From positions 1 through 64,000 of the forward strand of contig CANARY010000007.1 in the NCBI GenBank assembly GCA_947364235.1: DNA of 64,000 bases, in the 5' to 3' direction. Source of the stretch: an uncultured Candidatus Melainabacteria bacterium. Its GTDB lineage: Bacteria > Cyanobacteriota > Vampirovibrionia > Gastranaerophilales > Gastranaerophilaceae. Position 1 is the stretch's first letter; each line of letters begins with the position of its first letter. Made by a program: the position numbers and the translations under genes. This document shows, one piece after another, positions 1 to 64,000 of this stretch. The notes beneath the pieces are model-generated. The model had not been told where the DNA came from and did no database searches. It saw nothing but the letters and a program-made list of their open reading frames with translations.

Positions 1-2
1 CA

Positions 3-1577
3 GCGGGTTATTCTATTGCTGCTCAGATGTCAACGAAGATAAGTGCATATCAGGTAGCGGAAGACAACGCAGCAATGGGTTTGGATTTACTTATGACAGC
101 TGGAGATTCTTTATCACTGATATCAGAACATTTTACGCGAATACGTGATTTAACTATTCAGGCAAAAAATGGAGCTTATGGCGAAGAATCAATGAAAGCT
201 ATTAATTCAGAGGTCAATGCTCGTCTAGATGAAATTCAGAGGCTTTATGACACAGCAGAGTTTAATGGTTTGAAGCTGTTTTGCGGAGAAAGTTCAAGCT
301 CTTCAAAAACGGGCTTTATTAATGATGTAACAAAGCGCGATACCAGTACAATGACAACGTTAGCAAGTGTAGATGAGAATACGATTATTTCAAAAGGCAC
401 ATACTCGATATCTACTGCAGAAGAACTTGCTAAACTTGCTTCAATGACAAATAATTATAATATAGAAGGCGGCGAGTTTGTTCTTGCAAATGATATTGAT
501 CTTTCTGCATACTCAACTGGTGAAGGCTGGACTCCGATTGGCAATGGTCCTGCTTTTGGAGGATATTTTGACGGTAATGGTTATTCTGTAAAAAACTTAT
601 ATATTAATCGTCCAAATGAAGATTATCAAGGCTTATTTGGTTGCACTTGGGGTCCAATTGTAAATTTAGCAGTTGTAGATTGTGATGTAATAGGCAGAGA
701 TTATGTAGGAGGGCTTGCTGGTGAGTCAACAAGGTGGGATATTAATAACTGTTATACTTCTGGCAATGTTAGCGGTTCCACTGCTGTAGGCGGATTGATA
801 GGAGTTGCGGTTCGTGGTAGTATACTTGATTCTTATTCAACAGCAGATATAACTGGAGTAGAATGTGTTGGCGGATTGTGCGGGGAGATTGTGTTACAAT
901 CTTCGACATCTGCCTCGATAAGTATGAGAACTTCAATGGTTAGTGGATACTGCATTTCAGGTTGTTCTTCAACAGGAAATGTTGAAGGAAGAATTGATAC
1001 CGGAGGAGCAATAGGAAGAATTTATTGTGAACGGGGTTATTCTTTGATTTTAGAAAATGTTACAAGTGGTGACAGCATAAAATGTGATGGACAAAAAGTT
1101 GAGGATTTAATAAGTGCTATATCAGGCGACGGTAGTGTTATTATTAAGGACGGATGCGGAATAAAACCGAATTTGAGTTCTAATAGAACATTAAATAGTT
1201 TTCTTTTTCAAGTCGGAATAGACTCCTCAGAAAATTCTCAAATAGAAATTAATACATCTTTTGTACTTACAAATCTTTCAGATTTGCGTAATATCGGTGT
1301 TTCTGATGGTATTTTCCTTGAAACAATCGATAGCTTTCTTGCTTCAATATCTGCCAAGCAAACCGAGTACGGTGCATGTCAAAACCGCTTAGAAAGCGCT
1401 TTAGAAGAAATTAACACGCATTATGAAAATCTTGTATCTTCCCGTTCGACTTTAAGAGACGCAGATGTAGCAAAAGAAAGCTCCGCTTATATTCGTAACC
1501 AAATCTTGCAGCAAGCTTCTGCAGCTTTACTTGCAACAGCTAATCAGAGCCCTGCAATAGCACTGCAGTTAATTTAG
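3..1577 (+). CDS. Flagellin, 5' truncated by window edge, with GLUG-type central insert
   Basis: Flagellar filament subunit. The frame is open to the window start and residues before the first ATG at 27 (AGYSIAAQM) already match the conserved flagellin N-terminal helix, so the true start lies upstream. About 85 residues of D0/D1 helices (IRDLTIQAKNG, EIQRLYDTAEFNGLKL) come first. Residues about 125-370 are replaced by repeated GLUG-like units such as VGGLAGES, VGGLIGVA and VGGLCGEI, each followed by an N/D-x-Y/C-S/T turn. The C-terminal D1/D0 helices follow (QNRLESALEEIN, LRDADVAKESS, ILQQASAALLATANQ). GLUG motifs are known mostly from bacterial surface proteins. No chaperone or other flagellar gene is visible nearby and no convincing terminator follows. 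Confidence 0.9.
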   Translation, partial: AGYSIAAQMSTKISAYQVAEDNAAMGLDLLMTAGDSLSLISEHFTRIRDLTIQAKNGAYGEESMKAINSEVNARLDEIQRLYDTAEFNGLKLFCGESSSSSKTGFINDVTKRDTSTMTTLASVDENTIISKGTYSISTAEELAKLASMTNNYNIEGGEFVLANDIDLSAYSTGEGWTPIGNGPAFGGYFDGNGYSVKNLYINRPNEDYQGLFGCTWGPIVNLAVVDCDVIGRDYVGGLAGESTRWDINNCYTSGNVSGSTAVGGLIGVAVRGSILDSYSTADITGVECVGGLCGEIVLQSSTSASISMRTSMVSGYCISGCSSTGNVEGRIDTGGAIGRIYCERGYSLILENVTSGDSIKCDGQKVEDLISAISGDGSVIIKDGCGIKPNLSSNRTLNSFLFQVGIDSSENSQIEINTSFVLTNLSDLRNIGVSDGIFLETIDSFLASISAKQTEYGACQNRLESALEEINTHYENLVSSRSTLRDADVAKESSAYIRNQILQQASAALLATANQSPAIALQLI

Positions 1578-1653
1578 CAGTTTAAAATCCAACTGGAATA
1601 CTGCAGCAAGTTTGTATTTTTTTAATGTTAATTTACATTTACCCCTGCAGTTG

Positions 1654-2265
1654 TTATGAAAATGCTGCGCCATGAAAATCTGTACCGCCTGTTTTAATAA
1701 GCTGCGGGTATTTTTCTGCAATTTTTTTTACGTCTTTGGAAGAATGAAATTTCACGATTTTCCTAAATCTTGGGTAAGGATAATAAACTTCTATACCGTC
1801 AAGTCCGTGTTTCATTAAATCTTTTACAAGTTTTTCAAGGTTTAAAGCCCAATAGCATGCTGGATGTGCCAGAACTGCAATCCCTCCTGCATCGTGGATT
1901 GCTTTTATTAACTCAGGTACATTACGCTTCGAAAACAAGCGGATTAAGTCTCCTTCTGTTTCAGCTTTTGTTTTTGCCAGATATGGCTCAAGAGCAGGAT
2001 GATTTACGTCAATATCATAAGCTAAAAGGTGAATAAACACATAACCAAACCAGCAGTCAAACTCTGCTCCTGTAATAAGAATATCGTCTTTGTAATGTTT
2101 ATGACCTTCAATAGTATTATGGTCAGTAATCGCAATTTTTTTATATCCCTGCTTCTTCGCATTTTCCAGTATGTCATTAAAATCTGCTTTTCCATCAGAA
2201 AAAGTGGAATGTATATGCAGGTTTGCTCTGCCTGATAAAAAATCTTGTTCTGTTAAGTCTTTCAT
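1654..2265 (-). CDS. PHP-domain metal-dependent phosphoesterase
   Basis: Stand-alone PHP (polymerase and histidinol phosphatase) domain of 203 residues, predicted to hydrolyse a phosphate ester at a metal centre. Ligand motifs are in family order: H17-x-H19 (NLHIHSTFSDG), D48-H49 (ITDHNTIEG), LAHPAC near residue 132 and GGTDFHG at the C-terminus. The substrate cannot be told; relatives include 3',5'-nucleoside bisphosphate phosphatases. The ATG has no Shine-Dalgarno sequence, but a TAAAAT box ends six bases upstream, which suggests a leaderless message. It is divergent from the membrane gene at 2299. Confidence 0.8.
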   Translation of the reverse strand: MKDLTEQDFLSGRANLHIHSTFSDGKADFNDILENAKKQGYKKIAITDHNTIEGHKHYKDDILITGAEFDCWFGYVFIHLLAYDIDVNHPALEPYLAKTKAETEGDLIRLFSKRNVPELIKAIHDAGGIAVLAHPACYWALNLEKLVKDLMKHGLDGIEVYYPYPRFRKIVKFHSSKDVKKIAEKYPQLIKTGGTDFHGAAFS

Positions 2266-2298
2266 AATATTATTTTACTATAGCAGGAGAAAAAAAGT

Positions 2299-3282
2299 AT
2301 GGCAAAAAAAACTTCATCTTTAGGAATTTTTACTGAAGCAATCGGATTATATTTTTCCAATTTTTCTAAGTTTATGAAATATATGACTTTTCCGGTACTT
2401 GGACAAATTGGCGGGCTTTTGCTTGTATTTTTGATAACTTATTTTTATACGCAAAATATGCCGCCTCTTATCGAAAAGTTTCCAAACTTAAGCAATGTTC
2501 CTCTGCTTATTGGTATTTCTTTTGTAATAACTCTTCCCGGGCTGGCGATTTTTTGTAAAGCTTTCTGGGAATATCTTGTTGCTTACGGTGCTGTAAACTC
2601 AATGTATGAGAATATGCAGAAATCTGGTAAAGTGTATGATTTTGAAGCGCATACAGAACTTATTAAAAGGCGTGCTTTGCCTTTTATAGGATTATGGGCT
2701 TTATTTGGAGTTTTTCAGCTTATTGCAATTTGTCCGCTGTTCTGGGTTGTTTGCGGAATTTTGACTGTGTATTTTGTCCTTGTGTTTCAAGTATTTACGT
2801 TTGAACCTGAGTTATCGCCTGTCGGATGTGTTAAAAAAAGCCTTTATTTAATAAAAGGACATTTTAGTCAGACTTTTGTTTTGATGGCTTTTGCAGGTTT
2901 ACTTACATACTTGTTTATTCCTCAGCTTTTTATTAAACTTTTTGAATTAGCCGGTATCAATGAATTGTTAGCTAACGCGTTAATGCCTGTTATTACTCAG
3001 CTTCAGCTGCCAGAATTTGTTACGCATTCAGATGCTGCGATGTTTACTATTCACACTTTTATTGCTCAAATTCTTATTCAATATACATTGCCTATGCGTT
3101 CTATAATGTGGTCTATGTGGTATCAAGATCTGAATAAGTCTTTGCCTGCAGCCGGACGTAAAACTTCTTCTAAAAAACGTCCAAGCGAAGTTTTAATGGA
3201 AGAATCTCATAAAAAATACGGCAAAAAGAAATTGGATAGAAATCTTTTAAGGCGTGCTAGCGAGAAAGATGATGAACAGTAA
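2299..3282 (+). CDS. Polytopic membrane protein of unknown function
   Basis: 327 residues with about six hydrophobic segments (near residues 28-50, 70-90, 130-165, 190-210 and 250-265) and a lysine/arginine-rich cytoplasmic tail (KKRPSEVLMEES, GKKKLDRNLLRRASEK). I do not recognise a family; it loosely recalls DUF-type multi-pass proteins of about six helices. The start is preceded by GGAG ten bases upstream. The 3' end overlaps the convergent GT-C-like gene by 26 bases, so there is no room for a terminator. Confidence 0.8.
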   Translation: MAKKTSSLGIFTEAIGLYFSNFSKFMKYMTFPVLGQIGGLLLVFLITYFYTQNMPPLIEKFPNLSNVPLLIGISFVITLPGLAIFCKAFWEYLVAYGAVNSMYENMQKSGKVYDFEAHTELIKRRALPFIGLWALFGVFQLIAICPLFWVVCGILTVYFVLVFQVFTFEPELSPVGCVKKSLYLIKGHFSQTFVLMAFAGLLTYLFIPQLFIKLFELAGINELLANALMPVITQLQLPEFVTHSDAAMFTIHTFIAQILIQYTLPMRSIMWSMWYQDLNKSLPAAGRKTSSKKRPSEVLMEESHKKYGKKKLDRNLLRRASEKDDEQ

Positions 3283-4810
3283 AAATTAAGCCTTCGCCTA
3301 TTTGCGTTTCTTGTTTATAGTTTTTTAAAATATAGCTGTATATTTTGCCGGCGTAGTCTATGCCAAAAAGTGAATAATAATAGCTGGAGGTGTCATAATT
3401 GCTTGTTATTATGTATTCCGGTTCTGTAATCTCAAATCTCTTTATAATTAAATCTTCACCAAAAGTCTCTATGTATAAAGGTATTAGAGAATAGAACTTG
3501 TTGTCAGAAGCTCTGTTTGTAAGGAAGTTGACTGCTAAACATTCAGGATAAACAAGAACTTTATCATTTTTATTTGTGTTTTTTTGAACGTATACAATCA
3601 ATTCTTTGAGGGAATTTCCAATATATGGGGTGGTGTAAACTGTACCCATGTCTGTTTTAAGTTTTACGTTTTTGCTTTTTAATGTTTGAATATTTTTTAT
3701 TCCAAATGAAATTGTGCATAGAAGTAAAACAATCATAATTGGTTTTCTTATTTTTAAAGGTGTCAGGATAAATAATGAAATCATTGCAAAAGGAAGGAAA
3801 TAAATTCCGTAAGACTGCAGAGCTGCTGCAAAGAATATTTTTATAGAGATAAGAAAAGATGCAAAGATGAAAAATTTTTCCTGATTTTCCAGCTGTTTAA
3901 ACCTAATTATGAAAAAGATGAATAACAAAGGAAATATATAGATAAAAAGTTCTGGAGTTGATATGAACCAGCAGTAAACTAATAATACAGGAATTATATA
4001 ATAACTTTTTACAAAATACATTAATGCGGCCGGGATGGATATTTTTGCCAGGTTAATTAGATAAATAGGTATTAGTTCCGGACGAAATACAAGACCTGTA
4101 ACTGAATAGAACCAGTAAAGTGTTTTTGCAGCACTCATCATAAGTATTAGTTTATAAGAAATTAAAATGTTTTCGAATCCTGCATCTTGTACGAAAAGCG
4201 GTGTGAAAGTCAATGCTGCAGGTAAAATTAAGCCTGCCATGTTTTTATGCCAGTTTTTTAAGCCGGATGCATAAATTAATAATGGCAATAAAAAAATAAA
4301 TTCGTACTTGGAACAAATTGCAAATGAATACATTGCGTAAGCTAGCGGGAATTTTTTGTTAAGTGCAAAATAAATAGAGTTTAAAATAAATAAAAGGCCG
4401 TAGAGCATGCCGTAAGAATACGGGAAAAAGCAGTTAAATACGTTTGGTGATAAAACAGCTGTACAAATAAAAATTATCCCGATTCCTAATGAGTAATTTT
4501 TGTTAAAAAATTTATTTGAGATTGCGAAAATCAGATTAGAAATTCCTAATGATGTAAACAATCCTGCAAAATAAAGTATACTTAAATGAACTCCAAAAAT
4601 TTTGAAAAGCAGTGCGTTAAATAGATACGAAAACGGTGCGTATATGTTAAAAATATTTTTGTAAAGGACTTGACCTTCTAAGATTTGTGCAGGGATATAA
4701 GCTTCTCTAAATGAGTCAAAAATTACGTCTCCAAACCTGCCGTATCCGATTATGAAACAGAGAATAATTAGTATATTTAGTAATAAAATCTGCCAGTGTT
4801 TTTTTAACAT
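3257..4810 (-). CDS. GT-C type membrane glycosyltransferase-like protein
   Basis: 517 residues with about twelve transmembrane segments. The first periplasmic loop carries DSFREAYIPAQILEG followed by an LYKNIF...YAPFSYLFNALLFKIFG stretch, the layout of GT-C (ArnT / dolichyl-phosphate-mannose mannosyltransferase-like) enzymes, in which an acidic residue in loop 1 is catalytic. The C-terminal third (from about residue 380) is a soluble domain. It probably transfers a sugar from a polyprenyl-phosphate donor outside the inner membrane to lipid, glycan or protein; the acceptor is unknown. There is no neighbouring polyprenyl-phosphate sugar synthase. Confidence 0.7.
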   Translation of the reverse strand: MLKKHWQILLLNILIILCFIIGYGRFGDVIFDSFREAYIPAQILEGQVLYKNIFNIYAPFSYLFNALLFKIFGVHLSILYFAGLFTSLGISNLIFAISNKFFNKNYSLGIGIIFICTAVLSPNVFNCFFPYSYGMLYGLLFILNSIYFALNKKFPLAYAMYSFAICSKYEFIFLLPLLIYASGLKNWHKNMAGLILPAALTFTPLFVQDAGFENILISYKLILMMSAAKTLYWFYSVTGLVFRPELIPIYLINLAKISIPAALMYFVKSYYIIPVLLVYCWFISTPELFIYIFPLLFIFFIIRFKQLENQEKFFIFASFLISIKIFFAAALQSYGIYFLPFAMISLFILTPLKIRKPIMIVLLLCTISFGIKNIQTLKSKNVKLKTDMGTVYTTPYIGNSLKELIVYVQKNTNKNDKVLVYPECLAVNFLTNRASDNKFYSLIPLYIETFGEDLIIKRFEITEPEYIITSNYDTSSYYYSLFGIDYAGKIYSYILKNYKQETQIGEGLIFTVHHLSR

Positions 4811-4854
4811 GATTTTATCTTAACAAAGCTTTACACATAAAGCAATTTTGTAAC

Positions 4855-4880
4855 GATGAAAAACTTTATATATATGTGTG
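4855..4880 (+). promoter_or_regulatory. Promoter with TGTAAC box before 4898 gene
   Basis: A TGTAAC box (4849-4854) is followed by ACTTTATATATATGTG, the AT-rich core seen in front of several other lineage-specific genes here. TTGTAA (4848-4853), a 17-base spacer and TATATG would serve as a sigma-70 type promoter, giving a short leader that contains the GAAAGG ribosome binding site. Confidence 0.45.
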
Positions 4881-4897
4881 TTAGTGAAAGGTATTTT

Positions 4898-5389
4898 ATG
4901 TCGGTAAATTCGTTTACTCTTAATAATTTGTACAATCAGGGTATTCTTGATTATGTGCCTTTTGAGCTTTGTAACGGTTCAAATGTTTCACTAATGAATG
5001 GTATGCAAAATCCTTATCTTCAAAACGCTCAGCATGGTGCTTTATACCAAAACCATGGTCAAAATGATAGTGTTGAGATTGGTTTAGGAGTTCAAAACAT
5101 TGGTGCTCAGTCTGCTGCAGGCGGCGTAAATGCTTATGGACTTAATAATATCGGCTCAAAATCTACTGCTGGCGGAGCAAATGCGTGGGGAGGTTTCGGA
5201 GATGTTAATAACGGAATAAATAAAACAATTTCTAAAATAGAAAATACTCCTAATTTTATAAAAGGACTTGCAGCAGGAGTTCTTATGTTTGGAGCTGTTG
5301 TAACGTGTTTAAAACGCGGTAAAAAACCGCCTGTGGAAAAGCAAAGCTTTTTTGCAAAGTTCAATCCTTTTAAAAAGAAAAATACTTAA
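4898..5389 (+). CDS. Orphan protein with Gly/Ala/Asn repeat region and C-terminal membrane helix
   Basis: 163 residues counted from the ATG at 4898. I chose this start because GAAAGG lies six bases upstream; an earlier in-frame ATG at 4856 has no such site and falls inside the promoter. The N-terminus (MSVNSFTLNNLYNQG) resembles other orphan proteins here that begin MSNFTVNG or MSGNNISEL. The middle has two copies of a G-x-Q/N-N-I-G-x-(Q/K)-S-x-A-G-G-x-N-A-(Y/W)-G unit, then a single hydrophobic helix (FIKGLAAGVLMFGAVVTCL) and a basic tail. It is probably a small tail-anchored inner-membrane protein. Function unknown. Confidence 0.75.
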   Translation: MSVNSFTLNNLYNQGILDYVPFELCNGSNVSLMNGMQNPYLQNAQHGALYQNHGQNDSVEIGLGVQNIGAQSAAGGVNAYGLNNIGSKSTAGGANAWGGFGDVNNGINKTISKIENTPNFIKGLAAGVLMFGAVVTCLKRGKKPPVEKQSFFAKFNPFKKKNT

Positions 5390-5426
5390 CCTTATAAAAA
5401 TACCTTATTAATTAACCAAATTATAC

Positions 5427-5447
5427 ACGCCTCCGGGCGTTTTTTTT
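5427..5447 (+). terminator. Rho-independent terminator
   Basis: ACGCC stem, TCCG loop, GGCGT stem, then a run of seven T. It ends the 4898 gene. The next gene's extended -10 box begins immediately after it. Confidence 0.85.
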
Positions 5448-5465
5448 ATGCTAAAATTATTTTGT

Positions 5466-6728
5466 ATGAGGAGATTAATTTTATCACTGGCTTTATTTTT
5501 TAGTTTAGTTTTAACGGCTCAGGCAAATGTCGTTAATCTTGATTTGGAAGAGCTTATAGATTTAGGACTTAAAGAAAATTGTGAGCTTAAGATTAAAAGA
5601 ATGGAGCTTAAAGCGAAAGAAAAAGATATTAAAATAGCAAACCGTTTGAAAAATCCTGAGCTGCAGTCAAATATTGTTATGGGAAATGTAGCGCTTGGCA
5701 ACTCTTCTCAAGCGGGAGTTGCGTTTCCTATAGAAGTTTTAAAACGCGGGGTGAGAAAGAAAATTGCCCAAGAAGAATACTCGCTGAAAGAAACTGAGCT
5801 TAAGCAGGCTGAACATAACTATAAGCTCCAAGTTATGAAGGCTTATTTTGATGTTTTGTATTCAAAGTCTGTTTTAAAAATACAAGAAGAGCGTTTAAAA
5901 CTATTTAAAAGCTTGGTTCAAATTACAACAGACAAGCCTAAATACCCATCTTATGAAATTGATAATTTGAAAGCAGATATTCAATACGCGCAGCAGCTAA
6001 TAGAGGTTAATCGAGCAAAATCAAATCTTCTTGCAAGTCAGTTTGAGCTTAATAAAGTTTTGAATACTGGAGTTGATTCTGTGATGTATGATACAAAAGA
6101 AGCTTCACTGCTTGGCAACCGTGCTTTTTGGGATATCAAGATTGCTGATTATAATTTTCTTGAAAATATTGCGCTTCAATACAGTTATATAGTGAAAATT
6201 TCGGCTAAAAATATTGATAAAGCCGAAGAAGAACTTAAACTTGCAAAAAGACAAAGGGTACCCGATGTCAGCGTTGCTGGAGGTTATGCTTGGCAGACTC
6301 ATAGAAATGCTCCGAATGATTTTGGAGGTGCTTTTGTGGGCTTTGGAATGGATTTGCCTCTGCTTTATAATTACGCTCCTGAAATCCAAAAAGCTCAGAT
6401 TTTCCTTGAAAGAAGCAAAGTCGGCAAAAAAGCTTATGAACATCAGCTTAAGTATGAGCTTAAAAAAGATTTTAATACATTTAAGTATTCTGCTGAAAAC
6501 ATGGAATATTCAAAGAAAATTCTTGAAGATTCTGAAAAAATTGTTGAGCTTTCAACAGCAGGTTATATAAGCGGAAAAAATTCTTACTCAGCTCTTGTTT
6601 TAAATGAAAACATGCATCAAGATGTTTTGAGTAATTATCTGCAAGCAATGTCAAGGCATTTTTATTCATATTTAGAATTGATGCAGGATATCGGACATGA
6701 TATCTTAATTGAAGAGGAATTGTTATGA
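5466..6728 (+). CDS. TolC-like outer-membrane efflux protein
   Basis: About 420 residues, exported by a clear signal peptide (MRRLILSLALFFSLVLTAQA). The rest is the helical, coiled-coil-rich fold of outer membrane efflux proteins (OEP family), with the usual internal duplication: heptad helices near residues 55-130 and 330-400 and short strand segments (GGYAWQTHRN, GGAFVGFGMDLPLLYN). It should form the outer-membrane channel of a tripartite efflux or type I secretion pump, but no inner-membrane pump or adaptor is adjacent. An ATG at 5448 would begin directly at the terminator's T run. I prefer 5466, which has an extended -10 (TGCTAAAAT, 5449-5457) eight bases upstream and no ribosome binding site, so it is probably leaderless. 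Confidence 0.85.
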   Translation: MRRLILSLALFFSLVLTAQANVVNLDLEELIDLGLKENCELKIKRMELKAKEKDIKIANRLKNPELQSNIVMGNVALGNSSQAGVAFPIEVLKRGVRKKIAQEEYSLKETELKQAEHNYKLQVMKAYFDVLYSKSVLKIQEERLKLFKSLVQITTDKPKYPSYEIDNLKADIQYAQQLIEVNRAKSNLLASQFELNKVLNTGVDSVMYDTKEASLLGNRAFWDIKIADYNFLENIALQYSYIVKISAKNIDKAEEELKLAKRQRVPDVSVAGGYAWQTHRNAPNDFGGAFVGFGMDLPLLYNYAPEIQKAQIFLERSKVGKKAYEHQLKYELKKDFNTFKYSAENMEYSKKILEDSEKIVELSTAGYISGKNSYSALVLNENMHQDVLSNYLQAMSRHFYSYLELMQDIGHDILIEEELL

Positions 6729-7510
6729 TTAAACTTGTTGCAACAGATATCGACGGAACAATTTTGATTCCGGAAGGTGAGTTTACTACGGGTGTGAAAG
6801 AATGTATCCGCAGGCTTTGCGCCAAAGGAATAAAAGTTGTTCTTGTAACTGGCAGGATGAATGCAGCTGCAAGCCGTATTGCCGAAGATTTAGGGCTTGA
6901 TACTCCAGTAGTTTCTTACCAAGGCGGTTTGATTAAGCATAAAGGTGAAACTCTTTACGAAAAGTGCCTTACGACTGAACAGGCTGAAAAAATTATTAAT
7001 TGGGCAAAGGAAGAAAATATACATCTTAATCTTTATAATGATGATATTTTGTACTCCGAAAATAAATGCTATGAAGTTGTAAGATACTGCAATAATTTGC
7101 ATACGCACTATGAAATAAAACAGTTTTGTGATGTTGACAAGGTCAAGGTAAACAAACTGCTTGCTATTGACTACAATCATCCTGAAAAAATTGACAGGCT
7201 TGAAAAAGAATTGCCGGAGATTTTTCCGGAGCTTTATATTGTAAAATCAACTCCTTACTTTTTGGAATTTTCTAATAAAGAAGCGTCTAAATACTGTGCT
7301 GTTAAGTTTCTTCAAAATTATTGGGGAATAAGTGAAGAAGAAACACTTACGATTGGTGATCAAAATAACGACATTGCACTTTTAAAAGCAGGCGGAATAC
7401 GTGTTGCAATGGGTAACGCAACAGAAGAGCTTAGAAAAGTCGCTACGCATACAACTGATACTGTGTTCAACGACGGGTTCGTTAAAGCGATGGAAGAATT
7501 TTGTCAATAA
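6725..7510 (+). CDS. HAD-superfamily hydrolase, Cof type
   Basis: 261 residues. Motif I DIDGTIL (nucleophile and acid/base aspartates), motif II in VTGRM, the cap domain, the conserved lysine in NKEASK and motif IV GDQNNDIALL define the Cof (IIB cap) subfamily, which dephosphorylates sugar phosphates, flavin precursors or related metabolites. The substrate is not predictable. The start overlaps the stop of the TolC-like gene (ATGA), so the two are co-translated, perhaps only by chance of packing. Confidence 0.9.
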   Translation: MIKLVATDIDGTILIPEGEFTTGVKECIRRLCAKGIKVVLVTGRMNAAASRIAEDLGLDTPVVSYQGGLIKHKGETLYEKCLTTEQAEKIINWAKEENIHLNLYNDDILYSENKCYEVVRYCNNLHTHYEIKQFCDVDKVKVNKLLAIDYNHPEKIDRLEKELPEIFPELYIVKSTPYFLEFSNKEASKYCAVKFLQNYWGISEEETLTIGDQNNDIALLKAGGIRVAMGNATEELRKVATHTTDTVFNDGFVKAMEEFCQ

Positions 7511-7537
7511 AAAAGAGGGAAAACCCCTCTTTTTTTA
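7509..7537. terminator. Bidirectional terminator between HAD hydrolase and secA
   Basis: An A-rich flank, AGAGGG, an AAAAC loop, CCCTCT and a T run form a hairpin that works in both directions between convergent genes. Confidence 0.85.
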
Positions 7538-7547
7538 TGCCTTATAT

Positions 7548-10190
7548 TTAACCCTCTATAGTTTCTACGCCATCATCTGTTACAAATTGAATGCCAAACT
7601 TAGCACGGAAAATGTATCGAACTGTGTTACTTTGGATTTCAAACATCATCTTGTTAAATAAATCGTACGCTTCTTTTTTGTATTCAATTAAAGGATCTTT
7701 TTGTCCGTAAGCTCTAAGTCCAATGCCGTCTTTTAGCATATCAATGTTATGAAGATGATCAATCCACTGGTTATCAACGACTCTTAAAAGAATGTCTCTT
7801 TCTAAAGTGCGCATAATATTATTTTCTGCATAAAGCTCCTGCTTTTCAAAAGACGGGTCATATTGTTCAGAGATAGAGTTATAGAAGTTGATGATTTCTT
7901 CTTCATGCTCTCTGTAAGCCTTCTGAGCAGCTTCTTTTAGCGAATCATAAATTCTTGAGAAACGATAACTTTTAATATCTCCAACTTTGATATAAGAAAG
8001 CTTCGGAATAGTTGAGTGCAGTTCTTTTATAAGCGTATTTAAGTCTTCTTGAATATATTCTTCCGGATTCATTTCCGGAGCGATATAGCTCTTAAGAAGT
8101 CTGTCAACTTCTTTATCAATCATATATTCAATGTCAGACCTTAAATCTTTGCCTTCAAGCACTTTTTTACGCTGGGCGTAGAATTTTTCTCTTTGAATGT
8201 TCATAACATCGTCATATTGAAGCACGCTTTTACGTATATCAAAATGATAAGTTTCAACTTTCTTTTGAGCAGATTGAATTTGTCTTGAGATGAGCGAAGA
8301 TTCTATTGCCATATCTTCTTCGACGTTCAGCATATTCATAAGTCCGGAAATCTTGTCGCCGCCGAATATTCTCATTAAATTATCTTCAAGTGACAAGAAG
8401 AACCTTGTAGAACCCGGGTCACCCTGACGCGCAGCGCGGCCTCTGAGCTGGTTATCAATACGGCGTGATTCATGCCTTTCTGTGCCAATAACGTGAAGTC
8501 CGCCCAGCTCAATAACTTTTGCGTGTTCAGCTTCAGTAATCTTTCGGGCTTCGGTTAGAGCTTCTTCTTTTATATTTTCATAATTTTCATTCTCAGGAGT
8601 AATCCCGCTGTTTTCAAGCGCTTCTTTTGCTAAAAATTCAGCATTACCGCCTAAGAGGATATCAGTACCTCTGCCAGCCATGTTTGTTGCAATTGTAACT
8701 GCGCCGATACGTCCTGCTTGAGCAATAATATAAGCTTCTTTTTCGTGCTGTTTAGCGTTTAATATATTATGCTTGACGCCTCTTTGTTTGAGAAGAGCAG
8801 ATATGTATTCTGATTTTTCAATACTTACAGTACCGACTAGAACTGGCTTTCCAAGTTTATTCTGTTCAATGATATCTTCTACGACAGCATTGTACTTTGC
8901 ACGTTCAGTCTTGTAAATAACATCAGGATTGTTTATTCTGATATCAGGCTTGTTTGTAGGAATAACAGTTACTTCAAGATTGTAAATCTTACCAAACTCA
9001 GCTTCTTCTGTCATTGCAGTACCTGTCATGCCGGAAAGCTTAGGATAAAGCCTGAATAAGTTCTGGAAAGTAATACTTGCAAGAGTTTGTGTTTCATCTT
9101 GAATTTCAACCCCTTCTTTTGCTTCAATTGCCTGATGAAGCCCGTCAGACCAGCGCCTTCCCGGCATTAGACGGCCTGTAAACTCGTCAACAATCATGAT
9201 TTCACCGTCTTTAACTACGTAATCAGTATCACGAGTGAACAATTCTTTTGCTTTTAAGGCATTTAACAAGTCATGAGCGTATTGGTTATTTATGTCAAAT
9301 AAGTCTTTACATCCTATGATTTCCTGAGCTTTGTCAATACCGTCTTCTGTAAAGATAACATTTTTGTTTTTTTCATCAACTTCGTAATCTGTATTTTTTT
9401 CAAGCTGAGGCGCAACTTTAGCCATTAAAGTATAAGTGTCTGCAGATTTTTCAACACGTCCGCTAATGATGAGAGGAGTTCTTGCTTCATCAATTAAAAT
9501 ACTGTCAACTTCGTCGATAATCGCGTAGTTAAACGGTCTTTGAACCAGCATATCTTTAGAGCCTGCCATATTGTCACGAAGGTAATCAAACCCGAATTCA
9601 TTGTTTGTTCCGTAAGTGATGTCACAAGCGTAAGCAGCTCTTTTGCGTGCAAATTCTTCTGCATCGTGCTGGTTAGAAAGGATTACACCGACGCTTAGAC
9701 CTAAGAATTTATAAATTTTACCCATCCACTCGCTGTCACGTTTAGCGAGGTAATCGTTAACGGTAACTACGTGAACGCCTTTTCCTGTAAGTGCATTTAA
9801 ATACGCAGCAAGAGTTGCAACAAGAGTTTTACCTTCACCTGTTCTCATTTCTGCGATATGCCCGTTGTGGAGGAAATATGCCCCGATTAACTGAACGTCA
9901 AAATGACGCATATTAAGTACGCGCTTGCCGGCTTCACGAACAGTCGCGAAAGCTTCCGGCAGAATTTTATCAAGAGCTTCTTTTTCTAATATTCTATCAG
10001 CTTTTTCGTTTTCAGAAGTCGGACGTTTCGCAAGAATTTCACGGAACTCGTTAGTCTTTCCTCGCAGTTCTTCATCTGAAAGCTTTTCAAATTCAGGCTC
10101 AAGTGCGTTTATATGGTCAATAATGCCAAGTATCTTTTTAACTTTTTTTTCGTTAGGGTCGCCAAGTAGTTTTAATAAAAAATTTATCAT
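7548..10190 (-). CDS. secA: Preprotein translocase ATPase SecA
   Basis: 880 residues. Motor that drives unfolded preproteins through SecYEG. Visible: Walker A in MRTGEGKTL, Walker [16 protein letters not shown], the helicase motif [14 protein letters not shown], the preprotein cross-linking domain and the helical scaffold. The protein ends shortly after FRAKFGIQF and lacks the C-terminal zinc-binding (SEC-C) motif, as in some cyanobacterial and other SecA proteins. I set the start at the ATG at 10190, preceded by GGAGAGGA; the longer frame would use a TTG inside that site. Confidence 0.97.
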
Positions 10191-10305
10191 AATAATCCTC
10201 TCCAACTAATATAATATCACAAACATTCCAACATTCTGTAAATAGCCGACATGAGCAGTATGTAAATTTTTGTAAAAACATTGTTAAAATATAGAATAGA
10301 TGAGG

Positions 10306-10320
10306 GCTTAGAATCTAAGC
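10306..10320. repeat. Short perfect inverted repeat
   Basis: GCTTAGA-A-TCTAAGC lies between the start of secA and the end of the DciA-like gene. It has no T run on the downstream side in either direction, so it is not a typical terminator; an operator or RNA hairpin is possible. The rest of the 10191-10336 gap holds AT-rich sequence with TTGTAAA. Confidence 0.4.
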
Positions 10321-10336
10321 GCAAAAAACAACATGA

Positions 10337-10681
10337 TTAAGTGAGCATCCATTTCTTGGGGTCAAATTTAAAATCTACAACACGCATTTTAAGTGATTTT
10401 AAATAAGGTTCAAACTTCTTTAATAAAATGACTTTGTAAAGCGAAAGTTCCTGTGCAACAATCGGATTTTCGCAAGCAATAACCATAACTCCGCCTGGAA
10501 GCATACTATAAGGCTGGGATTTCCCTATGAATTTTTGCGGCAGAATTTTATCCCAGAAGTTTTTGAGATTAGTTCTGGTGATAGCTTTTTTTAGCTGCGG
10601 ATTATCCATCATCGAGCTGATGATGTTATCTACCCCTTCAAAATCTGTATAAAGAATTTTTTTCATTGTTTGTGCTATCAT
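10337..10681 (-). CDS. DUF721 / DciA-like protein
   Basis: 114 residues with the DUF721 pattern: a tryptophan followed by a basic patch (FWDKILPQKFIGKSQPY), then a glycine-rich strand turn (LPGGVMVIACENPIVAQELSLYK) and a lysine-rich end. DciA proteins help to load the replicative helicase DnaB in bacteria without DnaC/DnaI. A second ATG six codons in (10666) is equally possible. It is divergent from nrnA, with their starts only seven bases apart, so each promoter must overlap the other gene. Assignment rests on pattern only. Confidence 0.55.
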   Translation of the reverse strand: MIAQTMKKILYTDFEGVDNIISSMMDNPQLKKAITRTNLKNFWDKILPQKFIGKSQPYSMLPGGVMVIACENPIVAQELSLYKVILLKKFEPYLKSLKMRVVDFKFDPKKWMLT

Positions 10682-10688
10682 TTAATAT

Positions 10689-11636
10689 ATGACTTGTAAT
10701 TTAGATGATATCATAAAATCTTCGGGAAAGATACTGCTTTTATCACACATGAACCCTGACGGCGATACGCTTGGTTCTATGTGCGCAATGTATAGCATGA
10801 TTCTTAACAGGTTTAAGAAGAAAGCTGATATGAATGTTGTTTCAAGCATTCCATTAAATTATAAATTCCTGCCGAATGTTGAAAAAGCTCAAAGATATTA
10901 TGATAAATCACTTGTATATGATTTAGTAATTTCTTTAGATGTTGCTGCAATAGACAGAGTTTTAGATTCAAAAATTCTTTTTGATAAAGCTAAGGTTTCG
11001 GTTAATATTGATCACCATAAAACAAACCCTAAATTTGGCGATTATCAAATTATTAACCCTAATGCAAGCTCTTGCGGAGAAGTTTTGTATGATTATTTTA
11101 AAGAACATGGCTGGGAAATTGATAAAGATTCGGCAGTCTGTCTTTATACTGCAATTATGACAGATACAGGAAACTTCAGGTTTGAAAATACTTCTTCAAA
11201 CTGCTTGAGAGCTGCAGCAGAACTAGTAGATAAAGGTGCTCACCCGAATTCAATATATAAAAAATGCTACGAAACGAAGACTAAAAATTTTGTAATGTTC
11301 CAAAATTATTGTGTTAACAATGCTGTATTTCTTGATGACAATAAAATTGCTTATACTACTGTTTATAAAAAAGATTTGGAAAAATTTTCAGCAGGGGATG
11401 ATTATACAGACGGAATTGCAGAAACACTTCGTGCAATAGATACAACAGAAGTATCTTTTGTTGCGAAAGAAGTTGATTCAAAGCTTACAAAAATCTCTAT
11501 GCGCTCAAAAGGGATTGATGTTGCTGAAATTTGCGGTAAGTTTGGAGGCGGAGGACATACTTTTGCAGCAGGGTGTACTATAAAAGCCGGAGTGAAAGAT
11601 GCTGCTGCAAAAGTATTGAGAGAAATTAAGCTATGA
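10689..11636 (+). CDS. nrnA: DHH/DHHA1 phosphoesterase, NrnA-like oligoribonuclease / pAp phosphatase
   Basis: 315 residues. The DHH domain shows SHMNPDGDTLGS, an aspartate in VISLDVA and the signature NIDHHKTN; the C-terminal DHHA1 domain ends GGGGHTFAAG. NrnA family enzymes degrade nano-RNAs and dephosphorylate 3'-phosphoadenosine-5'-phosphate. The ATG lacks a ribosome binding site, but an extended -10 (TGCTATCAT, 10673-10681) ends seven bases before it, suggesting a leaderless mRNA. It heads an operon whose next two genes each overlap by four bases. Confidence 0.85.
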   Translation: MTCNLDDIIKSSGKILLLSHMNPDGDTLGSMCAMYSMILNRFKKKADMNVVSSIPLNYKFLPNVEKAQRYYDKSLVYDLVISLDVAAIDRVLDSKILFDKAKVSVNIDHHKTNPKFGDYQIINPNASSCGEVLYDYFKEHGWEIDKDSAVCLYTAIMTDTGNFRFENTSSNCLRAAAELVDKGAHPNSIYKKCYETKTKNFVMFQNYCVNNAVFLDDNKIAYTTVYKKDLEKFSAGDDYTDGIAETLRAIDTTEVSFVAKEVDSKLTKISMRSKGIDVAEICGKFGGGGHTFAAGCTIKAGVKDAAAKVLREIKL

Positions 11637-12496
11637 GATTAAAAACACTTAAAAGTATAATCAATTCTGTTGTAGAAAATGACTTTTTCGGAATGGCATC
11701 TGAAATGGGATTTATGCTTTGTATAGGAATATGCCCTTTTATATTATTTTTAACCGCACTTTTTGGATATATTGGAAAACAATATTTCATGCAGCCGATA
11801 TTTATTTTTATGCAGAATATTATGCCGCACGATGTTTTAAATCTTGTTAATACAGTCTTAAATGAAGTGTTCTTTTTTAAACGCGATGGGCTGGTTGCTG
11901 TTTTAGGATTTTGTATAACTCTTTTCCTTTCGACGAATACAATGGCAATTGTGGCAAAGGGGTTAAACAGAGCTTATAAAGTAAAAGAAACTCGAAGTTT
12001 TTTATACTCAAGGCTTTTGGCTCTAATTATGGTTTTTGTTAATACACTTGTTTTATTTTTAAGCATAACTCTTATCGTATTTGGTAAAGTTATAATGAAA
12101 TTCCTTGTTTCATATATTGGAATGACCCAGCACTTTGCAGATATTATGCTTTTTGTGCGCTGGCCGGTTGCATTCTTCACCTTGTTTATAATGGCGTATT
12201 TAAGTTACTATATACTTCCCGACTTAAGCGGAAACGAACGTCTTAGAAGAAAAAGTGCATTCCCTGGTTCAATTTTCTTCTGTGTTTCCTGGCTTTTAGG
12301 CTCATGGCTGTTTTCTGTTTATATTAATAACCTGCATACTTATAACTTTGTCTACGGTACTATTGCGGGCTTTGCTGTTATGATGATGTGGCTTTACTAT
12401 ACTTCAATTCTTATCCTGATAGGAGGAGAAATTAATTCCCAGTTGTTTGAAAAACTCGAACGAAAAGAAGAGCTAAAGCTTAAAAGGGCAAAATGA
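11633..12496 (+). CDS. YihY/BrkB family inner-membrane protein
   Basis: 287 residues with six or seven membrane segments. The YihY (formerly BrkB / RNase BN) family signature is seen in EMGFMLCIGICPFILFLTALFG near the N-terminus, a central LSTNTMAIVAKGLNRAY and a C-terminal YGTIAGFAVMMMWLYYTSILILIGGEIN. Despite early reports it is not a ribonuclease; its transport or structural role is unsettled. The start overlaps the nrnA stop (ATGA). Confidence 0.85.
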   Translation: MRLKTLKSIINSVVENDFFGMASEMGFMLCIGICPFILFLTALFGYIGKQYFMQPIFIFMQNIMPHDVLNLVNTVLNEVFFFKRDGLVAVLGFCITLFLSTNTMAIVAKGLNRAYKVKETRSFLYSRLLALIMVFVNTLVLFLSITLIVFGKVIMKFLVSYIGMTQHFADIMLFVRWPVAFFTLFIMAYLSYYILPDLSGNERLRRKSAFPGSIFFCVSWLLGSWLFSVYINNLHTYNFVYGTIAGFAVMMMWLYYTSILILIGGEINSQLFEKLERKEELKLKRAK

Positions 12497-13053
12497 TAAC
12501 AAGATATAAAGAATATTTGAAATTTCTTGATGAAAAACTGACAAAAATGTTTTTGAATCAAGCTCCTTTTATTAAGTGTCAAGAAGGATGTGCATATTGC
12601 TGTAAAGAAGGTGAATATCCGTTATCTGAACTTGAGTACGTATACCTTATGTTTGCTTATGAAGCGCTGGCGCTTGATATCAAAGAAAAAATTAATGAAA
12701 ATATTTTGGAGTTAATAAATTCTAAAAAAACAAAAATGTATCAGTGCCCGTTTTTAATAGATAATAAATGCGCTGTATATACCAACAGAGCTATAATCTG
12801 TAGAACATTCGGACTTCTTTCTTACGACCAAAAAGGTAAAAAAAAGATGCCATTTTGTGTAGATTTAGGTTTAAACTATGCAAATGTTTTCAAAGACGGA
12901 ATTATTTCAGGTAATGCTGAAGATGGAACAGAACCTGCTGCATATAATATTGATAGAAGATTTTTGAGAAGTTCAAAATTTGAAGAAGAGTTCAATATTT
13001 TCTTTGGTGAAGATAAGCCGCTTCTGAAATGGCTTGAAGAAGATTTTATTTAA
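12493..13053 (+). CDS. YkgJ-family cysteine cluster protein
   Basis: 186 residues carrying the CxxxCxxCC arrangement (CQEGCAYCC) plus CPFLIDNKCAVY, RTFG after a conserved CR and a late PFCVDLGLN. This family (UPF0153/YkgJ) probably binds zinc or an Fe-S cluster; its role is unknown. The start overlaps the YihY stop by four bases. The 3' end overlaps the convergent 81-residue gene by eight bases. Confidence 0.8.
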   Translation: MITRYKEYLKFLDEKLTKMFLNQAPFIKCQEGCAYCCKEGEYPLSELEYVYLMFAYEALALDIKEKINENILELINSKKTKMYQCPFLIDNKCAVYTNRAIICRTFGLLSYDQKGKKKMPFCVDLGLNYANVFKDGIISGNAEDGTEPAAYNIDRRFLRSSKFEEEFNIFFGEDKPLLKWLEEDFI

Positions 13054-13291
13054 TCAAAGTAGATATAAATCTGATAGAGTCGTCTTTCAATTCTCTTACG
13101 AAATCTTTAGCGATTTTAGAAAGCGGTCTGTTGTCGATTTTATCGAAAATAGCGTAAATAGGGTCCCCGCCGTTGTTAAATCTCATTTGTCTGTCTTGTT
13201 TATTCAAATAATAGAAAGTAAAGTCTTCTGGAATTTCTAAAGCACCAGCCGGTTTTTTATTTCTTTCAATAGCGTCAAATGTAGCTGCCAT
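13046..13291 (-). CDS. Small orphan protein, 81 residues
   Basis: Not recognised. A compact, charged, soluble protein with no signal peptide or membrane helix (MAATFDAIERNKKP at the N-terminus, FISTLIK at the end). A purine-rich leader (AGAGAGAGAGTAAAG) is the likely ribosome binding site. It has its own promoter of the TGTAAC class. Convergent overlap of eight bases with the YkgJ gene. Likely a lineage-specific gene. Confidence 0.65.
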   Translation of the reverse strand: MAATFDAIERNKKPAGALEIPEDFTFYYLNKQDRQMRFNNGGDPIYAIFDKIDNRPLSKIAKDFVRELKDDSIRFISTLIK

Positions 13292-13315
13292 AATCTTTAC
13301 TCTCTCTCTGTTTAT

Positions 13316-13367
13316 CTCTTACATATATATAAAGTATACAAAGTTCTAAAAATTGCCTTATTGTAAC
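13316..13367 (-). promoter_or_regulatory. TGTAAC-class promoter of 81-residue gene
   Basis: Reading the minus strand: GTTACAA box (13362-13367), TTAGAA (13344-13349) as -35, then TATACTTTATATATATGTAAGAG as spacer plus -10. The same ACTTTATATATAT-TAAGA core recurs before the genes at 34852, 39284 and 63710. Confidence 0.5.
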
Positions 13368-13390
13368 GAAATGTTAAGTTGAATAATAAA

Positions 13391-13419
13391 TTGCATTTTT
13401 TTAAGAATAATGTTAAGAT
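13391..13419 (+). promoter_or_regulatory. Sigma-70 type promoter of ispF
   Basis: TTGCAT, a 17-base spacer and TAAGAT, followed by GAGGAT and the ispF ATG at 13443. Confidence 0.6.
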
Positions 13420-13442
13420 ATGTAAAAAATGAGGATAAACTT

Positions 13443-13937
13443 ATGGCAGAGCAAAAATTAAGAGTAGGTATCGGGTATGATATTCACAAATTAGTTGAAG
13501 GCAGAGAGCTTGTTATTGGCGGAATAAAAATACCTTATGATAAAGGGTTAGAAGGTCATTCTGATGCGGATGTACTTATCCACGCGATTATTGATGCGCT
13601 TTTAGGTGCACTTGCAATGGACGATATTGGTACATTGTTTCCGGATACAGATGATAGGTTTAAAGATGCGAACAGTATTTTACTGTTAAAAAGAGTTTAT
13701 GATAAAATTCAGATGGCAGGATACTGGATTAGTAACATTGACACTAATATCATTGCTCAAGCTCCTAAGATGATGCCTTACATAGCTGAAATGAAAGAAG
13801 TTTTAGCTCCAATTTTAGGACTTGATGAGACAGATATTTCTATTAAAGCCAAAACGAAAGAACAGCTTGATGCAGTAGGTGAAAAGCTTGCAATAGAAGC
13901 GCAGGCAGTTGTTCTTTTAGAAAGAATAGGATCATAA
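13443..13937 (+). CDS. ispF: 2-C-methyl-D-erythritol 2,4-cyclodiphosphate synthase
   Basis: 164 residues, the normal family size. It makes the cyclic diphosphate intermediate of the MEP isoprenoid pathway. Metal-binding DIHKL near the N-terminus, the GHSDADVLIHAI motif, the FPDTDDRFK loop and the C-terminal AKTKEQLDAVG are all present. The ATG at 13443 has GAGGAT seven bases upstream; an earlier ATG at 13410 lies within the promoter. It is a single-gene transcript closed by its own terminator. Confidence 0.96.
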   Translation: MAEQKLRVGIGYDIHKLVEGRELVIGGIKIPYDKGLEGHSDADVLIHAIIDALLGALAMDDIGTLFPDTDDRFKDANSILLLKRVYDKIQMAGYWISNIDTNIIAQAPKMMPYIAEMKEVLAPILGLDETDISIKAKTKEQLDAVGEKLAIEAQAVVLLERIGS

Positions 13938-13966
13938 AAAAGGAGCTTTAAAGCTCCTTTTTTTTT
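13936..13966. terminator. Bidirectional terminator between ispF and fabZ
   Basis: AAAGGAGCTT / AAGCTCCTTT palindrome with an A run on one side and a T run on the other. It serves ispF on plus and the long lipid A/DAP operon on minus. Confidence 0.9.
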
Positions 13967-13971
13967 ACCAC

Positions 13972-14412
13972 TTATTTAAGTGCAACTATCATATCAGCTT
14001 CGATACAAACTTTGCCGTCAACATAACCAACGCCGTGGCTCTTGCAGATAGGGCCTTTAACTTTTGTGCATTCGATATGCATTTCAAACTTGTCGCCAGG
14101 TCTTACGATATTTTTAAATCTTACATTATCAACTCCTGCGTATAATGTCAGCTTGCCTTTGTATTCAGGCATTGTCATAATAATAGGCGCAGAGCATTGA
14201 GCTAAAGCTTCTAATTGAAGCACGCCCGGCATTACAGGGTTGCCGGGAAAATGACCCTGAAAGAAAGCTTCATTCATTGTAAGATTTTTGTATCCTTTTG
14301 CATATTTGCCTGGAACACATTCTGTAATTCTATCTACCAGTAAAAAAGGATATCTGTGCGGAATCATTTCCATGATTTGCATAGTATCAAAGGTTAAAAT
14401 TTCTTCTGTCAT
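13972..14412 (-). CDS. fabZ: 3-hydroxyacyl-ACP dehydratase FabZ
   Basis: 146 residues, a hotdog-fold dehydratase of fatty acid elongation. IPHRYPFLLVDRI begins the fold, and the catalytic histidine and glutamate lie in GHFPGNPVMPGVLQLEALAQ. It is the last gene of a seven-gene minus-strand operon and sits 12 bases after lpxC. The gene pair matches the common lpxC-fabZ order, but lpxA, which usually follows, is absent: a terminator comes next. Confidence 0.96.
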   Translation of the reverse strand: MTEEILTFDTMQIMEMIPHRYPFLLVDRITECVPGKYAKGYKNLTMNEAFFQGHFPGNPVMPGVLQLEALAQCSAPIIMTMPEYKGKLTLYAGVDNVRFKNIVRPGDKFEMHIECTKVKGPICKSHGVGYVDGKVCIEADMIVALK

Positions 14413-14424
14413 AATAATCTCCTT

Positions 14425-15261
14425 CTATAATTTTATAAGTTTTGTTTTTAAAACTTGTGCAGCTTTAGTGTGAACAGCGTGTCCTGCTTCTTTTACCAGA
14501 ATTTGGGCTCTTAAATTAAGAGGTGAAACACCTGCAAGATACAAATCGCCGATTAAGTCAAGTATTTTATGCTTAATAGGTTCATCTTTAGATCGAAGTT
14601 CTGTTGTATATCCTTCGTCTTTAAGTCCTACGGTGTTATCAATAGTAACTCCTTTTGCAAATCCCAGCATCTGGTATTTTTTCAAATCTTTATAGAAACC
14701 GAATGTTCTTGCTTCAATGATTTCTTCAAGGTTATTGTTATCCATTGTCACCCATCTATTTTTTAATTCAGGATGGTCGTAATTTACAGCGTATGTAATT
14801 CTTAAGTCTTTATCAGGCAGAATTACAAGGCTGGTTTTTCCGTTAAGGTAATAAACAGGTTCGCTTACAGTGTACAAATCATTGTTTACTCCTTCTATGC
14901 CGGCTTGTTTAAACAGTTCCACCCAAACTTTAGAGCTGCCGTCAAATATTGGCATTTCTGTTTCAGAAAGATAAACATCAATTGAGTCAATTCCGCAGAT
15001 GGCGCAAGCTGCAACAAAATGTTCACAAAGCATTGCTTTATATTTGTAATCGCCGAGAAGTGTCCTGTGCTCTTTGCTGCAAAGCGTTACACAATGGTCT
15101 GTTGAGTATAAGTTCTCAATACATACATCAAACGGAGTGTCAGCACCTTTTGAAAAAATTCTTATTTTACCGCCTCTGGATGGTTTAATTACTACATCGC
15201 AGCTGCGATTTTTCATCAAACCTTTTCCTGATGTTTTAATTTCTGTTTTAATGGTTCCCAT
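14425..15261 (-). CDS. lpxC: UDP-3-O-acyl-N-acetylglucosamine deacetylase
   Basis: 278 residues. Zinc amidase for the first committed step of lipid A synthesis. The zinc ligands are visible in EHFVAAC and in KHKILDLIGDLYLAG (H and D), with the general acid/base histidine in EAGHAVHTKAA. This is slightly short against the usual 300 or so. It follows lpxD by four bases and precedes fabZ. Presence of lpxC and lpxD together says the cell makes lipid A. Confidence 0.95.
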   Translation of the reverse strand: MGTIKTEIKTSGKGLMKNRSCDVVIKPSRGGKIRIFSKGADTPFDVCIENLYSTDHCVTLCSKEHRTLLGDYKYKAMLCEHFVAACAICGIDSIDVYLSETEMPIFDGSSKVWVELFKQAGIEGVNNDLYTVSEPVYYLNGKTSLVILPDKDLRITYAVNYDHPELKNRWVTMDNNNLEEIIEARTFGFYKDLKKYQMLGFAKGVTIDNTVGLKDEGYTTELRSKDEPIKHKILDLIGDLYLAGVSPLNLRAQILVKEAGHAVHTKAAQVLKTKLIKL

Positions 15262-15265
15262 AAAC

Positions 15266-16360
15266 TTATTGTCCGTCTTGCCCTTCTTCGAATGTTTTTA
15301 GAAGCGGTTCGTATTTTTTGAACTTAGCAATCAAATCGCCGGCATCTTTCATTATCTTAAGCTGTTTAATGAATTCTTTTCTTGGAACAGCTGGAGCTCC
15401 AACGACAATAGATTTTGCAGGGAAGCTCTTTGTAACACCTGCTTTTGCCGCTATAATTGTATCATCTCCAATTGAAATGTGGTCAGCAAGTCCTGCTTGG
15501 CCTGCGATTACAACTCTGTCTCCGATGACACAGCTGCCTGCAATACCAACTTGAGAAACAATCATACATCCTTTACCTACGCGGCAGTTATGACCTATCA
15601 TAACTAAGTCGTCAATTTTTGTATTGTCACCGATAACAGTGTTTTCTATAGTTCCTCTGTCAATCGCTGTATTTGCACCGATTTCTACATTGTTTCCGAT
15701 AACAACAGAACCAATTGAAGGTATTTTAAATATAACCTGCTCTACATTGTTTTCTTTGATTTCACCATCTTTACGAGCTTGTTCAATGTTGTTTGGATTT
15801 TCTGTTACAAAGCTGAAGCCATCAGCACCTAAAGAAACTCCGTGGTGTAAAATAACTTTGTTTCCAACTTTAACCCTGTCTCCAATGTTTACTCCAGGGT
15901 GGAAGAAACATTCAGCTCCAATAACAGCACCATTTCCGATGTATCCGTTTGCTAAAATTTTTGTATTATCGCCGATTTGAGCATTTTCAGCGATTACTAC
16001 ATTTGGACCTACTGAAACATTTTGTCCAAGCTTAGCAGAAGGATGAATAGTTGCAGTTGGATGAATACCTTCATTTGTATGAGGTTCTTCATAAAACATT
16101 GTTATAAGTTTCATCATTGCAAGCCTAGGTCTTTCAACTTCAATTGTTGTAAAACCTTCTATATTAACTCCCAATGGAACAAGCGCAGCTTTTGCTTTTG
16201 TCTGGCTAAGGTTGTTGATTTCTTCTTCTCCTAAAGCAAGAGCAAGCGTGTTTTCGTCAGCAAGAAGAGGAGGAGCAATGTTTGTAATAGCTGCATCCTG
16301 AGCTTTTGATAGCATGCCTCCCGTAATTTGTGCAATTTGTTCCAATGTGAAAGTTCTCAT
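15266..16360 (-). CDS. lpxD: UDP-3-O-acylglucosamine N-acyltransferase
   Basis: 364 residues. An N-terminal uridine-binding domain (about 1-100) is followed by a left-handed beta helix of hexapeptide repeats ([38 protein letters not shown] with the catalytic histidine) and a C-terminal helical tail. It adds the second 3-hydroxyacyl chain in lipid A synthesis. GGAGTG precedes the ATG. Confidence 0.95.
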
Positions 16361-16375
16361 AATACACTCCTTTAT

Positions 16376-16843
16376 TTATTTTAAACATTTATTAATAACA
16401 TTTGTTGTAGATTTACCTTGAACAAATTCGATAAACTCTACTTTGATATTGTTTCTTTGAACAATTTCTTTCTCTGGTAAAGTTTCTAAGGTGTAATCTG
16501 CTCCTTTAGTGTAGATATCCGGCTTCATTGCTTCTAAAAGCTTTGCCGGAGATCTATCTTCAAATAATACCACATAATCAATACAGCTCAAAGCGCTTAA
16601 CATTTCAGCCCTGTCTTCTTCACAATTAATAGGTCTGCTGTCGCCTTTAATGAGTTTTACTGATTTATCTGAATTGAGCATTACAACTGAATAATCGGCA
16701 AGCGATTTTGTTTTTTGTAAGTAACGAATATGTCCTACATGCAGAATATCAAAACATCCGTTTGTTGCAGCATAAATTTTACCTTCTGACTGTCCTTTTC
16801 TAACGATGTTTATAATATCTTCTTGTGAAACTAATTTACTCAA
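16376..16843 (-). CDS. rfaE2: D-glycero-beta-D-manno-heptose 1-phosphate adenylyltransferase-like (RfaE domain II)
   Basis: 155 residues, a stand-alone nucleotidyltransferase domain. GCFDILHVGHIRYL contains the HxGH nucleotide-binding motif, and MLNSDKSVKLIKGDSRPI plus YTKGADYTLETLPEKEIV are typical of the HldE C-terminal domain. It makes ADP-heptose for the LPS inner core, fitting its place in front of lpxD. The start is a TTG at 16843 directly after the previous stop, with AGGGA just upstream, so it depends on translational coupling. Confidence 0.85.
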   Translation of the reverse strand: MSKLVSQEDIINIVRKGQSEGKIYAATNGCFDILHVGHIRYLQKTKSLADYSVVMLNSDKSVKLIKGDSRPINCEEDRAEMLSALSCIDYVVLFEDRSPAKLLEAMKPDIYTKGADYTLETLPEKEIVQRNNIKVEFIEFVQGKSTTNVINKCLK

Positions 16844-17053
16844 TTATCCCTGCCTCTTAAATTTATCTATTGCAATATTTATACCATCTTTTATTCTTTC
16901 AAATGTTTCAGCAACAGAAGAAATATGTATATTTCTTTCTAAAGGCATTTCTTTAGGCAATACTCCTGTTGATTCTGCAAGATGTTTTGCTTGTTTCATT
17001 TTTCTATCAGTAGGTCTTATTGTTATATTTCCAGCTACTTTTTTTACATTCAT
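16844..17053 (-). CDS. Small orphan protein between asd and rfaE2
   Basis: 69 residues, basic and helical (IRPTDRKMKQAKHLAES; FERIKDGINIAIDKFKRQG). Not recognised. It sits three bases after asd and ends flush against the rfaE2 start, so it belongs to the operon. There is no signal peptide and no membrane segment. Confidence 0.65.
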   Translation of the reverse strand: MNVKKVAGNITIRPTDRKMKQAKHLAESTGVLPKEMPLERNIHISSVAETFERIKDGINIAIDKFKRQG

Positions 17054-17055
17054 TC

Positions 17056-18069
17056 TTAGAATAACCCCATTTCAATAACTCTCTTGCAAATTCTAACAGT
17101 GTTTAAAGCTGCTCCAATTCTTAAATTGTCAGCAACACACCACAATGATATGCCGTTATTAAACGCCAGATTTTTTCTGATACGTCCTGCAAAAACAGGG
17201 TCAACTCCGCTCGCATCACGGGTTGTCGGATATTCAAAGTTTTCAGGATTATCTATAACTTTAACTCCGTAAGCATTTTCTAAAATAGCACGAATTTCTT
17301 CCGGCTCCACTTTTTCCCCGAATTCAATATCTACAGCTTCGCTGTGCCCGTTAAATACAGGTACTCTTGCAGCTGTGCAGGAAATTTTTACACTTTCGTC
17401 CAAATGAAGAATTTTTCTTGTTTCATTAACAACTTTCATTTCTTCTTTTGTGTAACCGTTTTCGCAGAATACATCAATTTGAGGTATTACATTGAATGAA
17501 ATAGGTTTTTTAAAACATTTATTTTCAAACTCTCTTCCTTCAAGATTCGCAGTTGTATCGTCTCTCAGCTCGTTTATAGCAGCAAGTCCTGCTCCTGATA
17601 CAGCCTGATAAGTAGAGACAATAAGCCTTTTAATATCAAATTTTTTCAAAGGTTCGAGAATAAGCATAAGCTGTGAAGTAGAACAATTCGGGTTCGCAAT
17701 TATACCTTTATGCTTTTTTAAATCTTCATCATTTACTCCCGCAATTACAAGCGGAACATCTTTTTCCATTCTAAAAGCTGATGAATTATCAATTATTACG
17801 CCCCCGCGTTTAACAATTTCTGGAGCAAATTTCTGGCTTGTTGAGCCGCCTGCAGATGCCATTACTATATCAATATCATCAAAAATTTCCGGAACAGCTT
17901 CTTCTACGGTATATTCTTGCCCTTTAAAATTGATTTTTGAGCCTGCACTTCTTGCAGAAGATAAAAATCGGATACTTTCAAACTCAATACCTAACTCTTC
18001 TGTAATTTTAGTAATTTCTCTTCCTACGACGCCTGTTGCGCCTAAAATTGCTATTCTTGGTTTTCTCAT
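17056..18069 (-). CDS. asd: Aspartate-semialdehyde dehydrogenase
   Basis: 337 residues, full length. NADPH-dependent reduction of aspartyl phosphate on the way to DAP, lysine, threonine and methionine. GATGVVGREI is the nucleotide-binding loop, NPNCSTSQLM carries the catalytic cysteine, and GHSEAVDIEF the substrate-binding region with the active histidine. It follows dapB by nine bases. Confidence 0.96.
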   Translation of the reverse strand: MRKPRIAILGATGVVGREITKITEELGIEFESIRFLSSARSAGSKINFKGQEYTVEEAVPEIFDDIDIVMASAGGSTSQKFAPEIVKRGGVIIDNSSAFRMEKDVPLVIAGVNDEDLKKHKGIIANPNCSTSQLMLILEPLKKFDIKRLIVSTYQAVSGAGLAAINELRDDTTANLEGREFENKCFKKPISFNVIPQIDVFCENGYTKEEMKVVNETRKILHLDESVKISCTAARVPVFNGHSEAVDIEFGEKVEPEEIRAILENAYGVKVIDNPENFEYPTTRDASGVDPVFAGRIRKNLAFNNGISLWCVADNLRIGAALNTVRICKRVIEMGLF

Positions 18070-18078
18070 GTCTTTCCT

Positions 18079-18825
18079 TTATAAAATATTTTCTAAACCG
18101 TATACGAAATTTTTATTTTGATAAACGTGTCTTACAGCCAGCAAAACACCTGCCATGTAACATTCTCTGTTCATAGAATCATGTCTGATAGTTAAAATCT
18201 GACCTCCTGCTCCGAAAATGACTTCTTGCGAAGCAATATAACCAGGCATTCTGACGGAATGTATATGAATGTTATTGTAAGAGCTTGCTCCGCGCGCGCC
18301 TTCTATTGTTTCAACTTCTGCACAATTTCCGGCTGTAAAATTACTATTTTCCTCTGCCATCATTAAAGCTGTTTTAACCGCGGTACCAGATGGAGCATCT
18401 TTTTTCTGGTTGTGATGCAGCTCTATGATTTCTGCATTATCAAAATATTTTGAAGCCATTTGAGCAAATTTCATCATTAAAACAGCACCAGTTGAAAAAT
18501 TTGGAGCAATAAGGCAGCCCAAACTTTTTGATTCAGAAAGTTTTTTGAGCTCTGCAATCTGCTCATCATTTAATCCTGTTGTACCAATTACAATATTAAT
18601 ACCGTTTTGTAAACAGAATAAAGCATTTTGATAAATTGATTTAGGCTGGGTAAAATCAATAAGTACATCAATATTTACGTTATTTTTAGCTTCTTCTATA
18701 GAAGAATATTCACCGTTTTTGATATCTATTTTTGCAGCAAGTGTCATATCTTGAGCATTTTCAACTGCTTTAATAACTTCCTGACCCATTTTACCATTAG
18801 CGCCGCAAACTGCTATATTAATCAT
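18079..18825 (-). CDS. dapB: 4-hydroxy-tetrahydrodipicolinate reductase
   Basis: 248 residues from the ATG at 18825, chosen because GGAGGG stands nine bases upstream; the longer frame to 18897 runs through the promoter. GANGKMGQEV binds NAD(P)H, IGTTGLNDEQI and HHNQKKDAPSGTA are the conserved substrate-binding stretches. It makes tetrahydrodipicolinate for DAP in peptidoglycan and for lysine. First gene of the seven-gene operon that continues into lipid A genes. A TATAAT box lies about 25 bases before the start. Confidence 0.96.
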   Translation of the reverse strand: MINIAVCGANGKMGQEVIKAVENAQDMTLAAKIDIKNGEYSSIEEAKNNVNIDVLIDFTQPKSIYQNALFCLQNGINIVIGTTGLNDEQIAELKKLSESKSLGCLIAPNFSTGAVLMMKFAQMASKYFDNAEIIELHHNQKKDAPSGTAVKTALMMAEENSNFTAGNCAEVETIEGARGASSYNNIHIHSVRMPGYIASQEVIFGAGGQILTIRHDSMNRECYMAGVLLAVRHVYQNKNFVYGLENIL

Positions 18826-18888
18826 TTCAGCCCTCCTATCCGGTACATAAATTATACAACAAACAAAATAAACACAAAATGTAAAGAT

Positions 18889-18951
18889 TTGTAACAATAT
18901 TATATAAAAAGTGTTATAAAAATATATATTGTGGAATATATAAAGTATAAT
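18889..18951 (+). promoter_or_regulatory. Three-block upstream element shared with the 28-residue peptide gene
   Basis: TTTGTAAC (18888-18895), AAAAAGTGTTAT (18906-18917) and TGTGGAATA-N3-AAAGTATAA (18930-18950). The same three blocks, with spacing differing by at most one base, occur at 26254-26315 in front of the 28-residue membrane peptide. Transcription would run to the right, into the hairpin at 19000. Whether the -10 is TATAAA at 18915 or TATAAT at 18946 is not decided. Confidence 0.5.
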
Positions 18952-19022
18952 CTCTTTTCTTTATTTTCTCCTCCACTCCTTTATCTAACGAGAGTTAATG
19001 CCGCAACAGATTGCGGCTTTTT
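18922..19022 (+). ncRNA. Candidate small regulatory RNA with anti-Shine-Dalgarno stretch
   Basis: A plus-strand transcription unit between two minus-strand genes. It has the shared promoter element, no start codon behind a ribosome binding site, a long CU-rich single-stranded stretch containing TTTTCTCCTCCACTCCTTT (about 18964-18982) and then a strong terminator. CTCCTCC is complementary to Shine-Dalgarno sequences, as in base-pairing small RNAs of other bacteria. The 5' end is uncertain by about 30 bases. Confidence 0.45.
19000..19022 (+). terminator. Rho-independent terminator of candidate small RNA
   Basis: GCCGCAA, CAGA loop, TTGCGGC, then TTTTT. On the minus strand the hairpin is not followed by T, so it acts for the plus strand. 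Confidence 0.8.
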
Positions 19023-19038
19023 GTTGCGGCGGTAAGCG

Positions 19039-19131
19039 CTAAATGTATTTCTTTGGGCTTGCTGTTACAAGCCTGATGTTAGGTTCTGCGTGTCGCTGCG
19101 GGTCAAAATATTTGTCCTTGTGCGCAGGCAT
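19039..19131 (-). other. GC-richer intergenic stretch with a 30-codon open frame
   Basis: The 19023-19159 stretch is visibly richer in G and C than its surroundings. On the minus strand it holds an ATG-started frame of 30 codons (MPAHKDKYFDP...PKKYI) with no ribosome binding site. The same frame stays open backward to the end of the 487-residue gene, so it may be a frame-shifted C-terminal tail of that gene, a tiny gene or a dispersed intergenic repeat. I cannot choose between them. Confidence 0.25.
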
Positions 19132-19159
19132 TGGGCTGGATTTGTAACTAAAAGTATCC

Positions 19160-20623
19160 CTACGAATATACAAACGGCGGGCCGTTTTTGATTTCAAACA
19201 AAATATTATCAGCTATTATTTTAAGTTCTTCTTTTGATTTGCCGTTTTCTTTCTGCGTAAAAAATTCTTCGCATAGAGGCTCAATTGCGGATTCTTTTTT
19301 TGCTTGAAAGTTTCGAAGTTCTGTTGATACAAGTCTATTTTGCAAATCCAGTTCGATTTGGGCGTTATATTTTTTTACTTGAACTTCTTTTACTGCTTCT
19401 GCTGCTGATTTGCCGCTGTATGCTAGTGCTGTAATGCCGGAAATACCGAAGAATAAGTTTTTAAACTGAGGATTTTTCGGATTCATAAGCCAGTCGTAAA
19501 AGAAAGATAAATAGTCATTAACGTGAGAAAAATAAGTAATTTTATTCCTTCCGCTTCCGCCCATCATTGGATTAACTTTTTCGGTTGCTTGGTTCATACT
19601 GTTGTTTAAATGTTTAATAAACTCTTGTTTTTCACTTTCTGGGAGGTTGAGTTTGTTAACAGTTTTTTTGATTTCTTCTGGTCCGGCATAAACTGATTCC
19701 AGCAGGTTTTCTATCAAATGTTTGTAAGCTTCTTTACCTGAAAGAATTTCACCATTATGTCCTTGCAGGTTATCTAAAGGTTTACCGCTGTTGAACTCTT
19801 CGATTATATTATTCAGTCCTTGTCTTGTATTTTTAAGTCCTTTTGATATAAATTCATCACTTTTGCGGATGTTTCGAGCTGTGTAATAGCCAAGTCCAAG
19901 GATGGTTAATAATGAAGCTCCGCCTAAAATTAACTGACTGTATTCTTTTTTGTTTTCTTTTTGTCCTTTGAAAGAAATTTCGTTTGAAAATATTTTTGCT
20001 TTTGATGAGAGCATACTTCTTATAATTTGTATTTTTCCTGAGAAAGATTGAGTTTCAATTGCAATTAAGTTTTCTTGTAAATTCTTTTGGATATCAGCTT
20101 CTTGTTTTTTTATCCAGACTTCTTTAAAGCCGTCGATAAAAGTTTTGCTCATAAATGCCATTGAACCGAGGGTTATGACACCTAATGAAGCTAAAATTGT
20201 TTTTCTGTTTGGAGATTGAATCATGCTGAAAATACTTTGGTGTATTTCATCGTTAATGCAATGATTTCGTGTAATCCCAGGCAAAAGGTATTCTTTTGAA
20301 GATTCCATTTTACCTCTTGAGAATTTTTTCATCATACCGGTAAAAGCGCCAAGCAGTGCCATTACTCCCACTGTTGCAGCACAAAGAGGTAAAAGAGGAT
20401 TTGATTTTTTTTCTTCTATTTCGTTAAGTCTTTGAGGTAAATCGATTTTTGTATTGGAAATTACAAGCGTATCACAAGTTTCGTCAAGAGAAAGCAGAGG
20501 ATCTTTTACGAAAGAATTTACAATCACTCCTTCTTTTACAGAAGAGTCGTTGCGTTTTTGTGTGTTTGTCATATTTTTCTGGTGTCTTGAAGATTCAAGA
20601 TCCTGATTGATTTTCGGTATCAT
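19160..20623 (-). CDS. Orphan membrane protein with duplicated helix module, second gene of B12-riboswitch operon
   Basis: 487 residues, no recognised family. Hydrophobic segments lie near residues 75-95, 140-158, 230-248 and 393-410. Two regions are copies of one module: a membrane helix followed by KEV-x2-KK-x2-A-x-I-x3-LQ-x2-L-x3-E-x3-F-x2-K (near 160-200 and 410-450). The N-terminal 60 residues look disordered. The start overlaps the upstream gene by 29 bases, implying coupling; Met18 is an alternative. It shares the transcript, and so the cobalamin control, of the gene at 20595-21296. An envelope or corrinoid-related role is only inference from the switch. Confidence 0.7.
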   Translation of the reverse strand: MIPKINQDLESSRHQKNMTNTQKRNDSSVKEGVIVNSFVKDPLLSLDETCDTLVISNTKIDLPQRLNEIEEKKSNPLLPLCAATVGVMALLGAFTGMMKKFSRGKMESSKEYLLPGITRNHCINDEIHQSIFSMIQSPNRKTILASLGVITLGSMAFMSKTFIDGFKEVWIKKQEADIQKNLQENLIAIETQSFSGKIQIIRSMLSSKAKIFSNEISFKGQKENKKEYSQLILGGASLLTILGLGYYTARNIRKSDEFISKGLKNTRQGLNNIIEEFNSGKPLDNLQGHNGEILSGKEAYKHLIENLLESVYAGPEEIKKTVNKLNLPESEKQEFIKHLNNSMNQATEKVNPMMGGSGRNKITYFSHVNDYLSFFYDWLMNPKNPQFKNLFFGISGITALAYSGKSAAEAVKEVQVKKYNAQIELDLQNRLVSTELRNFQAKKESAIEPLCEEFFTQKENGKSKEELKIIADNILFEIKNGPPFVYS

Positions 20624-21296
20624 CCTTTTTCTTTTTCCAAATTTTGTGAATAATTGTTTTTAGATTAAAAATCTTTTTATCATCATCTATTTTTGTATCA
20701 TCGTCTTTTGTGTTATTTTTTCGGAAGATTTTGAATAAATCACCAAATTTTGTTTTTATAACGCTGACAAATTCTGAAATTTTCTTTTCAACGAAAGCTT
20801 TAGCTTCGCCGAAAATAGCGTTAAGTTTGTCTTGAATATCTACGATTTTTTGTTTAAATTGCGACAGCTTGTCTTGAATATTTGAGATTGTGTTTAGGAT
20901 AGTACTAATACTTTTGGTAATCCCATTTACTCCTGCGACGATATTAATAATTGTATACGCAACAGGTTTTAAAATAAAGCTGTTTGAAATTTTGTTTGCA
21001 AATTCAAGCATTTTTTGAGTCATTCCGGCTAAGTTTTGCTGAAATTTTGCAAGAGCTTCTGCGTGTAATTGAAGGTTTTTTTCATGATTTTCAAGGCGCG
21101 CTTCGCGCGCCCTCATCATTGCCCCAATCATTGCGCACTGATGATAGCTCATTTCTCCTGCTTTTTGCGGTCTTTCTCCTGCTCTTTTTCCGCCTCCTCC
21201 GCCCATGCCGGAACAGATAGGGCACGCTCCGGGCGGAAGCCCGTGAGGGCAGAGCCCTGCGCTTAATTTATTAACCTGTTGAACTGCATTTGTCAA
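20595..21296 (-). CDS. Orphan protein with CPHGxPPGxCPIC motif, directly behind cobalamin riboswitch
   Basis: 233 residues. The N-terminus has CPHGLPPGACPICSG and a glycine run, a compact Cys/His motif suited to metal binding; residues 46-58 add YHQCAM. A coiled-coil helix (65-110), a modestly hydrophobic helix (about 110-130), further amphipathic helices and a highly charged tail (KKKKDDTENQSGS) follow. No known family. The start is a TTG at 21296: no in-frame ATG exists nearby, and AAGGAAG (21305-21311) stands at the right distance. That site lies in the riboswitch's regulatory hairpin, so translation should fall when cobalamin is plentiful. Confidence 0.7.
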   Translation of the reverse strand: MTNAVQQVNKLSAGLCPHGLPPGACPICSGMGGGGGKRAGERPQKAGEMSYHQCAMIGAMMRAREARLENHEKNLQLHAEALAKFQQNLAGMTQKMLEFANKISNSFILKPVAYTIINIVAGVNGITKSISTILNTISNIQDKLSQFKQKIVDIQDKLNAIFGEAKAFVEKKISEFVSVIKTKFGDLFKIFRKNNTKDDDTKIDDDKKIFNLKTIIHKIWKKKKDDTENQSGS

Positions 21297-21301
21297 AAAA
21301 T

Positions 21302-21530
21302 AAACTTCCTTCGCTGTTTTGTGCCGCAGCGTAAGAAAGCTTTATGCAATACTGTGACTCGCAGTTTTTTGCATTATCTTTTGTGAGTATAGATATGAGG
21401 CGGACTTGGTATTGTTATAAAAATTGCTGTTTTGCTTGTGTCCGACGGAATTATATCTACGTACTTAGTACTTCCGGCTATAACGGCTGCGGCACAGTCA
21501 CGGAATTTCACCGTAGTTTCCTCGTATTTA
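21302..21530 (-). promoter_or_regulatory. Cobalamin riboswitch
   Basis: Reading minus: GAGGAAAC, then GGTGAAATTCC, then GACTGTGCCGCAGCCGTTATAGCCGG (21474-21523) match the conserved cobalamin aptamer core order. A shortened B12-box-like ACCAAGTCCGCCTCAT follows at 21395-21410. The regulatory hairpin P13 (CGCTG 21327-21331 with CAGCG 21312-21316) presents a loop whose GCTGCGGCACA (21320-21330) is perfectly complementary over 11 bases to TGTGCCGCAGC in the core (21486-21496). This is the L5-L13 kissing pair known from the E. coli btuB switch. AAGGAAG, the ribosome binding site of the 233-residue gene, is partly paired in that hairpin, pointing to translational control. The peripheral part of the aptamer is divergent. 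Confidence 0.82.
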
Positions 21531-21539
21531 ATTTTCTAT

Positions 21540-21568
21540 ATAGTAAGTCAATTGTTTTTTGCGGTCAA
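21540..21568 (-). promoter_or_regulatory. Promoter of the riboswitch operon
   Basis: Minus strand TTGACC (21563-21568), exactly 17 bases, TACTAT (21540-21545). A start about seven bases later puts the aptamer at the 5' end of the transcript. Confidence 0.65.
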
Positions 21569-21591
21569 GTTTGTAGTAAAATATTAATATT

Positions 21592-22911
21592 ATGATTAAA
21601 AAATTTTACACTAGAGATATATTAAATATTGCACTTCCAATAATTATGGGCAACCTTGGATTTATTTTAATCGGGGTTGGAGATGTTATAGTTGCAGGAA
21701 GGCATTCAACTGATACGCTTGCGGCTGTAAGTCTTGCTACTGCAATAATTAATTGTATAATGATGTTTGGAATAGGGATTTTGATAAGCATATCTCCTAT
21801 TCTTTCAAACTATAGAGGCGAAGGAAACGAGGCTGAAAAATATTTTTACCCTTCTCTTAAATCTGCTGCTTGGCTTTCTTTGATTGCTTCTGCAGCAATA
21901 GCAGCTTTTATTCCGTTTGTTGGCAGGCTTGGCTTTGAGTCTCATCTTGTTCCTTTGATTAAAAGTTATTTTTGGATAACAGCGTTTTCTACTTTTGGAG
22001 CTTACCTTCACTGCATGGCGAAAGAATTTTTGCAAGCGTTTGAAATTGTTGTTTTTCCTAATATTTTGACTGTTGTTTGTATTTTTATCAATGTAGGACT
22101 AAATTTTCTTTTAGCTTTTGGATATGGACCTATTCCGGAAATGGGTACAGCAGGTCTTGCACTTGCAAGCTTAATTACCAGATATTTTATGGGGTTTGTG
22201 CTTTTTTGCTATTGTTTTAAAAAGGTTAAAATCAGGCATTATAAAGCAAAAGGGTATTATCGTGATATGTTAAGAGTCGGACTGCCGACTTCTTTGGCGG
22301 TTATGATTGAATTTATAGGGTTTAATGCTATAACTGTAATTCTTGGACGAATTTCCGGTGTTTACGCAGCAGCACAAAATATTGTATGTACGCTTACAAG
22401 TGTTTCTTTTATGGTTCCGCTTGCGATAGGTAATGCTACTGCAGTTAAAGTAGGATTTGCGAATGGTGCTAAGTATTATAAATCTTTGAAAAACTATGCT
22501 TTTACAGGTATTGCGATGGCAGTTGCATTTATGGCCTGCTCTGCTATTATTGTTGGGTTATTTCCTGAATTCCTTATTAAGCTGTTTACAAATGATTTAG
22601 AGCTTATAAAAGTTTGTATTCCAGTTGTACACATGTTGTGCGTATTTCAAGTCTTTGACGGAATGCAGGCGGCGCTTGCCGGTATTTTTAAAGGTTTGAA
22701 GCAGACAAATGTTGTAATGGTATCAAACTTTATTGCTTTCTGGCTTATTTCACTTCCGCTTGGCTGCTTTTTAGGTTTGAAGCTTAAACTTAATCTTTTG
22801 GGCTTCTGGTACAGCATGGCAGTAGCCATCATCGTTTTATGTTCAATTATGTTTGTTACTATGCTTCGGAAGTTTAAGAAAATGGAGGTTTCATGCCGCA
22901 CTTCTTTGTAA
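21592..22911 (+). CDS. MATE family multidrug efflux transporter
   Basis: 439 residues, twelve membrane segments. The N-terminal half starts RDILNIALPIIMGNLGFILIGVGDVIVAGR and the second half PTSLAVMIEFIGFNAITVILGR, the internal duplication typical of NorM-like MATE exporters (Na+ or H+ antiport). There is no ribosome binding site, but TAAAAT (21577-21582) is nine bases before the ATG, so it may be leaderless. It heads an operon with rsmE and cca and is divergent from the cobalamin-controlled operon, sharing its 295-base upstream region. Confidence 0.9.
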   Translation: MIKKFYTRDILNIALPIIMGNLGFILIGVGDVIVAGRHSTDTLAAVSLATAIINCIMMFGIGILISISPILSNYRGEGNEAEKYFYPSLKSAAWLSLIASAAIAAFIPFVGRLGFESHLVPLIKSYFWITAFSTFGAYLHCMAKEFLQAFEIVVFPNILTVVCIFINVGLNFLLAFGYGPIPEMGTAGLALASLITRYFMGFVLFCYCFKKVKIRHYKAKGYYRDMLRVGLPTSLAVMIEFIGFNAITVILGRISGVYAAAQNIVCTLTSVSFMVPLAIGNATAVKVGFANGAKYYKSLKNYAFTGIAMAVAFMACSAIIVGLFPEFLIKLFTNDLELIKVCIPVVHMLCVFQVFDGMQAALAGIFKGLKQTNVVMVSNFIAFWLISLPLGCFLGLKLKLNLLGFWYSMAVAIIVLCSIMFVTMLRKFKKMEVSCRTSL

Positions 22912-23612
22912 AAACAGAAAGCATTCAAAATAATATTATAACAATCAGTGATTTAGAGAATTATAAACATATTGCGCGTTCGCTTCGTGCGAGAGTCGGT
23001 GAAAAACTTTTACTTATAGATGAAAAGCAGACTCAATATGAGTGTAAAATTATTGAGATTAATTCAAAAGAAATAAAATGTGAGATAGAAAAGTCTTATG
23101 TTTCAAAAAGAGATTTAGGATTTGATTTAATCCTTGCTCAAAGCCCTTTAAGAAGCGATGCTCAGCTCACCGTAATGGAAAAAGCTACTGAGCTTGGAGT
23201 GAGAGAAGTGTTTCCTGCTGTGACAGATAATTGTGCATTAAAAACCGATAAGCACGAAAAATGGCAGAGAGTTATGTATGAAGCTTCTAAACAATGCGAA
23301 AGAGCAAGTATTCCTGTCTGTCATCCTGTTACAACTCTCGAAGAAGTGCTTAAGCAGGATTTTGACCATATAATTGTGTTTGCAGAACGTTCAACAGAAA
23401 AAAGTTTAAAAACTTTTTTGAGAGAAAACCCGATTAAAAAAGGTGATAAAGTTCTTGTAATTATCGGACCTGAAGGCGGATTTTCACAAAGAGAGTTTGA
23501 GTTTTTTCGTGAAAAGGGATTACCGATGATTACTTTAGGCGATTTGATTTTGAAAGCTGAAACTGCTGTTATTGTTGGACTGGGAGATATTGTTTATGAA
23601 TATCAAGGATGA
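22893..23612 (+). CDS. rsmE: 16S rRNA (uracil1498-N3)-methyltransferase
   Basis: 239 residues. SPOUT knot methyltransferase that modifies U1498 of 16S rRNA. An N-terminal PUA-like domain (HIARSLRARVGEKLLLID) is followed by the knot motifs IIGPEGGFSQREFEFF and LGDLILKAETAVIVGLG. It overlaps the MATE gene by 19 bases; GGAGG within the MATE end provides the ribosome binding site. Confidence 0.93.
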   Translation: MPHFFVKTESIQNNIITISDLENYKHIARSLRARVGEKLLLIDEKQTQYECKIIEINSKEIKCEIEKSYVSKRDLGFDLILAQSPLRSDAQLTVMEKATELGVREVFPAVTDNCALKTDKHEKWQRVMYEASKQCERASIPVCHPVTTLEEVLKQDFDHIIVFAERSTEKSLKTFLRENPIKKGDKVLVIIGPEGGFSQREFEFFREKGLPMITLGDLILKAETAVIVGLGDIVYEYQG

Positions 23613-24957
23613 TTTTGTACTTTCTCAAATCAATGAAGGATATCTTGTAGGCGGAACAGTGCGAGATTTTCTACTTGGAAAGACATCTTGCGATAGAGAT
23701 ATTGCAATAAAAGGGGCGGAAAAATTTGCACAAAAAATCTCTGAACAATTTGACGGAACTTTTATTGTGCTGGATGAGGCAAATCATATTTACCGCGTTG
23801 TTTTGAAAGATAAAATAAATTATCTTGATATATCTGAGCTGCAAGGTGAGACTATTGAAGAAGATTTATTTAGGCGGGATTTTACGATTAATGCAATTGC
23901 TTATGATTTAAGCGAAAATCGGTTTATTGATGTTACCGGCGGAATTGATGATTTGAATAAAGGGATTCTACGCCATATAAAAGATGAAAACTTTGCTGAA
24001 GATTCTTTAAGAGTTTTGAGGGCGTTTAGATTTATTGCTGTTACTGGTTTTGAAATGACACCTGAACTTGAAACAGCTATAAATAAGTATTTACCTTTTG
24101 CATTAAATCCTGCTCCTGAGAGGATAAATTATGAATTAATGAAACTTTTTGGCGGAGCTGAAGCCGCAAAAACGTTGCAGCTGATGGATAAATTCGGGCT
24201 GTTAGAGTTGGTTTATCCCTGTGTAAAGGAAATGAAGCTTGTGCCTCCAAATTCTCACCATCATTTAGGTTTGTTCCATCATGTTGTTGAGACTGTGAGG
24301 CAGATTGAAATTGCGTACGAAAGCGCGCCTATTGAGATAAAAGAGCATCTTGATAAAGTTGATTTCGGCGGGTTTCCGAGGATTAACCACTTGAAACTTG
24401 CAGGATTTCTGCATGATATAGGAAAATTTTCGACTTGGACTATAGAACAAACCGGGCGTCATCGTTTTATTAAACACGATGATGTTGGCTCAAAAATGGC
24501 TGTTCCGCTGCTTCGCGGGTTAAAGTTTTCAAAAAAACAAATTGAATATATTTCAACTATGATTAAATATCATATTTACCCCTCAAATGTAATAATAGCA
24601 CCGGATTTGAATGAAAAAGTTATGATGCGCTATATTCGCAAGATGGAAGATAATGTAATTGATAATATTATTCTTGCACGTGCAGACAGGCTTTCTGCCA
24701 GAGGAATTGATGTGACAGATGAGATGGTGGGTAATAATCTGGATGGACTTAATAAGCTTTTGATGTTTTATTTAAGCAAACGCGAAACACTTGAACCGCT
24801 TCCAAAACTTCTAGATGGAAAAGAAATTATGGAGCTGAAAGGACTTAAACCTTCTCCAATGCTCGGTGAAATTATTAAAGCACTTCAAGAATCCCAGCTT
24901 AACGGTGATGTATCGACAAAAGATGAAGCTATAGAGTTTGTAAAAATGTACAAATAA
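23596..24957 (+). CDS. cca: tRNA nucleotidyltransferase / poly(A) polymerase with HD domain
   Basis: 453 residues from the ATG at 23596, preceded by GGGAG; the longer frame begins inside rsmE without a site. The class II nucleotidyltransferase head is complete: GGTVRDFLLG, CDRDIAI (catalytic DxD), RRDFTINAIAYD and the RRA-type RVLRAFRFI. It continues to an HD domain (HHLGLFHHVVETV, HDIGKF). It adds or repairs the 3' CCA of tRNA or polyadenylates RNA; head sequence alone does not separate the two. Overlap of 17 bases with rsmE. Confidence 0.88.
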   Translation: MNIKDDFVLSQINEGYLVGGTVRDFLLGKTSCDRDIAIKGAEKFAQKISEQFDGTFIVLDEANHIYRVVLKDKINYLDISELQGETIEEDLFRRDFTINAIAYDLSENRFIDVTGGIDDLNKGILRHIKDENFAEDSLRVLRAFRFIAVTGFEMTPELETAINKYLPFALNPAPERINYELMKLFGGAEAAKTLQLMDKFGLLELVYPCVKEMKLVPPNSHHHLGLFHHVVETVRQIEIAYESAPIEIKEHLDKVDFGGFPRINHLKLAGFLHDIGKFSTWTIEQTGRHRFIKHDDVGSKMAVPLLRGLKFSKKQIEYISTMIKYHIYPSNVIIAPDLNEKVMMRYIRKMEDNVIDNIILARADRLSARGIDVTDEMVGNNLDGLNKLLMFYLSKRETLEPLPKLLDGKEIMELKGLKPSPMLGEIIKALQESQLNGDVSTKDEAIEFVKMYK

Positions 24958-24986
24958 AAAGACCTCCTAAATAGGAGGTCTTTTTT
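24956..24986. terminator. Bidirectional terminator between cca and rpsP
   Basis: GACCTCCT, AAAT loop, AGGAGGTC, flanked by an A run and a T run between convergent genes. Confidence 0.92.
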
Positions 24987-24999
24987 GTAAAAAATATTC

Positions 25000-25380
25000 T
25001 TAAGCTTCAACAGCTTCTTCTGCAGGAGCAGCAGCTTCCTCAGCAGCTTTAGCTGCTTCTTCTGCTTTTCTTGCTTCTTCTTCAGCTTTCTTAGCTTGAG
25101 CCTTTTTAGAAAGTTTAACAACTTCTGATTTTTTGTAGTTCAAAGAACCGTCATCGTTACAGTTAGCGATTAAGTATTTAACTGTATCTGTAGGCTGAGC
25201 ACCTTTAGAAATCCAAGCTGCAGCAGATTCTTTGTTAAGCTTCATTTCTTTTGTTTTAGGATTATAGTAACCTAATTCTTCAATAGGTCTGCCTTCACGT
25301 TTTGTAGTTGAATTAATAACGATAATTCTGTATGTTGGAGCTTTTTTAGCACCTAATCTTTTTAATCTGATTTTTAACAT
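25000..25380 (-). CDS. rpsP: 30S ribosomal protein bS16 with Ala/Glu/Lys-rich tail
   Basis: 126 residues. The first 80 or so are a normal bS16 ([35 protein letters not shown]). The remaining 45 are a low-complexity extension of alanine, glutamate and lysine, as in several other phyla. GAAGGAAATAAGA precedes the ATG. The genes usually next to rpsP (rimM, trmD, ffh) are absent, so it stands alone. Confidence 0.96.
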
Positions 25381-25539
25381 TCTTATTTCCTTCTATTTTT
25401 TCTAGTATATAGAGCAGTTTAACTTGATTATATCTACTCCGAGCCGCTATACTTGAATAAGTCTAAGAGGATACGACTTACCCATTTATAAATAAACATA
25501 AAAATACTTTATAATCAAGAGGTAAATTAAGGTTTGTTA

Positions 25540-26184
25540 TTAAATGTTAAAGCTTTTTCTAGAACCTTCTTCGTGGTACAGACCGCCGCCGCAAATTGTT
25601 TCTATAACTTTTAATACAAATTCTCTTGAAGCGTCAGCTGAGTTCAAGAAAAATTCCCTGTTTGCTAAATGTCTGATTTTAAATATTGAATTTTGAGCTT
25701 TGTCAGCGGGAACGAAAAGTGATGCAACTTCTTTATCAAGCAGCACCTGCATCATCTCATTTCTAGAAGTGATATCTTCCATAAGTTCGTTATAGTTTCC
25801 GTTAATTGCCATTATTCTGCCGGAAAACATCGGAGCAGCTCCGTCTCTGAAAAGAGCTTGAGGCTCATAATTGCATCTTGTTGTGAGGCTGATTGTGTGC
25901 CAGAGAATGTTAATTATAACAACGGTTTTATCCTTGTCGTGGTCTACATATATATTTTCTGTAGTAACTCCTCTTGCAGCAAAAGACTGCTTTAGAGAAT
26001 CTGCAGTAGCTTTCAGGTTGTCTATCATCTCTGCAAAAATCTCTGTTGTGTTAATTGTAGCGTGCTGATAGTCCAGAAATTGCTTGTACATGTGGGTTGA
26101 TACAAGCCCGATTCGCTCCTGAATTAGTGTGGATTTTCTAAAGGAAGTTTCCATATTGTTGAAATTTTCGTAGCCTTTACTCAA
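25540..26184 (-). CDS. Orphan soluble protein, 214 residues
   Basis: Not recognised. A helical N-terminal half (YKQFLDYQHATINTTEIFAEMIDNLK) and a mixed C-terminal half ending ICGGGLYHEEGSRKSFNI, with a glycine-rich turn. No signal peptide or membrane segment. The start is a TTG with AGGAGG ten bases upstream. TTGACA (26225-26230) lies further upstream but its -10 partner is ambiguous. A 159-base gap separates it from rpsP, with nothing seen there except rpsP's probable promoter. Confidence 0.65.
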   Translation of the reverse strand: MSKGYENFNNMETSFRKSTLIQERIGLVSTHMYKQFLDYQHATINTTEIFAEMIDNLKATADSLKQSFAARGVTTENIYVDHDKDKTVVIINILWHTISLTTRCNYEPQALFRDGAAPMFSGRIMAINGNYNELMEDITSRNEMMQVLLDKEVASLFVPADKAQNSIFKIRHLANREFFLNSADASREFVLKVIETICGGGLYHEEGSRKSFNI

Positions 26185-26253
26185 AATTATAAAGCCTCCT
26201 TATATAATTGTACACTCAAAAGTATGTCAAAGTAAACAATTATATGTGAACTT

Positions 26254-26316
26254 TTGTAACGATTTTTAAAAAAAGTGTTATTAGATTTGAAAAATGTGGA
26301 ATAGAAAAAGTATAAG
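26254..26316 (+). promoter_or_regulatory. Three-block upstream element of the 28-residue peptide gene
   Basis: TTTTGTAAC, AAAAAGTGTTAT (26270-26281) and TGTGGAATA-N3-AAAGTATAA (26295-26315), followed directly by GGAGG. Matches the element at 18889-18951 block for block. Confidence 0.5.
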
Positions 26317-26328
26317 GAGGATTTAGTT

Positions 26329-26415
26329 ATGGAAATCTTTAATTTAATACTGTTTGGCGGAATTTTTTATCTTGCATTAATCGGAATCCCGACACTTTGC
26401 GAGCGTCATAAATAA
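26329..26415 (+). CDS. 28-residue single-helix membrane peptide
   Basis: MEIFNLILFGGIFYLALIGI followed by PTLCERHK and a stop. One hydrophobic helix, then a short polar end with one cysteine. AAGGAGG stands nine bases before the ATG, an ideal ribosome binding site, and a conserved promoter-like element precedes it, so I believe it is translated. Size and shape match known membrane small proteins that modulate larger complexes, but it is not KdpF or CydX by sequence. It ends one base before the convergent giant gene's stop. Confidence 0.7.
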   Translation: MEIFNLILFGGIFYLALIGIPTLCERHK

Positions 26416-26416
26416 T

Positions 26417-29400
26417 TTAAATAAGACGTGATAAATTACCTGCTTCCATTGCAAGTTTCTGTTCTTCTGATTCTATATCAATGGAGTCGATTTCATTTGC
26501 TTTAACAACTTCTATAAACAGTTTTTCAAACAGAACATACAGAATTTTCGCTTGATTGTTATATTGTTGGAGAAGCGCGAGGGTGTCATTAATGATTTGC
26601 ATTGCTTCTTCAAGCTTATCTTCTTTTACATAAAGTTTTGCTATGAAATATTTTGAAAGAACGATCATGTTGAATATTGCAGAGTTTTGCGCTTTTTTCA
26701 AAATGTCATTGTATATAATTTCGGCTTTCTTGGAAATGCCCATGTTTGCGTATGAATATGCTATTAATAAATCACAGAACATTTCAGCCTGCGTCTGGTG
26801 GATATCAGAAGCCAGAAGCTTTGCCTGGTATATGTTTTGAGCAAATATTTTGTAGTTTTCTTTGTGCTGTGAAAATTCTTGCATAATAAGGTAAATTACC
26901 TTAGCAAATGCCGAAGCACCTTCTGCATTGGAAGGTGAGTAATCTTTTCCGTTTAGAAAATCTTTTAGAGCAAGAATGCAATTTTTATCTGGAAGCTCAG
27001 TGTCAAGAGCTTGTTTTACTGCGTTAAAGAAATCATCTAAGCCGTCATCCATAAGGAAAAGTTTTGCAAAACCTGCAAGCCGGAATGTTTCAAGCATGTG
27101 TTCTACAAAAAATCCGGTAGAAAAGCTTGCAGGTTTTATTTTTTCAATAACAGCCGGCTGAATAATTCCTAATAAATCTTTTGCAACATCTACACATTGT
27201 GCAAAATCACCAATATTAAACAAAATTTCAATATTAACAAGAGAGAGCAGTAAGAATTTAGTGTTAATATTTCCTTCTACCATCAAGGTCGGGTTTTGCA
27301 TTCTTGTTAAAATATTATGTAGAAGAGTGAGTGCGTCTGTGTAGTTTGCTGATATCAGAGCGCCTTGCAGCATTAAGTTTGAAAGCTTAACTATCTTATC
27401 TGTATTACCGCAGTTAATTGCATCAATTAAAAGAATATTTTCAATTTCGTAAATCTTTTCCGGTGAGTAGTTGTAAAGGCTCATTAGAATATTTTCGTAA
27501 ACTTCTTTTTTATTATTATCGATATCTTCCTGCGGAATATTGTTTTCAATGTGTTCAATTAAAGACAAGAAGCCTAAGCAGTTTTTAAGATAAGCATCAT
27601 AATCTCCTGCTGCCATTGCAAGCTGCGAGTTTTTCCACAGAAGAAGGTATTCTTCTTTAAATAATGAAAGCTTACCCATAATAAGCAGTGCAGAAGTGTT
27701 ATCAAGTCCTTTTCCGATATTTGCCAGGATATTTTTTGATAAAAACTCATTGACTTGTGGTTTAATTGAATCTTGAATAACAGGTTTAATTAGATTGTAG
27801 TTATTTATATGCAAAATGCTGTTTTGTATGTAGGCAAAACCTGATTTTACTAATGTATCAGCAGCTTCTTCAATGTTTTTTATTCCAAGTTTTGTTAAAA
27901 CGCTGAAATCAAGCCTTGCTCCTAAATAAGTTGAATACGCTAGAATCATTGAAGCATCCATATTTTTGCTCAAATGTTTAAGCCTTGCTTTTAAAAGAGC
28001 TTGTAGGCTTGAAGGCAGCACGACCGCGCCGTTTCCTTTTATTAAAAGCCTGTTTTCAAAGTTTATCAGAACATTTTTTTCTTCCAGATGTTTTAATGCG
28101 TGTTCAAAATAAAGTGCTGAGCCGTCAAAATTTTCTTTTATTTTTTCAAAATAAAAAGAGTTTATAAAGTCTGAAGCTTCTTCTTTTATGTTTCCAAGAA
28201 TAACATCCATGCCGGATTTCTGTATGGTGTATTCTGTGTAAAGAGGAGTTCTTAAAAGTCCTTTAACTTTTGAATGCAGCGAAGTTTCTTTGTCTGTAAT
28301 AAATACAAACCGGGCATTTATGTTTTTAAACTTATCAAAGTAGAGCTCTAAAGCTTGAATTGATGTGTCATCAATATTTTCAAATCCTTCAATAATTACG
28401 GCGCAATTTTTAAGTGCAGCTAAGAAAGAGCTAAAGTCTTCCATGTATGCAAACCTGGCGTCTTCAGGAGAAGAAGCTTTTCTTGGTCTGGAGTGGATTA
28501 AATCAATAATTGCAGAAAACCTTTTAACATTAAACTCCGGTGAAATTAAATCTTTGTGGACTGAGAGCTTGTGAAAATCCTTAAACAGCTCTTCTAGTAT
28601 TCCCCACGGTTTGTAATTCATTTCTTCTGTACATACAGCACGGATTACTTTCAGTCCTTTTGATTCAAAATAATCAACTAAGTCCGATGTTTTAAGCTCT
28701 AAATTCTTTTCTGAGCGGATTGAAGTGATTTTGTCAGGCTCAAATTTATCTAAAAAAGAAGCTGTGCTTATTTTTTCAAACTTACATTTTGCATTAATGT
28801 CAAAAACTTTAAAGCTGTAGATATCTTCGGCTTCTGGTGTTTGCTGTTTTACAATTTCTTTTTTGCTGACTTCAAGCTTAACATCAGAAGTTTTTTCAGC
28901 AGGAGGTATAACATAAGAAGCCAGTAAAATTTCATAATACATCAAAGTTTGCCCGGACTGTTCGACAGAATAAAGCGAATCGGTTTTGTAATCTTTGCTT
29001 ATACAGTCGCAAACATACTGGTCAAGTACAATTTGCATTCCTTTTATGTATTTTTTTTCTTCTTTTTTTACAGTAAGGAGCTTAACACTGTTGTCAATCG
29101 AAGTTTTGTTAAGAAGTTCTTCGGAACTTTTTTTCACTATGCTTATGTTTAAGTTTAAGGGTATTGCGAGTTCTTCAATTGTTTTTAAGTTCAAGTCAGA
29201 AAAAGCGTTTATTATTTTAACTGCTAGTCTCACAGCTTTGTTTGCAGAAGTCGGGAAAGAAAGCTCTTTATTCATATTTACCACGAAAGTGTCATTGTAT
29301 GTGATTATTTTACCTTCAATCCCTGAAAATTGTGCTGTTAATAAGTTTCTAAGCTTAAAAAAGAATTTTGTGAAAAGTTCTTGTGAGCCTAGCTGGTTTC

Positions 29401-29701
29401 TTATGTTTCTCAAAGAACTGAATTTAATGGTTAGTGCTGCAAACTCGTCTGTTTCGCATTCATTATATCCGAGGCTTGTTTTAACAGGAAAACCGCATTT
29501 ACATTTGGCGGATGAAGTCAGAACTGTCTTGGAGCATTTAGAACATTTTGTAAGCAGAATATATCCGCATTTTTCACAAACTCCTGAGCTGCTTAATGAG
29601 CGGCAGTTTGGGCATTCTATAGCTAATACTTTGCGGCAGTGCGGACAAACTGCGCTGTTATCAGGTATATTTTTATGGCACTTCGGACAATTCATATACA
29701 A
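26417..29701 (-). CDS. Giant multidomain protein: zinc ribbons, cyclase-like region, degenerate NTPase, TPR-like helices
   Basis: 1094 residues. Residues 1-75 hold serial zinc ribbons (CPKC, CPHC, CPNC, CEKC, CSKC, CKC). Residues about 85-190 have the length and layout of a class III nucleotide cyclase homology domain but without its metal-binding aspartates. Residues about 300-560 look like a STAND/AAA-16 NTPase module with a Walker B-like VIIEGFENIDD and no recognisable Walker A. The rest is helical, TPR-like. The order recalls soluble adenylyl cyclase-type proteins with a dead catalytic core. ATG at 29701 or 29695; a TATAAT box (29704-29709) abuts the start, favouring a leaderless message from 29695. 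It is divergent from the ZorAB-like pair. Confidence 0.6.
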   Translation of the reverse strand: MYMNCPKCHKNIPDNSAVCPHCRKVLAIECPNCRSLSSSGVCEKCGYILLTKCSKCSKTVLTSSAKCKCGFPVKTSLGYNECETDEFAALTIKFSSLRNIRNQLGSQELFTKFFFKLRNLLTAQFSGIEGKIITYNDTFVVNMNKELSFPTSANKAVRLAVKIINAFSDLNLKTIEELAIPLNLNISIVKKSSEELLNKTSIDNSVKLLTVKKEEKKYIKGMQIVLDQYVCDCISKDYKTDSLYSVEQSGQTLMYYEILLASYVIPPAEKTSDVKLEVSKKEIVKQQTPEAEDIYSFKVFDINAKCKFEKISTASFLDKFEPDKITSIRSEKNLELKTSDLVDYFESKGLKVIRAVCTEEMNYKPWGILEELFKDFHKLSVHKDLISPEFNVKRFSAIIDLIHSRPRKASSPEDARFAYMEDFSSFLAALKNCAVIIEGFENIDDTSIQALELYFDKFKNINARFVFITDKETSLHSKVKGLLRTPLYTEYTIQKSGMDVILGNIKEEASDFINSFYFEKIKENFDGSALYFEHALKHLEEKNVLINFENRLLIKGNGAVVLPSSLQALLKARLKHLSKNMDASMILAYSTYLGARLDFSVLTKLGIKNIEEAADTLVKSGFAYIQNSILHINNYNLIKPVIQDSIKPQVNEFLSKNILANIGKGLDNTSALLIMGKLSLFKEEYLLLWKNSQLAMAAGDYDAYLKNCLGFLSLIEHIENNIPQEDIDNNKKEVYENILMSLYNYSPEKIYEIENILLIDAINCGNTDKIVKLSNLMLQGALISANYTDALTLLHNILTRMQNPTLMVEGNINTKFLLLSLVNIEILFNIGDFAQCVDVAKDLLGIIQPAVIEKIKPASFSTGFFVEHMLETFRLAGFAKLFLMDDGLDDFFNAVKQALDTELPDKNCILALKDFLNGKDYSPSNAEGASAFAKVIYLIMQEFSQHKENYKIFAQNIYQAKLLASDIHQTQAEMFCDLLIAYSYANMGISKKAEIIYNDILKKAQNSAIFNMIVLSKYFIAKLYVKEDKLEEAMQIINDTLALLQQYNNQAKILYVLFEKLFIEVVKANEIDSIDIESEEQKLAMEAGNLSRLI

Positions 29702-29773
29702 GATTATAGTCTAAAATCAAACTTTATGCTACAATGGATGTAAATTATTCTGAATGGCGGATTAGGAGGGGAG

Positions 29774-30658
29774 ATGAGCATATCAAGCATTTTAACAGAG
29801 CCGGCAATTTTGATAATTACTGCATGTTTTTTATTTTTTATAATAACGGTTTTGAGAAATTATAAACGAGTAGAGCAGAACCTGAGTTCTGTTTATAAAT
29901 TCTTAAAAGCTTTGAACAAAAAAGAGCTTTCTTATAGATTTAACGAGCTGGATTCATTTATGTCAAATAATCCTTATACATCAACTGCGTGGGAAGATTT
30001 TAAAAAAGCTCTGATATTTCCTGAAAAGCTTTCTCTTGTATCAAAAAATCCTGTGAATCCGGCTGAGCTTAAACCAGAAGTGTATTTAACAATGGATGCT
30101 TCTTATTTCTTTAATGAAGAAACTCTTGTGTATTCAAAGATAAACCATAAATTTATTCAGACTATGCCTACTCTTTTAACAGGTTTAGGGCCTTTTTTCA
30201 CGTTTTTAAAAATGGCATTTGCGTTTACAGCTGTAAGTTTTTCAACGGAAGCTAATGTCGGAGAGTCTTTAAACGGTCTTCTTGGGAATATTCAAATCGC
30301 AGCTCTATGTTCTGTTTTTGCAGTAGGTTTTTCGCTTCTTTTTATGTTTATTGAAAAAATACTTTACAATAAGATGTGCAAAAAATACTACTTGCTGATA
30401 CAAAAAGAATTTATTCGTTTATTTGATATTGTAACAAGCGAAAAATTCCTTATTGATCTTGTAAAAGAGTCTAAAATTCAAAACGCTACGAACGAAAAAC
30501 TTTTAAAAGCTATGCCGGAGAATTTTGCTAAAGCAATGGAAAAAAGTATTTCTGAGACAACTTTGCCTTATCTTGAAAATATTTTATACAGCTTAAACAG
30601 GCTTAATGAAGGGTTTGACAAAGGAAAAGGCGGAGATGTTGTTGACAAATTGTTTTAG
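29774..30658 (+). CDS. ZorA-like MotA/TolQ/ExbB-family motor subunit
   Basis: 294 residues with a membrane helix at about 11-27 and two more near 130-152 and 172-197. The stretch PTLLTGLGPFFTFLKMAFAF is the proton-channel helix signature of ZorA/MotA-type stator subunits, and the C-terminal 90 residues form a helical cytoplasmic tail. ZorA proteins of Zorya defence normally have a much longer tail, so this one is compact. AGGAGGGG precedes the ATG. The ZorB-like partner begins eight bases after the stop. Alternatives are ExbB/TolQ, but the partner's OmpA domain argues against ExbD/TolR. Confidence 0.72.
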   Translation: MSISSILTEPAILIITACFLFFIITVLRNYKRVEQNLSSVYKFLKALNKKELSYRFNELDSFMSNNPYTSTAWEDFKKALIFPEKLSLVSKNPVNPAELKPEVYLTMDASYFFNEETLVYSKINHKFIQTMPTLLTGLGPFFTFLKMAFAFTAVSFSTEANVGESLNGLLGNIQIAALCSVFAVGFSLLFMFIEKILYNKMCKKYYLLIQKEFIRLFDIVTSEKFLIDLVKESKIQNATNEKLLKAMPENFAKAMEKSISETTLPYLENILYSLNRLNEGFDKGKGGDVVDKLF

Positions 30659-30666
30659 AGGCTGAT

Positions 30667-31332
30667 ATGAGATTTAAATTACGCAAGGAAGATAGCGAAC
30701 AAAATAATATATTCTGGGTAACAATGACTGATTTGATGACAGCGCTTGTTCTAGTGTTTATTGTGTTGTTTTTCTATACTTATATGTCAAGTTATTATGA
30801 AAAGATTCAAGCTGATTTAGAACAGAAAAAAGCAGCTGAAGCACTTCAAACGACATTAAAAGAACAAAATATCAACATCAATGTTGACTCAGCCGGTGTT
30901 GTTAAAATTTCTGATTTAGAGCTGTTTGATGTAAACAGTTATGAGCTTTCTGATAACGGTAAAGAGTATCTTGCAAAATTTTCACCTGCATATTTGGATT
31001 CAATTTTTTCAAATGAATATTTGAATGAAAATATAGACAAAATAATTATTGAAGGACATACCGATTCTCAGACTTTTGCCGGCGACTATTCAGCAGATGA
31101 GCAGTATATGAAAAATATGGAGCTGAGCTTAAAAAGAGCTTACGAAGTTGCAAACTATATGACAAATACTCCTTACAATAAAGAAAATGGAAACCGTTTA
31201 AGAAAAATGATTGTTGTAGAAGGCGCAAGCTTTTCTTCTCCTGTTATTGAAGAAGGAAAAGAAGATTTTGCAAAAAGCCGAAGAGTTGAGCTGAAAATTG
31301 TGTTTAAAAAAAGCGCAGAGCAATCCCAATAA
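30667..31332 (+). CDS. ZorB-like MotB/OmpA-domain motor subunit
   Basis: 221 residues. A short cytoplasmic start, one membrane helix with WVTMTDLMTALVLVFIVLFF (Asp22 is the likely proton carrier), a coiled coil and then an OmpA-type peptidoglycan-binding domain (IIIEGHTDSQ, LSLKRAYEVANYM, SRRVELKI). This is the ZorB/MotB plan. With the upstream gene it should form a 5:2 ion-driven motor anchored to the cell wall. No zorC, zorD or zorE-like gene follows; the next genes run the other way and overlap its end by 29 bases. Confidence 0.78.
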   Translation: MRFKLRKEDSEQNNIFWVTMTDLMTALVLVFIVLFFYTYMSSYYEKIQADLEQKKAAEALQTTLKEQNININVDSAGVVKISDLELFDVNSYELSDNGKEYLAKFSPAYLDSIFSNEYLNENIDKIIIEGHTDSQTFAGDYSADEQYMKNMELSLKRAYEVANYMTNTPYNKENGNRLRKMIVVEGASFSSPVIEEGKEDFAKSRRVELKIVFKKSAEQSQ

Positions 31333-31825
31333 CTGCTGCAATTAAAATATAAAAAAGCGGATCTTTCTTTGATTTCCAGCTTATTAAAAGAAGCGCTGCA
31401 AGCAAAATCATTGCTTTAACATCTTTAATTTCAGGTTTTAATAAGCCTATTGCAACTGAAGTAAGCAGAGCGCAGCTAATAGGTTTTAAAGTTTCTATAA
31501 TAGATTTCACATAGAAATTGTCGCTAAATTTTCTCAAAAGCTTTGATACTATAATTACCAGAAAAAATGAAGGCAGCATTTCTGATGTTGTGGCGAGAGC
31601 AGAACCTAAAATACCGGCACTTTTCAATCCTGCATAAGTTGCAACATTTATTCCTACAGGCCCGGGTGTGATTGAAGCGACTGCGACCATTTGTGTCAGC
31701 TCGTCAATTGAATACCAGTGATGAACTTCTGATATGTGATATAAAAACGGAATTGTGGCGTAGCCTCCGCCAAAAGAGAATAAACCGATTTTGAAGAATT
31801 CGAACATTAGCAGAAGGTAAATCAT
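31304..31825 (-). CDS. chrA: Chromate transporter family protein, half-size subunit
   Basis: 173 residues, five or six membrane segments. FKIGLFSFGGGYATIPFL and ASITPGPVGINVATYAG are the ChrA (CHR) signature motifs. Half-size CHR proteins work as pairs. Despite the family name the physiological substrate is uncertain. It overlaps its partner by four bases and the ZorB-like gene, tail to tail, by 29 bases. Confidence 0.85.
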   Translation of the reverse strand: MIYLLLMFEFFKIGLFSFGGGYATIPFLYHISEVHHWYSIDELTQMVAVASITPGPVGINVATYAGLKSAGILGSALATTSEMLPSFFLVIIVSKLLRKFSDNFYVKSIIETLKPISCALLTSVAIGLLKPEIKDVKAMILLAALLLISWKSKKDPLFYILIAAVIGIALRFF

Positions 31826-32361
31826 TGTTTAGCCTCCGTAAATTTTTTGTATCCGACTCCTAAAACTGTGAATAACAATATTGTTTGTATCGGCGAAGGG
31901 TTAAAAATAAGCAGAGTTGCAAGGGTTAAACCGTATACAATATAAAAAAATGTATTTTTGCTTGATTTCTGCCACATTTCACGGACTGTAAGCATGATTA
32001 ATGCAATTACAGCTACTCCGACCCCCCAGAGTGCGCCTTGAACATAGCTGTTGTTAATAAAAGCTCCGATAACAGAAGCCAGAAGCACAATACACCAGAA
32101 CGGTATAAAAGTTATGCCAAACATCGCAGCCAGCGCACCATATTTACCTTTTAATTTATATCCAATGAACATAGACATGTTTGCAGCTATGATTCCCGGA
32201 AGAGACTGCGAAAGCGCAAAGTAATCGATTATATCATCATGTGAGACCAAATTTCTTTTGTCTACGAATTCACTTGTCATAATCGGAAGTATAACATAAC
32301 CGCCTCCAAGCAAAATTGCGCCGATTTTAACGAAAATTAAGAACAGCTTGAAAATTGACAC
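31822..32361 (-). CDS. chrA: Chromate transporter family protein, second half-size subunit
   Basis: 179 residues. KIGAILLGGGYVILPIM and FALSQSLPGIIAANMSMFIGYKLKG match the other CHR half. The two subunits are translated in tandem (ATGA overlap). Its start overlaps bioB by 25 bases, so the three genes form one operon. Confidence 0.85.
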   Translation of the reverse strand: MSIFKLFLIFVKIGAILLGGGYVILPIMTSEFVDKRNLVSHDDIIDYFALSQSLPGIIAANMSMFIGYKLKGKYGALAAMFGITFIPFWCIVLLASVIGAFINNSYVQGALWGVGVAVIALIMLTVREMWQKSSKNTFFYIVYGLTLATLLIFNPSPIQTILLFTVLGVGYKKFTEAKQ

Positions 32362-33269
32362 TTTTTCAATTTCCTTCCAATTTTACTGATAAGTTTTTCA
32401 TCTTCGTCAGGCGAAAATCCTGTTGTTGTAAGGTAATTCCCTACAATAGTTGAATCAGCGCAGTATGTAAACGCTTTTTCTATTGTTTCAGCAGATAGTC
32501 TTGCTTTTTTGCCTCCGGCAATTCTTATTGAAGCTTTCGGACAAGCAATTTTGAATATCGCTAAAGTACGCAATACATTTTCTTCGTCAATTTTATCTAT
32601 ATAGCTTTCAAACGGTGTATTTGGTATTGGAGTTAAGATGTTTACAGGAATGCTTTCCGGATTGATTTCTGCAAGCTCTAAAGCCATTTCAACACGCTGT
32701 TCAACTGTTTCTCCCATTCCGATAATAACTCCGCAGCAAAGCTCCATTCCGTATTTTTGAACAAGTTTCGCTGTATTTCTTCTATCCTCATAAGTATGAG
32801 TTGTACAAATTTCAGGATGATATGACCGGCATGTGTTGATGTTATGATGAAATCTCACTAAACCAGCTTCAGAAAGCTTCTTTGCTTGTTCTTCGTTTAA
32901 AATTCCTATACTTGCACAGCTTTTGATACCGTCTTTGTTTAAAGCCTTAATCATTTCTAACATTGTATCAAAATCACTTTCATCGGGAGTTTTGCCGGAA
33001 GTTACAATCGCTACTCTATCAGCACCATTTTTTACACTATCATGTGCTGCTTCCATAACTTCATTTACTTCCATTAAAGGATAAGACTCAATTTCTGTGT
33101 TGTAATGTGAACTCTGTGCACAATAACGGCAATTCTGTGAGCATTTTCCGTTTCGCGCGTTTATGATTGAACAAAATTCGACTTCTTCTTTTAAATACTT
33201 TTTTGACTCGTTTAAAAGTGTATTCAAATCTCTATTATATAAATCTAATAATTCAGCTTTTGTGTACAT
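32337..33269 (-). CDS. bioB: Biotin synthase
   Basis: 310 residues. Radical SAM enzyme that inserts sulfur into dethiobiotin. NARNGKCSQNCRYCAQSSHY contains the CxxxCxxC cluster ligands and YCAQS signature, CCGVIIGMGETVEQRVEMA and PVNILTPIPNTPFE are typical. No other bio gene is adjacent. AGGAGAAAAGA precedes the ATG. The chrA pair downstream shares the transcript. Confidence 0.96.
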   Translation of the reverse strand: MYTKAELLDLYNRDLNTLLNESKKYLKEEVEFCSIINARNGKCSQNCRYCAQSSHYNTEIESYPLMEVNEVMEAAHDSVKNGADRVAIVTSGKTPDESDFDTMLEMIKALNKDGIKSCASIGILNEEQAKKLSEAGLVRFHHNINTCRSYHPEICTTHTYEDRRNTAKLVQKYGMELCCGVIIGMGETVEQRVEMALELAEINPESIPVNILTPIPNTPFESYIDKIDEENVLRTLAIFKIACPKASIRIAGGKKARLSAETIEKAFTYCADSTIVGNYLTTTGFSPDEDEKLISKIGRKLKKCQFSSCS

Positions 33270-33282
33270 TCTTTTCTCCTTT

Positions 33283-33978
33283 TCAGTACCCGCATGTTAG
33301 TCCTGCGCATAAATTTATTGACTGTCCGGTTACTCCTTTTGCTTCTTTTGAAATCAAATATTTCACCATGCCTGCAATTTCATCAGGGTGAACAAAACGT
33401 TTTTGCGGAATGCAATCAATAATTTCTTCTTTTGAAAACTCGCTTTCGGCAGCAGAAGAGCTGCCCATTTCAGTGTCAACCCAGCCTGGGTTAATGGTAT
33501 TTATAGTAATGCCGTACTCAGCAAGTTCTAAAGCCAGCGCTTTAGAGGCTCCGATAAGCCCTGATTTGGATGCAGAATATAAGCTTGCTCCGGCTTCGCC
33601 CAGTACTCCGCTAATTGAACCTATATTGATAATTCTGCCCCATTTTTGAGTTTTCATATATGGTACAGCGCGGGAAATTAAATACAAAGGTGCTTCAAGG
33701 TTTAAACGCGTAATGTGTTCAATTTGATTTACTCCAATTTCTTCAATTGGTGAGTAAATATATTCACCTGCATTGTTAATAAGAATATCAATCTTGTTTG
33801 CTTCAATATAATCTCCAAGTTTTTGCATTCCTTCAATTGTTGCGAGGTCACAAATGCAATAGTTTTTATAGCTTTTTAAAAGCTCTTCATTCCTGCCGCA
33901 AGTATATATATTTCCTTCAAGATTATCGGCAATAGCTTTACCGATTCCTTTGCTTCCGCCTGTAACTAAGATATTCAT
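33283..33978 (-). CDS. Short-chain dehydrogenase/reductase, FabG-like
   Basis: 231 residues. Rossmann fold with TGGSKGIGKAI, NNAG, the serine in IGSISG and the catalytic YSASK, so a working NAD(P)(H) oxidoreductase. The substrate is unknown. I start at the ATG at 33978; the longer frame needs a TTG. No ribosome binding site is seen; TACAAT (33985-33990) lies six bases upstream, consistent with a leaderless message. The gap to bioB is 13 bases. Confidence 0.85.
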   Translation of the reverse strand: MNILVTGGSKGIGKAIADNLEGNIYTCGRNEELLKSYKNYCICDLATIEGMQKLGDYIEANKIDILINNAGEYIYSPIEEIGVNQIEHITRLNLEAPLYLISRAVPYMKTQKWGRIINIGSISGVLGEAGASLYSASKSGLIGASKALALELAEYGITINTINPGWVDTEMGSSSAAESEFSKEEIIDCIPQKRFVHPDEIAGMVKYLISKEAKGVTGQSINLCAGLTCGY

Positions 33979-33997
33979 ATAAAAATTGTAACACAAT

Positions 33998-34025
33998 GGG
34001 CGGCGAAACGAAAGTTTCGCCGCCC
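33998..34025. repeat. Perfect 12-bp inverted repeat with GAAA loop
   Basis: GGGCGGCGAAAC, GAAA, GTTTCGCCGCCC. GC-rich against its AT-rich surroundings, lying between two minus-strand genes and with no T run on either side. It resembles dispersed palindromic (REP-like) elements; only this one copy is in the window. Confidence 0.6.
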
Positions 34026-34051
34026 TACAAAGAGAAAATCAGACAATTACT

Positions 34052-34522
34052 CTAAGATAAGAATTGCCACTGATATGCCTGATAAGAAATCGGAGCTTCA
34101 GGAGCAGTTGGTTTGTTTGATAAACCAAAAGCTCTCTGCGCTTCTGACCTTAATCCTGCAAAATAAGTCATAGCCTGACCATCTTGGGCGCTCTGGCTCA
34201 AAAGCTGAATTGCATTATTGAAAGCAGCATAATCTTTGTCATAATCTCCTGTTGCTTGTATGCCAATTTGTGCGCAAAGCCCTGCCCAAGGAACAGCCTG
34301 CTGACTGTTCTGATTTTTTATTTGTTCTTGAACTTGTGCAGAGTATTCTTCATACATTGCACTATTCAATTTCTTTAAATCACTGGTGCTGCCAGTTGGT
34401 GTAATATTAAAATCATCAAAAGCTCTTTCGAGCGCAGCAGAATTGACTGGAACTCTGCCCAAATATGAGTAAATGTTCGCACTTGTGTAAGAATATACTC
34501 CGTTTACGGTGAAGTTAGACAT
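34052..34522 (-). CDS. Orphan protein, 156 residues
   Basis: Not recognised. N-terminus MSNFTVNGVYSYTSANIYSYLG, then a helical body rich in glutamine and alanine. No signal peptide. The ATG at 34522 has AGAGGTG nine bases upstream; a GTG three codons earlier is too close to that site. Its promoter region contains a perfect 17-base palindrome (34541-34557) and a TGTTACA box (34606-34612). Confidence 0.65.
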   Translation of the reverse strand: MSNFTVNGVYSYTSANIYSYLGRVPVNSAALERAFDDFNITPTGSTSDLKKLNSAMYEEYSAQVQEQIKNQNSQQAVPWAGLCAQIGIQATGDYDKDYAAFNNAIQLLSQSAQDGQAMTYFAGLRSEAQRAFGLSNKPTAPEAPISYQAYQWQFLS

Positions 34523-34540
34523 GATACACACCTCTTATAT

Positions 34541-34557
34541 GATATATAATATATATC
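34541..34557. promoter_or_regulatory. Palindromic operator candidate
   Basis: GATATATAATATATATC is a perfect palindrome (8-bp arms, one centre base) about 20 bases before the 34522 start, over the likely promoter. It shares GATATAT/ATATATC arms with the larger palindrome before the sigma gene. The rest of the 34523-34851 gap holds the TGTAAC boxes, the 34852 promoter and its leader. Confidence 0.4.
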
Positions 34558-34680
34558 GGCATAATTTCTAAAAACTTTAGGATTTTTTGCGTAATATTTA
34601 CAATTTGTTACAAAAACGGGCTGTAAACTAGTAATAACAACAAAAAATGTTTTCAAAATATACTCAAGAGTGTTAAGTTT

Positions 34681-34742
34681 TGTAACAAAGAATTCCTTTT
34701 GTGAAATTTGATATTTTTTATATCCTTTATATATATGTAAGA
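34681..34742 (+). promoter_or_regulatory. TGTAAC-class promoter of the 57-residue gene
   Basis: TGTAACA (34681-34687), TTGATA (34708-34713), then TATATCCTTTATATATATGTAAGAC. The core repeats that at 13316-13340, 39311-39332 and 63731-63750. Confidence 0.5.
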
Positions 34743-34851
34743 CAAATATATGAGAGTAAGATTAAAGATAAGTATTTAAACTGCTGTAAGCATAGTTGTT
34801 TTCAGAGTTTAAGTAACTATACTCTTGTATCAGAGATGATGAGGTATAAGT

Positions 34852-35025
34852 ATGGCTTTATTAGAGATGTACAATATTAATGCTATGGCTACGCAAATTT
34901 CGCGTGAATTTTATATAACAGAGAATCACGAGGTAGATAAATCATACGTTTTAGTAGACGAAATGAGGCTTTTTGCAATGGATATGAAGTCTAGGGTTAC
35001 TTTTATATCGCGAGCCAAGAAATAG
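34852..35025 (+). CDS. Small orphan protein, 57 residues
   Basis: Begins MALLEMYNINAMATQISREF and ends TFISRAKK. GATGAGG stands seven bases before the ATG. It has its own promoter of the TGTAAC class, a leader of about 100 bases with two competing short stems (ATAGTT with AACTAT; AGAGT with ACTCT, 34780-34835) and its own terminator at 35123, all of which support a real gene. Soluble; no known family. Confidence 0.65.
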   Translation: MALLEMYNINAMATQISREFYITENHEVDKSYVLVDEMRLFAMDMKSRVTFISRAKK

Positions 35026-35122
35026 CTGATTGCGTTAGTAAGAGCGCAAATCGTAAAAGAGATTTTTTAATACCAAACCATCTTACTTACATTTAATTAA
35101 TTTAATTTCCCCGATCTATAGT

Positions 35123-35149
35123 GCCTGACTTGAATAAGTTAGGCTTTTT
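35123..35149 (+). terminator. Rho-independent terminator
   Basis: GCCTGACTT, GAAT loop, AAGTTAGGC (one G-U pair), then TTTTT. It closes the 57-residue gene's transcript. Confidence 0.8.
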
Positions 35150-35159
35150 GTTTTCATGT

Positions 35160-35194
35160 AAAAAGGCGGCGGATGATTCCATCCGCCGCCTTTT
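35160..35194 (-). terminator. Rho-independent terminator of adhE
   Basis: GGCGGCGGATG / CATCCGCCGCC stem with a four-base loop and a T run on the minus strand, ten bases after the adhE stop. Confidence 0.9.
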
Positions 35195-35204
35195 ATATAT
35201 TTGC

Positions 35205-37862
35205 TTAAACGTTACCGTAGTAAGCGTCAAGGTAGATTTTCTTGATATCTTCCATGAACGGATATGCAGGGTTAGCGCCTGTACATTGGTCATCGAATGC
35301 AAGTTCTACAAGTTCATCAAGGTTATTCATGAATGTTTCTTCATCAACTCCGAAGTCTTTGATTGAGTTAGGAAGTTCGATTTTCTTCATCAAATCATCA
35401 ACTGCGTTTATAAGAAGTTGAACTTTTTCATCATCATTGCTTCCGCCTAAGCCAAGTTCATCTGCGATTTGACCATATTTAGTCTTAGCGCAAGGGAATT
35501 TGTATTGAGGGAAGATTGCTTGTTTATGCGGAGCATCAGATGCGTTGTACTTCATAACTTGTCTGATAAGAAGCGCGTTAGCAACACCGTGAGGTACGTG
35601 ATACATTGCACCAAGCTTGTGAGCCATTGAGTGGCATAATCCTAAGAAAGAGTTAGCAAATGACATACCAGCGATAGTTGCTGCGTAGTGCATTTTTTCT
35701 CTTGCAATTGGATCGTTAGCACCTTCTTTGTAAGAACGTTCTAAGTATCTGAATACTAACTTAGTAGCTTCTAAAGCGTTAGAGTTAGTGAAGTTAGTAG
35801 CCATGCAAGATACATAAGCTTCAATAGCGTGAACTAGAGCGTCAATACCTGATGCTGAAGTCAAGCCTTTAGGCATTCCGTCAACAAAGTTAGGGTCAAC
35901 GATTGCCATATTTGGTGTTAAAGCGTAATCAGCGATTGCGTATTTTACGTGAGTTTCATCATCAGTAATGATTGCAAATGGTGTTACTTCTGAACCTGTA
36001 CCTGAAGTTGTAGGGATAGCAACCATAGTAGCTTTTTTGCCCAATTCAGGAATAGAGCAGATTCTTTTTCTGATATCCATAAATCTCATTGCGATGTCTT
36101 CGAAGTTTGTATCAGGTTGTTCGTACAATAACCACATAATCTTAGCAGCATCCATTGGAGAACCGCCGCCTAATGAAATGATAACATCAGGTTCGAATGG
36201 TTTAAGGATAGCCATTGCTTGATTGATTGTAGATAATGTAGGATCTGGTTTAACATCAAAGAATACTTCGTGTTCAATACCAACTTCGTCAAGAACTTTA
36301 GTGATGTTATCTACAGCACCTGAGTTAAACAAGAATCTGTCTGTAACGATGAATGCACGTTTTTTGCCGGAAAGTTCTCTTAATGCAAGGTCTAATGCAC
36401 CTCTCTTGAAGTAAACTTTAGGTGGAACTTTAAACCATAACATATTTTCTCTCCTTTCAGCAACAGTCTTGTAGTTTAATAAGTTTTCAACGCCAACGTT
36501 ACCAGAAACAGCGTTGCCGCCCCAAGAACCGCAGCCAAGTGTCAATGACGGTTCAAGCTTGAAGTTGTATAAATCACCAATACCGCCTTGAGAAGAAGGT
36601 GAGTTGATTAATACTCTGCAAGTAGGCATTTTTTCTGAGAAAGCATTAATTCTTTCTTTATGACGGTCATCTGTATAAAGAACTGAAGTATGACCAGCTC
36701 CGCCTCTTGATACAAGTTCAAAAGCTTTTTCTTTAGCGTCTTCAAAATCAGAAGCTCTGTAAAGAGTTAATACAGGAGATAATTTTTCTCTTGAGAAAGG
36801 ATCTTCCCAGTTAACTTCTCCGCGTTCAACAAGAAGAATTTTAGCATCTTCCGGAACTTCACTGCCAAAACCTGCAAGCTCAGCAATTCTGTGAGGCTTT
36901 TGACCAACTACGTCAGGGTGAGCTGTTCCTCTTTTTGGATCAATAAGCGGAAGGTCAATTAATTTTTGTTTTTGATCTTCGTTAACAAGGTAAGCACCTC
37001 TGTATATGAATTCATTTTTAACTTGTTCATAAACGCTGTCTACAACGATTACAGACTGCTCAGATGCACAAATCATACCATTATCGAAAGATTTTGACAT
37101 AAGAATTGAAGAAACTGCCATTTTAAGATCAGCTGTTTCATCAATAACTGCCGGTGTATTACCAGGACCAACACCTAGAGCAGGGTTTCCTGATGAATAT
37201 GCAGCTTTAACCATGCCAGGACCACCTGTTGCTAAAATACAATCGATGTTAGGGTGATTCATTAAACCGCTTGAAAGTTCAATTGAAGGTACATCAATCC
37301 ATCCGATGATGTCTTCAGGAGCACCAGCTTTGACAGCAGCGTCAAGAACTATTTTAGCAGCTTCAATTGTGCACTTTTTAGCTCTAGGGTGTGGTGAGAA
37401 GATGATACCGTTTCTTGTTTTTAAAGCGATTAATGATTTGAAAATCGCAGTAGATGTAGGGTTTGTAGTAGGTACAATACCCGCTAAAACTCCAAGAGGT
37501 TCAGCAACGATTTTAATACCGTTTGCTTTGTCTTCTTTTATGATTCCGCAAGTTTTTGCGCTTTTGTGTTTGTTGTAAATGTATTCAGAAGCAAAATGGT
37601 TTTTAATGATTTTGTCTTCTAATACACCCATTCCTGTTTCTTCGATAGCCATTCTAGCTAAAGGAATACGAGCTTTATCAGCAGCAGCTGCTGCAGCTTT
37701 AAAGATTACATCTACTTTTTCTTGTGAAAAAGTTGCAAATATTCTTTGAGCTTTGTGCACCCTGGAAATTAAACCTTCTAACTGATCAAGTGTTTCAACT
37801 ACGTTTGAAGAGTTAAGAGATTTTTCCAAAGCTTCAACGTTCTTTTTTGTTTTCGTTGTCAT
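35205..37862 (-). CDS. adhE: Bifunctional acetaldehyde-CoA / alcohol dehydrogenase
   Basis: 885 residues, the usual AdhE length. The N-terminal half is a CoA-acylating aldehyde dehydrogenase (catalytic cysteine in NGMICASEQSVIV). The C-terminal half is an iron-dependent alcohol dehydrogenase (GGGSPMDAAKIMWLLYE; iron-binding GLCHSMAHKLGAMYHVPHG). It turns acetyl-CoA into ethanol, regenerating NAD+ in fermentation. The ATG at 37862 has GGAG eight bases upstream; the 41 extra codons in the open frame run through the leader and promoter. Monocistronic. Confidence 0.97.
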   Translation of the reverse strand: MTTKTKKNVEALEKSLNSSNVVETLDQLEGLISRVHKAQRIFATFSQEKVDVIFKAAAAAADKARIPLARMAIEETGMGVLEDKIIKNHFASEYIYNKHKSAKTCGIIKEDKANGIKIVAEPLGVLAGIVPTTNPTSTAIFKSLIALKTRNGIIFSPHPRAKKCTIEAAKIVLDAAVKAGAPEDIIGWIDVPSIELSSGLMNHPNIDCILATGGPGMVKAAYSSGNPALGVGPGNTPAVIDETADLKMAVSSILMSKSFDNGMICASEQSVIVVDSVYEQVKNEFIYRGAYLVNEDQKQKLIDLPLIDPKRGTAHPDVVGQKPHRIAELAGFGSEVPEDAKILLVERGEVNWEDPFSREKLSPVLTLYRASDFEDAKEKAFELVSRGGAGHTSVLYTDDRHKERINAFSEKMPTCRVLINSPSSQGGIGDLYNFKLEPSLTLGCGSWGGNAVSGNVGVENLLNYKTVAERRENMLWFKVPPKVYFKRGALDLALRELSGKKRAFIVTDRFLFNSGAVDNITKVLDEVGIEHEVFFDVKPDPTLSTINQAMAILKPFEPDVIISLGGGSPMDAAKIMWLLYEQPDTNFEDIAMRFMDIRKRICSIPELGKKATMVAIPTTSGTGSEVTPFAIITDDETHVKYAIADYALTPNMAIVDPNFVDGMPKGLTSASGIDALVHAIEAYVSCMATNFTNSNALEATKLVFRYLERSYKEGANDPIAREKMHYAATIAGMSFANSFLGLCHSMAHKLGAMYHVPHGVANALLIRQVMKYNASDAPHKQAIFPQYKFPCAKTKYGQIADELGLGGSNDDEKVQLLINAVDDLMKKIELPNSIKDFGVDEETFMNNLDELVELAFDDQCTGANPAYPFMEDIKKIYLDAYYGNV

Positions 37863-37898
37863 ATTGAAATCTCCTTTTTTTGTACTGCTCTTAATAAC

Positions 37899-37927
37899 AT
37901 TGCAACACAAATGAAAATTCTTGTCAA
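37899..37927 (-). promoter_or_regulatory. adhE promoter
   Basis: Minus strand TTGACA (37922-37927), 17 bases, TGCAAT (37899-37904) with a TG one base before it (extended -10). The perfect -35 fits a strongly expressed fermentation gene. No clear Rex operator was found. Confidence 0.7.
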
Positions 37928-37995
37928 CGCAATCATACTCTGAGATTGAGGGTAAAAAAGACCTTTCAAAACGCAAAACGCGCACCCCGAAACCA

Positions 37996-38026
37996 ATATA
38001 GCGAGTGTATAAATTACACTCGCTAT
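37996..38026. repeat. 13-bp perfect inverted repeat after the 38058 gene
   Basis: TATAGCGAGTGTA, TAAAT, TACACTCGCTATA. On the minus strand it follows the stop of the coiled-coil gene but with only a weak T tract, so it is a possible terminator or mRNA-stabilising hairpin. Confidence 0.5.
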
Positions 38027-38057
38027 AAAAAATTAATAAAATCTTAATAATTTTGTA

Positions 38058-39284
38058 TTATATTCCGAACTGTCTCAATTTATTAATGTCAAAATTTGGA
38101 GTTTGAAGTTCAGCTTGTGTATTATTTTCGTTTTCTTTATCAGAAACATTTCCGACTGATGCTAAATCTGTTTCAACAGCTTCGTTAAGCTCTTCAACTC
38201 CTTCTGTGATAGCTGTTAAAGAACCGATGCTTGTTATTACAGGTTCTACTGCAGTATTCCAGCTTCCGTACGCTGCTGCATAATTATCAACAGCTCCTCC
38301 GATTGAGTTTTGGAAATTGCTGATAATTTGTGCAGCGTTATTTAATCCGCCAATACCTTGTGCAATTCTGTTAATATTTCCGGCTATGCTGGAAATTCTT
38401 GTATTTCCAGCTGCACCCTGATCTTGTGCTAATTGGTGCAATTTAGGTGCAACGCTTGCTCCTGTAAAAACATTTGAAGAAGCTGCGTTTGCTGCTTTTT
38501 CTGCTGCAATACCGGTTACTTTATTTGTACCGCCTGTAACTCCGGTTTGAGAAACTTCAGCCGTAATTGCTCCGGCTTGCTGTCCTAGTTGTTGAATTTG
38601 TGCTGCTCCATCTTGTTCTATTACTGTCATTTGTTGAGCCGCATCATCTATATTTTTACTTGTATTCTCAACAGTAGTTGTTAAGTTTTGAAGATTTTCG
38701 TTATCTTCCTGTATTGAAATTCCAATATTAGCAATCGTAGCTGCTAAGCCTTGAATTTCTCCTAATATAACAGCTTGTTCTTTAGGAGTTTTGCCTTCTA
38801 AAGATTTTTGTTTTTCTTCTATTTGTTTTGCAAGTTCTTCTATTTGCTTTTGTTTTTCTTCAAGAGATTTTTGTGTTTCTTTAATAAGTTTAGAAGCATC
38901 TTCTACTATTGAAGTTTGTTCTTCAATGCTTGATGCTATATCAGTAAATTTGCCTTCTAATGCAACGCCGACTTCTTGGCTTTTTTTAAGAAGTTCTTCT
39001 GATTTTTTAGTTTCGTTTTTTACTTCTTTTTGAGCAGCTTTTGCTTCGCTATTAGCAAATTTTTCAAAAATTGATAAAGCTTTCTTAACTAATCCTTGAA
39101 TATTTGCAGCTTTTTGCTCAGGTGTGCTGTCTGAGCCTAAGCCTTGGACAGCGTTAGAAAACCAAGCTACATCATTGAATGACATAGACCCGTCTGCAAA
39201 TTTCTGCGTACCGATTTTATCGCCGCTTATTTGATTGATTTGCGCAAACAGATTATTCAATTCTGAAATGTTGTTGCCTGACAT
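38058..39284 (-). CDS. Orphan coiled-coil protein, 408 residues
   Basis: N-terminus MSGNNISELNNLFAQINQISG, an EF-hand-unlike FADGSMSFNDVAWF, then a long coiled coil (about 85-240) rich in Lys, Glu and Gln with many EEQ/KQKQIEEL heptads, and a Gly/Ala/Asn-rich C-terminal part with a weakly hydrophobic helix. No signal peptide or clear membrane segment. No known family; the layout recalls methyl-accepting or tail-fibre-like helical rods. Preceded by a promoter of the TGTAAC class. Confidence 0.7.
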   Translation of the reverse strand: MSGNNISELNNLFAQINQISGDKIGTQKFADGSMSFNDVAWFSNAVQGLGSDSTPEQKAANIQGLVKKALSIFEKFANSEAKAAQKEVKNETKKSEELLKKSQEVGVALEGKFTDIASSIEEQTSIVEDASKLIKETQKSLEEKQKQIEELAKQIEEKQKSLEGKTPKEQAVILGEIQGLAATIANIGISIQEDNENLQNLTTTVENTSKNIDDAAQQMTVIEQDGAAQIQQLGQQAGAITAEVSQTGVTGGTNKVTGIAAEKAANAASSNVFTGASVAPKLHQLAQDQGAAGNTRISSIAGNINRIAQGIGGLNNAAQIISNFQNSIGGAVDNYAAAYGSWNTAVEPVITSIGSLTAITEGVEELNEAVETDLASVGNVSDKENENNTQAELQTPNFDINKLRQFGI

Positions 39285-39310
39285 CTTACGTAATTATTCC
39301 TATAATACCA

Positions 39311-39372
39311 TCTTATATATATAAAAAGTATAAAAAATATAGCAAATTTTAGTCTTTTTTAAAAATGTTACA
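39311..39372 (-). promoter_or_regulatory. TGTAAC-class promoter of the coiled-coil gene
   Basis: Minus strand TGTAACA (39366-39372), TTGCTA (39340-39345), then TATACTTTTTATATATATAAGA. Same architecture as at 13316, 34681 and 63731. Confidence 0.5.
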
Positions 39373-39500
39373 AAACTTTACATCAAATGCATTATATTTT
39401 TCAAAAACCTAGCCACCAAGCTTATAGACAACTAACCTAATCATAGTGTACAACATGAGATATTGTTGTTATCTGTATGGGCAATAGAAGAGGGAAACAA

Positions 39501-39728
39501 GTGTTGATTAATATTTTTACTGAAAGAGAAAGAGATGTATTACATTTGTTATTGTTAGGATTGAATAATAAAGAAATCTCGGAAAAACTTTTTATTTCTA
39601 ATCATACTACGAAAGCACATGTTGCATCTATTTACAAAAAACTCGGCGTATTAAACAGGGTTCAAGCGGCTGTAAAAAGTTTGAAACTTGGCGCGGGTGA
39701 ATTTTTTAATCTAAAAGACGAAATATAA
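39501..39728 (+). CDS. Minimal LuxR/GerE-type DNA-binding protein
   Basis: 75 residues, essentially just a LuxR-type helix-turn-helix: FTERERDVLHLLLLGLNNKEIS, EKLFISNHTTKAHVASIYKKLGV, NRVQAA. There is no receiver or ligand domain. I favour the GTG at 39501 because GAGGG stands six bases upstream; an ATG at 39477 without a site would add eight residues. It has its own strong terminator. Small LuxR-type regulators of this kind are frequent in Cyanobacteria and relatives (compare plastid Ycf29, which also has a receiver). Target unknown. Confidence 0.8.
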   Translation: MLINIFTERERDVLHLLLLGLNNKEISEKLFISNHTTKAHVASIYKKLGVLNRVQAAVKSLKLGAGEFFNLKDEI

Positions 39729-39769
39729 GAGACGGAGTCCTTTTAAGGACTCCGTCTCTATTTTTTTTT
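39728..39769 (+). terminator. Rho-independent terminator
   Basis: AGAGACGGAGTCCTT paired with AAGGACTCCGTCTCT, then a nine-T run. It overlaps the stop codon of the LuxR-type gene. Confidence 0.92.
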
Positions 39770-39782
39770 GAAGTTTTAAGCA

Positions 39783-41924
39783 TTAACCATTAAGTTTTGC
39801 TTTATCTTCTTCTGTTACGCCTTTGATGGTAAGGTTAACTCTACCTTTGTCATCAATTTTGATTACTTTAACAATTACTTCGTCGCCTATATTTACGTGC
39901 GGTTCAATTGTTTCTATTCTTTCTTGGCAAATTTGTGAGATATGAACCATACCGTCTTTACCGCCGCCAAGTTCAACAAACGCACCGATAGGAATAATTC
40001 TTACAACTTTTCCTTTTATAACCATTCCTACTTCCGGTTTGAAAGTTAAATCGTTAATCATTTTCTTAGCTATAGCAGCGCCTTCTTGGTCATTTGATGT
40101 GATTGTAACTACACCGCTGTCTTGAATATCGATTTCAGCGCCGGAAGCTTCGATAATAGCTCTAATTTGCTTACCGCCAGGTCCAATTACTGTTCCGATG
40201 TCTTCTGTCGGTATTGTCATTGTTGTAATGCTTGGAGCAAATGGAGACAATGTTTTAGCCGGCTCTGTAATTACTTCTCTCATTTTTGATAAGATATGAA
40301 GTCTGCCTTCTTTTGCTTGAGCTAAAGCGCGTCTTAAAGTATCATTTGCAATACCTTTTGCTTTCATATCCATTTGAAGTGCTGTAATACCGTCATCGTT
40401 ACCAGTAACTTTAAAGTCCATATCTCCAAGGAAATCTTCAATGCCTTGAATATCGGTTAATACTACTGGTTCTTTGCCTTCTTCAGTAATCATACCCATT
40501 GCAACGCCGCCAATCATGCATTTTACAGGAACGCCGGCATTCATTAATGCCATAGAAGAACCACAGGTTGAACCCATAGATGTTGAGCCGTTTGATTCCA
40601 ATACGTCAGAAGTTACTCGGATAGTGTATCCAAATTCTTCTTGAGAAGGAAGTGCTGGAATGTTAGCTCTTTCTGCTAAGTTTCCGTGGCCTACTTCACG
40701 TCTTCCAGGACCTCTTAAAGGTTTAACTTCTCCAACTGAGAAACCTGGGAATATGTATTTATGCATATAAGTTTTTTCTGTTTCAGGATCAACACCGTCA
40801 AGCTCCTGTTTCATACCTGGACCTGCAAGAGTCGCTACTGAAAGTATTTGAGTTTGTCCTCTTGTGAATACGGCAGAACCATGTGCGCGCGGAATTACAC
40901 CAACTTCACACCAGATTGGACGTACTTCATCAGGTTTACGGCCATCAGCACGCACACCTTCATCTAAAATCATTGCACGCATAATCTTCTTTTCTGCAGC
41001 TTTGAATTCTTCTGCAACAAAGTCGATTCCTGTTTCTTCAATAATCTGGTGAATGTAGTGATCTTCAGGAAGAGCTTCAACTTTTTCTTTAACAAGCTTT
41101 TTAGCTTCTTCAAGTTTTTGTTGTCTGTAAGCTCTGTCAAAGTTGTGGTAAGCATCAAAAATTATATCGTGTGCTGTTTCGTTAATAAGGTTTTTAAGCT
41201 CTGTTGTGTCGTAAGGATTAACGAATTCTTCTTTAACAACTCCGCAAAGCTTTGCAAATTCAACTTGAGCATCACATTGTTTTCTGATTTCACCTTGAGC
41301 GAATTCAACAGCAGCCATAATATCATCTTCTGAAACAAATTTACATCCTGCTTCAACCATAATTACGCTGTCGTGTGTACCAGCTACTACGATATCTAAA
41401 TCAGAAGCTTTTGCTTGCTGATGTGTCGGGTTTGCTACAAGGACGCCGTCAACTTTTGAAACTCTTACTGCGCCGATAGGACCTTCGAATGGAGCTCCTG
41501 AAAGCATTAATGCGCAAGAAGCTCCCAGCATAGCTAATGTATCCGGCTGATTTTGCTGGTCATAGCTGAATAACTGAGCAACAATTTGAATATCATTTCT
41601 ATATCCTTTAGGGAAAAGGGGTCTGATTGGTCTGTCAATAAGACGTGAAACTAAGATTGCTTTATCACTTGCTTTACCTTCTGAACGGTTGTAACCGCCA
41701 GGGATACGTCCGATTGAAGACATTCTTTCTTCATAATCAATAAGTAAAGGGAAGAAATCTATTCCGACTCTTGGTTCTTTACTAACTACACAGTGCACAA
41801 ATAACATTGTGTCTCCGCATCTTACGGTAACGCTTCCGTTTGTTGATTGTGCATACTTACCTGTTTCAATAGTGACGGTCTTTCCGCCAATTTCTAACTG
41901 AAAACTTTTTGTTTCCGGTACCAT
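39783..41924 (-). CDS. pnp: Polynucleotide phosphorylase
   Basis: 713 residues. Two RNase PH domains (GKYAQSTNGSVTVRCGDT; AVFTRGQTQ and the catalytic DVLESNGSTSMGS), a KH domain (IGTVIGPGGKQIRAI) and an S1 domain (IPIGAFVELGGGKDGMVHIS). Phosphorolytic 3'-5' RNA decay. A hairpin lies in the leader immediately before the ribosome binding site GAAGGA. rpsO, the usual upstream partner, is absent. Confidence 0.98.
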   Translation of the reverse strand: MVPETKSFQLEIGGKTVTIETGKYAQSTNGSVTVRCGDTMLFVHCVVSKEPRVGIDFFPLLIDYEERMSSIGRIPGGYNRSEGKASDKAILVSRLIDRPIRPLFPKGYRNDIQIVAQLFSYDQQNQPDTLAMLGASCALMLSGAPFEGPIGAVRVSKVDGVLVANPTHQQAKASDLDIVVAGTHDSVIMVEAGCKFVSEDDIMAAVEFAQGEIRKQCDAQVEFAKLCGVVKEEFVNPYDTTELKNLINETAHDIIFDAYHNFDRAYRQQKLEEAKKLVKEKVEALPEDHYIHQIIEETGIDFVAEEFKAAEKKIMRAMILDEGVRADGRKPDEVRPIWCEVGVIPRAHGSAVFTRGQTQILSVATLAGPGMKQELDGVDPETEKTYMHKYIFPGFSVGEVKPLRGPGRREVGHGNLAERANIPALPSQEEFGYTIRVTSDVLESNGSTSMGSTCGSSMALMNAGVPVKCMIGGVAMGMITEEGKEPVVLTDIQGIEDFLGDMDFKVTGNDDGITALQMDMKAKGIANDTLRRALAQAKEGRLHILSKMREVITEPAKTLSPFAPSITTMTIPTEDIGTVIGPGGKQIRAIIEASGAEIDIQDSGVVTITSNDQEGAAIAKKMINDLTFKPEVGMVIKGKVVRIIPIGAFVELGGGKDGMVHISQICQERIETIEPHVNIGDEVIVKVIKIDDKGRVNLTIKGVTEEDKAKLNG

Positions 41925-41937
41925 TTTTCCTTCTTTC

Positions 41938-41958
41938 TCCGGCTACTCGAAAGCCGGA
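41938..41958 (-). promoter_or_regulatory. Hairpin in pnp leader
   Basis: Minus strand TCCGGCT, TTCGAGT, AGCCGGA, ending about 13 bases before the ATG. In E. coli, pnp represses itself through RNase III cleavage of a leader hairpin and PNPase digestion; this stem is shorter but sits in a comparable place. The rest of 41959-42171 is AT-rich with no gene seen. Confidence 0.45.
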
Positions 41959-42171
41959 TGCTTCCATTAGTTATACTAAATTTTCCACTTTAATCTTATT
42001 ATAAACAAGAAACGTTGTCTATTAATAAACTAAAGTTAACTTTTGTAAACTTTTGAACAATTATTTATACTTTGTATTTATATGATTTGCAGACCTATAA
42101 TATTTGTGTAAATTAAAAATGTTTCCACATTCGGAAATAAAAAATTTTGTCAAAGTTTTATTATAAATTTT

Positions 42172-42471
42172 ATGTATTTAGAAGATTATAATGAAATTTT
42201 TAAACAGGCGATTGCTCGTGTTATACAGCGTGAAAGAAAGTTGCGTACAGATAAGTTCACAATTTTTTGCTATGAAAACAGTATTCCAAAAACAACGCTT
42301 AATTCCATAGAACTTGGTAAAAATGATTCTAGTATGACTACAATTTTTAGAATAATGAATTGTATGTATATTGAAGGTCGTGAATTTATGGATCTTGTTA
42401 ATGAAGAGCTTCCTGATAATTTCTGGGCAGAATGGCGTCTTGCCGAACCTATGCCGAAAGAAGAAGACTAG
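42172..42471 (+). CDS. Small HTH (XRE-like) DNA-binding protein
   Basis: 99 residues. KFTIFCYENSIPKTTLNSIELGKNDSSMTTIFRIM fits an XRE-type helix-turn-helix (short first helix, recognition helix, then the S-x-x-T-x-x-x-I-M helix), though divergent. The acidic C-terminus (MPKEED) follows WAEWRLAEP. No ribosome binding site; TATAAA (42162-42167) abuts the ATG, so it may be leaderless. The end overlaps the convergent neighbour by four bases. Confidence 0.6.
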   Translation: MYLEDYNEIFKQAIARVIQRERKLRTDKFTIFCYENSIPKTTLNSIELGKNDSSMTTIFRIMNCMYIEGREFMDLVNEELPDNFWAEWRLAEPMPKEED

Positions 42472-42953
42472 TAATTTTCTAATGGTTGAATATCAAGTTT
42501 TGAAAATGTATTCGACGCTTTTGCAAACTTATACGATCCAGGAGGAGCAGTTGCTGCAATTGAAGCTGCAAATCCTCCGGAAATACCTGCAATAATCCCC
42601 GCTACAGTTGTTAAGATACGTTTTATAGGTGATAAGTTTTTGGTCAGCAATAAAGGAGTTATTCCTCCAATAGCCCCTCCTGTGCACACTATGGTGCGTG
42701 ATAAATTTCGTCTTCTTTTAATATCTTCCTCAGAAGAATTTTCAAGGGCATATTTTTGAATGCGAGGTGCTGTATCCATTATGTCTCTATAAGCAGATTC
42801 AAATGTATCAACTTCATTTTGAGGTAAAGAAAGCCTGCCGGCTTCTTCACCTTTAGAGTCAATAATTCTATAGACAGTTCTGCCGTTTTGAGTTAACCCG
42901 ATTTTCTGAATATTTCCAAAGGAACTTTCTCTGAAACTCAATGAATTTATCAT
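42468..42953 (-). CDS. Orphan membrane protein, 161 residues
   Basis: A soluble N-terminal domain of about 90 residues, then two glycine/alanine-rich membrane helices (TIVCTGGAIGGITPLLLT; ILTTVAGIIAGISGGFAASIA) with a GxxxG pattern, and a short tail. GAAGGTG precedes the ATG. Not recognised. It follows the sigma gene's opposite end, 57 bases away, on the same strand. Confidence 0.65.
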   Translation of the reverse strand: MINSLSFRESSFGNIQKIGLTQNGRTVYRIIDSKGEEAGRLSLPQNEVDTFESAYRDIMDTAPRIQKYALENSSEEDIKRRRNLSRTIVCTGGAIGGITPLLLTKNLSPIKRILTTVAGIIAGISGGFAASIAATAPPGSYKFAKASNTFSKLDIQPLENY

Positions 42954-43009
42954 ATAAACACCTTCACACCATACTTATATTATACAGCGTAAAGCGCTTT
43001 TTCGCAAGT

Positions 43010-43879
43010 TTATGCAAAATGTGTTCTTAACTTATTCAAAGCTCTTGCTTCTGTTTGTCTGATGCATTCTTTGGTAACTCCAAACATTTTTCCAATGTCC
43101 TCTAAAGTTATTTTTGCAGCATTTTCTAAGCCGAATCTTAACTTGATAACTGTTTGTTCGCGTTCTTTAAGAGTTGAAACAACGCTTGCAATTTCTTTTT
43201 TAAGCTCTTCGTATTCAATAGTTTCTTCAACGCTTACTCTTTCGTCTTCTAAAACATCCGCAACATTTAACTCACTGCCGTTTTTTGCATCAAAACTGCC
43301 TTCAATTGAAACAGTTGCAGTGTAAGCTGATAAATACATATCAATTTTTTCAGGTTCGATATTCATTTTTTTTGCAGCATCCTTGTTTGTAACCTGACAA
43401 TTGTATGATTTTTCCATCTCTGCTTTTACTTTTGAAAATTTTGATAATGTTTCTTGAATATAAACAGGTATTTTCATGCAGTATGATTGTTCTGAAATAG
43501 CTTTAAACATTGCTTGTTTAATCCACCAGCTGGCATAAGTTGAAAATCTGTAACCAAGCTCAGGATTAAATTTTTCAGCTGCAACCATTAATCCTAAGTT
43601 TCCTTCCTGAATTAAATCTACCATTGGTAATTTTGAAACATGAATAACTTTTCTTGCAATTGTGATAACAAGCTTTAAATTAGATTGTACAAGAGTTTTT
43701 TTTGCATCTTTATCACCGTTTTTAGCTTTAAGTGCAGTTTGTTTCTCATCTTCAACGCTTAAACTTTTGTATGCATTAATTTTTCTAATGTAAGCACTCA
43801 TGTCTTCTCCGCAGAAAGCCGCATAACTGTTTCTTGCAGGGTTGGTTGTAGATTTCATCTTGATAACTTGATCTTTCAT
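43010..43879 (-). CDS. RNA polymerase sigma factor, sigma-70 family (group 2 type)
   Basis: 289 residues with regions 1.2 to 4 but no region 1.1. Region 2 reads KLVITIARKV, PMVDLIQEGNLGLMVAAEKF and YRFSTYASWWIKQAM (-10 recognition and melting); region 3 and region 4.2 (TLEDIGKMFGVTKECIRQTEARALNKLR, -35 recognition) follow. Length and sequence suggest an alternative group 2 factor like those of Cyanobacteria, rather than the housekeeping RpoD. AAGGAG precedes the ATG. Its promoter region carries a 32-base palindrome and a TGTAACA box. Confidence 0.9.
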   Translation of the reverse strand: MKDQVIKMKSTTNPARNSYAAFCGEDMSAYIRKINAYKSLSVEDEKQTALKAKNGDKDAKKTLVQSNLKLVITIARKVIHVSKLPMVDLIQEGNLGLMVAAEKFNPELGYRFSTYASWWIKQAMFKAISEQSYCMKIPVYIQETLSKFSKVKAEMEKSYNCQVTNKDAAKKMNIEPEKIDMYLSAYTATVSIEGSFDAKNGSELNVADVLEDERVSVEETIEYEELKKEIASVVSTLKEREQTVIKLRFGLENAAKITLEDIGKMFGVTKECIRQTEARALNKLRTHFA

Positions 43880-43960
43880 ACTGTTAAACTCCTTGGGGTA
43901 AATATAATTGGCTGGAATTCAAACTGCCAGTTATATGAACCATTAAATGTAACACAAATC

Positions 43961-43992
43961 TTATATACTTATGATATATCAAAAGTATATAA
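43961..43992. promoter_or_regulatory. 32-base palindrome in the sigma factor promoter
   Basis: Fifteen of sixteen base pairs match: TTATATACTTATGATA on the left and TATCAAAAGTATATAA on the right, with one mismatch (43971 with 43982). It covers the likely -10 region about 85-115 bases before the sigma start. A TGTTACA box is at 44047-44053. It looks like a dimeric repressor site. Confidence 0.5.
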
Positions 43993-44095
43993 AACTCAAT
44001 ACATTTGTTAAGAAATATTACAAAAACACCCCGTATTTTTATAAATTGTTACAAAACTTAATCTTTGCTTACAGTATCAAATCAGAGTTTTGCAG

Positions 44096-45280
44096 TTATT
44101 GTGAGGAAAAGTTTTGTAAATACAGCTGTAAGTCTGCAAGTCTATTATTCACAGAGAGGATAGTATCCTGCATTTGCATTTCAAGCCTTTTAGCGCCTTT
44201 GAAACAGGTATGGAAGAACAGGATTTTTGTGCTGCCGTTCATCAAATCATTTTTAAGTTCAACTATTTTCTTATAAATTAGCGGGTCAACAATTTCTTTG
44301 TTTTCGCAAAGCAGGGTAAATATGTCACCAAGCCACCATTGAACTTCTTCAACATTATTCATTTTGAGTCCTTTCTTAGCGTTTTTCAGATAAGAAAGAA
44401 GTTGAGAATATATTTCTGTAAGTTTTTGTTTTTTTACCGGGAGTATTTTTTTAAAATAATCCATTGTCTGTTTGTAGCCTATATCAATGAGTTTGCGCCT
44501 TTCGTCTTTATCAAGGTTAAAGTCTGCAAAGAAAATATCGCCGGTGTTTATTCTAATGCAGTCATAGCGGTCATTTTCTCCGTATAGTTCTGTTACAAAG
44601 TCTGTTGCAATGTCTGTCACGCAGCTATAAATGGTATTAATAAAAGATATAGGGCTTTTTTCGTTTTTGCTGTAATCTCCTTCTAGTCTGAATTCTAGTA
44701 TTCTGCTTTCAGAATTATTCAATGTTTCTGACAAACGCCACATTGGAGACGCTTTTTGTAAATCGCCGTCTACAAGATAAGAATCTTCGTGTTTATATGG
44801 AGCCATCAGTCCCGGCATGCTTGAAGATATTTTAATAGCTTGTGCTACTTCAAACTCTGGGGTTTCTGATACAGAAAATTCTTGCGAACAAAATTTTGTG
44901 ATATTTGTCGTTATGATAACAAGTTTTTTATCCATATCTACGAATTTAATATGTTTATTACGGACTTTTTCGTTCTTTTTCGATAATAGTTCATTTAACC
45001 AGTCGAGAAAAATTTCTCCTTTACTTAGTGCAAATGGTTTTCCAATTCCCAGGTGAATGTCTTTAAATAAGTCAAAGTTTACTTTCATAAACAGGTTTTC
45101 AAGTTCATAGGATTTGTACCCGGAAGCAACGAGTGCTGCGATAATTGAGCCTACTGAAGAGCCTCCGATTATATCATATTCTATTCCAAGTTCTTCTAAT
45201 GCTCTTATTGTTCCTATATAAGCCATTCCTCTGATAGCTCCGCCTCCAAAGAGGCAGGTATATTTTAAAGGATTAGTCAT
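44096..45280 (-). CDS. Patatin-like phospholipase
   Basis: 394 residues. Oxyanion motif GGGAIRG, nucleophile elbow GGSSVGS and the catalytic aspartate in YLVDGDLQKAS make a complete Ser-Asp dyad; the C-terminal 150 residues are helical and unrecognised. It acts on phospholipids or other acyl esters. GGAGATTT precedes the ATG. The start overlaps the end of the upstream membrane protein by eight bases, so they are co-transcribed. Confidence 0.85.
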   Translation of the reverse strand: MTNPLKYTCLFGGGAIRGMAYIGTIRALEELGIEYDIIGGSSVGSIIAALVASGYKSYELENLFMKVNFDLFKDIHLGIGKPFALSKGEIFLDWLNELLSKKNEKVRNKHIKFVDMDKKLVIITTNITKFCSQEFSVSETPEFEVAQAIKISSSMPGLMAPYKHEDSYLVDGDLQKASPMWRLSETLNNSESRILEFRLEGDYSKNEKSPISFINTIYSCVTDIATDFVTELYGENDRYDCIRINTGDIFFADFNLDKDERRKLIDIGYKQTMDYFKKILPVKKQKLTEIYSQLLSYLKNAKKGLKMNNVEEVQWWLGDIFTLLCENKEIVDPLIYKKIVELKNDLMNGSTKILFFHTCFKGAKRLEMQMQDTILSVNNRLADLQLYLQNFSSQ

Positions 45281-46748
45281 TTCTGAAATCTCCGTGTTTA
45301 AACATTGTACTTCTGTAATAATCTATATTGTATTCTGGTTCAAGGTATGTGAACTTTTCTGAACCTTTTTTTACGAATATTCCGCATAATTTTCCATCAA
45401 AAATATGCACCCAGTCAGGATCTTCTTGAAGCAGGATATAAGTTTGCGTATCTTTATAAGTCATAATAATATCTGTAGGGTATTTTTGATAGATATCTCT
45501 CCAGTTATCCATAATCAAATCAAAGTGTTTTAGAACCATAAATTCTTTGTCGTTATACACTTCTTCATATCTTCCGTCCATAAATATTAAGTTATTCGGA
45601 TAAAGTTTATAAGTAGCGTAGCTTCCAAGTCCGAAAGGCGATACAAGATTGCCTTTAATGTTATTTATTTTCAAAAACTCAAGTTCATAAAACGGGAATT
45701 TTGTATCATCAGCCCGAGGGGCAAGCGGTGAAAACATCGGGATGCTAAACGCAAGAATAAATATCGCAGGGTAAAGGCTTTTTTCAATCCTCTTGAATAT
45801 TCTTGAAAATTTGTGCAGTAAAATGATTATGTCGTTATAACAAAGTGCTGATACTGTGATTACAGAAAGAGACAATAATTTAACGTGGGCTAGGCCCATA
45901 TAAACAGTCATCAAAAGAACAATTAATTTTGTATAATTGTATTTTTTTGCCTTAATTGCAGCAAAAACTCCAAATATTGAGAATAAACTTGGGATTAAAT
46001 AGTATACAATATGCCTTTTTGCATAAAACGGCCACCATTCTACTATGTATTTGCGGTGTTTAGTTGCAGCTGAGAACAGGAAGTTTAAATACTTTATTCC
46101 ATACGGGTTAATTATAAGTGCAAGTCCTGATGCTGCAAGTACTGCAAGATATTTTTTCCAAGGTTTTTTTTCTAAAACTGCTCCGGCAAAATACATTGCG
46201 ATTAAGCCAAGCCCTGAAACAACACCTCCGTGTACATTGTTCCAGAAAATAACAATAAAAGGAAATGTCCAGATAAGTTTTTTGGATTTTCCTTGCCGCG
46301 TTTTTTCTAAAATGTATAAGAATATGCTGAAAAACAGGAAGCTAAACAGCTGACAGCGTACAAGCCCCGGATTTAAGCGTGTAAAAATAGCAAGAAATAC
46401 TCCCATAAATAATAATGAAGGGGGAAAAGAGTGTTTTTGCAGCTTTTGTGTTTTTACTATGACAACTGCTGTTAAAAACATCATTACTGCTTGGAATATT
46501 AATAATCCGAACGCTCCAAGGTATTTAATCAGAAGATAAAAAACGACTCCTGAGCCCCATTCGTGGTCGTACCAGGGGTGAGTCGGGGTGTATGATAGAA
46601 AATCTTGATAAGGGAGGATTCCGTATTCTACAAATCTTTCTCCGACAATAAGTCTTGCAAATAAGTCATAATCGTAATTTGTAGACAGGCATGCCAAAAA
46701 AATGCTAAAAACAGCAAGTGCTGCGTAGAACCAAACCTTTTTTCTCAT
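45273..46748 (-). CDS. Polytopic membrane protein, GT-C glycosyltransferase-like
   Basis: 491 residues with ten or more membrane helices. The first loop reads NYDYDLFARLIVGERFVEYGILPYQDF followed by WYDHEWG, the acidic first-loop layout of GT-C enzymes, and a soluble C-terminal domain begins near residue 360. This resembles the protein at 3257-4810 in plan but not closely in sequence. Probably a sugar transferase on a polyprenyl-phosphate donor; the substrate is unknown. GAGGAG lies upstream of the ATG. Confidence 0.65.
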   Translation of the reverse strand: MRKKVWFYAALAVFSIFLACLSTNYDYDLFARLIVGERFVEYGILPYQDFLSYTPTHPWYDHEWGSGVVFYLLIKYLGAFGLLIFQAVMMFLTAVVIVKTQKLQKHSFPPSLLFMGVFLAIFTRLNPGLVRCQLFSFLFFSIFLYILEKTRQGKSKKLIWTFPFIVIFWNNVHGGVVSGLGLIAMYFAGAVLEKKPWKKYLAVLAASGLALIINPYGIKYLNFLFSAATKHRKYIVEWWPFYAKRHIVYYLIPSLFSIFGVFAAIKAKKYNYTKLIVLLMTVYMGLAHVKLLSLSVITVSALCYNDIIILLHKFSRIFKRIEKSLYPAIFILAFSIPMFSPLAPRADDTKFPFYELEFLKINNIKGNLVSPFGLGSYATYKLYPNNLIFMDGRYEEVYNDKEFMVLKHFDLIMDNWRDIYQKYPTDIIMTYKDTQTYILLQEDPDWVHIFDGKLCGIFVKKGSEKFTYLEPEYNIDYYRSTMFKHGDFRND

Positions 46749-46773
46749 TTATATAATATACTCCTCTTTATTA

Positions 46774-46803
46774 TTGTATAACAAAAATGAATTATGGTAT
46801 AAT
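46774..46803 (+). promoter_or_regulatory. Promoter of leuC
   Basis: TTGTAT (46774-46779), 18 bases, TATAAT (46798-46803) with TG one base before it. The leader is about 20 bases, carrying GGGGGAG. Confidence 0.65.
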
Positions 46804-46830
46804 AATTGCAAAGCTAAATGGGGGAGTATC

Positions 46831-48075
46831 ATGGGATTAACATTAGTAGAAAAAATTATTTCCGAACATGCTGGTAAAGATGTACACGCGGGGGAACTTG
46901 TTATATCGAAAGTTGATGTAACAGCAGTGCAGGATGGAACAGGACCTTTGACGGTTCAGGAATTTAAAAAACTTGGGAAATCAAAACTTAATAATCCGGA
47001 GCGTACAATACTTTTTATTGACCATGCATCTCCAAGTCCGAGAAAAGAACTTTCTAATACTCACATGGTGTTAAGAGATTTTCATAAAGAATACGGAGCT
47101 GTTCTATCTGATGTAGGTGCAGGTGTCTGCCACCAGAGATTGATTGAAACTTATGTTAATCCGGGAGAAATTTTAATAGGAGCGGATTCGCATACTTGTA
47201 CTTCAGGGGCACTCGGTGCGTTTGCTACCGGCATGGGCTCGACTGATGTGGCAGTCGGAATGGCTTTAGGTAAAACATGGCTTAAAGTGCCTGCAACATT
47301 CAAAATTGTTGTAAACGGTAAATTCAAAGAAGGTATTTGCTCTAAAGATTTAATGCTTCATTTAATAGGTATGATAGGTGCTGACGGCGCTACTTACAAA
47401 GCTTTAGAATTTACAGGTGATACGATTGAAAATATGACAATGTCAGAAAGATTTACGCTTGCAAATATGGCAGTAGAAGCCGGAGCAAAATGCGGTTTGT
47501 TCGTTGCTGATGATAAGACAAAAGCGTTTTTAGCTGAGCGCGGGCGTGAAGATAAGTTCAGACAAATTCTGCCGGATAGCGATGCAGTTTATGAACGTGT
47601 AATTGAAATTAAAGCAGAAGAGGTTCCTCATACGGTTTCTTGCCCGCACACTGTTGATAACACACGCAGAGCGGATGAATTAAAAGACGTTAAGGTTAAT
47701 CAGGTTTTTATCGGAACATGCACAAACGGAAGAATTGAAGATTTGAGAGCTGCTGCGGATATTTTAAAGGGTAAAACTGTTCATCCAGATGTAAGGATGT
47801 TGATTTCTCCGGCCTCAAAAGATGTGTTTAAACAAGCTTTAAAAGAAGGTTTGATTGATATTTTTGTTGAAGCAAATGCTGCTATCCTTGCTCCTGGATG
47901 CGGTCCTTGTGTAGGTGTGCATGCAGGAATTCTCGGAGACGGTGAAGTTTGTCTTGCAACCCAGAACAGAAACTTTCAGGGCAGGATGGGGAACACAAAA
48001 GGATTTATCTACCTTGCTTCTCCGTTCGTTGCAGCGCATACTGCATTAAAAGGATATATTAACGCAGGGGTATAA
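46831..48075 (+). CDS. leuC: 3-isopropylmalate dehydratase large subunit
   Basis: 414 residues from the ATG at 46831, which has GGGGGAG just upstream; the longer frame covers the promoter. Aconitase-fold enzyme with the 4Fe-4S ligands in GADSHTCTSG, FIGTCTNGR and APGCGPCVG. Isomerises isopropylmalate in leucine synthesis; short bacterial/archaeal LeuC of this type may also act on homologous substrates. The small subunit leuD is not adjacent, which is unusual. Confidence 0.92.
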   Translation: MGLTLVEKIISEHAGKDVHAGELVISKVDVTAVQDGTGPLTVQEFKKLGKSKLNNPERTILFIDHASPSPRKELSNTHMVLRDFHKEYGAVLSDVGAGVCHQRLIETYVNPGEILIGADSHTCTSGALGAFATGMGSTDVAVGMALGKTWLKVPATFKIVVNGKFKEGICSKDLMLHLIGMIGADGATYKALEFTGDTIENMTMSERFTLANMAVEAGAKCGLFVADDKTKAFLAERGREDKFRQILPDSDAVYERVIEIKAEEVPHTVSCPHTVDNTRRADELKDVKVNQVFIGTCTNGRIEDLRAAADILKGKTVHPDVRMLISPASKDVFKQALKEGLIDIFVEANAAILAPGCGPCVGVHAGILGDGEVCLATQNRNFQGRMGNTKGFIYLASPFVAAHTALKGYINAGV

Positions 48076-48086
48076 TAGGAGGTAAA

Positions 48087-48575
48087 ATGAACTTACTTTT
48101 ACTTAAACAACTTACAATATTAAGCGCATTTGCAGGTGCGCTTTTAGGCTTGCTGGGTGTCGTTTCGTATCCGACTTTTGTGTTTAGTATTTTAATCCTG
48201 ATACTTGCGATGGCTGTGATTGTTCTTGTATATCTTAAACAAAATGATTTAATTGGGATTATAAATGTGAAAGAAGGTTGTATCTTTGGCGCTATAATCG
48301 GGTTTATTTCGTTTCTTGGATTTTCAGCTGTGTTCGCACCGATAAGTATGCTGCTTGGGTGGCTTGTTCCTTCTTATACGCTTGGCTGGCTCAGATTTTT
48401 TATGGGCGGGTTTGGGACTTTTGTTGTAATGCTTTTTTTGATAGTATTTATGGCAGGAATAAGTGCTTTATTTAACGGATTTGGAGGGCTTGTAACTGCT
48501 TATGTGTATGAGCTTATTACCGGGATTAAAAAAGAAAATAATCAAAATTCAAGTGTAGATTTCGAGATTAAATGA
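48087..48575 (+). CDS. Small polytopic membrane protein
   Basis: 162 residues with four hydrophobic segments (near 5-28, 30-50, 65-90, 105-140) and a hydrophilic tail. Not recognised. TAGGAGG stands before its ATG and it follows leuC by 11 bases, so it belongs to that transcript. Confidence 0.7.
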   Translation: MNLLLLKQLTILSAFAGALLGLLGVVSYPTFVFSILILILAMAVIVLVYLKQNDLIGIINVKEGCIFGAIIGFISFLGFSAVFAPISMLLGWLVPSYTLGWLRFFMGGFGTFVVMLFLIVFMAGISALFNGFGGLVTAYVYELITGIKKENNQNSSVDFEIK

Positions 48576-48586
48576 AAGGATAGATT

Positions 48587-48736
48587 ATGATATTTCAAAT
48601 TATATTATTTGTATTGTTTTTAATTATTGCTTTTACTGCAAAAAGAATGAATTCTAAAAAACTTAGAGATTTGATGGAAATTTGTTTAGTTGTGCAATTT
48701 TTGATTATTGTTAATGAGATTTTGAGTATTATTTAG
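48587..48736 (+). CDS. 49-residue membrane peptide
   Basis: MIFQIILFVLFLIIAFTAKR, a basic stretch (MNSKKLRDL), then a second hydrophobic segment ending EILSII. GAAAGGA stands seven bases before the ATG. It fills the space between the 162-residue protein and mtnA with 11- and 9-base gaps, as a gene in an operon would. Function unknown. Confidence 0.6.
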   Translation: MIFQIILFVLFLIIAFTAKRMNSKKLRDLMEICLVVQFLIIVNEILSII

Positions 48737-48745
48737 GAGTTATTG

Positions 48746-49801
48746 ATGGGATTTGAGTCTAAAATAAAAACAATTGAGTGGGTAGATACGTATTCAAAAA
48801 TGGTTGATCAGACAGTTATACCTTATGAATACAAGTTTGTAAATATAACATCCGGCGATGAAATGTTTGATGCTATCAGAAATATGATAGTAAGAGGTGC
48901 TCCTGCTATTGGAATAGCCGGCGCTCATGGAGTAATTCTTTATGCGCAGGAACTTGCAAAAGAAAATTTGTCTAGAGATGAATTTGTAGAAAAGCTTATA
49001 GAAAAAGCTGAGTATATGAAAACTTCCCGCCCTACAGCGGTTAACTTAATGTGGGCTTGTCAAAAGCAGATTGAAGTTATCAGAAACTCAAATTCCGATA
49101 TCAATGGAATTATTGAAGAGCTTAAAGTTAATGGTGTTAAGCTTGAAAATGAAGACATTGAGATTAATAAAAAAATTGGTGATTACGGAGCAGAAGTTGT
49201 TCCAAAAGGGGCATCTATTTTAACTCATTGTAATGCAGGGGCTCTTGCAACAGTGGGCTATGGTACAGCGCTGGGAGTTGTAAGGTCTGCATTTGCAAAA
49301 GATAATACTGTTCAGGTTTTTGCGGATGAGACTAGACCAAGACAGCAGGGAGCAAGAATTACAACTTTTGAACTTGCGATGGATGGAATTCCTGTAACTT
49401 TGATTACTGACGGAATGTGCTCTTACTTTATGAAAAAAGGCATGATTGATATGGTTGTTGTAGGTGCGGATAGAATTGCTGCAAACGGTGATACAGCTAA
49501 TAAAATTGGAACTTACACTGTTGCAATTGCGGCGAAATATCATAATATTCCGTTTTATATTGCAGCGCCTTTGTCTACAATTGATACTTCAATTGCTTCG
49601 GGTGATGAAATTGTGATTGAAGAACGCTCAAGAGAAGAAGTAACGCATATTAACGGTAAAATTATTTGTTCTGATAAGGTTAATGTAATCAATCCCGGAT
49701 TTGACGTGACTCCGCATGAACTTATTGCAGGTATTATTACAGAAAAAGGCATATTGAGACCGGATTATAATCAGTCAATAAAAAACGCATTTAAAAATTA
49801 A
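48746..49801 (+). CDS. mtnA: S-methyl-5-thioribose-1-phosphate isomerase
   Basis: 351 residues. eIF2B-alpha-like fold with GAPAIGIAGAHGV, THCNAGALATVGYG (active-site cysteine), DETRPRQQGAR and VGADRIAANGDTANKIGTY (active-site aspartate). Isomerises MTR-1-P to MTRu-1-P in methionine salvage; close relatives act on ribose 1,5-bisphosphate or 5-deoxyribose-1-P. No other salvage gene is near. AGGAG lies six bases before the ATG at 48746; a TTG one codon earlier is the alternative. Confidence 0.92.
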   Translation: MGFESKIKTIEWVDTYSKMVDQTVIPYEYKFVNITSGDEMFDAIRNMIVRGAPAIGIAGAHGVILYAQELAKENLSRDEFVEKLIEKAEYMKTSRPTAVNLMWACQKQIEVIRNSNSDINGIIEELKVNGVKLENEDIEINKKIGDYGAEVVPKGASILTHCNAGALATVGYGTALGVVRSAFAKDNTVQVFADETRPRQQGARITTFELAMDGIPVTLITDGMCSYFMKKGMIDMVVVGADRIAANGDTANKIGTYTVAIAAKYHNIPFYIAAPLSTIDTSIASGDEIVIEERSREEVTHINGKIICSDKVNVINPGFDVTPHELIAGIITEKGILRPDYNQSIKNAFKN

Positions 49802-50727
49802 TACAGACAATGCTTAATTGCTTCTATCATAGAGTCAGCGCTGGCAAGGTTTTTGCCGGCAATATCAAATGCCGTGCCATGCGCTGGTGAAGTTCTTATG
49901 ATATCCAGCCCGATTGTCATGTTAACTGCTTTTTTAGGCGCAGCTGCTTTAATAGGGATTAAACCTTGGTCGTGATAACAAGCTATGTAGCAGTCATAAG
50001 GCATTTTTTCGTTGTTTAAATACTTTTGAAAAGCTACAGCAAAAAGTGCATCAGCCGGAAGCGGATTTGTGATATTTATTCCGCGCTTTCTGATTGCTTC
50101 TATTGCAGGAAGAAAAATTTCATTTTCTTCTTTGCCGATTAGCCCGTTTTCTCCGGCATGAGGATTTAATCCGCAGATTGCAAAAGAAGGTTTCTTAACC
50201 ATAAGCTTGTTCTGGAAAAAGCTGCGCAGGCGCTCGGTTTTTTCAATAATTATTTCTTTTGTTATATTTACTTCTTTTAGTGCACAATGCCTTGTCAGCA
50301 AAAGAACTCTAAAGTCTTTTGAAACAAACAGCATTTCAGCTTTTTGCCCATTATGTGCAAGAAAATGTTCAAGAACTTCTGTTTGACCATTAAAATGGTG
50401 TCCTGCAAGGTTCATTGCATCTTTTGAAGTTGGTGCAGTTACGATAAATTTTGGCTTTAGCTCGCACGCTTTTTGAAGCGCTCGGAATGCAAAATCACCT
50501 GCAGATGCAGAGACTTCTCCTGGAATAATCTTGTCTTTATAATCAACTTCTATTATTTCATAACGATTATTAAGTACTCCGTAAGTATTCAATATTTTTG
50601 AACTTGAAACAATTACAATGTCTTTTGAAGGCAGGTTTAAAGTGTTCAAAGCTTTGATTGTAATCTCTGCTCCGATTCCGTTCGGGTCGCCTGTTGTTAT
50701 GATGATTTTGTTTTCGTATTTATTCAT
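49798..50727 (-). CDS. pdxA: PdxA-family dehydrogenase (4-hydroxythreonine-4-phosphate or four-carbon acid sugar phosphate)
   Basis: 309 residues. ITTGDPNGIGAEI, APTSKDAMNLAGHHFNGQTEVL, GLNPHAGENGLIG and YHDQGLIPIKA (metal-binding histidines) define PdxA. It either makes the aminoacetone phosphate precursor of vitamin B6 or, as PdxA2, oxidises D-threonate or D-erythronate 4-phosphate. Its partner gene, overlapping by eight bases, is a four-carbon acid sugar kinase homologue, which favours the PdxA2 role. A tail-to-tail overlap of four bases with mtnA. Confidence 0.88.
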   Translation of the reverse strand: MNKYENKIIITTGDPNGIGAEITIKALNTLNLPSKDIVIVSSSKILNTYGVLNNRYEIIEVDYKDKIIPGEVSASAGDFAFRALQKACELKPKFIVTAPTSKDAMNLAGHHFNGQTEVLEHFLAHNGQKAEMLFVSKDFRVLLLTRHCALKEVNITKEIIIEKTERLRSFFQNKLMVKKPSFAICGLNPHAGENGLIGKEENEIFLPAIEAIRKRGINITNPLPADALFAVAFQKYLNNEKMPYDCYIACYHDQGLIPIKAAAPKKAVNMTIGLDIIRTSPAHGTAFDIAGKNLASADSMIEAIKHCLY

Positions 50728-52024
50728 GGTGTTTAAAATAATCTAAAATATCTATCAAAGTTCTTGTATTACCCAGATTTCCGGATTTTGTAACAATCCA
50801 TCTTCCCATCTCATCTGAGCAGAGCGAAATTGCCGGTGCAACTTCATCAATAAGCTTAAGCTCGTTAGAATGAATTGCTTTACAGCATTTATAAGATGTT
50901 TCTCCGCCTAAAGTAATTAAGACTACATCGATTTCTTGAAGTACTTGCTTAGTAAGTTCTGCCAAATAGTCTGTTATCTTAATGGCAAGTTTTTCTTTGG
51001 TAAGCTCTGCATTAAATGAATCGTCAGAAAAACCGTCAAAGTTTGCAATGAGATGTGAAGTGTGTACGACAACTGTTACTCCGCTTCTTAAATTTGTGAC
51101 AATTCGCTCTACGATTTCGCCATTTACTCCGTTTAGAATGTTCGAAGTATTTAGCGGAATAAAGTTTACGTTGTTATAATCATCTGAGTTTTCCAGCTTA
51201 TTTATTTGTTCAGCTGTAATATTAGTTGCAGTTCCTGAGACGATAAACTTAGGAAGTTTTTCTAGTTTTATACTATCTCTTTCTCTTTCAATTCCTGAAA
51301 GCCAGCTCTTTCCGAGAACCTGAGCTCCAGCTGCGGTTCCTGCAGGAAGAAGTTTTTTGTCGCATTTTTTTATGGCAAGTGCAAGCTGTTCAATATCAGT
51401 GATAGAAGTAGAATCAGCGACAATGAGCTTTTTGCCTTCCTTAATCAATTCGTTGATTTTAATAAGAATAGGACCGGCTCCGTTCATAACGGTTTTAAGG
51501 TCAATTGTTCCAACTAAATCTTTTTGATTTTCTTTAAGCTGAGACTTTAATAAGGTCGGAACATGAGATTCTAAAATTGGCGAATGCGGATCCATTGCAA
51601 TTTCAGTTCTGCCTAAAGGAACTCCTTTTAATAGGTGGTATCCTCCCACAGTTATTCTTCCTTCTTGAGGAAAAGCCGGAATAATTATTGCGGCATCATA
51701 GCCTAAAATTTCTACCATGGTTAGAGTTTCAACGGCAATATGACCTCTAAGAGTTGAGTCGATTTTTTTGTAATAATACTCAAAAGAGAAGTTTTCTGCA
51801 AAAGTTTTAACTGCTTTTTCAACTTTTTCTAAAGCTTCCCATTCTTCGATATTTCGGGATTCGGTTGAAATTGCCCAAGCTTCTGTTTCTTCTTTTTTAG
51901 GCGGAATATATTCATCGTTTAAAAGGATGCGTGTGTTTGCTCCGCGCAGGTGAAACTGAAGCGCTGTATCATTTGCACCTGTTAAATCATCTGCAATAAT
52001 CCCGGCTATATCAGAAAAAATCAT
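50720..52024 (-). CDS. Four-carbon acid sugar kinase family protein (DUF1537)
   Basis: 434 residues. IIADDLTGANDTALQFHLRGANT, STESRN and KKIDSTLRGHIAVE in the N-terminal domain, and a C-terminal nucleotide-binding domain (VSGTATNITAEQ; ITLGGETSYKCC). DtnK/OtnK enzymes phosphorylate threonate, erythronate or 3-oxo-tetronate. The next gene is pdxA-like, reproducing the DtnK-PdxA2 pair of D-threonate use; the uptake system and aldolase or decarboxylase are not in the window. The start overlaps the ssb stop by one base. Confidence 0.88.
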   Translation of the reverse strand: MIFSDIAGIIADDLTGANDTALQFHLRGANTRILLNDEYIPPKKEETEAWAISTESRNIEEWEALEKVEKAVKTFAENFSFEYYYKKIDSTLRGHIAVETLTMVEILGYDAAIIIPAFPQEGRITVGGYHLLKGVPLGRTEIAMDPHSPILESHVPTLLKSQLKENQKDLVGTIDLKTVMNGAGPILIKINELIKEGKKLIVADSTSITDIEQLALAIKKCDKKLLPAGTAAGAQVLGKSWLSGIERERDSIKLEKLPKFIVSGTATNITAEQINKLENSDDYNNVNFIPLNTSNILNGVNGEIVERIVTNLRSGVTVVVHTSHLIANFDGFSDDSFNAELTKEKLAIKITDYLAELTKQVLQEIDVVLITLGGETSYKCCKAIHSNELKLIDEVAPAISLCSDEMGRWIVTKSGNLGNTRTLIDILDYFKHHE

Positions 52025-52350
52025 TATTCAGCGTCTCTTTTTGAACCTAATAGTCTTACGTTATTTGCAACAATAAGAAATCTTTCTCTTTCGTCTCCTG
52101 ACTGATCTGTCCATTTGCTTATAGAAATTCTGCCGTCAACTACAACTTGACGTCCTTTTTTGATATATTCGCCGGCAAATTCTGCTTGCTTATCCCAAAC
52201 TTCAATGTTGTACCAGTCAGTAACTTCTTCTTTTGTTTTAGAGTCCCATCTTCCTACTGCAAGAGAAAAAGTTGTTTTGACTTTTCCTGATTCAAAATAT
52301 TTAATTTCAGCGTCCTGTCCTGCTCTGCCGATTATTGTAGCTGTGTTCAT
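52024..52350 (-). CDS. ssb: Short single-stranded DNA-binding protein, cyanobacterial type
   Basis: 108 residues: one OB fold (IIGRAGQDAEIKYFESGKV, DWYNIEVWDKQAEFAGEYI, VDGRISISKWTDQSG) ending LLGSKRDAE with no disordered linker and no acidic DDDIPF tip. The YFESG, WGK/WDK-A-E-x-A and LLGSRRD features are those I associate with cyanobacterial Ssb. I start at the ATG at 52350 (GGAGAAGG upstream), not ten codons earlier. The missing acidic tip implies that it cannot recruit partners as E. coli Ssb does. Confidence 0.88.
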   Translation of the reverse strand: MNTATIIGRAGQDAEIKYFESGKVKTTFSLAVGRWDSKTKEEVTDWYNIEVWDKQAEFAGEYIKKGRQVVVDGRISISKWTDQSGDERERFLIVANNVRLLGSKRDAE

Positions 52351-52500
52351 TAACCTTCTCCTTTTAAAAATAATACTCATATTATACCATACATCAGCTT
52401 TATGACACTTAACTATTAATATTTGTAAATTTTTTCTTGTGTACTAGCAAAAAATAAATTTAGAAGTGTTACTATCATATAGGTTTTAAGGAGAAAATAA

Positions 52501-55452
52501 GTGATATTAAGTGTAAACCCAATTAATGCAGTAACAAAAATGCATTCTAATTCTGTTAAAAAACATAGTGTTAAAGAAAATGAAGTCGTTACAAACCCAA
52601 ATGCAGAAGAGCTTTCAGGTGTTCCAAAAAGTTATATAAGTTTTAAAGCTGCTGATAGTGCAAAATCAATTCAGTTTACTGATGAAGCAAAGGTTTTACT
52701 TGAGTTATCTAAACAGGTTGCACAAAAATACGGTCATAATGAGCTTTTACCGGCGCATGTTATTCAAGCTTCAATTGAAATGACAGAAGATAATCTGGCG
52801 CAAATTCCAGATGAATTACTTGACAGCGGTGCGATAGATTCTGTTTCTCCTTTGAGTAAAATTGTTAATGATAAGGCTAATCAAAATATGCTGGCGACTC
52901 CTTTATCAAGATATTATTTCCTTGATATGCTTGAAGATTTAAAAACAGATAACGAAGAGTTTCTTGCCAATCTTCCAAAAGAAGAAAATGTTGATGCTTC
53001 TAAAATACTTATAGAAGAAGATTTGCAAAAAGCTTTAAAGGAAACAGAGGTTCAGGCGCGAACTATAAATCCTTATGTTTTCTTAGGTGTTGCAATGAAT
53101 TCTATGACAAATAGAGGAATTACTTATCCTTCAGAATTTTTGAAAGGTGCAATAAGTTATGGTTTATATAAAGGTAATCAAGATATTGATGTAAACTATA
53201 TGCCGGAATATGATTCAAGAGCAATTGATGTCTGGAATAAATTGGCTCTCGGTTCTAACTTGAATATAACTTATGAAGACTCTAAAGAAGCTGATAGGTT
53301 GATTGCAAGTATTGTCAAAACTCTTGATGATAAAAAGTACGGTAATTTTAATTCTGAAAATACTATGGTATTTGCGATTTCAGATGACATTGTTGATGTT
53401 CAGCTTTATGATGAAATTACGGTGCAAAAAGAAGCTAATCCAGATGTACAGAAGATATTTCTTGTAAATATGGATAAACTTCTTACAAATACAGTAAATG
53501 CAACAGGTGAAATAAGTTATAGTAATGGTATTATGCAAGCTATAAAGGAAGCTGATGATAATTTAAAAATTGTATTCTTACAGAGTAATGATGTGTATTA
53601 CAGTATGGTAGAGGATAAAGCGTTAAAATCATTGTATTCAAATTTTGTAACTTATTCTATTCCTACAATACAAACTTATGAAGTGAGTCAAATGATTGAC
53701 GATGATTTCCTTAAAGCGATGCCTACACCTTATACAAAAGAAGCTAAAGAAAGAGCTATATATCATGCAGCTAACATGCAGGGAATTTTCCCAGATAAAG
53801 CAGTAGATTTGATGAAGCGCGTAGCTGTTTATTATGGTGATGCTAAAAAAGAAATTACAGCAAGTGATGTTGATGAGTTTGCACAAATAGCACATGAATT
53901 ATTTAATAAACAAAGTACTTCTAAAACAAATATTGTATATGATACAGGTAAAACATTAGATACAATGTACGGCAAAGAAACTGTAAAAAAAGACATTGAA
54001 GCTATAATCAGACAAATAAAGACCGGAAAAATCGGTACCAGAGGCATGATTATTTATTCTCAGGATTTGGAAGCCGGTTCAGGCAGAATGCATACAGCTG
54101 AAACAATAGCTGGAGAAGCTAAAGTTCCGTTTGTAGCAATTGATACGTCGGACTTCGCCGTCTCTGAGAGAGACAGCGAAGGTGTTTCTGTAGAAACACC
54201 AAAGAATGCTATGAGAAGAGTTTTCTCTGAAGCTAAGAAAGCGGCAAGACAAAACCAGTATAAAACCGCTATTATATACATAAACAATTTTGAAGAGTTT
54301 GCATTCTCAGGTCCTTATCTTCCGGGGTATAAACAAGCGATGTCACAGCTTTCAAAGGAAATGCAGGATGCGGTTAAAGAGGATGTAAGCATTCTTGTAA
54401 TCGGTTCAACTGACGAATATTACGCTGAAGCTATTCCAGCTGTGGTAAGAGGTTTTAATCAGTCGCTTGTGGTAGATTCTCCTGCTAATAATAAAAGAGC
54501 CAGAGAAGAGATTTTAGTTAATAAAATCAACGAAGCAGCGTTACCTTTAGCTTGTGCTGATGAAGCAGAAAAAGCAAGCTTAATAAAAAAACTTGTTAAG
54601 TTAAGCGAGCACATGTCTTTTGTAGAGTTAAAATCAATGATTGATAAAACAAAGCAGATAATGTATGAACGCGGAAAAGACAAAGCTTCAACAGGTGATT
54701 TCATAGAAGCATACTTGCAGCTGGCTACAGGCAGAACTTCTCATCCTGAGATGCCTTCGTTTAATAAAGAAGCAACAACTTCTCACGAATGCGGTCATGC
54801 TACAAACCTTGAAGTTATGAACGATATTTTAAGACGCAGAGGCAAACCTTGGCATAAATCTTATGATGTAAACTTTATAACTCTTGATCCAAGGGGTGAT
54901 TTCTTGGGAGCTGTGTTTGAAGGCAAAGAAGATAATACAGACTATCCGTTTGAAGCGATGTTTACCGGGCTTGTATGTTCATTCGGCGGATATTCCTGCG
55001 AAAAACTGTTCTTTGGAATGGACGGTTCAGCAGGTATAGGTATGGATTTAGCTCAGGCAACTTCTGCCGCAAAACGCGGAGTTGAATATTTCGGGCTGGG
55101 TTATAATACCGGCAAAATTTCAAATGCTGCAGGACTAAAATCTGCATCATTCTATGATTCCGTATATAAAGATATTGATGTAATCTTAACAAATGCCCAA
55201 GTTGCTTCTGATATGATTACGGAATGCTATAGAGGATTTAACGAATGGTTTACTCAAAAATTCTCAAAATTAATCGGTTCAGATGATTGTATGGTTGATG
55301 GCGACGATTTTAGAAAAGCACTTTTAAACTGGAAGAAATCTCTACCTGCTGATAAAAAAGAAGAAATCGGTATTATGGAAGAAATTGTAATGGATTTGAT
55401 TAAATGTGCCAAAAACGGTAAGAAGTATATGTTACCTAAGAAGATATTATAG
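52501..55452 (+). CDS. FtsH-like protein: Clp-N-like domain, degenerate AAA domain, M41 zinc peptidase
   Basis: 983 residues. Residues about 55-110 look like a Clp N-domain (DEAKVLLELSKQVAQKYGHNELLPAHVIQASI). Residues about 490-720 align with the FtsH AAA module (AGEAKVPFVAIDTSDF, RRVFSEAKKAARQ), but the Walker A lysine site reads E524-AGSGRM and Walker B reads YINNFEEF, so ATP hydrolysis looks lost. The M41 peptidase is intact: H762-ECG-H766 and the third zinc ligand in GMDLAQATSAAKRG (D849). Unlike FtsH there is no membrane helix. GTG start at 52501 with AAGGAG seven bases upstream. Monocistronic with its own terminator. Confidence 0.82.
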   Translation: MILSVNPINAVTKMHSNSVKKHSVKENEVVTNPNAEELSGVPKSYISFKAADSAKSIQFTDEAKVLLELSKQVAQKYGHNELLPAHVIQASIEMTEDNLAQIPDELLDSGAIDSVSPLSKIVNDKANQNMLATPLSRYYFLDMLEDLKTDNEEFLANLPKEENVDASKILIEEDLQKALKETEVQARTINPYVFLGVAMNSMTNRGITYPSEFLKGAISYGLYKGNQDIDVNYMPEYDSRAIDVWNKLALGSNLNITYEDSKEADRLIASIVKTLDDKKYGNFNSENTMVFAISDDIVDVQLYDEITVQKEANPDVQKIFLVNMDKLLTNTVNATGEISYSNGIMQAIKEADDNLKIVFLQSNDVYYSMVEDKALKSLYSNFVTYSIPTIQTYEVSQMIDDDFLKAMPTPYTKEAKERAIYHAANMQGIFPDKAVDLMKRVAVYYGDAKKEITASDVDEFAQIAHELFNKQSTSKTNIVYDTGKTLDTMYGKETVKKDIEAIIRQIKTGKIGTRGMIIYSQDLEAGSGRMHTAETIAGEAKVPFVAIDTSDFAVSERDSEGVSVETPKNAMRRVFSEAKKAARQNQYKTAIIYINNFEEFAFSGPYLPGYKQAMSQLSKEMQDAVKEDVSILVIGSTDEYYAEAIPAVVRGFNQSLVVDSPANNKRAREEILVNKINEAALPLACADEAEKASLIKKLVKLSEHMSFVELKSMIDKTKQIMYERGKDKASTGDFIEAYLQLATGRTSHPEMPSFNKEATTSHECGHATNLEVMNDILRRRGKPWHKSYDVNFITLDPRGDFLGAVFEGKEDNTDYPFEAMFTGLVCSFGGYSCEKLFFGMDGSAGIGMDLAQATSAAKRGVEYFGLGYNTGKISNAAGLKSASFYDSVYKDIDVILTNAQVASDMITECYRGFNEWFTQKFSKLIGSDDCMVDGDDFRKALLNWKKSLPADKKEEIGIMEEIVMDLIKCAKNGKKYMLPKKIL

Positions 55453-55454
55453 TT

Positions 55455-55490
55455 AAAAAAAGGGCGGGATTGAAAATCCCGCCCTTTTTT
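55455..55490. terminator. Bidirectional terminator
   Basis: GGGCGGGATT, GAA loop, AATCCCGCCC, flanked by A and T runs, between the convergent FtsH-like and PpiC genes. Confidence 0.93.
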
Positions 55491-55491
55491 A

Positions 55492-56601
55492 TTACTTTGT
55501 TTCTTTCTTTTCAACCGGTTCAGGTGTCACTTCTTTTACAGGTCTTTTAGGGTCAAAAGACTCATTAAGATACTCAATTTTAGCGTTTTTCATTAATCCT
55601 TGAGTAAGTTTTTTAAGTGTTTCTACTTGTTTTTGGGTTTCTAAGTAAAATTTAATTTCATCTTTAACTTTCGCAAACGGAGTAGAACCAGCTTCCATTC
55701 TGTCAGTAACCTTGATTATGTGGTATCCGTAAGGAGACTGAACAAGGCTTTCGCTGATTGTGTTAGGCTTCATAGAGAAAGCTGCGTTAGAAAACTCAGG
55801 AACCATAGCTTCTTTAGAGAAGAAGCCGAGCTCTCCGCCTCTTTCTCCGCTTGCTTTATCATCAGATTTTTTCTGAGCAATTGCTTCAAAGTTATCTGGA
55901 TTTTTCTTAACTTCTGCTAGAGTTGCTTCTGCTTTAGCTTTTTGAGCAGCAAGCTGTTCTTCTAATTTTTTATTAAGTTCTTCTGTATCAATATCAGGAT
56001 TTTTTGCTTTGATTTGCTGGATAATTTCTATAGTGTTTGCAGAAATCAGAATGTGTGAAGCTCTTACTTGTTCTCCGTGAACGAATTCATTTTTGTGAGA
56101 ATTGTAATATTTTTCAGCATCAGAATCGCTTACGTTAATTTTTTCGATAGAGTTTACAAGCTTTTTAATCTTGATTTGAGTTTTTAAGTCTTCTGTGAAC
56201 TGTGCGTTAGAAACTTCTCTTTGTTTGAGCATTCTATTAAGTTCTTCTTTTGAACCTACTTTGTCAATAATTGACTTTAGTTCGTTTTGAACATCTTCTT
56301 CTGCAGCAGTAATTCCGCGTTTTGCAATTTCTTCATCAAGCAAAGATTTGATAATAAGCTCGTGAACCACTTTATCTTTAAAAATGCTGTACATCGGATT
56401 TTCGTCAGATTTTACAAAGTTTTTAGAACCGCCGAATGATTTGAATAAAGATTTATCAATGCTTTTATCAAATGCATCATCAAACTCGTTTTGAGTGATA
56501 ACTGTATCATTAACCTTAATGATACCTTCAGATTTTTTCATTAGCGTGCAGCCGGAAAATAGAACAGCTGACAAAGCTAAACATGTAAGTAATTTTTTCA
56601 T
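55492..56601 (-). CDS. PpiC-type peptidyl-prolyl isomerase lipoprotein (PrsA/SurA-like)
   Basis: 369 residues. Lipoprotein signal MKKLLTCLALSAVLFSGC with the lipobox cysteine at 18. A SurA-N-like helical region (about 30-150) is followed by a parvulin domain (RASHILIS, GGELGFFSKEAMVPEFSNAAF, SPYGYHIIKV) interrupted by an Ala/Glu/Lys-rich insertion at about 200-235. A periplasmic chaperone for folding exported or outer-membrane proteins. It follows mfd by 26 bases and is the last gene of the murA operon. Confidence 0.92.
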   Translation of the reverse strand: MKKLLTCLALSAVLFSGCTLMKKSEGIIKVNDTVITQNEFDDAFDKSIDKSLFKSFGGSKNFVKSDENPMYSIFKDKVVHELIIKSLLDEEIAKRGITAAEEDVQNELKSIIDKVGSKEELNRMLKQREVSNAQFTEDLKTQIKIKKLVNSIEKINVSDSDAEKYYNSHKNEFVHGEQVRASHILISANTIEIIQQIKAKNPDIDTEELNKKLEEQLAAQKAKAEATLAEVKKNPDNFEAIAQKKSDDKASGERGGELGFFSKEAMVPEFSNAAFSMKPNTISESLVQSPYGYHIIKVTDRMEAGSTPFAKVKDEIKFYLETQKQVETLKKLTQGLMKNAKIEYLNESFDPKRPVKEVTPEPVEKKETK

Positions 56602-56627
56602 TTGTTACTCCTTATTAATAAACTCTC

Positions 56628-59600
56628 TTATTTATACTTATTAATCGTTTCTTTTATATAATAAAACAAACCTGTCAAAATGTTAAATAATTCATCAAAA
56701 GTTAAGTTTTGGTTATTAAGCAGAATTATAGATTTTCCGTCTTCACAGGTCTTTGGCGCTACTGTGAACTTCAATTTTCTTAATATTGTTTTGTCTAAAT
56801 CTTGTTTAATTATATTCCATTCATAAGGTGTGAAAGGAGAATAAATACGAATATCACATCCTGCTTCACGTATAATAGATATTCCGCAATCTGTAGCCAG
56901 AAGTCTGATTTTTATCAGTTTGATAAGGTTTTCGACTTCTTCCGGAATTCTTGAAAACCTATCTTTCCATTCAGATATAATGTAATTCAGCTCAGTTTCA
57001 TTTTTAACATCAGAAAGGCGCTTATATTCAATCATTTTCTGCTCGTCTGAGCCTACCCATTCATCAGGAATATAAGCTGTTATGTTGATATCAACGACCG
57101 CAGGCTTAGAAGCTTTAACTCCTTCTCCCTTAAGCTCGTTTACGGTTTCTTCAAGAAGCTGGCAATAAGTATCAAATCCTACGTTAATCATGTGCCCGTG
57201 CTGTTTTGTCCCTAAAATATTACCGACTCCTCGGATTTCCACATCACGCATTGCAATTCGATAACCGCTTCCGAGAGTTGTGAATTCTTTTATTGCCTTC
57301 AAACGCTCTGTGGCTTCCTGTGTGAGCCCGCTCAAATCGTTTTTAATAGCAGTGCTGCTTCCAGCATGCTTATATTTACCTCTGTAAAGACAATAACAGT
57401 ATGCTTGTTTTTCGCTTCTGCCGACGCGTCCTCTAAGCTGATAAAGCTGAGCTAAACCCAATTTGTCGGCTTCATGGATTATCATTGTGTTTGCGTTAGG
57501 AATATCAATACCGTTTTCAATAATTGTTGTGCACAACAAAATATCATAATCGTGGTTGTCAAATCCTATAATCACGTCTTCCAGCTGTTTTTCGCTCAGC
57601 TGACCGTGGCCGACAGCAATTCTTGCGTTTGGAACGAGTTTTTGCAGCTCAAGTTTAAATTCTTCGATGGTTTCCACTCTGTTATAGAGATAGAAAACTT
57701 GTCCGTCTCTGTCAAGCTCATTAACAATTGCATTTTTGACAGTCTGCTCGTTGTATTCTCCAACAAAAGTCTTGATTGGAAGCCTGTTTTGAGGCGGAGT
57801 ATTAATTACAGAAATATCTTTGATTCCTGAAAGCGACATATAAAGCGTTCTAGGAATTGGAGTTGCTGACATTGAAATGATGTCGATATTTTCTCTGAAT
57901 TCTTTTAACTTTTCTTTATGCCTTACTCCAAACCTATGCTCTTCGTCGATTACCAGCAAACCTAAATCTTTAAATATAACATCATCCTGCAAAAGGCTGT
58001 GAGTTGCTATTACGACATCGCATTTGCCGGTTGCAAGGTTTTTAAGTGTTTCTTTGCGCTCTTTTGCACTTCTAAAACGGCATAAAAGTTCCACATCAAT
58101 TCCAAAAGGCTTAAATCTTTCTGAAACTGTTTGATAATGCTGAAGCGCAAGAACAGTTGTCGGAACGATTACAGCAACCTGTTTTAAAGATGTGACAGCT
58201 TTAAACATTGCGCGCATCGCGACTTCTGTTTTACCAAAGCCTACGTCTCCGCAGACAAGCCTGTCCATCGGGTTTGGACTTTCCATATCCGCTTTAATCT
58301 GATTGATTGATTTAAGCTGGTCAGGAGTTTCGATGTATTCAAACGTATCTTCCATCTCAAGCTGAAGTGGAGAATCCGGTGCAAATTCAATCCCTGTTTT
58401 CATTTTTCTGCGTGCGTAAAGCCTTAATAAATCATAAGCAATTGTTTCAACTTCTTTTTTGACACGAGTTTTTGTGTTTTCCCAGTCGCTTCCGCCCATT
58501 CGCGACAGCTTAGGCTTAACCTGACCGGAGCCTCTGTAACGGCATAGCATATTTATCTGCTCTGCAGGAATATGCAGCTTGTCTTTGTTCGCATATTCTA
58601 TTGTAAGATAGTCTTTAAGCTGACCATCAAATTCTTGTTTTGTAAGCCCTTTGTAAATTCCGACACCGTGTATTGAGTGAACAACAAACTCTCCTTCTTT
58701 AATATCATTGATACTTTCAATATATTCAGCTTTTTCTTTATAATGCCGTTTTCTGTTTGTAGGAACATCTTTTTGACGCTTGTTGAAAAGCTCTCTGTCT
58801 GTAAGCAGAATGATTTTCCCGTCAGGAAGCTCTGTGCCTTGAGATGTTATGTTTCTCAAATACTGAATATTAAAAAGTCCATATTCGTTAAAAACTTCTT
58901 TTACCCGCTCCTGATAATCTGTCGCAATAATAATTTGCCAGTCTTTGTGTTCTTTTAAAAAGATTGCAGCTGCGTTCATATCTGCATCAAATATTTGAAC
59001 ATTTCTTGCATCAATATCAATAACTTCGTTGTTTTCATCTGACAAGAAATTATTAAGGCTTATTTTCTGCATGCCGGCAGTCTTTGATGTCGTTTCTTCG
59101 AATGTGAAATGGTTTAAATCTTTTAATGGGTAAATAAGGTTTGTTTTTAAAGCTTCGTTATAACTGTTAACGAAATTCTCGTCAATTTGACCGTACTTGG
59201 CGCTGACTTCTGCATACTCGTCAAATACAATAATGTAGCCGCTAAAATAATCAAGAATACTTTCTAAATTGTCGTTAAAATAAGACTGGTATACATTCAC
59301 ACCCTCAAAATATCCTTCGTTTTCAAAAGGTTCTTTCAATTCTTTAGGCAGGTCTGCAGGAGCTTTTTGGGGTAAGACAAATTTATAAAGAGGCTTTATT
59401 GAAATATTTTTTATCTTTTCTATAGATTTTTGTGTCTCGTTATCAAAAAATCTTATATCTACAATTTCATCGCCCCAGAACTCAATACGCACAGGACTTT
59501 CTTCCAGCGTATAAATATCTGCAATGTCTCCTCTAATACTGAATTCGCCGATATCTGACACCATTGTGGAACGTTTGTAACCGAGCTTGACTAAACGTTC

Positions 59601-60029
59601 AAGAAGTTCTTTTTGCGAAATACTATCTCCGATTTTTAATGAAAATGAATTTGCTTCAAAAAAACTTTGTGCCGGGAATTTTTCTAAAAGAACCTTTACA
59701 GGTGCAATAACGATTTCAGGCTTTCTTAAAAGTATACTAACTTGTTTTTGATAATCATATAAGTTTATTCCAACTGTTTCGTAAGGTGAAACATTTTGAT
59801 ACGGTATAGTACTGCTTTCAAGCTCAAACATACGCTCTAAATCAGCAGAATATTTTAATGCTGACTGCTCTGTTGAAGTTACGAAAAGAATTTTAGAGTT
59901 TGAAAGTTTATAAACGTACTTCAACATTAACAGCCTGCTGAAGGTTGTTAATCCTGTTAGTGTAAAACTCTTTCCTTTTTTTATGTTTTTGACAAACCTG
60001 TCAAAAAACGACGCGAACTCTAGTTTCAT
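56628..60029 (-). CDS. mfd: Transcription-repair coupling factor Mfd
   Basis: 1133 residues, full length. Removes stalled RNA polymerase and recruits UvrA. The UvrB-homology module (TLEESPVRIEFWGDEIVDIRFF), the CarD-like RNAP-interaction domain (EGEFVVHSIHGVGIYKGL), helicase motifs (CGDVGFGKTEVAMRA, DEEHRFGVRHKE, MSATPIPRTL, QLRGRVGRSE) and the C-terminal TRCF domain are all there. Translation starts three bases after the RWYD-repeat gene. Confidence 0.97.
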   Translation of the reverse strand: MKLEFASFFDRFVKNIKKGKSFTLTGLTTFSRLLMLKYVYKLSNSKILFVTSTEQSALKYSADLERMFELESSTIPYQNVSPYETVGINLYDYQKQVSILLRKPEIVIAPVKVLLEKFPAQSFFEANSFSLKIGDSISQKELLERLVKLGYKRSTMVSDIGEFSIRGDIADIYTLEESPVRIEFWGDEIVDIRFFDNETQKSIEKIKNISIKPLYKFVLPQKAPADLPKELKEPFENEGYFEGVNVYQSYFNDNLESILDYFSGYIIVFDEYAEVSAKYGQIDENFVNSYNEALKTNLIYPLKDLNHFTFEETTSKTAGMQKISLNNFLSDENNEVIDIDARNVQIFDADMNAAAIFLKEHKDWQIIIATDYQERVKEVFNEYGLFNIQYLRNITSQGTELPDGKIILLTDRELFNKRQKDVPTNRKRHYKEKAEYIESINDIKEGEFVVHSIHGVGIYKGLTKQEFDGQLKDYLTIEYANKDKLHIPAEQINMLCRYRGSGQVKPKLSRMGGSDWENTKTRVKKEVETIAYDLLRLYARRKMKTGIEFAPDSPLQLEMEDTFEYIETPDQLKSINQIKADMESPNPMDRLVCGDVGFGKTEVAMRAMFKAVTSLKQVAVIVPTTVLALQHYQTVSERFKPFGIDVELLCRFRSAKERKETLKNLATGKCDVVIATHSLLQDDVIFKDLGLLVIDEEHRFGVRHKEKLKEFRENIDIISMSATPIPRTLYMSLSGIKDISVINTPPQNRLPIKTFVGEYNEQTVKNAIVNELDRDGQVFYLYNRVETIEEFKLELQKLVPNARIAVGHGQLSEKQLEDVIIGFDNHDYDILLCTTIIENGIDIPNANTMIIHEADKLGLAQLYQLRGRVGRSEKQAYCYCLYRGKYKHAGSSTAIKNDLSGLTQEATERLKAIKEFTTLGSGYRIAMRDVEIRGVGNILGTKQHGHMINVGFDTYCQLLEETVNELKGEGVKASKPAVVDINITAYIPDEWVGSDEQKMIEYKRLSDVKNETELNYIISEWKDRFSRIPEEVENLIKLIKIRLLATDCGISIIREAGCDIRIYSPFTPYEWNIIKQDLDKTILRKLKFTVAPKTCEDGKSIILLNNQNLTFDELFNILTGLFYYIKETINKYK

Positions 60030-60031
60030 TA

Positions 60032-60361
60032 TTAACTATGGTTTGGGCTTTCGTATTCAATTCCCATATCTTTAAGTGCTGAAATAAATCTTTCTGCACA
60101 AGCATTTTGAACTTCTGGAGGTACAACCCTTAAAATTTCTACAGTTTTAGATATAATCGGGTCTCTGTCATACCATCTGCATCCATTTACAGGTTTAACC
60201 AGGTCATAAAACCTTTCAAGAGCTTCTTTCGAAACTTTTTGTTCTAATTTATCAAGAAAAATAACTGCATGTTCTTTAAGTTCATCCTGATAATTTTTTA
60301 ATAATTCAATAACTTCTAATAATTTAGGGTCGTGGTCATACCATCTTTTATAAGCAGCCAT
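60032..60361 (-). CDS. Small tandem-repeat protein with two RWYDxDP units
   Basis: 109 residues made of two copies of one module: KRWYDHDPKLLEVIELLKN and CRWYDRDPIISKTVEILRV, each followed by a helix of similar length (LKEHAVIFLDKLEQKVS; VQNACAERFISALKDMG). Soluble, no known family. It starts one base inside the murA stop (TAATG) and ends two bases before mfd, so it is co-translated with both. Confidence 0.75.
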   Translation of the reverse strand: MAAYKRWYDHDPKLLEVIELLKNYQDELKEHAVIFLDKLEQKVSKEALERFYDLVKPVNGCRWYDRDPIISKTVEILRVVPPEVQNACAERFISALKDMGIEYESPNHS

Positions 60362-61686
60362 TAATACCCTCCTCTTATTTGTGCAGCTGAAGTGATGATA
60401 TCTCCGCTGTTTTCTTCTTCATTATATCGGTTGATTTTAGCACCTAAACCTTGAAGCTTATGTTCAAATTCTTCATAACCTCTGTCTATGTGGTGTAACT
60501 TTTCAACTATAGTTTCACCGCTAGCCATTAAACCTGCAATAACCAGTGCAGCTCCAGCTCTTAAGTCACTGGAAGCAACTGTTGCTCCTGCCAGATGTTT
60601 TACACCTTTAATAATTGCATGATTTCTGTCTTGGTGGATATCAGCACCCATTCTTCTCAAATCAGGAACTTGCATAAACCTGTTTTCATAAAGGCTTTCT
60701 GTAATTATTCCTACGCCGTCAGCAGTTGTCAATAAAGCCATTGCAATAGCCTGTAAGTCAGTTGGAAAACCAGGATAAGGCTGAGTTACAAAATTTATTG
60801 AAGATAACCTGCTTTTACAGCTGACTTCAATAGTTGAAGGCTCTACAAGCTTAATGCTTGCCCCCATTTTGATTAACTTGTCGTTAAAGAAAGTTAAATG
60901 AGCAGGATATATGTTTTTAATTATAGCTTTACCTTTTGTAGCAATAACTGCTGCCATAAATGTACCAGCTTCTATTCTATCAGGAATTGTAGTATATTCT
61001 GCTTGATGTAAATTTTCCGGCTTAACTCCGTTGATTATAATTTCGGATGTTCCTGCTCCATTGACGTCAGCACCAATTGTATTTAAGAAATTTGCTAAAT
61101 CAACAATTTCAGGTTCTTGCGCAGCGTTTTGAATTCTTGTAGACCCTTCTGCTAAAACAGCTGCAAGCATTAAGTTCTCAGTAGCACCGACTGATGGAAT
61201 ATCAAGATATATGTCGGTTCCTACAAGTTTTGAAGCTTTAGCATGAACATAACCGTTTTCAATTTTAATTTTAGCACCGAGAGCTTCAAGCCCTTTTATG
61301 TGAAAGTCAACGCGCCTTTCTCCAATAGCACACCCGCCTGGAAGCGCTACTATTGCTTCTTTGCAGCGAGACATCAAAGCACCTAAAATAATAAAAGATG
61401 CCCTCATTTTGCTTACAAGCTCATATTTTGCAGTTATTGATGTTATATTTGAAGCATCAACCACAACTGACTTTTCCTGTTTATCATAAACACATTTTGC
61501 ACCTAAGTCAGAAAGTACATTAAGCATTATATCTACATCTGTAAGATGAGGAACATTATAAATTTTAGTCTGACCTTTTACAAGAATAGTCGCTGCAAGA
61601 TGCTTAAGAACAGCATTCTTTGCTCCGCCAACAGAAACTTCTCCTTTGAGAGTCTCTCCGCCATGTATTTTGAACTTTTCTGCCAA
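60361..61686 (-). CDS. murA: UDP-N-acetylglucosamine 1-carboxyvinyltransferase
   Basis: 441 residues. First committed step of peptidoglycan synthesis: adds enolpyruvate from PEP to UDP-GlcNAc. The fosfomycin-target cysteine is present in PGGCAIGERRVDFHI, with VGGAKNAVLK and PYPGFPTDLQA typical. I start at the TTG at 61686 (GGAGG four bases upstream), which aligns with the family N-terminus; the longer frame uses a TTG inside the leader. First gene of murA-RWYD-mfd-ppiC. A TGTAACA box is at 61749-61755. Confidence 0.95.
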   Translation of the reverse strand: MAEKFKIHGGETLKGEVSVGGAKNAVLKHLAATILVKGQTKIYNVPHLTDVDIMLNVLSDLGAKCVYDKQEKSVVVDASNITSITAKYELVSKMRASFIILGALMSRCKEAIVALPGGCAIGERRVDFHIKGLEALGAKIKIENGYVHAKASKLVGTDIYLDIPSVGATENLMLAAVLAEGSTRIQNAAQEPEIVDLANFLNTIGADVNGAGTSEIIINGVKPENLHQAEYTTIPDRIEAGTFMAAVIATKGKAIIKNIYPAHLTFFNDKLIKMGASIKLVEPSTIEVSCKSRLSSINFVTQPYPGFPTDLQAIAMALLTTADGVGIITESLYENRFMQVPDLRRMGADIHQDRNHAIIKGVKHLAGATVASSDLRAGAALVIAGLMASGETIVEKLHHIDRGYEEFEHKLQGLGAKINRYNEEENSGDIITSAAQIRGGY

Positions 61687-61801
61687 AATTCCTCCAATCT
61701 TAATACAATAATACAATTATCAGAGTTTATTGTAAAGAGTGTAATTTTTGTAACAGTTTTTTTACTCTTACGCTTTTGGCTTTCGCTATCTATGCAAATC
61801 T

Positions 61802-61972
61802 CTACATTGCTCCGCGGCGCATTAAATCTGAAAGCTTTACTTCTTTATTCTTTAAAGAAGGCTGTTCAATTTTAGGTACTTCTGCCTTAACTTTAAACTG
61901 TGAAAGTCCTATTCTTTGCGGTTCTTTTTCAAATATTAATATTTTATCTACAAATGTATTAAAAATGTTCAT
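61802..61972 (-). CDS. Small orphan protein, 56 residues
   Basis: MNIFNTFVDKILIFEKEPQR at the start and KLSDLMRRGAM at the end. AAGGAG stands six or more bases before the ATG at 61972. Soluble; not recognised. It is on the murA strand, 115 bases upstream of murA. Confidence 0.55.
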   Translation of the reverse strand: MNIFNTFVDKILIFEKEPQRIGLSQFKVKAEVPKIEQPSLKNKEVKLSDLMRRGAM

Positions 61973-62099
61973 GATAGTCTCCTTAAGGATATTATACAAC
62001 ATTACTGTTTTTCCTTATCATACATTAAAACCATTTTTCATGCTGAAATCATTATACATTATGATAAGATAGTAATATATAAATAAACAGGATTTAAAT

Positions 62100-62813
62100 T
62101 TGAATAACGGTTTTTACAAAGATTTAGATACAAATTTTGAGCAGGCTTGTTCTTTATGCGAACAGGATTTTTCGCATTCAGAGCTTATTAATATGCTTAA
62201 CTCAGGTAATATTCCACAAAAACAAATTGCAGCTTTGATGTTTGATAAAGCAGAAACAGAAGAAGATGCGAAAACTCTTGTTAGTAACTTAACAGGCTGC
62301 GACGGTAAGATTAGAGAAGCTGTTGCGCTGAAAATTTACAAGCTTATTAATGAAGACATAAGTTCTCGTCACTTATTTTCAAAGCTGCCGGCTTCAATTT
62401 TTGCGGATGCAACGATTGATATTAATGCAAATATCTGCAGGCTTATTGTTGATAGTGTAAAAATTCTAAAAACTCATGCAGATTTTGCTCATAAATATAC
62501 TGAAAATATTCTTAAATATGCCCTGCAAGCGCTCGATGAACTGGATAAGTTTATTTTCCGGGATAAAAAATATGTGATTAATAAACAGCTTTTTAAGCTG
62601 TATTGGTGTCTTGAAGCTCTCAAGTATTTTCATGAAATGGTTGATGAAAATGTTATGTTTGAAGTTTTAAAACGTTCAGCTGAGCAAAATGAATACACTG
62701 TTAGAGAAAAAACAGCAGAAATCGCTGTTCTTTCAGATAAATATAAGCCGATTCAAGACATGCTCAAAGATGATACAAACTATTATGTCAGAGCTGTTTT
62801 TCTAAATCATTAA
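62100..62813 (+). CDS. HEAT-like helical repeat protein
   Basis: 237 residues of alternating helices (ELINMLNSGNIPQKQIAALMFDKAETEEDAKTL; KIREAVALKIYKLI; YTVREKTAEIAVLSD) with the regular spacing of HEAT-type repeats; no catalytic motif. Probably a protein-interaction scaffold. TTG start at 62100 with AGGA nine bases upstream. Overlaps the convergent gene by 12 bases. Confidence 0.6.
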   Translation: MNNGFYKDLDTNFEQACSLCEQDFSHSELINMLNSGNIPQKQIAALMFDKAETEEDAKTLVSNLTGCDGKIREAVALKIYKLINEDISSRHLFSKLPASIFADATIDINANICRLIVDSVKILKTHADFAHKYTENILKYALQALDELDKFIFRDKKYVINKQLFKLYWCLEALKYFHEMVDENVMFEVLKRSAEQNEYTVREKTAEIAVLSDKYKPIQDMLKDDTNYYVRAVFLNH

Positions 62814-63710
62814 AGCGTCTTTAAGCAAGTCTGTGTGTCCGTCAAGAAGAAACTCTGCAAACTTTTTTGTGTCAACCTGAGCTGCGACAATTGAAAGTAA
62901 ATCGTCAGGCAGTATTGAAACCATTTCAATTAAAGTTTCTTTTTCCAGAAATATCATCGGTTTAATCATTTCAGGCTTCATTAAAGTTGCCAGCATATTA
63001 ACATAGCTTTCATTTTCAAAAAGAGTTAAGTATTTAGGTTTTTCTTTTGTAAGCTGGAATGTAAGCTGCCTTTGAACATCAGGATCAATTGCAGACATAA
63101 AGTCTCTATACTGGTCTATAGGCAAATTTTCAATACTTTTGATAAGCTCCATTGGATTTGTTTCTTCAGAAGGTCTTCCAGTTACGCCTTCAACAAATTT
63201 TTGCATAACTTCAGGAGGCATACATTTTAGCTGATCAATAACATCATATTTCTCAAGCTTTTCATTTTGGAAAAACATTGCTAAATCTTCTTCTGAAAAC
63301 ATCATAACGATTTCTTCAAGAGCAAATGCATTTATAATAACTCTTACAAGTTCTTCTATATCAACTTCCATAAGCATTTCGAGAAGTTTTTCCTGAGTAA
63401 AGAAATATAACCCCATTACTAAATCATCCTGTTCAAGCAATGGAAGTACTTTTAACCTCGTTCTGTCATCCATATTGTGAAGTATTACAAATTTGTTTTC
63501 TATATCAGTTAGTCTAAAAAGTTTGATAAGCTTTGCAGGTGAATTATATACTTCTTTTGCGTAATTAATCGCCTGCGTGTTTCCCTGTGCAGCTTCTGCT
63601 TCAATGATTTCATCAACAGTTTTAAGTCCGTAATCACGAATCATTCTAGAAGATGTGATGTTCATCCTGTCTGCAAATAATTTCATATTTGTATCTAAAA
63701 CTATTGACAT
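62802..63710 (-). CDS. Helical repeat protein (MgtE-N/FliG-like fold suspected)
   Basis: 302 residues, all helical, with repeated L-x-P-L-L/ LPIDQYRDFMSAIDPD / MPPEVMQKFVEG / LPDDLLSIVAA units of about 30 residues, a spacing seen in MgtE N-domains and FliG. There is no membrane part, so it is not a magnesium channel itself. Function unknown. AAGGAAT precedes the ATG. It has a promoter of the TGTAAC class. Confidence 0.55.
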   Translation of the reverse strand: MSIVLDTNMKLFADRMNITSSRMIRDYGLKTVDEIIEAEAAQGNTQAINYAKEVYNSPAKLIKLFRLTDIENKFVILHNMDDRTRLKVLPLLEQDDLVMGLYFFTQEKLLEMLMEVDIEELVRVIINAFALEEIVMMFSEEDLAMFFQNEKLEKYDVIDQLKCMPPEVMQKFVEGVTGRPSEETNPMELIKSIENLPIDQYRDFMSAIDPDVQRQLTFQLTKEKPKYLTLFENESYVNMLATLMKPEMIKPMIFLEKETLIEMVSILPDDLLSIVAAQVDTKKFAEFLLDGHTDLLKDALMI

Positions 63711-63730
63711 AATATTCCTTATGATTTCTC

Positions 63731-63761
63731 TCTTATATATATAAAGTATATTTTATTTCAA
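63731..63761 (-). promoter_or_regulatory. TGTAAC-class promoter of the helical repeat gene
   Basis: Minus strand TTGAAA (63756-63761) then TATACTTTATATATATAAGA (63731-63750). The palindromic TGTAAC box at 63774-63790 lies just upstream. Confidence 0.5.
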
Positions 63762-63772
63762 TAATTGCGTGA

Positions 63773-63801
63773 TTGTAACAAATTGTTACATGTGTTATAA
63801 T
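63773..63801 (+). promoter_or_regulatory. Promoter of the terminal secreted hydrolase gene
   Basis: TTGTAA (63773-63778), exactly 17 bases, TATAAT (63796-63801). The ATG at 63810 follows only eight bases after the -10, so the mRNA should begin at or next to the start codon. Confidence 0.65.
63774..63790. promoter_or_regulatory. Palindromic TGTAAC box in divergent promoter
   Basis: TGTAACA-AAT-TGTTACA, 7-bp perfect arms. It overlaps the -35 and spacer of the rightward promoter and precedes the leftward one, a good place for a regulator of both genes. Confidence 0.5.
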
Positions 63802-63809
63802 TAAACTGT

Positions 63810-64000
63810 ATGAAAAAGCTTATTCTTATTTTAACATTGTTTTTACTTATATTAAACCCGTGTTTTTCTGCATCAGGAGTTGTGAAAAAGGATTTGACAG
63901 TGCCTTCTTCAGATGGATTTACAATAAAAGCTGAGCTTGAGTATCCAAAAATTAAAGGCAAGAAAGAGTTTTCAACAGTTGTTCTCTTGCATTCATTAGG
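63810..64000 (+). CDS. Secreted alpha/beta hydrolase-like protein, 3' truncated by window edge
   Basis: 63 codons visible. Signal peptide MKKLILILTLFLLILNPCFS followed by a dienelactone-hydrolase-like N-terminus (VPSSDGFTIKAELEYP...VVLLHSLG), where HSLG is the oxyanion-loop position of alpha/beta hydrolases. A cysteine at 18 could make it a lipoprotein, but the lipobox is poor. The catalytic residues lie outside the window. Confidence 0.6.
   Translation, partial: MKKLILILTLFLLILNPCFSASGVVKKDLTVPSSDGFTIKAELEYPKIKGKKEFSTVVLLHSL

Follow-up and report, generated by a model that had tools for sequence, protein, structure and literature searches.

Riboswitches point to the function of uncharacterised genes, and the locus described here raises the question of what a cobalamin riboswitch controls in a bacterium of the order Gastranaerophilales when neither gene downstream of it belongs to a known family. 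In the literature, which we covered in part, no study of cobalamin switches from this order came up; the one paper that mentions both cobalamin riboswitches and Melainabacteria reviews the cyanobacteria in general. The window, that is, the whole stretch of 64,000 nucleotides that was analysed, carries the following features on its minus strand, given in the order of transcription.

21540..21568, minus strand: sigma-70-like promoter TTGACC-17-TACTAT, a consensus match only, with similar boxes in relatives
21462..21534, minus strand: predicted AdoCbl-II (class II cobalamin) riboswitch aptamer, RF01689, 37.2 bits, core invariant in 30 genus sequences
21487..21497, minus strand: P5/L5, CUGUGCCGCAG, target of both downstream loops
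21344..21374, minus strand: hairpin homologous to the P13/L13 kissing loop of the class, loop CGAGUCA, inner stem 21364-21352
21305..21339, minus strand: predicted RBS-sequestering hairpin, -12.0 kcal/mol, its loop complementary to P5/L5 (11-mer 21330-21320)
21305..21312, minus strand: gene 1 ribosome binding site AAGGAAG, 8 nt ahead of the TTG at 21296
20595..21296, minus strand: gene 1, 233 aa, invariant CPHG...G.CP.C tail followed by amphipathic helices
19160..20623, minus strand: gene 2, 487 aa, membrane protein with an internal duplication and the invariant C-terminus NGPPFVYS, overlapping gene 1 by 29 nt

The first-pass annotation had proposed a cobalamin riboswitch on the minus strand, and the covariance model of the AdoCbl-II family supports it: the score of the segment 21534-21462 exceeds the gathering cut-off of RF01689 (36.5 bits), with a margin of just 0.7 bits, and the E-value of the match is 3.5e-5 when calculated over the 64-kb window and 1.7e-7 over the local stretch. 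Several other members of the genus also score near the cut-off. The conserved core (GGAAA, P4/L4, P5/L5, P6, and J6/3) is unchanged in 30/30 genus sequences. RF00174, the model by which the switch was to be checked, describes the classical class I aptamer with the P7-P11 peripheral domain; it has zero matches in the whole genome to which the window belongs and was rejected as the aptamer family in favour of RF01689. Judged by its sequence, the segment is an AdoCbl-II class cobalamin aptamer and the predicted corrinoid sensor of the operon. The candidate promoter lies just upstream of it, and similar boxes precede the switches of several relatives, while promoter-like sites occur 1.3 times on average in shuffled sequence. 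Since this candidate, a consensus match only, ends at 21540, transcription would start close to the aptamer.

The perfect 11-base complement between the core and the regulatory hairpin is exact, as annotated: TGTGCCGCAGC (21496-21486) matches GCTGCGGCACA (21330-21320), and 2/1000 dinucleotide shuffles of the downstream leader contain a match of this length (∼0.2%). Its predicted pairing with P5/L5 comprises 11 bp at -21.9 kcal/mol. The downstream segment lies inside the hairpin 21339-21305, and the AAGGAAG site forms the paired 3' arm of the same hairpin, so that the partial pairing of the ribosome binding site also held up. In the comparison of the 11-mer and the RBS hairpin, which covers 23 leaders, most of the genus leaders examined have hairpins similar to that of the window, and in most the hairpin carries an L5 complement of at least 7 nt; the 11-mer is missing from two leaders (L004 and L018). 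Nearly all relatives within the genus use the same TTG start with its ribosome binding site, and the leader of the window operon contains no ORF. In other genera of the family, a UCCUCU strand, read by eye, could pair either with the AGAGGA of the ribosome binding site or with the AGAGGA at the 5' end of the aptamer.

The 11-mer had further been equated with the L5-L13 kissing contact of the class. The complement itself is real, but it pairs with the whole P5 element and J5/6 besides L5 and therefore is not solely a loop-loop kiss, and the conserved L13 lies elsewhere (21364-21352). Throughout the order, a hairpin downstream of the aptamer has a loop that covaries with L5, with pairs such as UGUGUCG/CGACACA (L155), CUGC/GCAG (L141), and CAGC/GCUG (L143); only 1/5000 loop permutations pairs as well, although the sequences are related and this value is not a strict probability. 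Within the genus, the L5 variant UGUACCG is accompanied by the loop CGAGUUA (L051, L109, and L167). Comparative evidence of this kind indicates that the covarying hairpin is the L13 of the class and that its counterpart in the window is 21364-21352, not the RBS hairpin, with the loops of the window and of some other leaders assigned by eye. In the window, this hairpin (CUG-CGAGUCA-CAG) has weak complementarity to L5, and the alternative 11-nt contact exists. Kissing loops that contain a bulge or a mismatch have been described for env8HyCbl and for cobT of A. halodurans (PMC10653944). By this assignment, the 11-mer makes a further contact with L5/P5, specific to the genus and separate from L13. 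Because its pairing takes up P5 and J5/6 besides L5, we infer that it acts as an anti-aptamer in the ligand-free state; the competing interpretation is that it kisses L5 directly.

Taken as an anti-aptamer, the 11-mer suggests the following mechanism. When a corrinoid is bound, the folded aptamer would hold L5, the RBS hairpin 21339-21305 would close, and the operon would be off. When the ligand is absent, GCUGCGGCACA would pair with P5/L5 instead; this pairing would open the upper part of the RBS hairpin and compete with the aptamer, allowing translation to start. The B12-repressed logic of the first-pass annotation, with a hairpin loop complementary to L5, was thus probably right. Regulation of the operon by a cobalamin switch is well supported, while both the binding of a ligand and the OFF direction are predictions from the sequence.

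To see how far the association of switch and gene 1 extends, we turn to the relatives. Within the genus sample (34 genomes, G000-G033, all of them MAGs), 33 have exactly one AdoCbl-II match, counted at E<=0.001, and exactly one gene 1, adjacent to each other. The remaining genome, G025 (91% complete), has neither, and hence a species that has lost the operon also lacks the switch. Of 20 loci fetched from other genera of the family, 18 have an RF01689 match above the cut-off immediately ahead of gene 1, and in the other two (L151 and L157) the aptamer core is visible by eye. The check suggested with the first-pass annotation, for the same switch ahead of homologues of the 233-residue gene, thus came out positive. 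Gene 1 again follows a switch in families f3, f5, f6, and f7, and in three f3 genomes (L071, L087, and L091) RF00174 is the fitting model; L065 retains a degenerate core only, and L084 has none. The coupling of switch and gene 1 recurs across the order with different expression platforms, and one operon under both class I and class II aptamers is a good system for studying the evolution of riboswitch platforms. Gene 1 was found in 182/289 genomes of the class, with every match listed falling in this order. The related loci retrieved with gene 1 belong to MAGs whose titles read Candidatus Gastranaerophilales, uncultured Melainabacteria or uncultured bacterium; several came from the rumen. In genus g38, gene 1 is absent from the four listed genomes (G242, G268, G272, and G278), which are 97–99% complete and offer a natural loss for comparison.

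The expression platforms of families f2-f4 have a layout of their own. Here a ribosome binding site and a leader ORF of 5–8 codons come directly after the P13 hairpin; the stop codon of the ORF abuts a hairpin resembling an intrinsic terminator, and the main gene lies further downstream (L061 with two switches, L062, L070, L072, L078, L080, L081, L088, L071, L087, and L091). This suggests that the switch gates translation of the leader ORF and that a ribosome at its stop codon masks the terminator.

Both proteins of the operon lack a known family in sequence searches of Pfam, NCBIfam, and PDB, and the first gene is indeed the orphan Cys/His protein that had been annotated. Weak coiled-coil matches were rejected, as none was below E ∼0.0003 and none above a curated cut-off. 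The tail of gene 1 (CPHG...G.CP.C...GG) is invariant across the order. Gene 2 encodes about three hydrophobic segments, as expected of a membrane protein, and its internal duplication aligns residues ∼136–197 with ∼383–442 (29% identity, E 9e-8); its identity to the window copy is 69–83% in most fetched relatives and 39% in two. Searches of Pfam and NCBIfam found in these proteins no TonB receptor, FecCD permease, ABC ATPase or binding-protein domain, and no Meth_synt or NRDD domain of the MetE and NrdD isozymes. The AlphaFold models are poor, with a mean pLDDT of 58 for gene 1 and 55 for gene 2. In several relatives, a third gene of 173–184 aa follows genes 1 and 2 (L064:4427-4948, L068:4621-5175, L077:10151-10705, L079:5968-6492, and L125:8242-8796); it is absent beside the window operon. 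The window also carries what we take, from their sequence, to be fabZ-, lpxC-, and lpxD-like genes, which suggests that the host has an outer membrane.

We searched for B12-related genes in 57 genomes, the 34 of the genus and 23 others. In the 34 genus genomes we found no class II ribonucleotide reductase (NrdJ), no FecCD/BtuC, no TonB plug, no PduO/EutT-type adenosyltransferase (PF01923), and no CobA/BtuR (PF02572). The TonB plug is rare throughout all 57 genomes, and PF01923 was found in none of them. Outside the genus, NrdJ is present in 21/23 genomes and CobA in 22/23, and hence the searches for these two do work. B12-binding domains in the genus mostly belong to radical SAM proteins, two of them in the genome of the window. 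MetH occurs in 4/34 genus genomes (G005, G018, G020, and G024), one confirmed by TIGR02082 and three inferred from matches of like kind and length. At L130:1700-6203, a MetH-type protein of 893 aa ends before the reactivation domain of the model and is followed by a gene encoding a homocysteine methyltransferase/MTHFR fusion. The genus has NrdD, with no AdoCbl-II match ahead of it, and the nrdD of the window genome lies elsewhere, on contig C4. The sole cobalamin switch detected in the genus thus precedes an operon with no assigned function; as far as Rfam shows, the B12 regulon has shrunk to this operon of two family-less proteins. The ligand sensed may be scavenged AdoCbl, or MeCbl or OHCbl, which are ligands of class IIa switches (PMC11260477).

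Elsewhere in the order, cobalamin switches precede btuB-btuC-btuD-btuF, metE, nrdD-nrdG, cobT, and an OprB porin with cbiM. The OprB-family porins under such switches (L061:2567-3988 and L080:6581-7927, one of them followed by cbiM) are candidates for an outer-membrane route for corrinoids or cobalt in genera lacking BtuB. Another switch (L062, 1899-1993) precedes a 61-aa ORF and a radical SAM peptide maturase, CbpB (174-1777; TIGR04163, E 1e-216), which points to a B12-controlled modified peptide.

What, then, does the operon do? As the sole switch-controlled locus in a genus with no detected coenzyme-B12 synthesis, importer or NrdJ, the gene pair is a strong candidate for a B12-linked function. 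The explanation we favour, with confidence a little short of even, is a B12-repressed translational OFF switch acting on a two-gene envelope system, specific to the order, as a stand-in for corrinoid uptake. The two proteins would form an envelope system acquiring corrinoids, made when B12 is scarce, and would replace BtuBFCD in lineages lacking it. Counted by genus, the operon and BtuC occur together in one, the operon alone in ten, BtuC alone in four, and neither in two (Fisher p 0.028, uncorrected for phylogeny); in both genera with neither, an OprB-type porin is under a B12 switch. This near-exclusive distribution, B12 repression, and membrane association are the reasons for preferring a stand-in for uptake, a role that, taken by itself, we propose tentatively. 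Still, neither protein looks like a transporter, their structure models are of low quality, and the genus shows no adenosyltransferase. The favoured explanation as a whole also has to contend with the narrow margin of the aptamer score, the two leaders lacking the 11-mer, the coexistence of operon and BtuBFCD in genus g7, a Fisher test that ignores phylogeny, and the reliance on MAGs. The first-pass annotation had left the choice between lineage-specific corrinoid uptake, storage or replacement; the coupling of switch and gene 1, the failure to find NrdJ, BtuC, a TonB plug or CobA in the genus, and the confinement of the listed gene 1 matches to the order support this proposal and do not prove it.

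A rival explanation makes the operon a stand-in that needs no B12, like metE and nrdD, or a stress function, in either case unrelated to transport and used when corrinoids are scarce. The same kind of switch does control metE and nrdD-nrdG in this order, but neither protein matches an enzyme family, and the operon is kept although the genus lacks NrdJ and 30/34 genomes lack MetH, which leaves little for it to stand in for; we regard this as unlikely. Storage is somewhat less probable again: gene 1 would be a protein that binds corrinoids or cobalt to store or sense them, anchored by gene 2, and the Cys-Pro-His-Gly and Cys-Pro-x-Cys motifs of its tail are invariant across the order, but they could equally bind zinc, and a storage protein is expected to be induced by its ligand, not repressed. 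We give the same low probability to B12 serving as an environmental cue, for example for B12-making gut neighbours or feed, that controls a surface structure outside B12 metabolism. Retention of the switch in a genus where the searches found neither AdoCbl synthesis nor NrdJ nor a known importer fits such a cue; against it, other switches in this order stand before B12 genes, and a cytoplasmic RNA needs a corrinoid inside the cell, so that some import route must exist. Finally, the scores near the cut-off in several members and the undetected AdoCbl metabolism might indicate a decaying relic, but the core is invariant in 30 sequences, the loops show compensatory changes, and the switch persists in 33/34 genomes, its one absence coinciding with absence of the gene, all of which makes decay very improbable.

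Corrinoid uptake thus remains our preferred function. In its most specific form, the operon would be a new corrinoid acquisition system of the Gastranaerophilales, operating without a TonB receptor or BtuCD under a B12 switch, in a genus that has lost known import, adenosylation, and the use of NrdJ; we hold this version slightly more cautiously than uptake in general. The data suggest that B12 is either imported or used as a cue in a way that lies outside present models, and a B12-linked role of the operon is directly testable in gut bacteria.

Compared with known systems, the window shares with the AdoCbl-II family (RF01689) the core of P4-L4, P5-L5, P6, and J6/3 and a ribosome binding site sequestered in a downstream hairpin. 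Unlike that family, it has two downstream loops complementary to L5, with L13 away from the ribosome binding site and the 11-nt complement inside the RBS hairpin, and it controls genes of no known family. The translational switches of E. coli btuB and env8HyCbl combine an L5-L13 contact with an RBS hairpin (PMC10653944), as is predicted for the window; there, however, L13 and the RBS hairpin are two separate elements, the latter with a P5/L5 complement of its own. Among the B12 switches of M. tuberculosis, ppe2 and metE, the former is likewise a gene of uncertain function under a cobalamin switch, and the leaders have uORFs (PMC11260477), as L061, L078, L081, and other relatives have leader ORFs of 5–8 codons before a terminator; the genes and the phylum are different, and the window has no leader ORF. 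BtuBFCD differs from the two orphan proteins in its TonB plug, FecCD, ABC, and periplasmic-binding domains. The analogy with it, which is only proposed, is that both would be B12-repressed and envelope-associated, with BtuBFCD filling the same slot under a similar switch in sister families.
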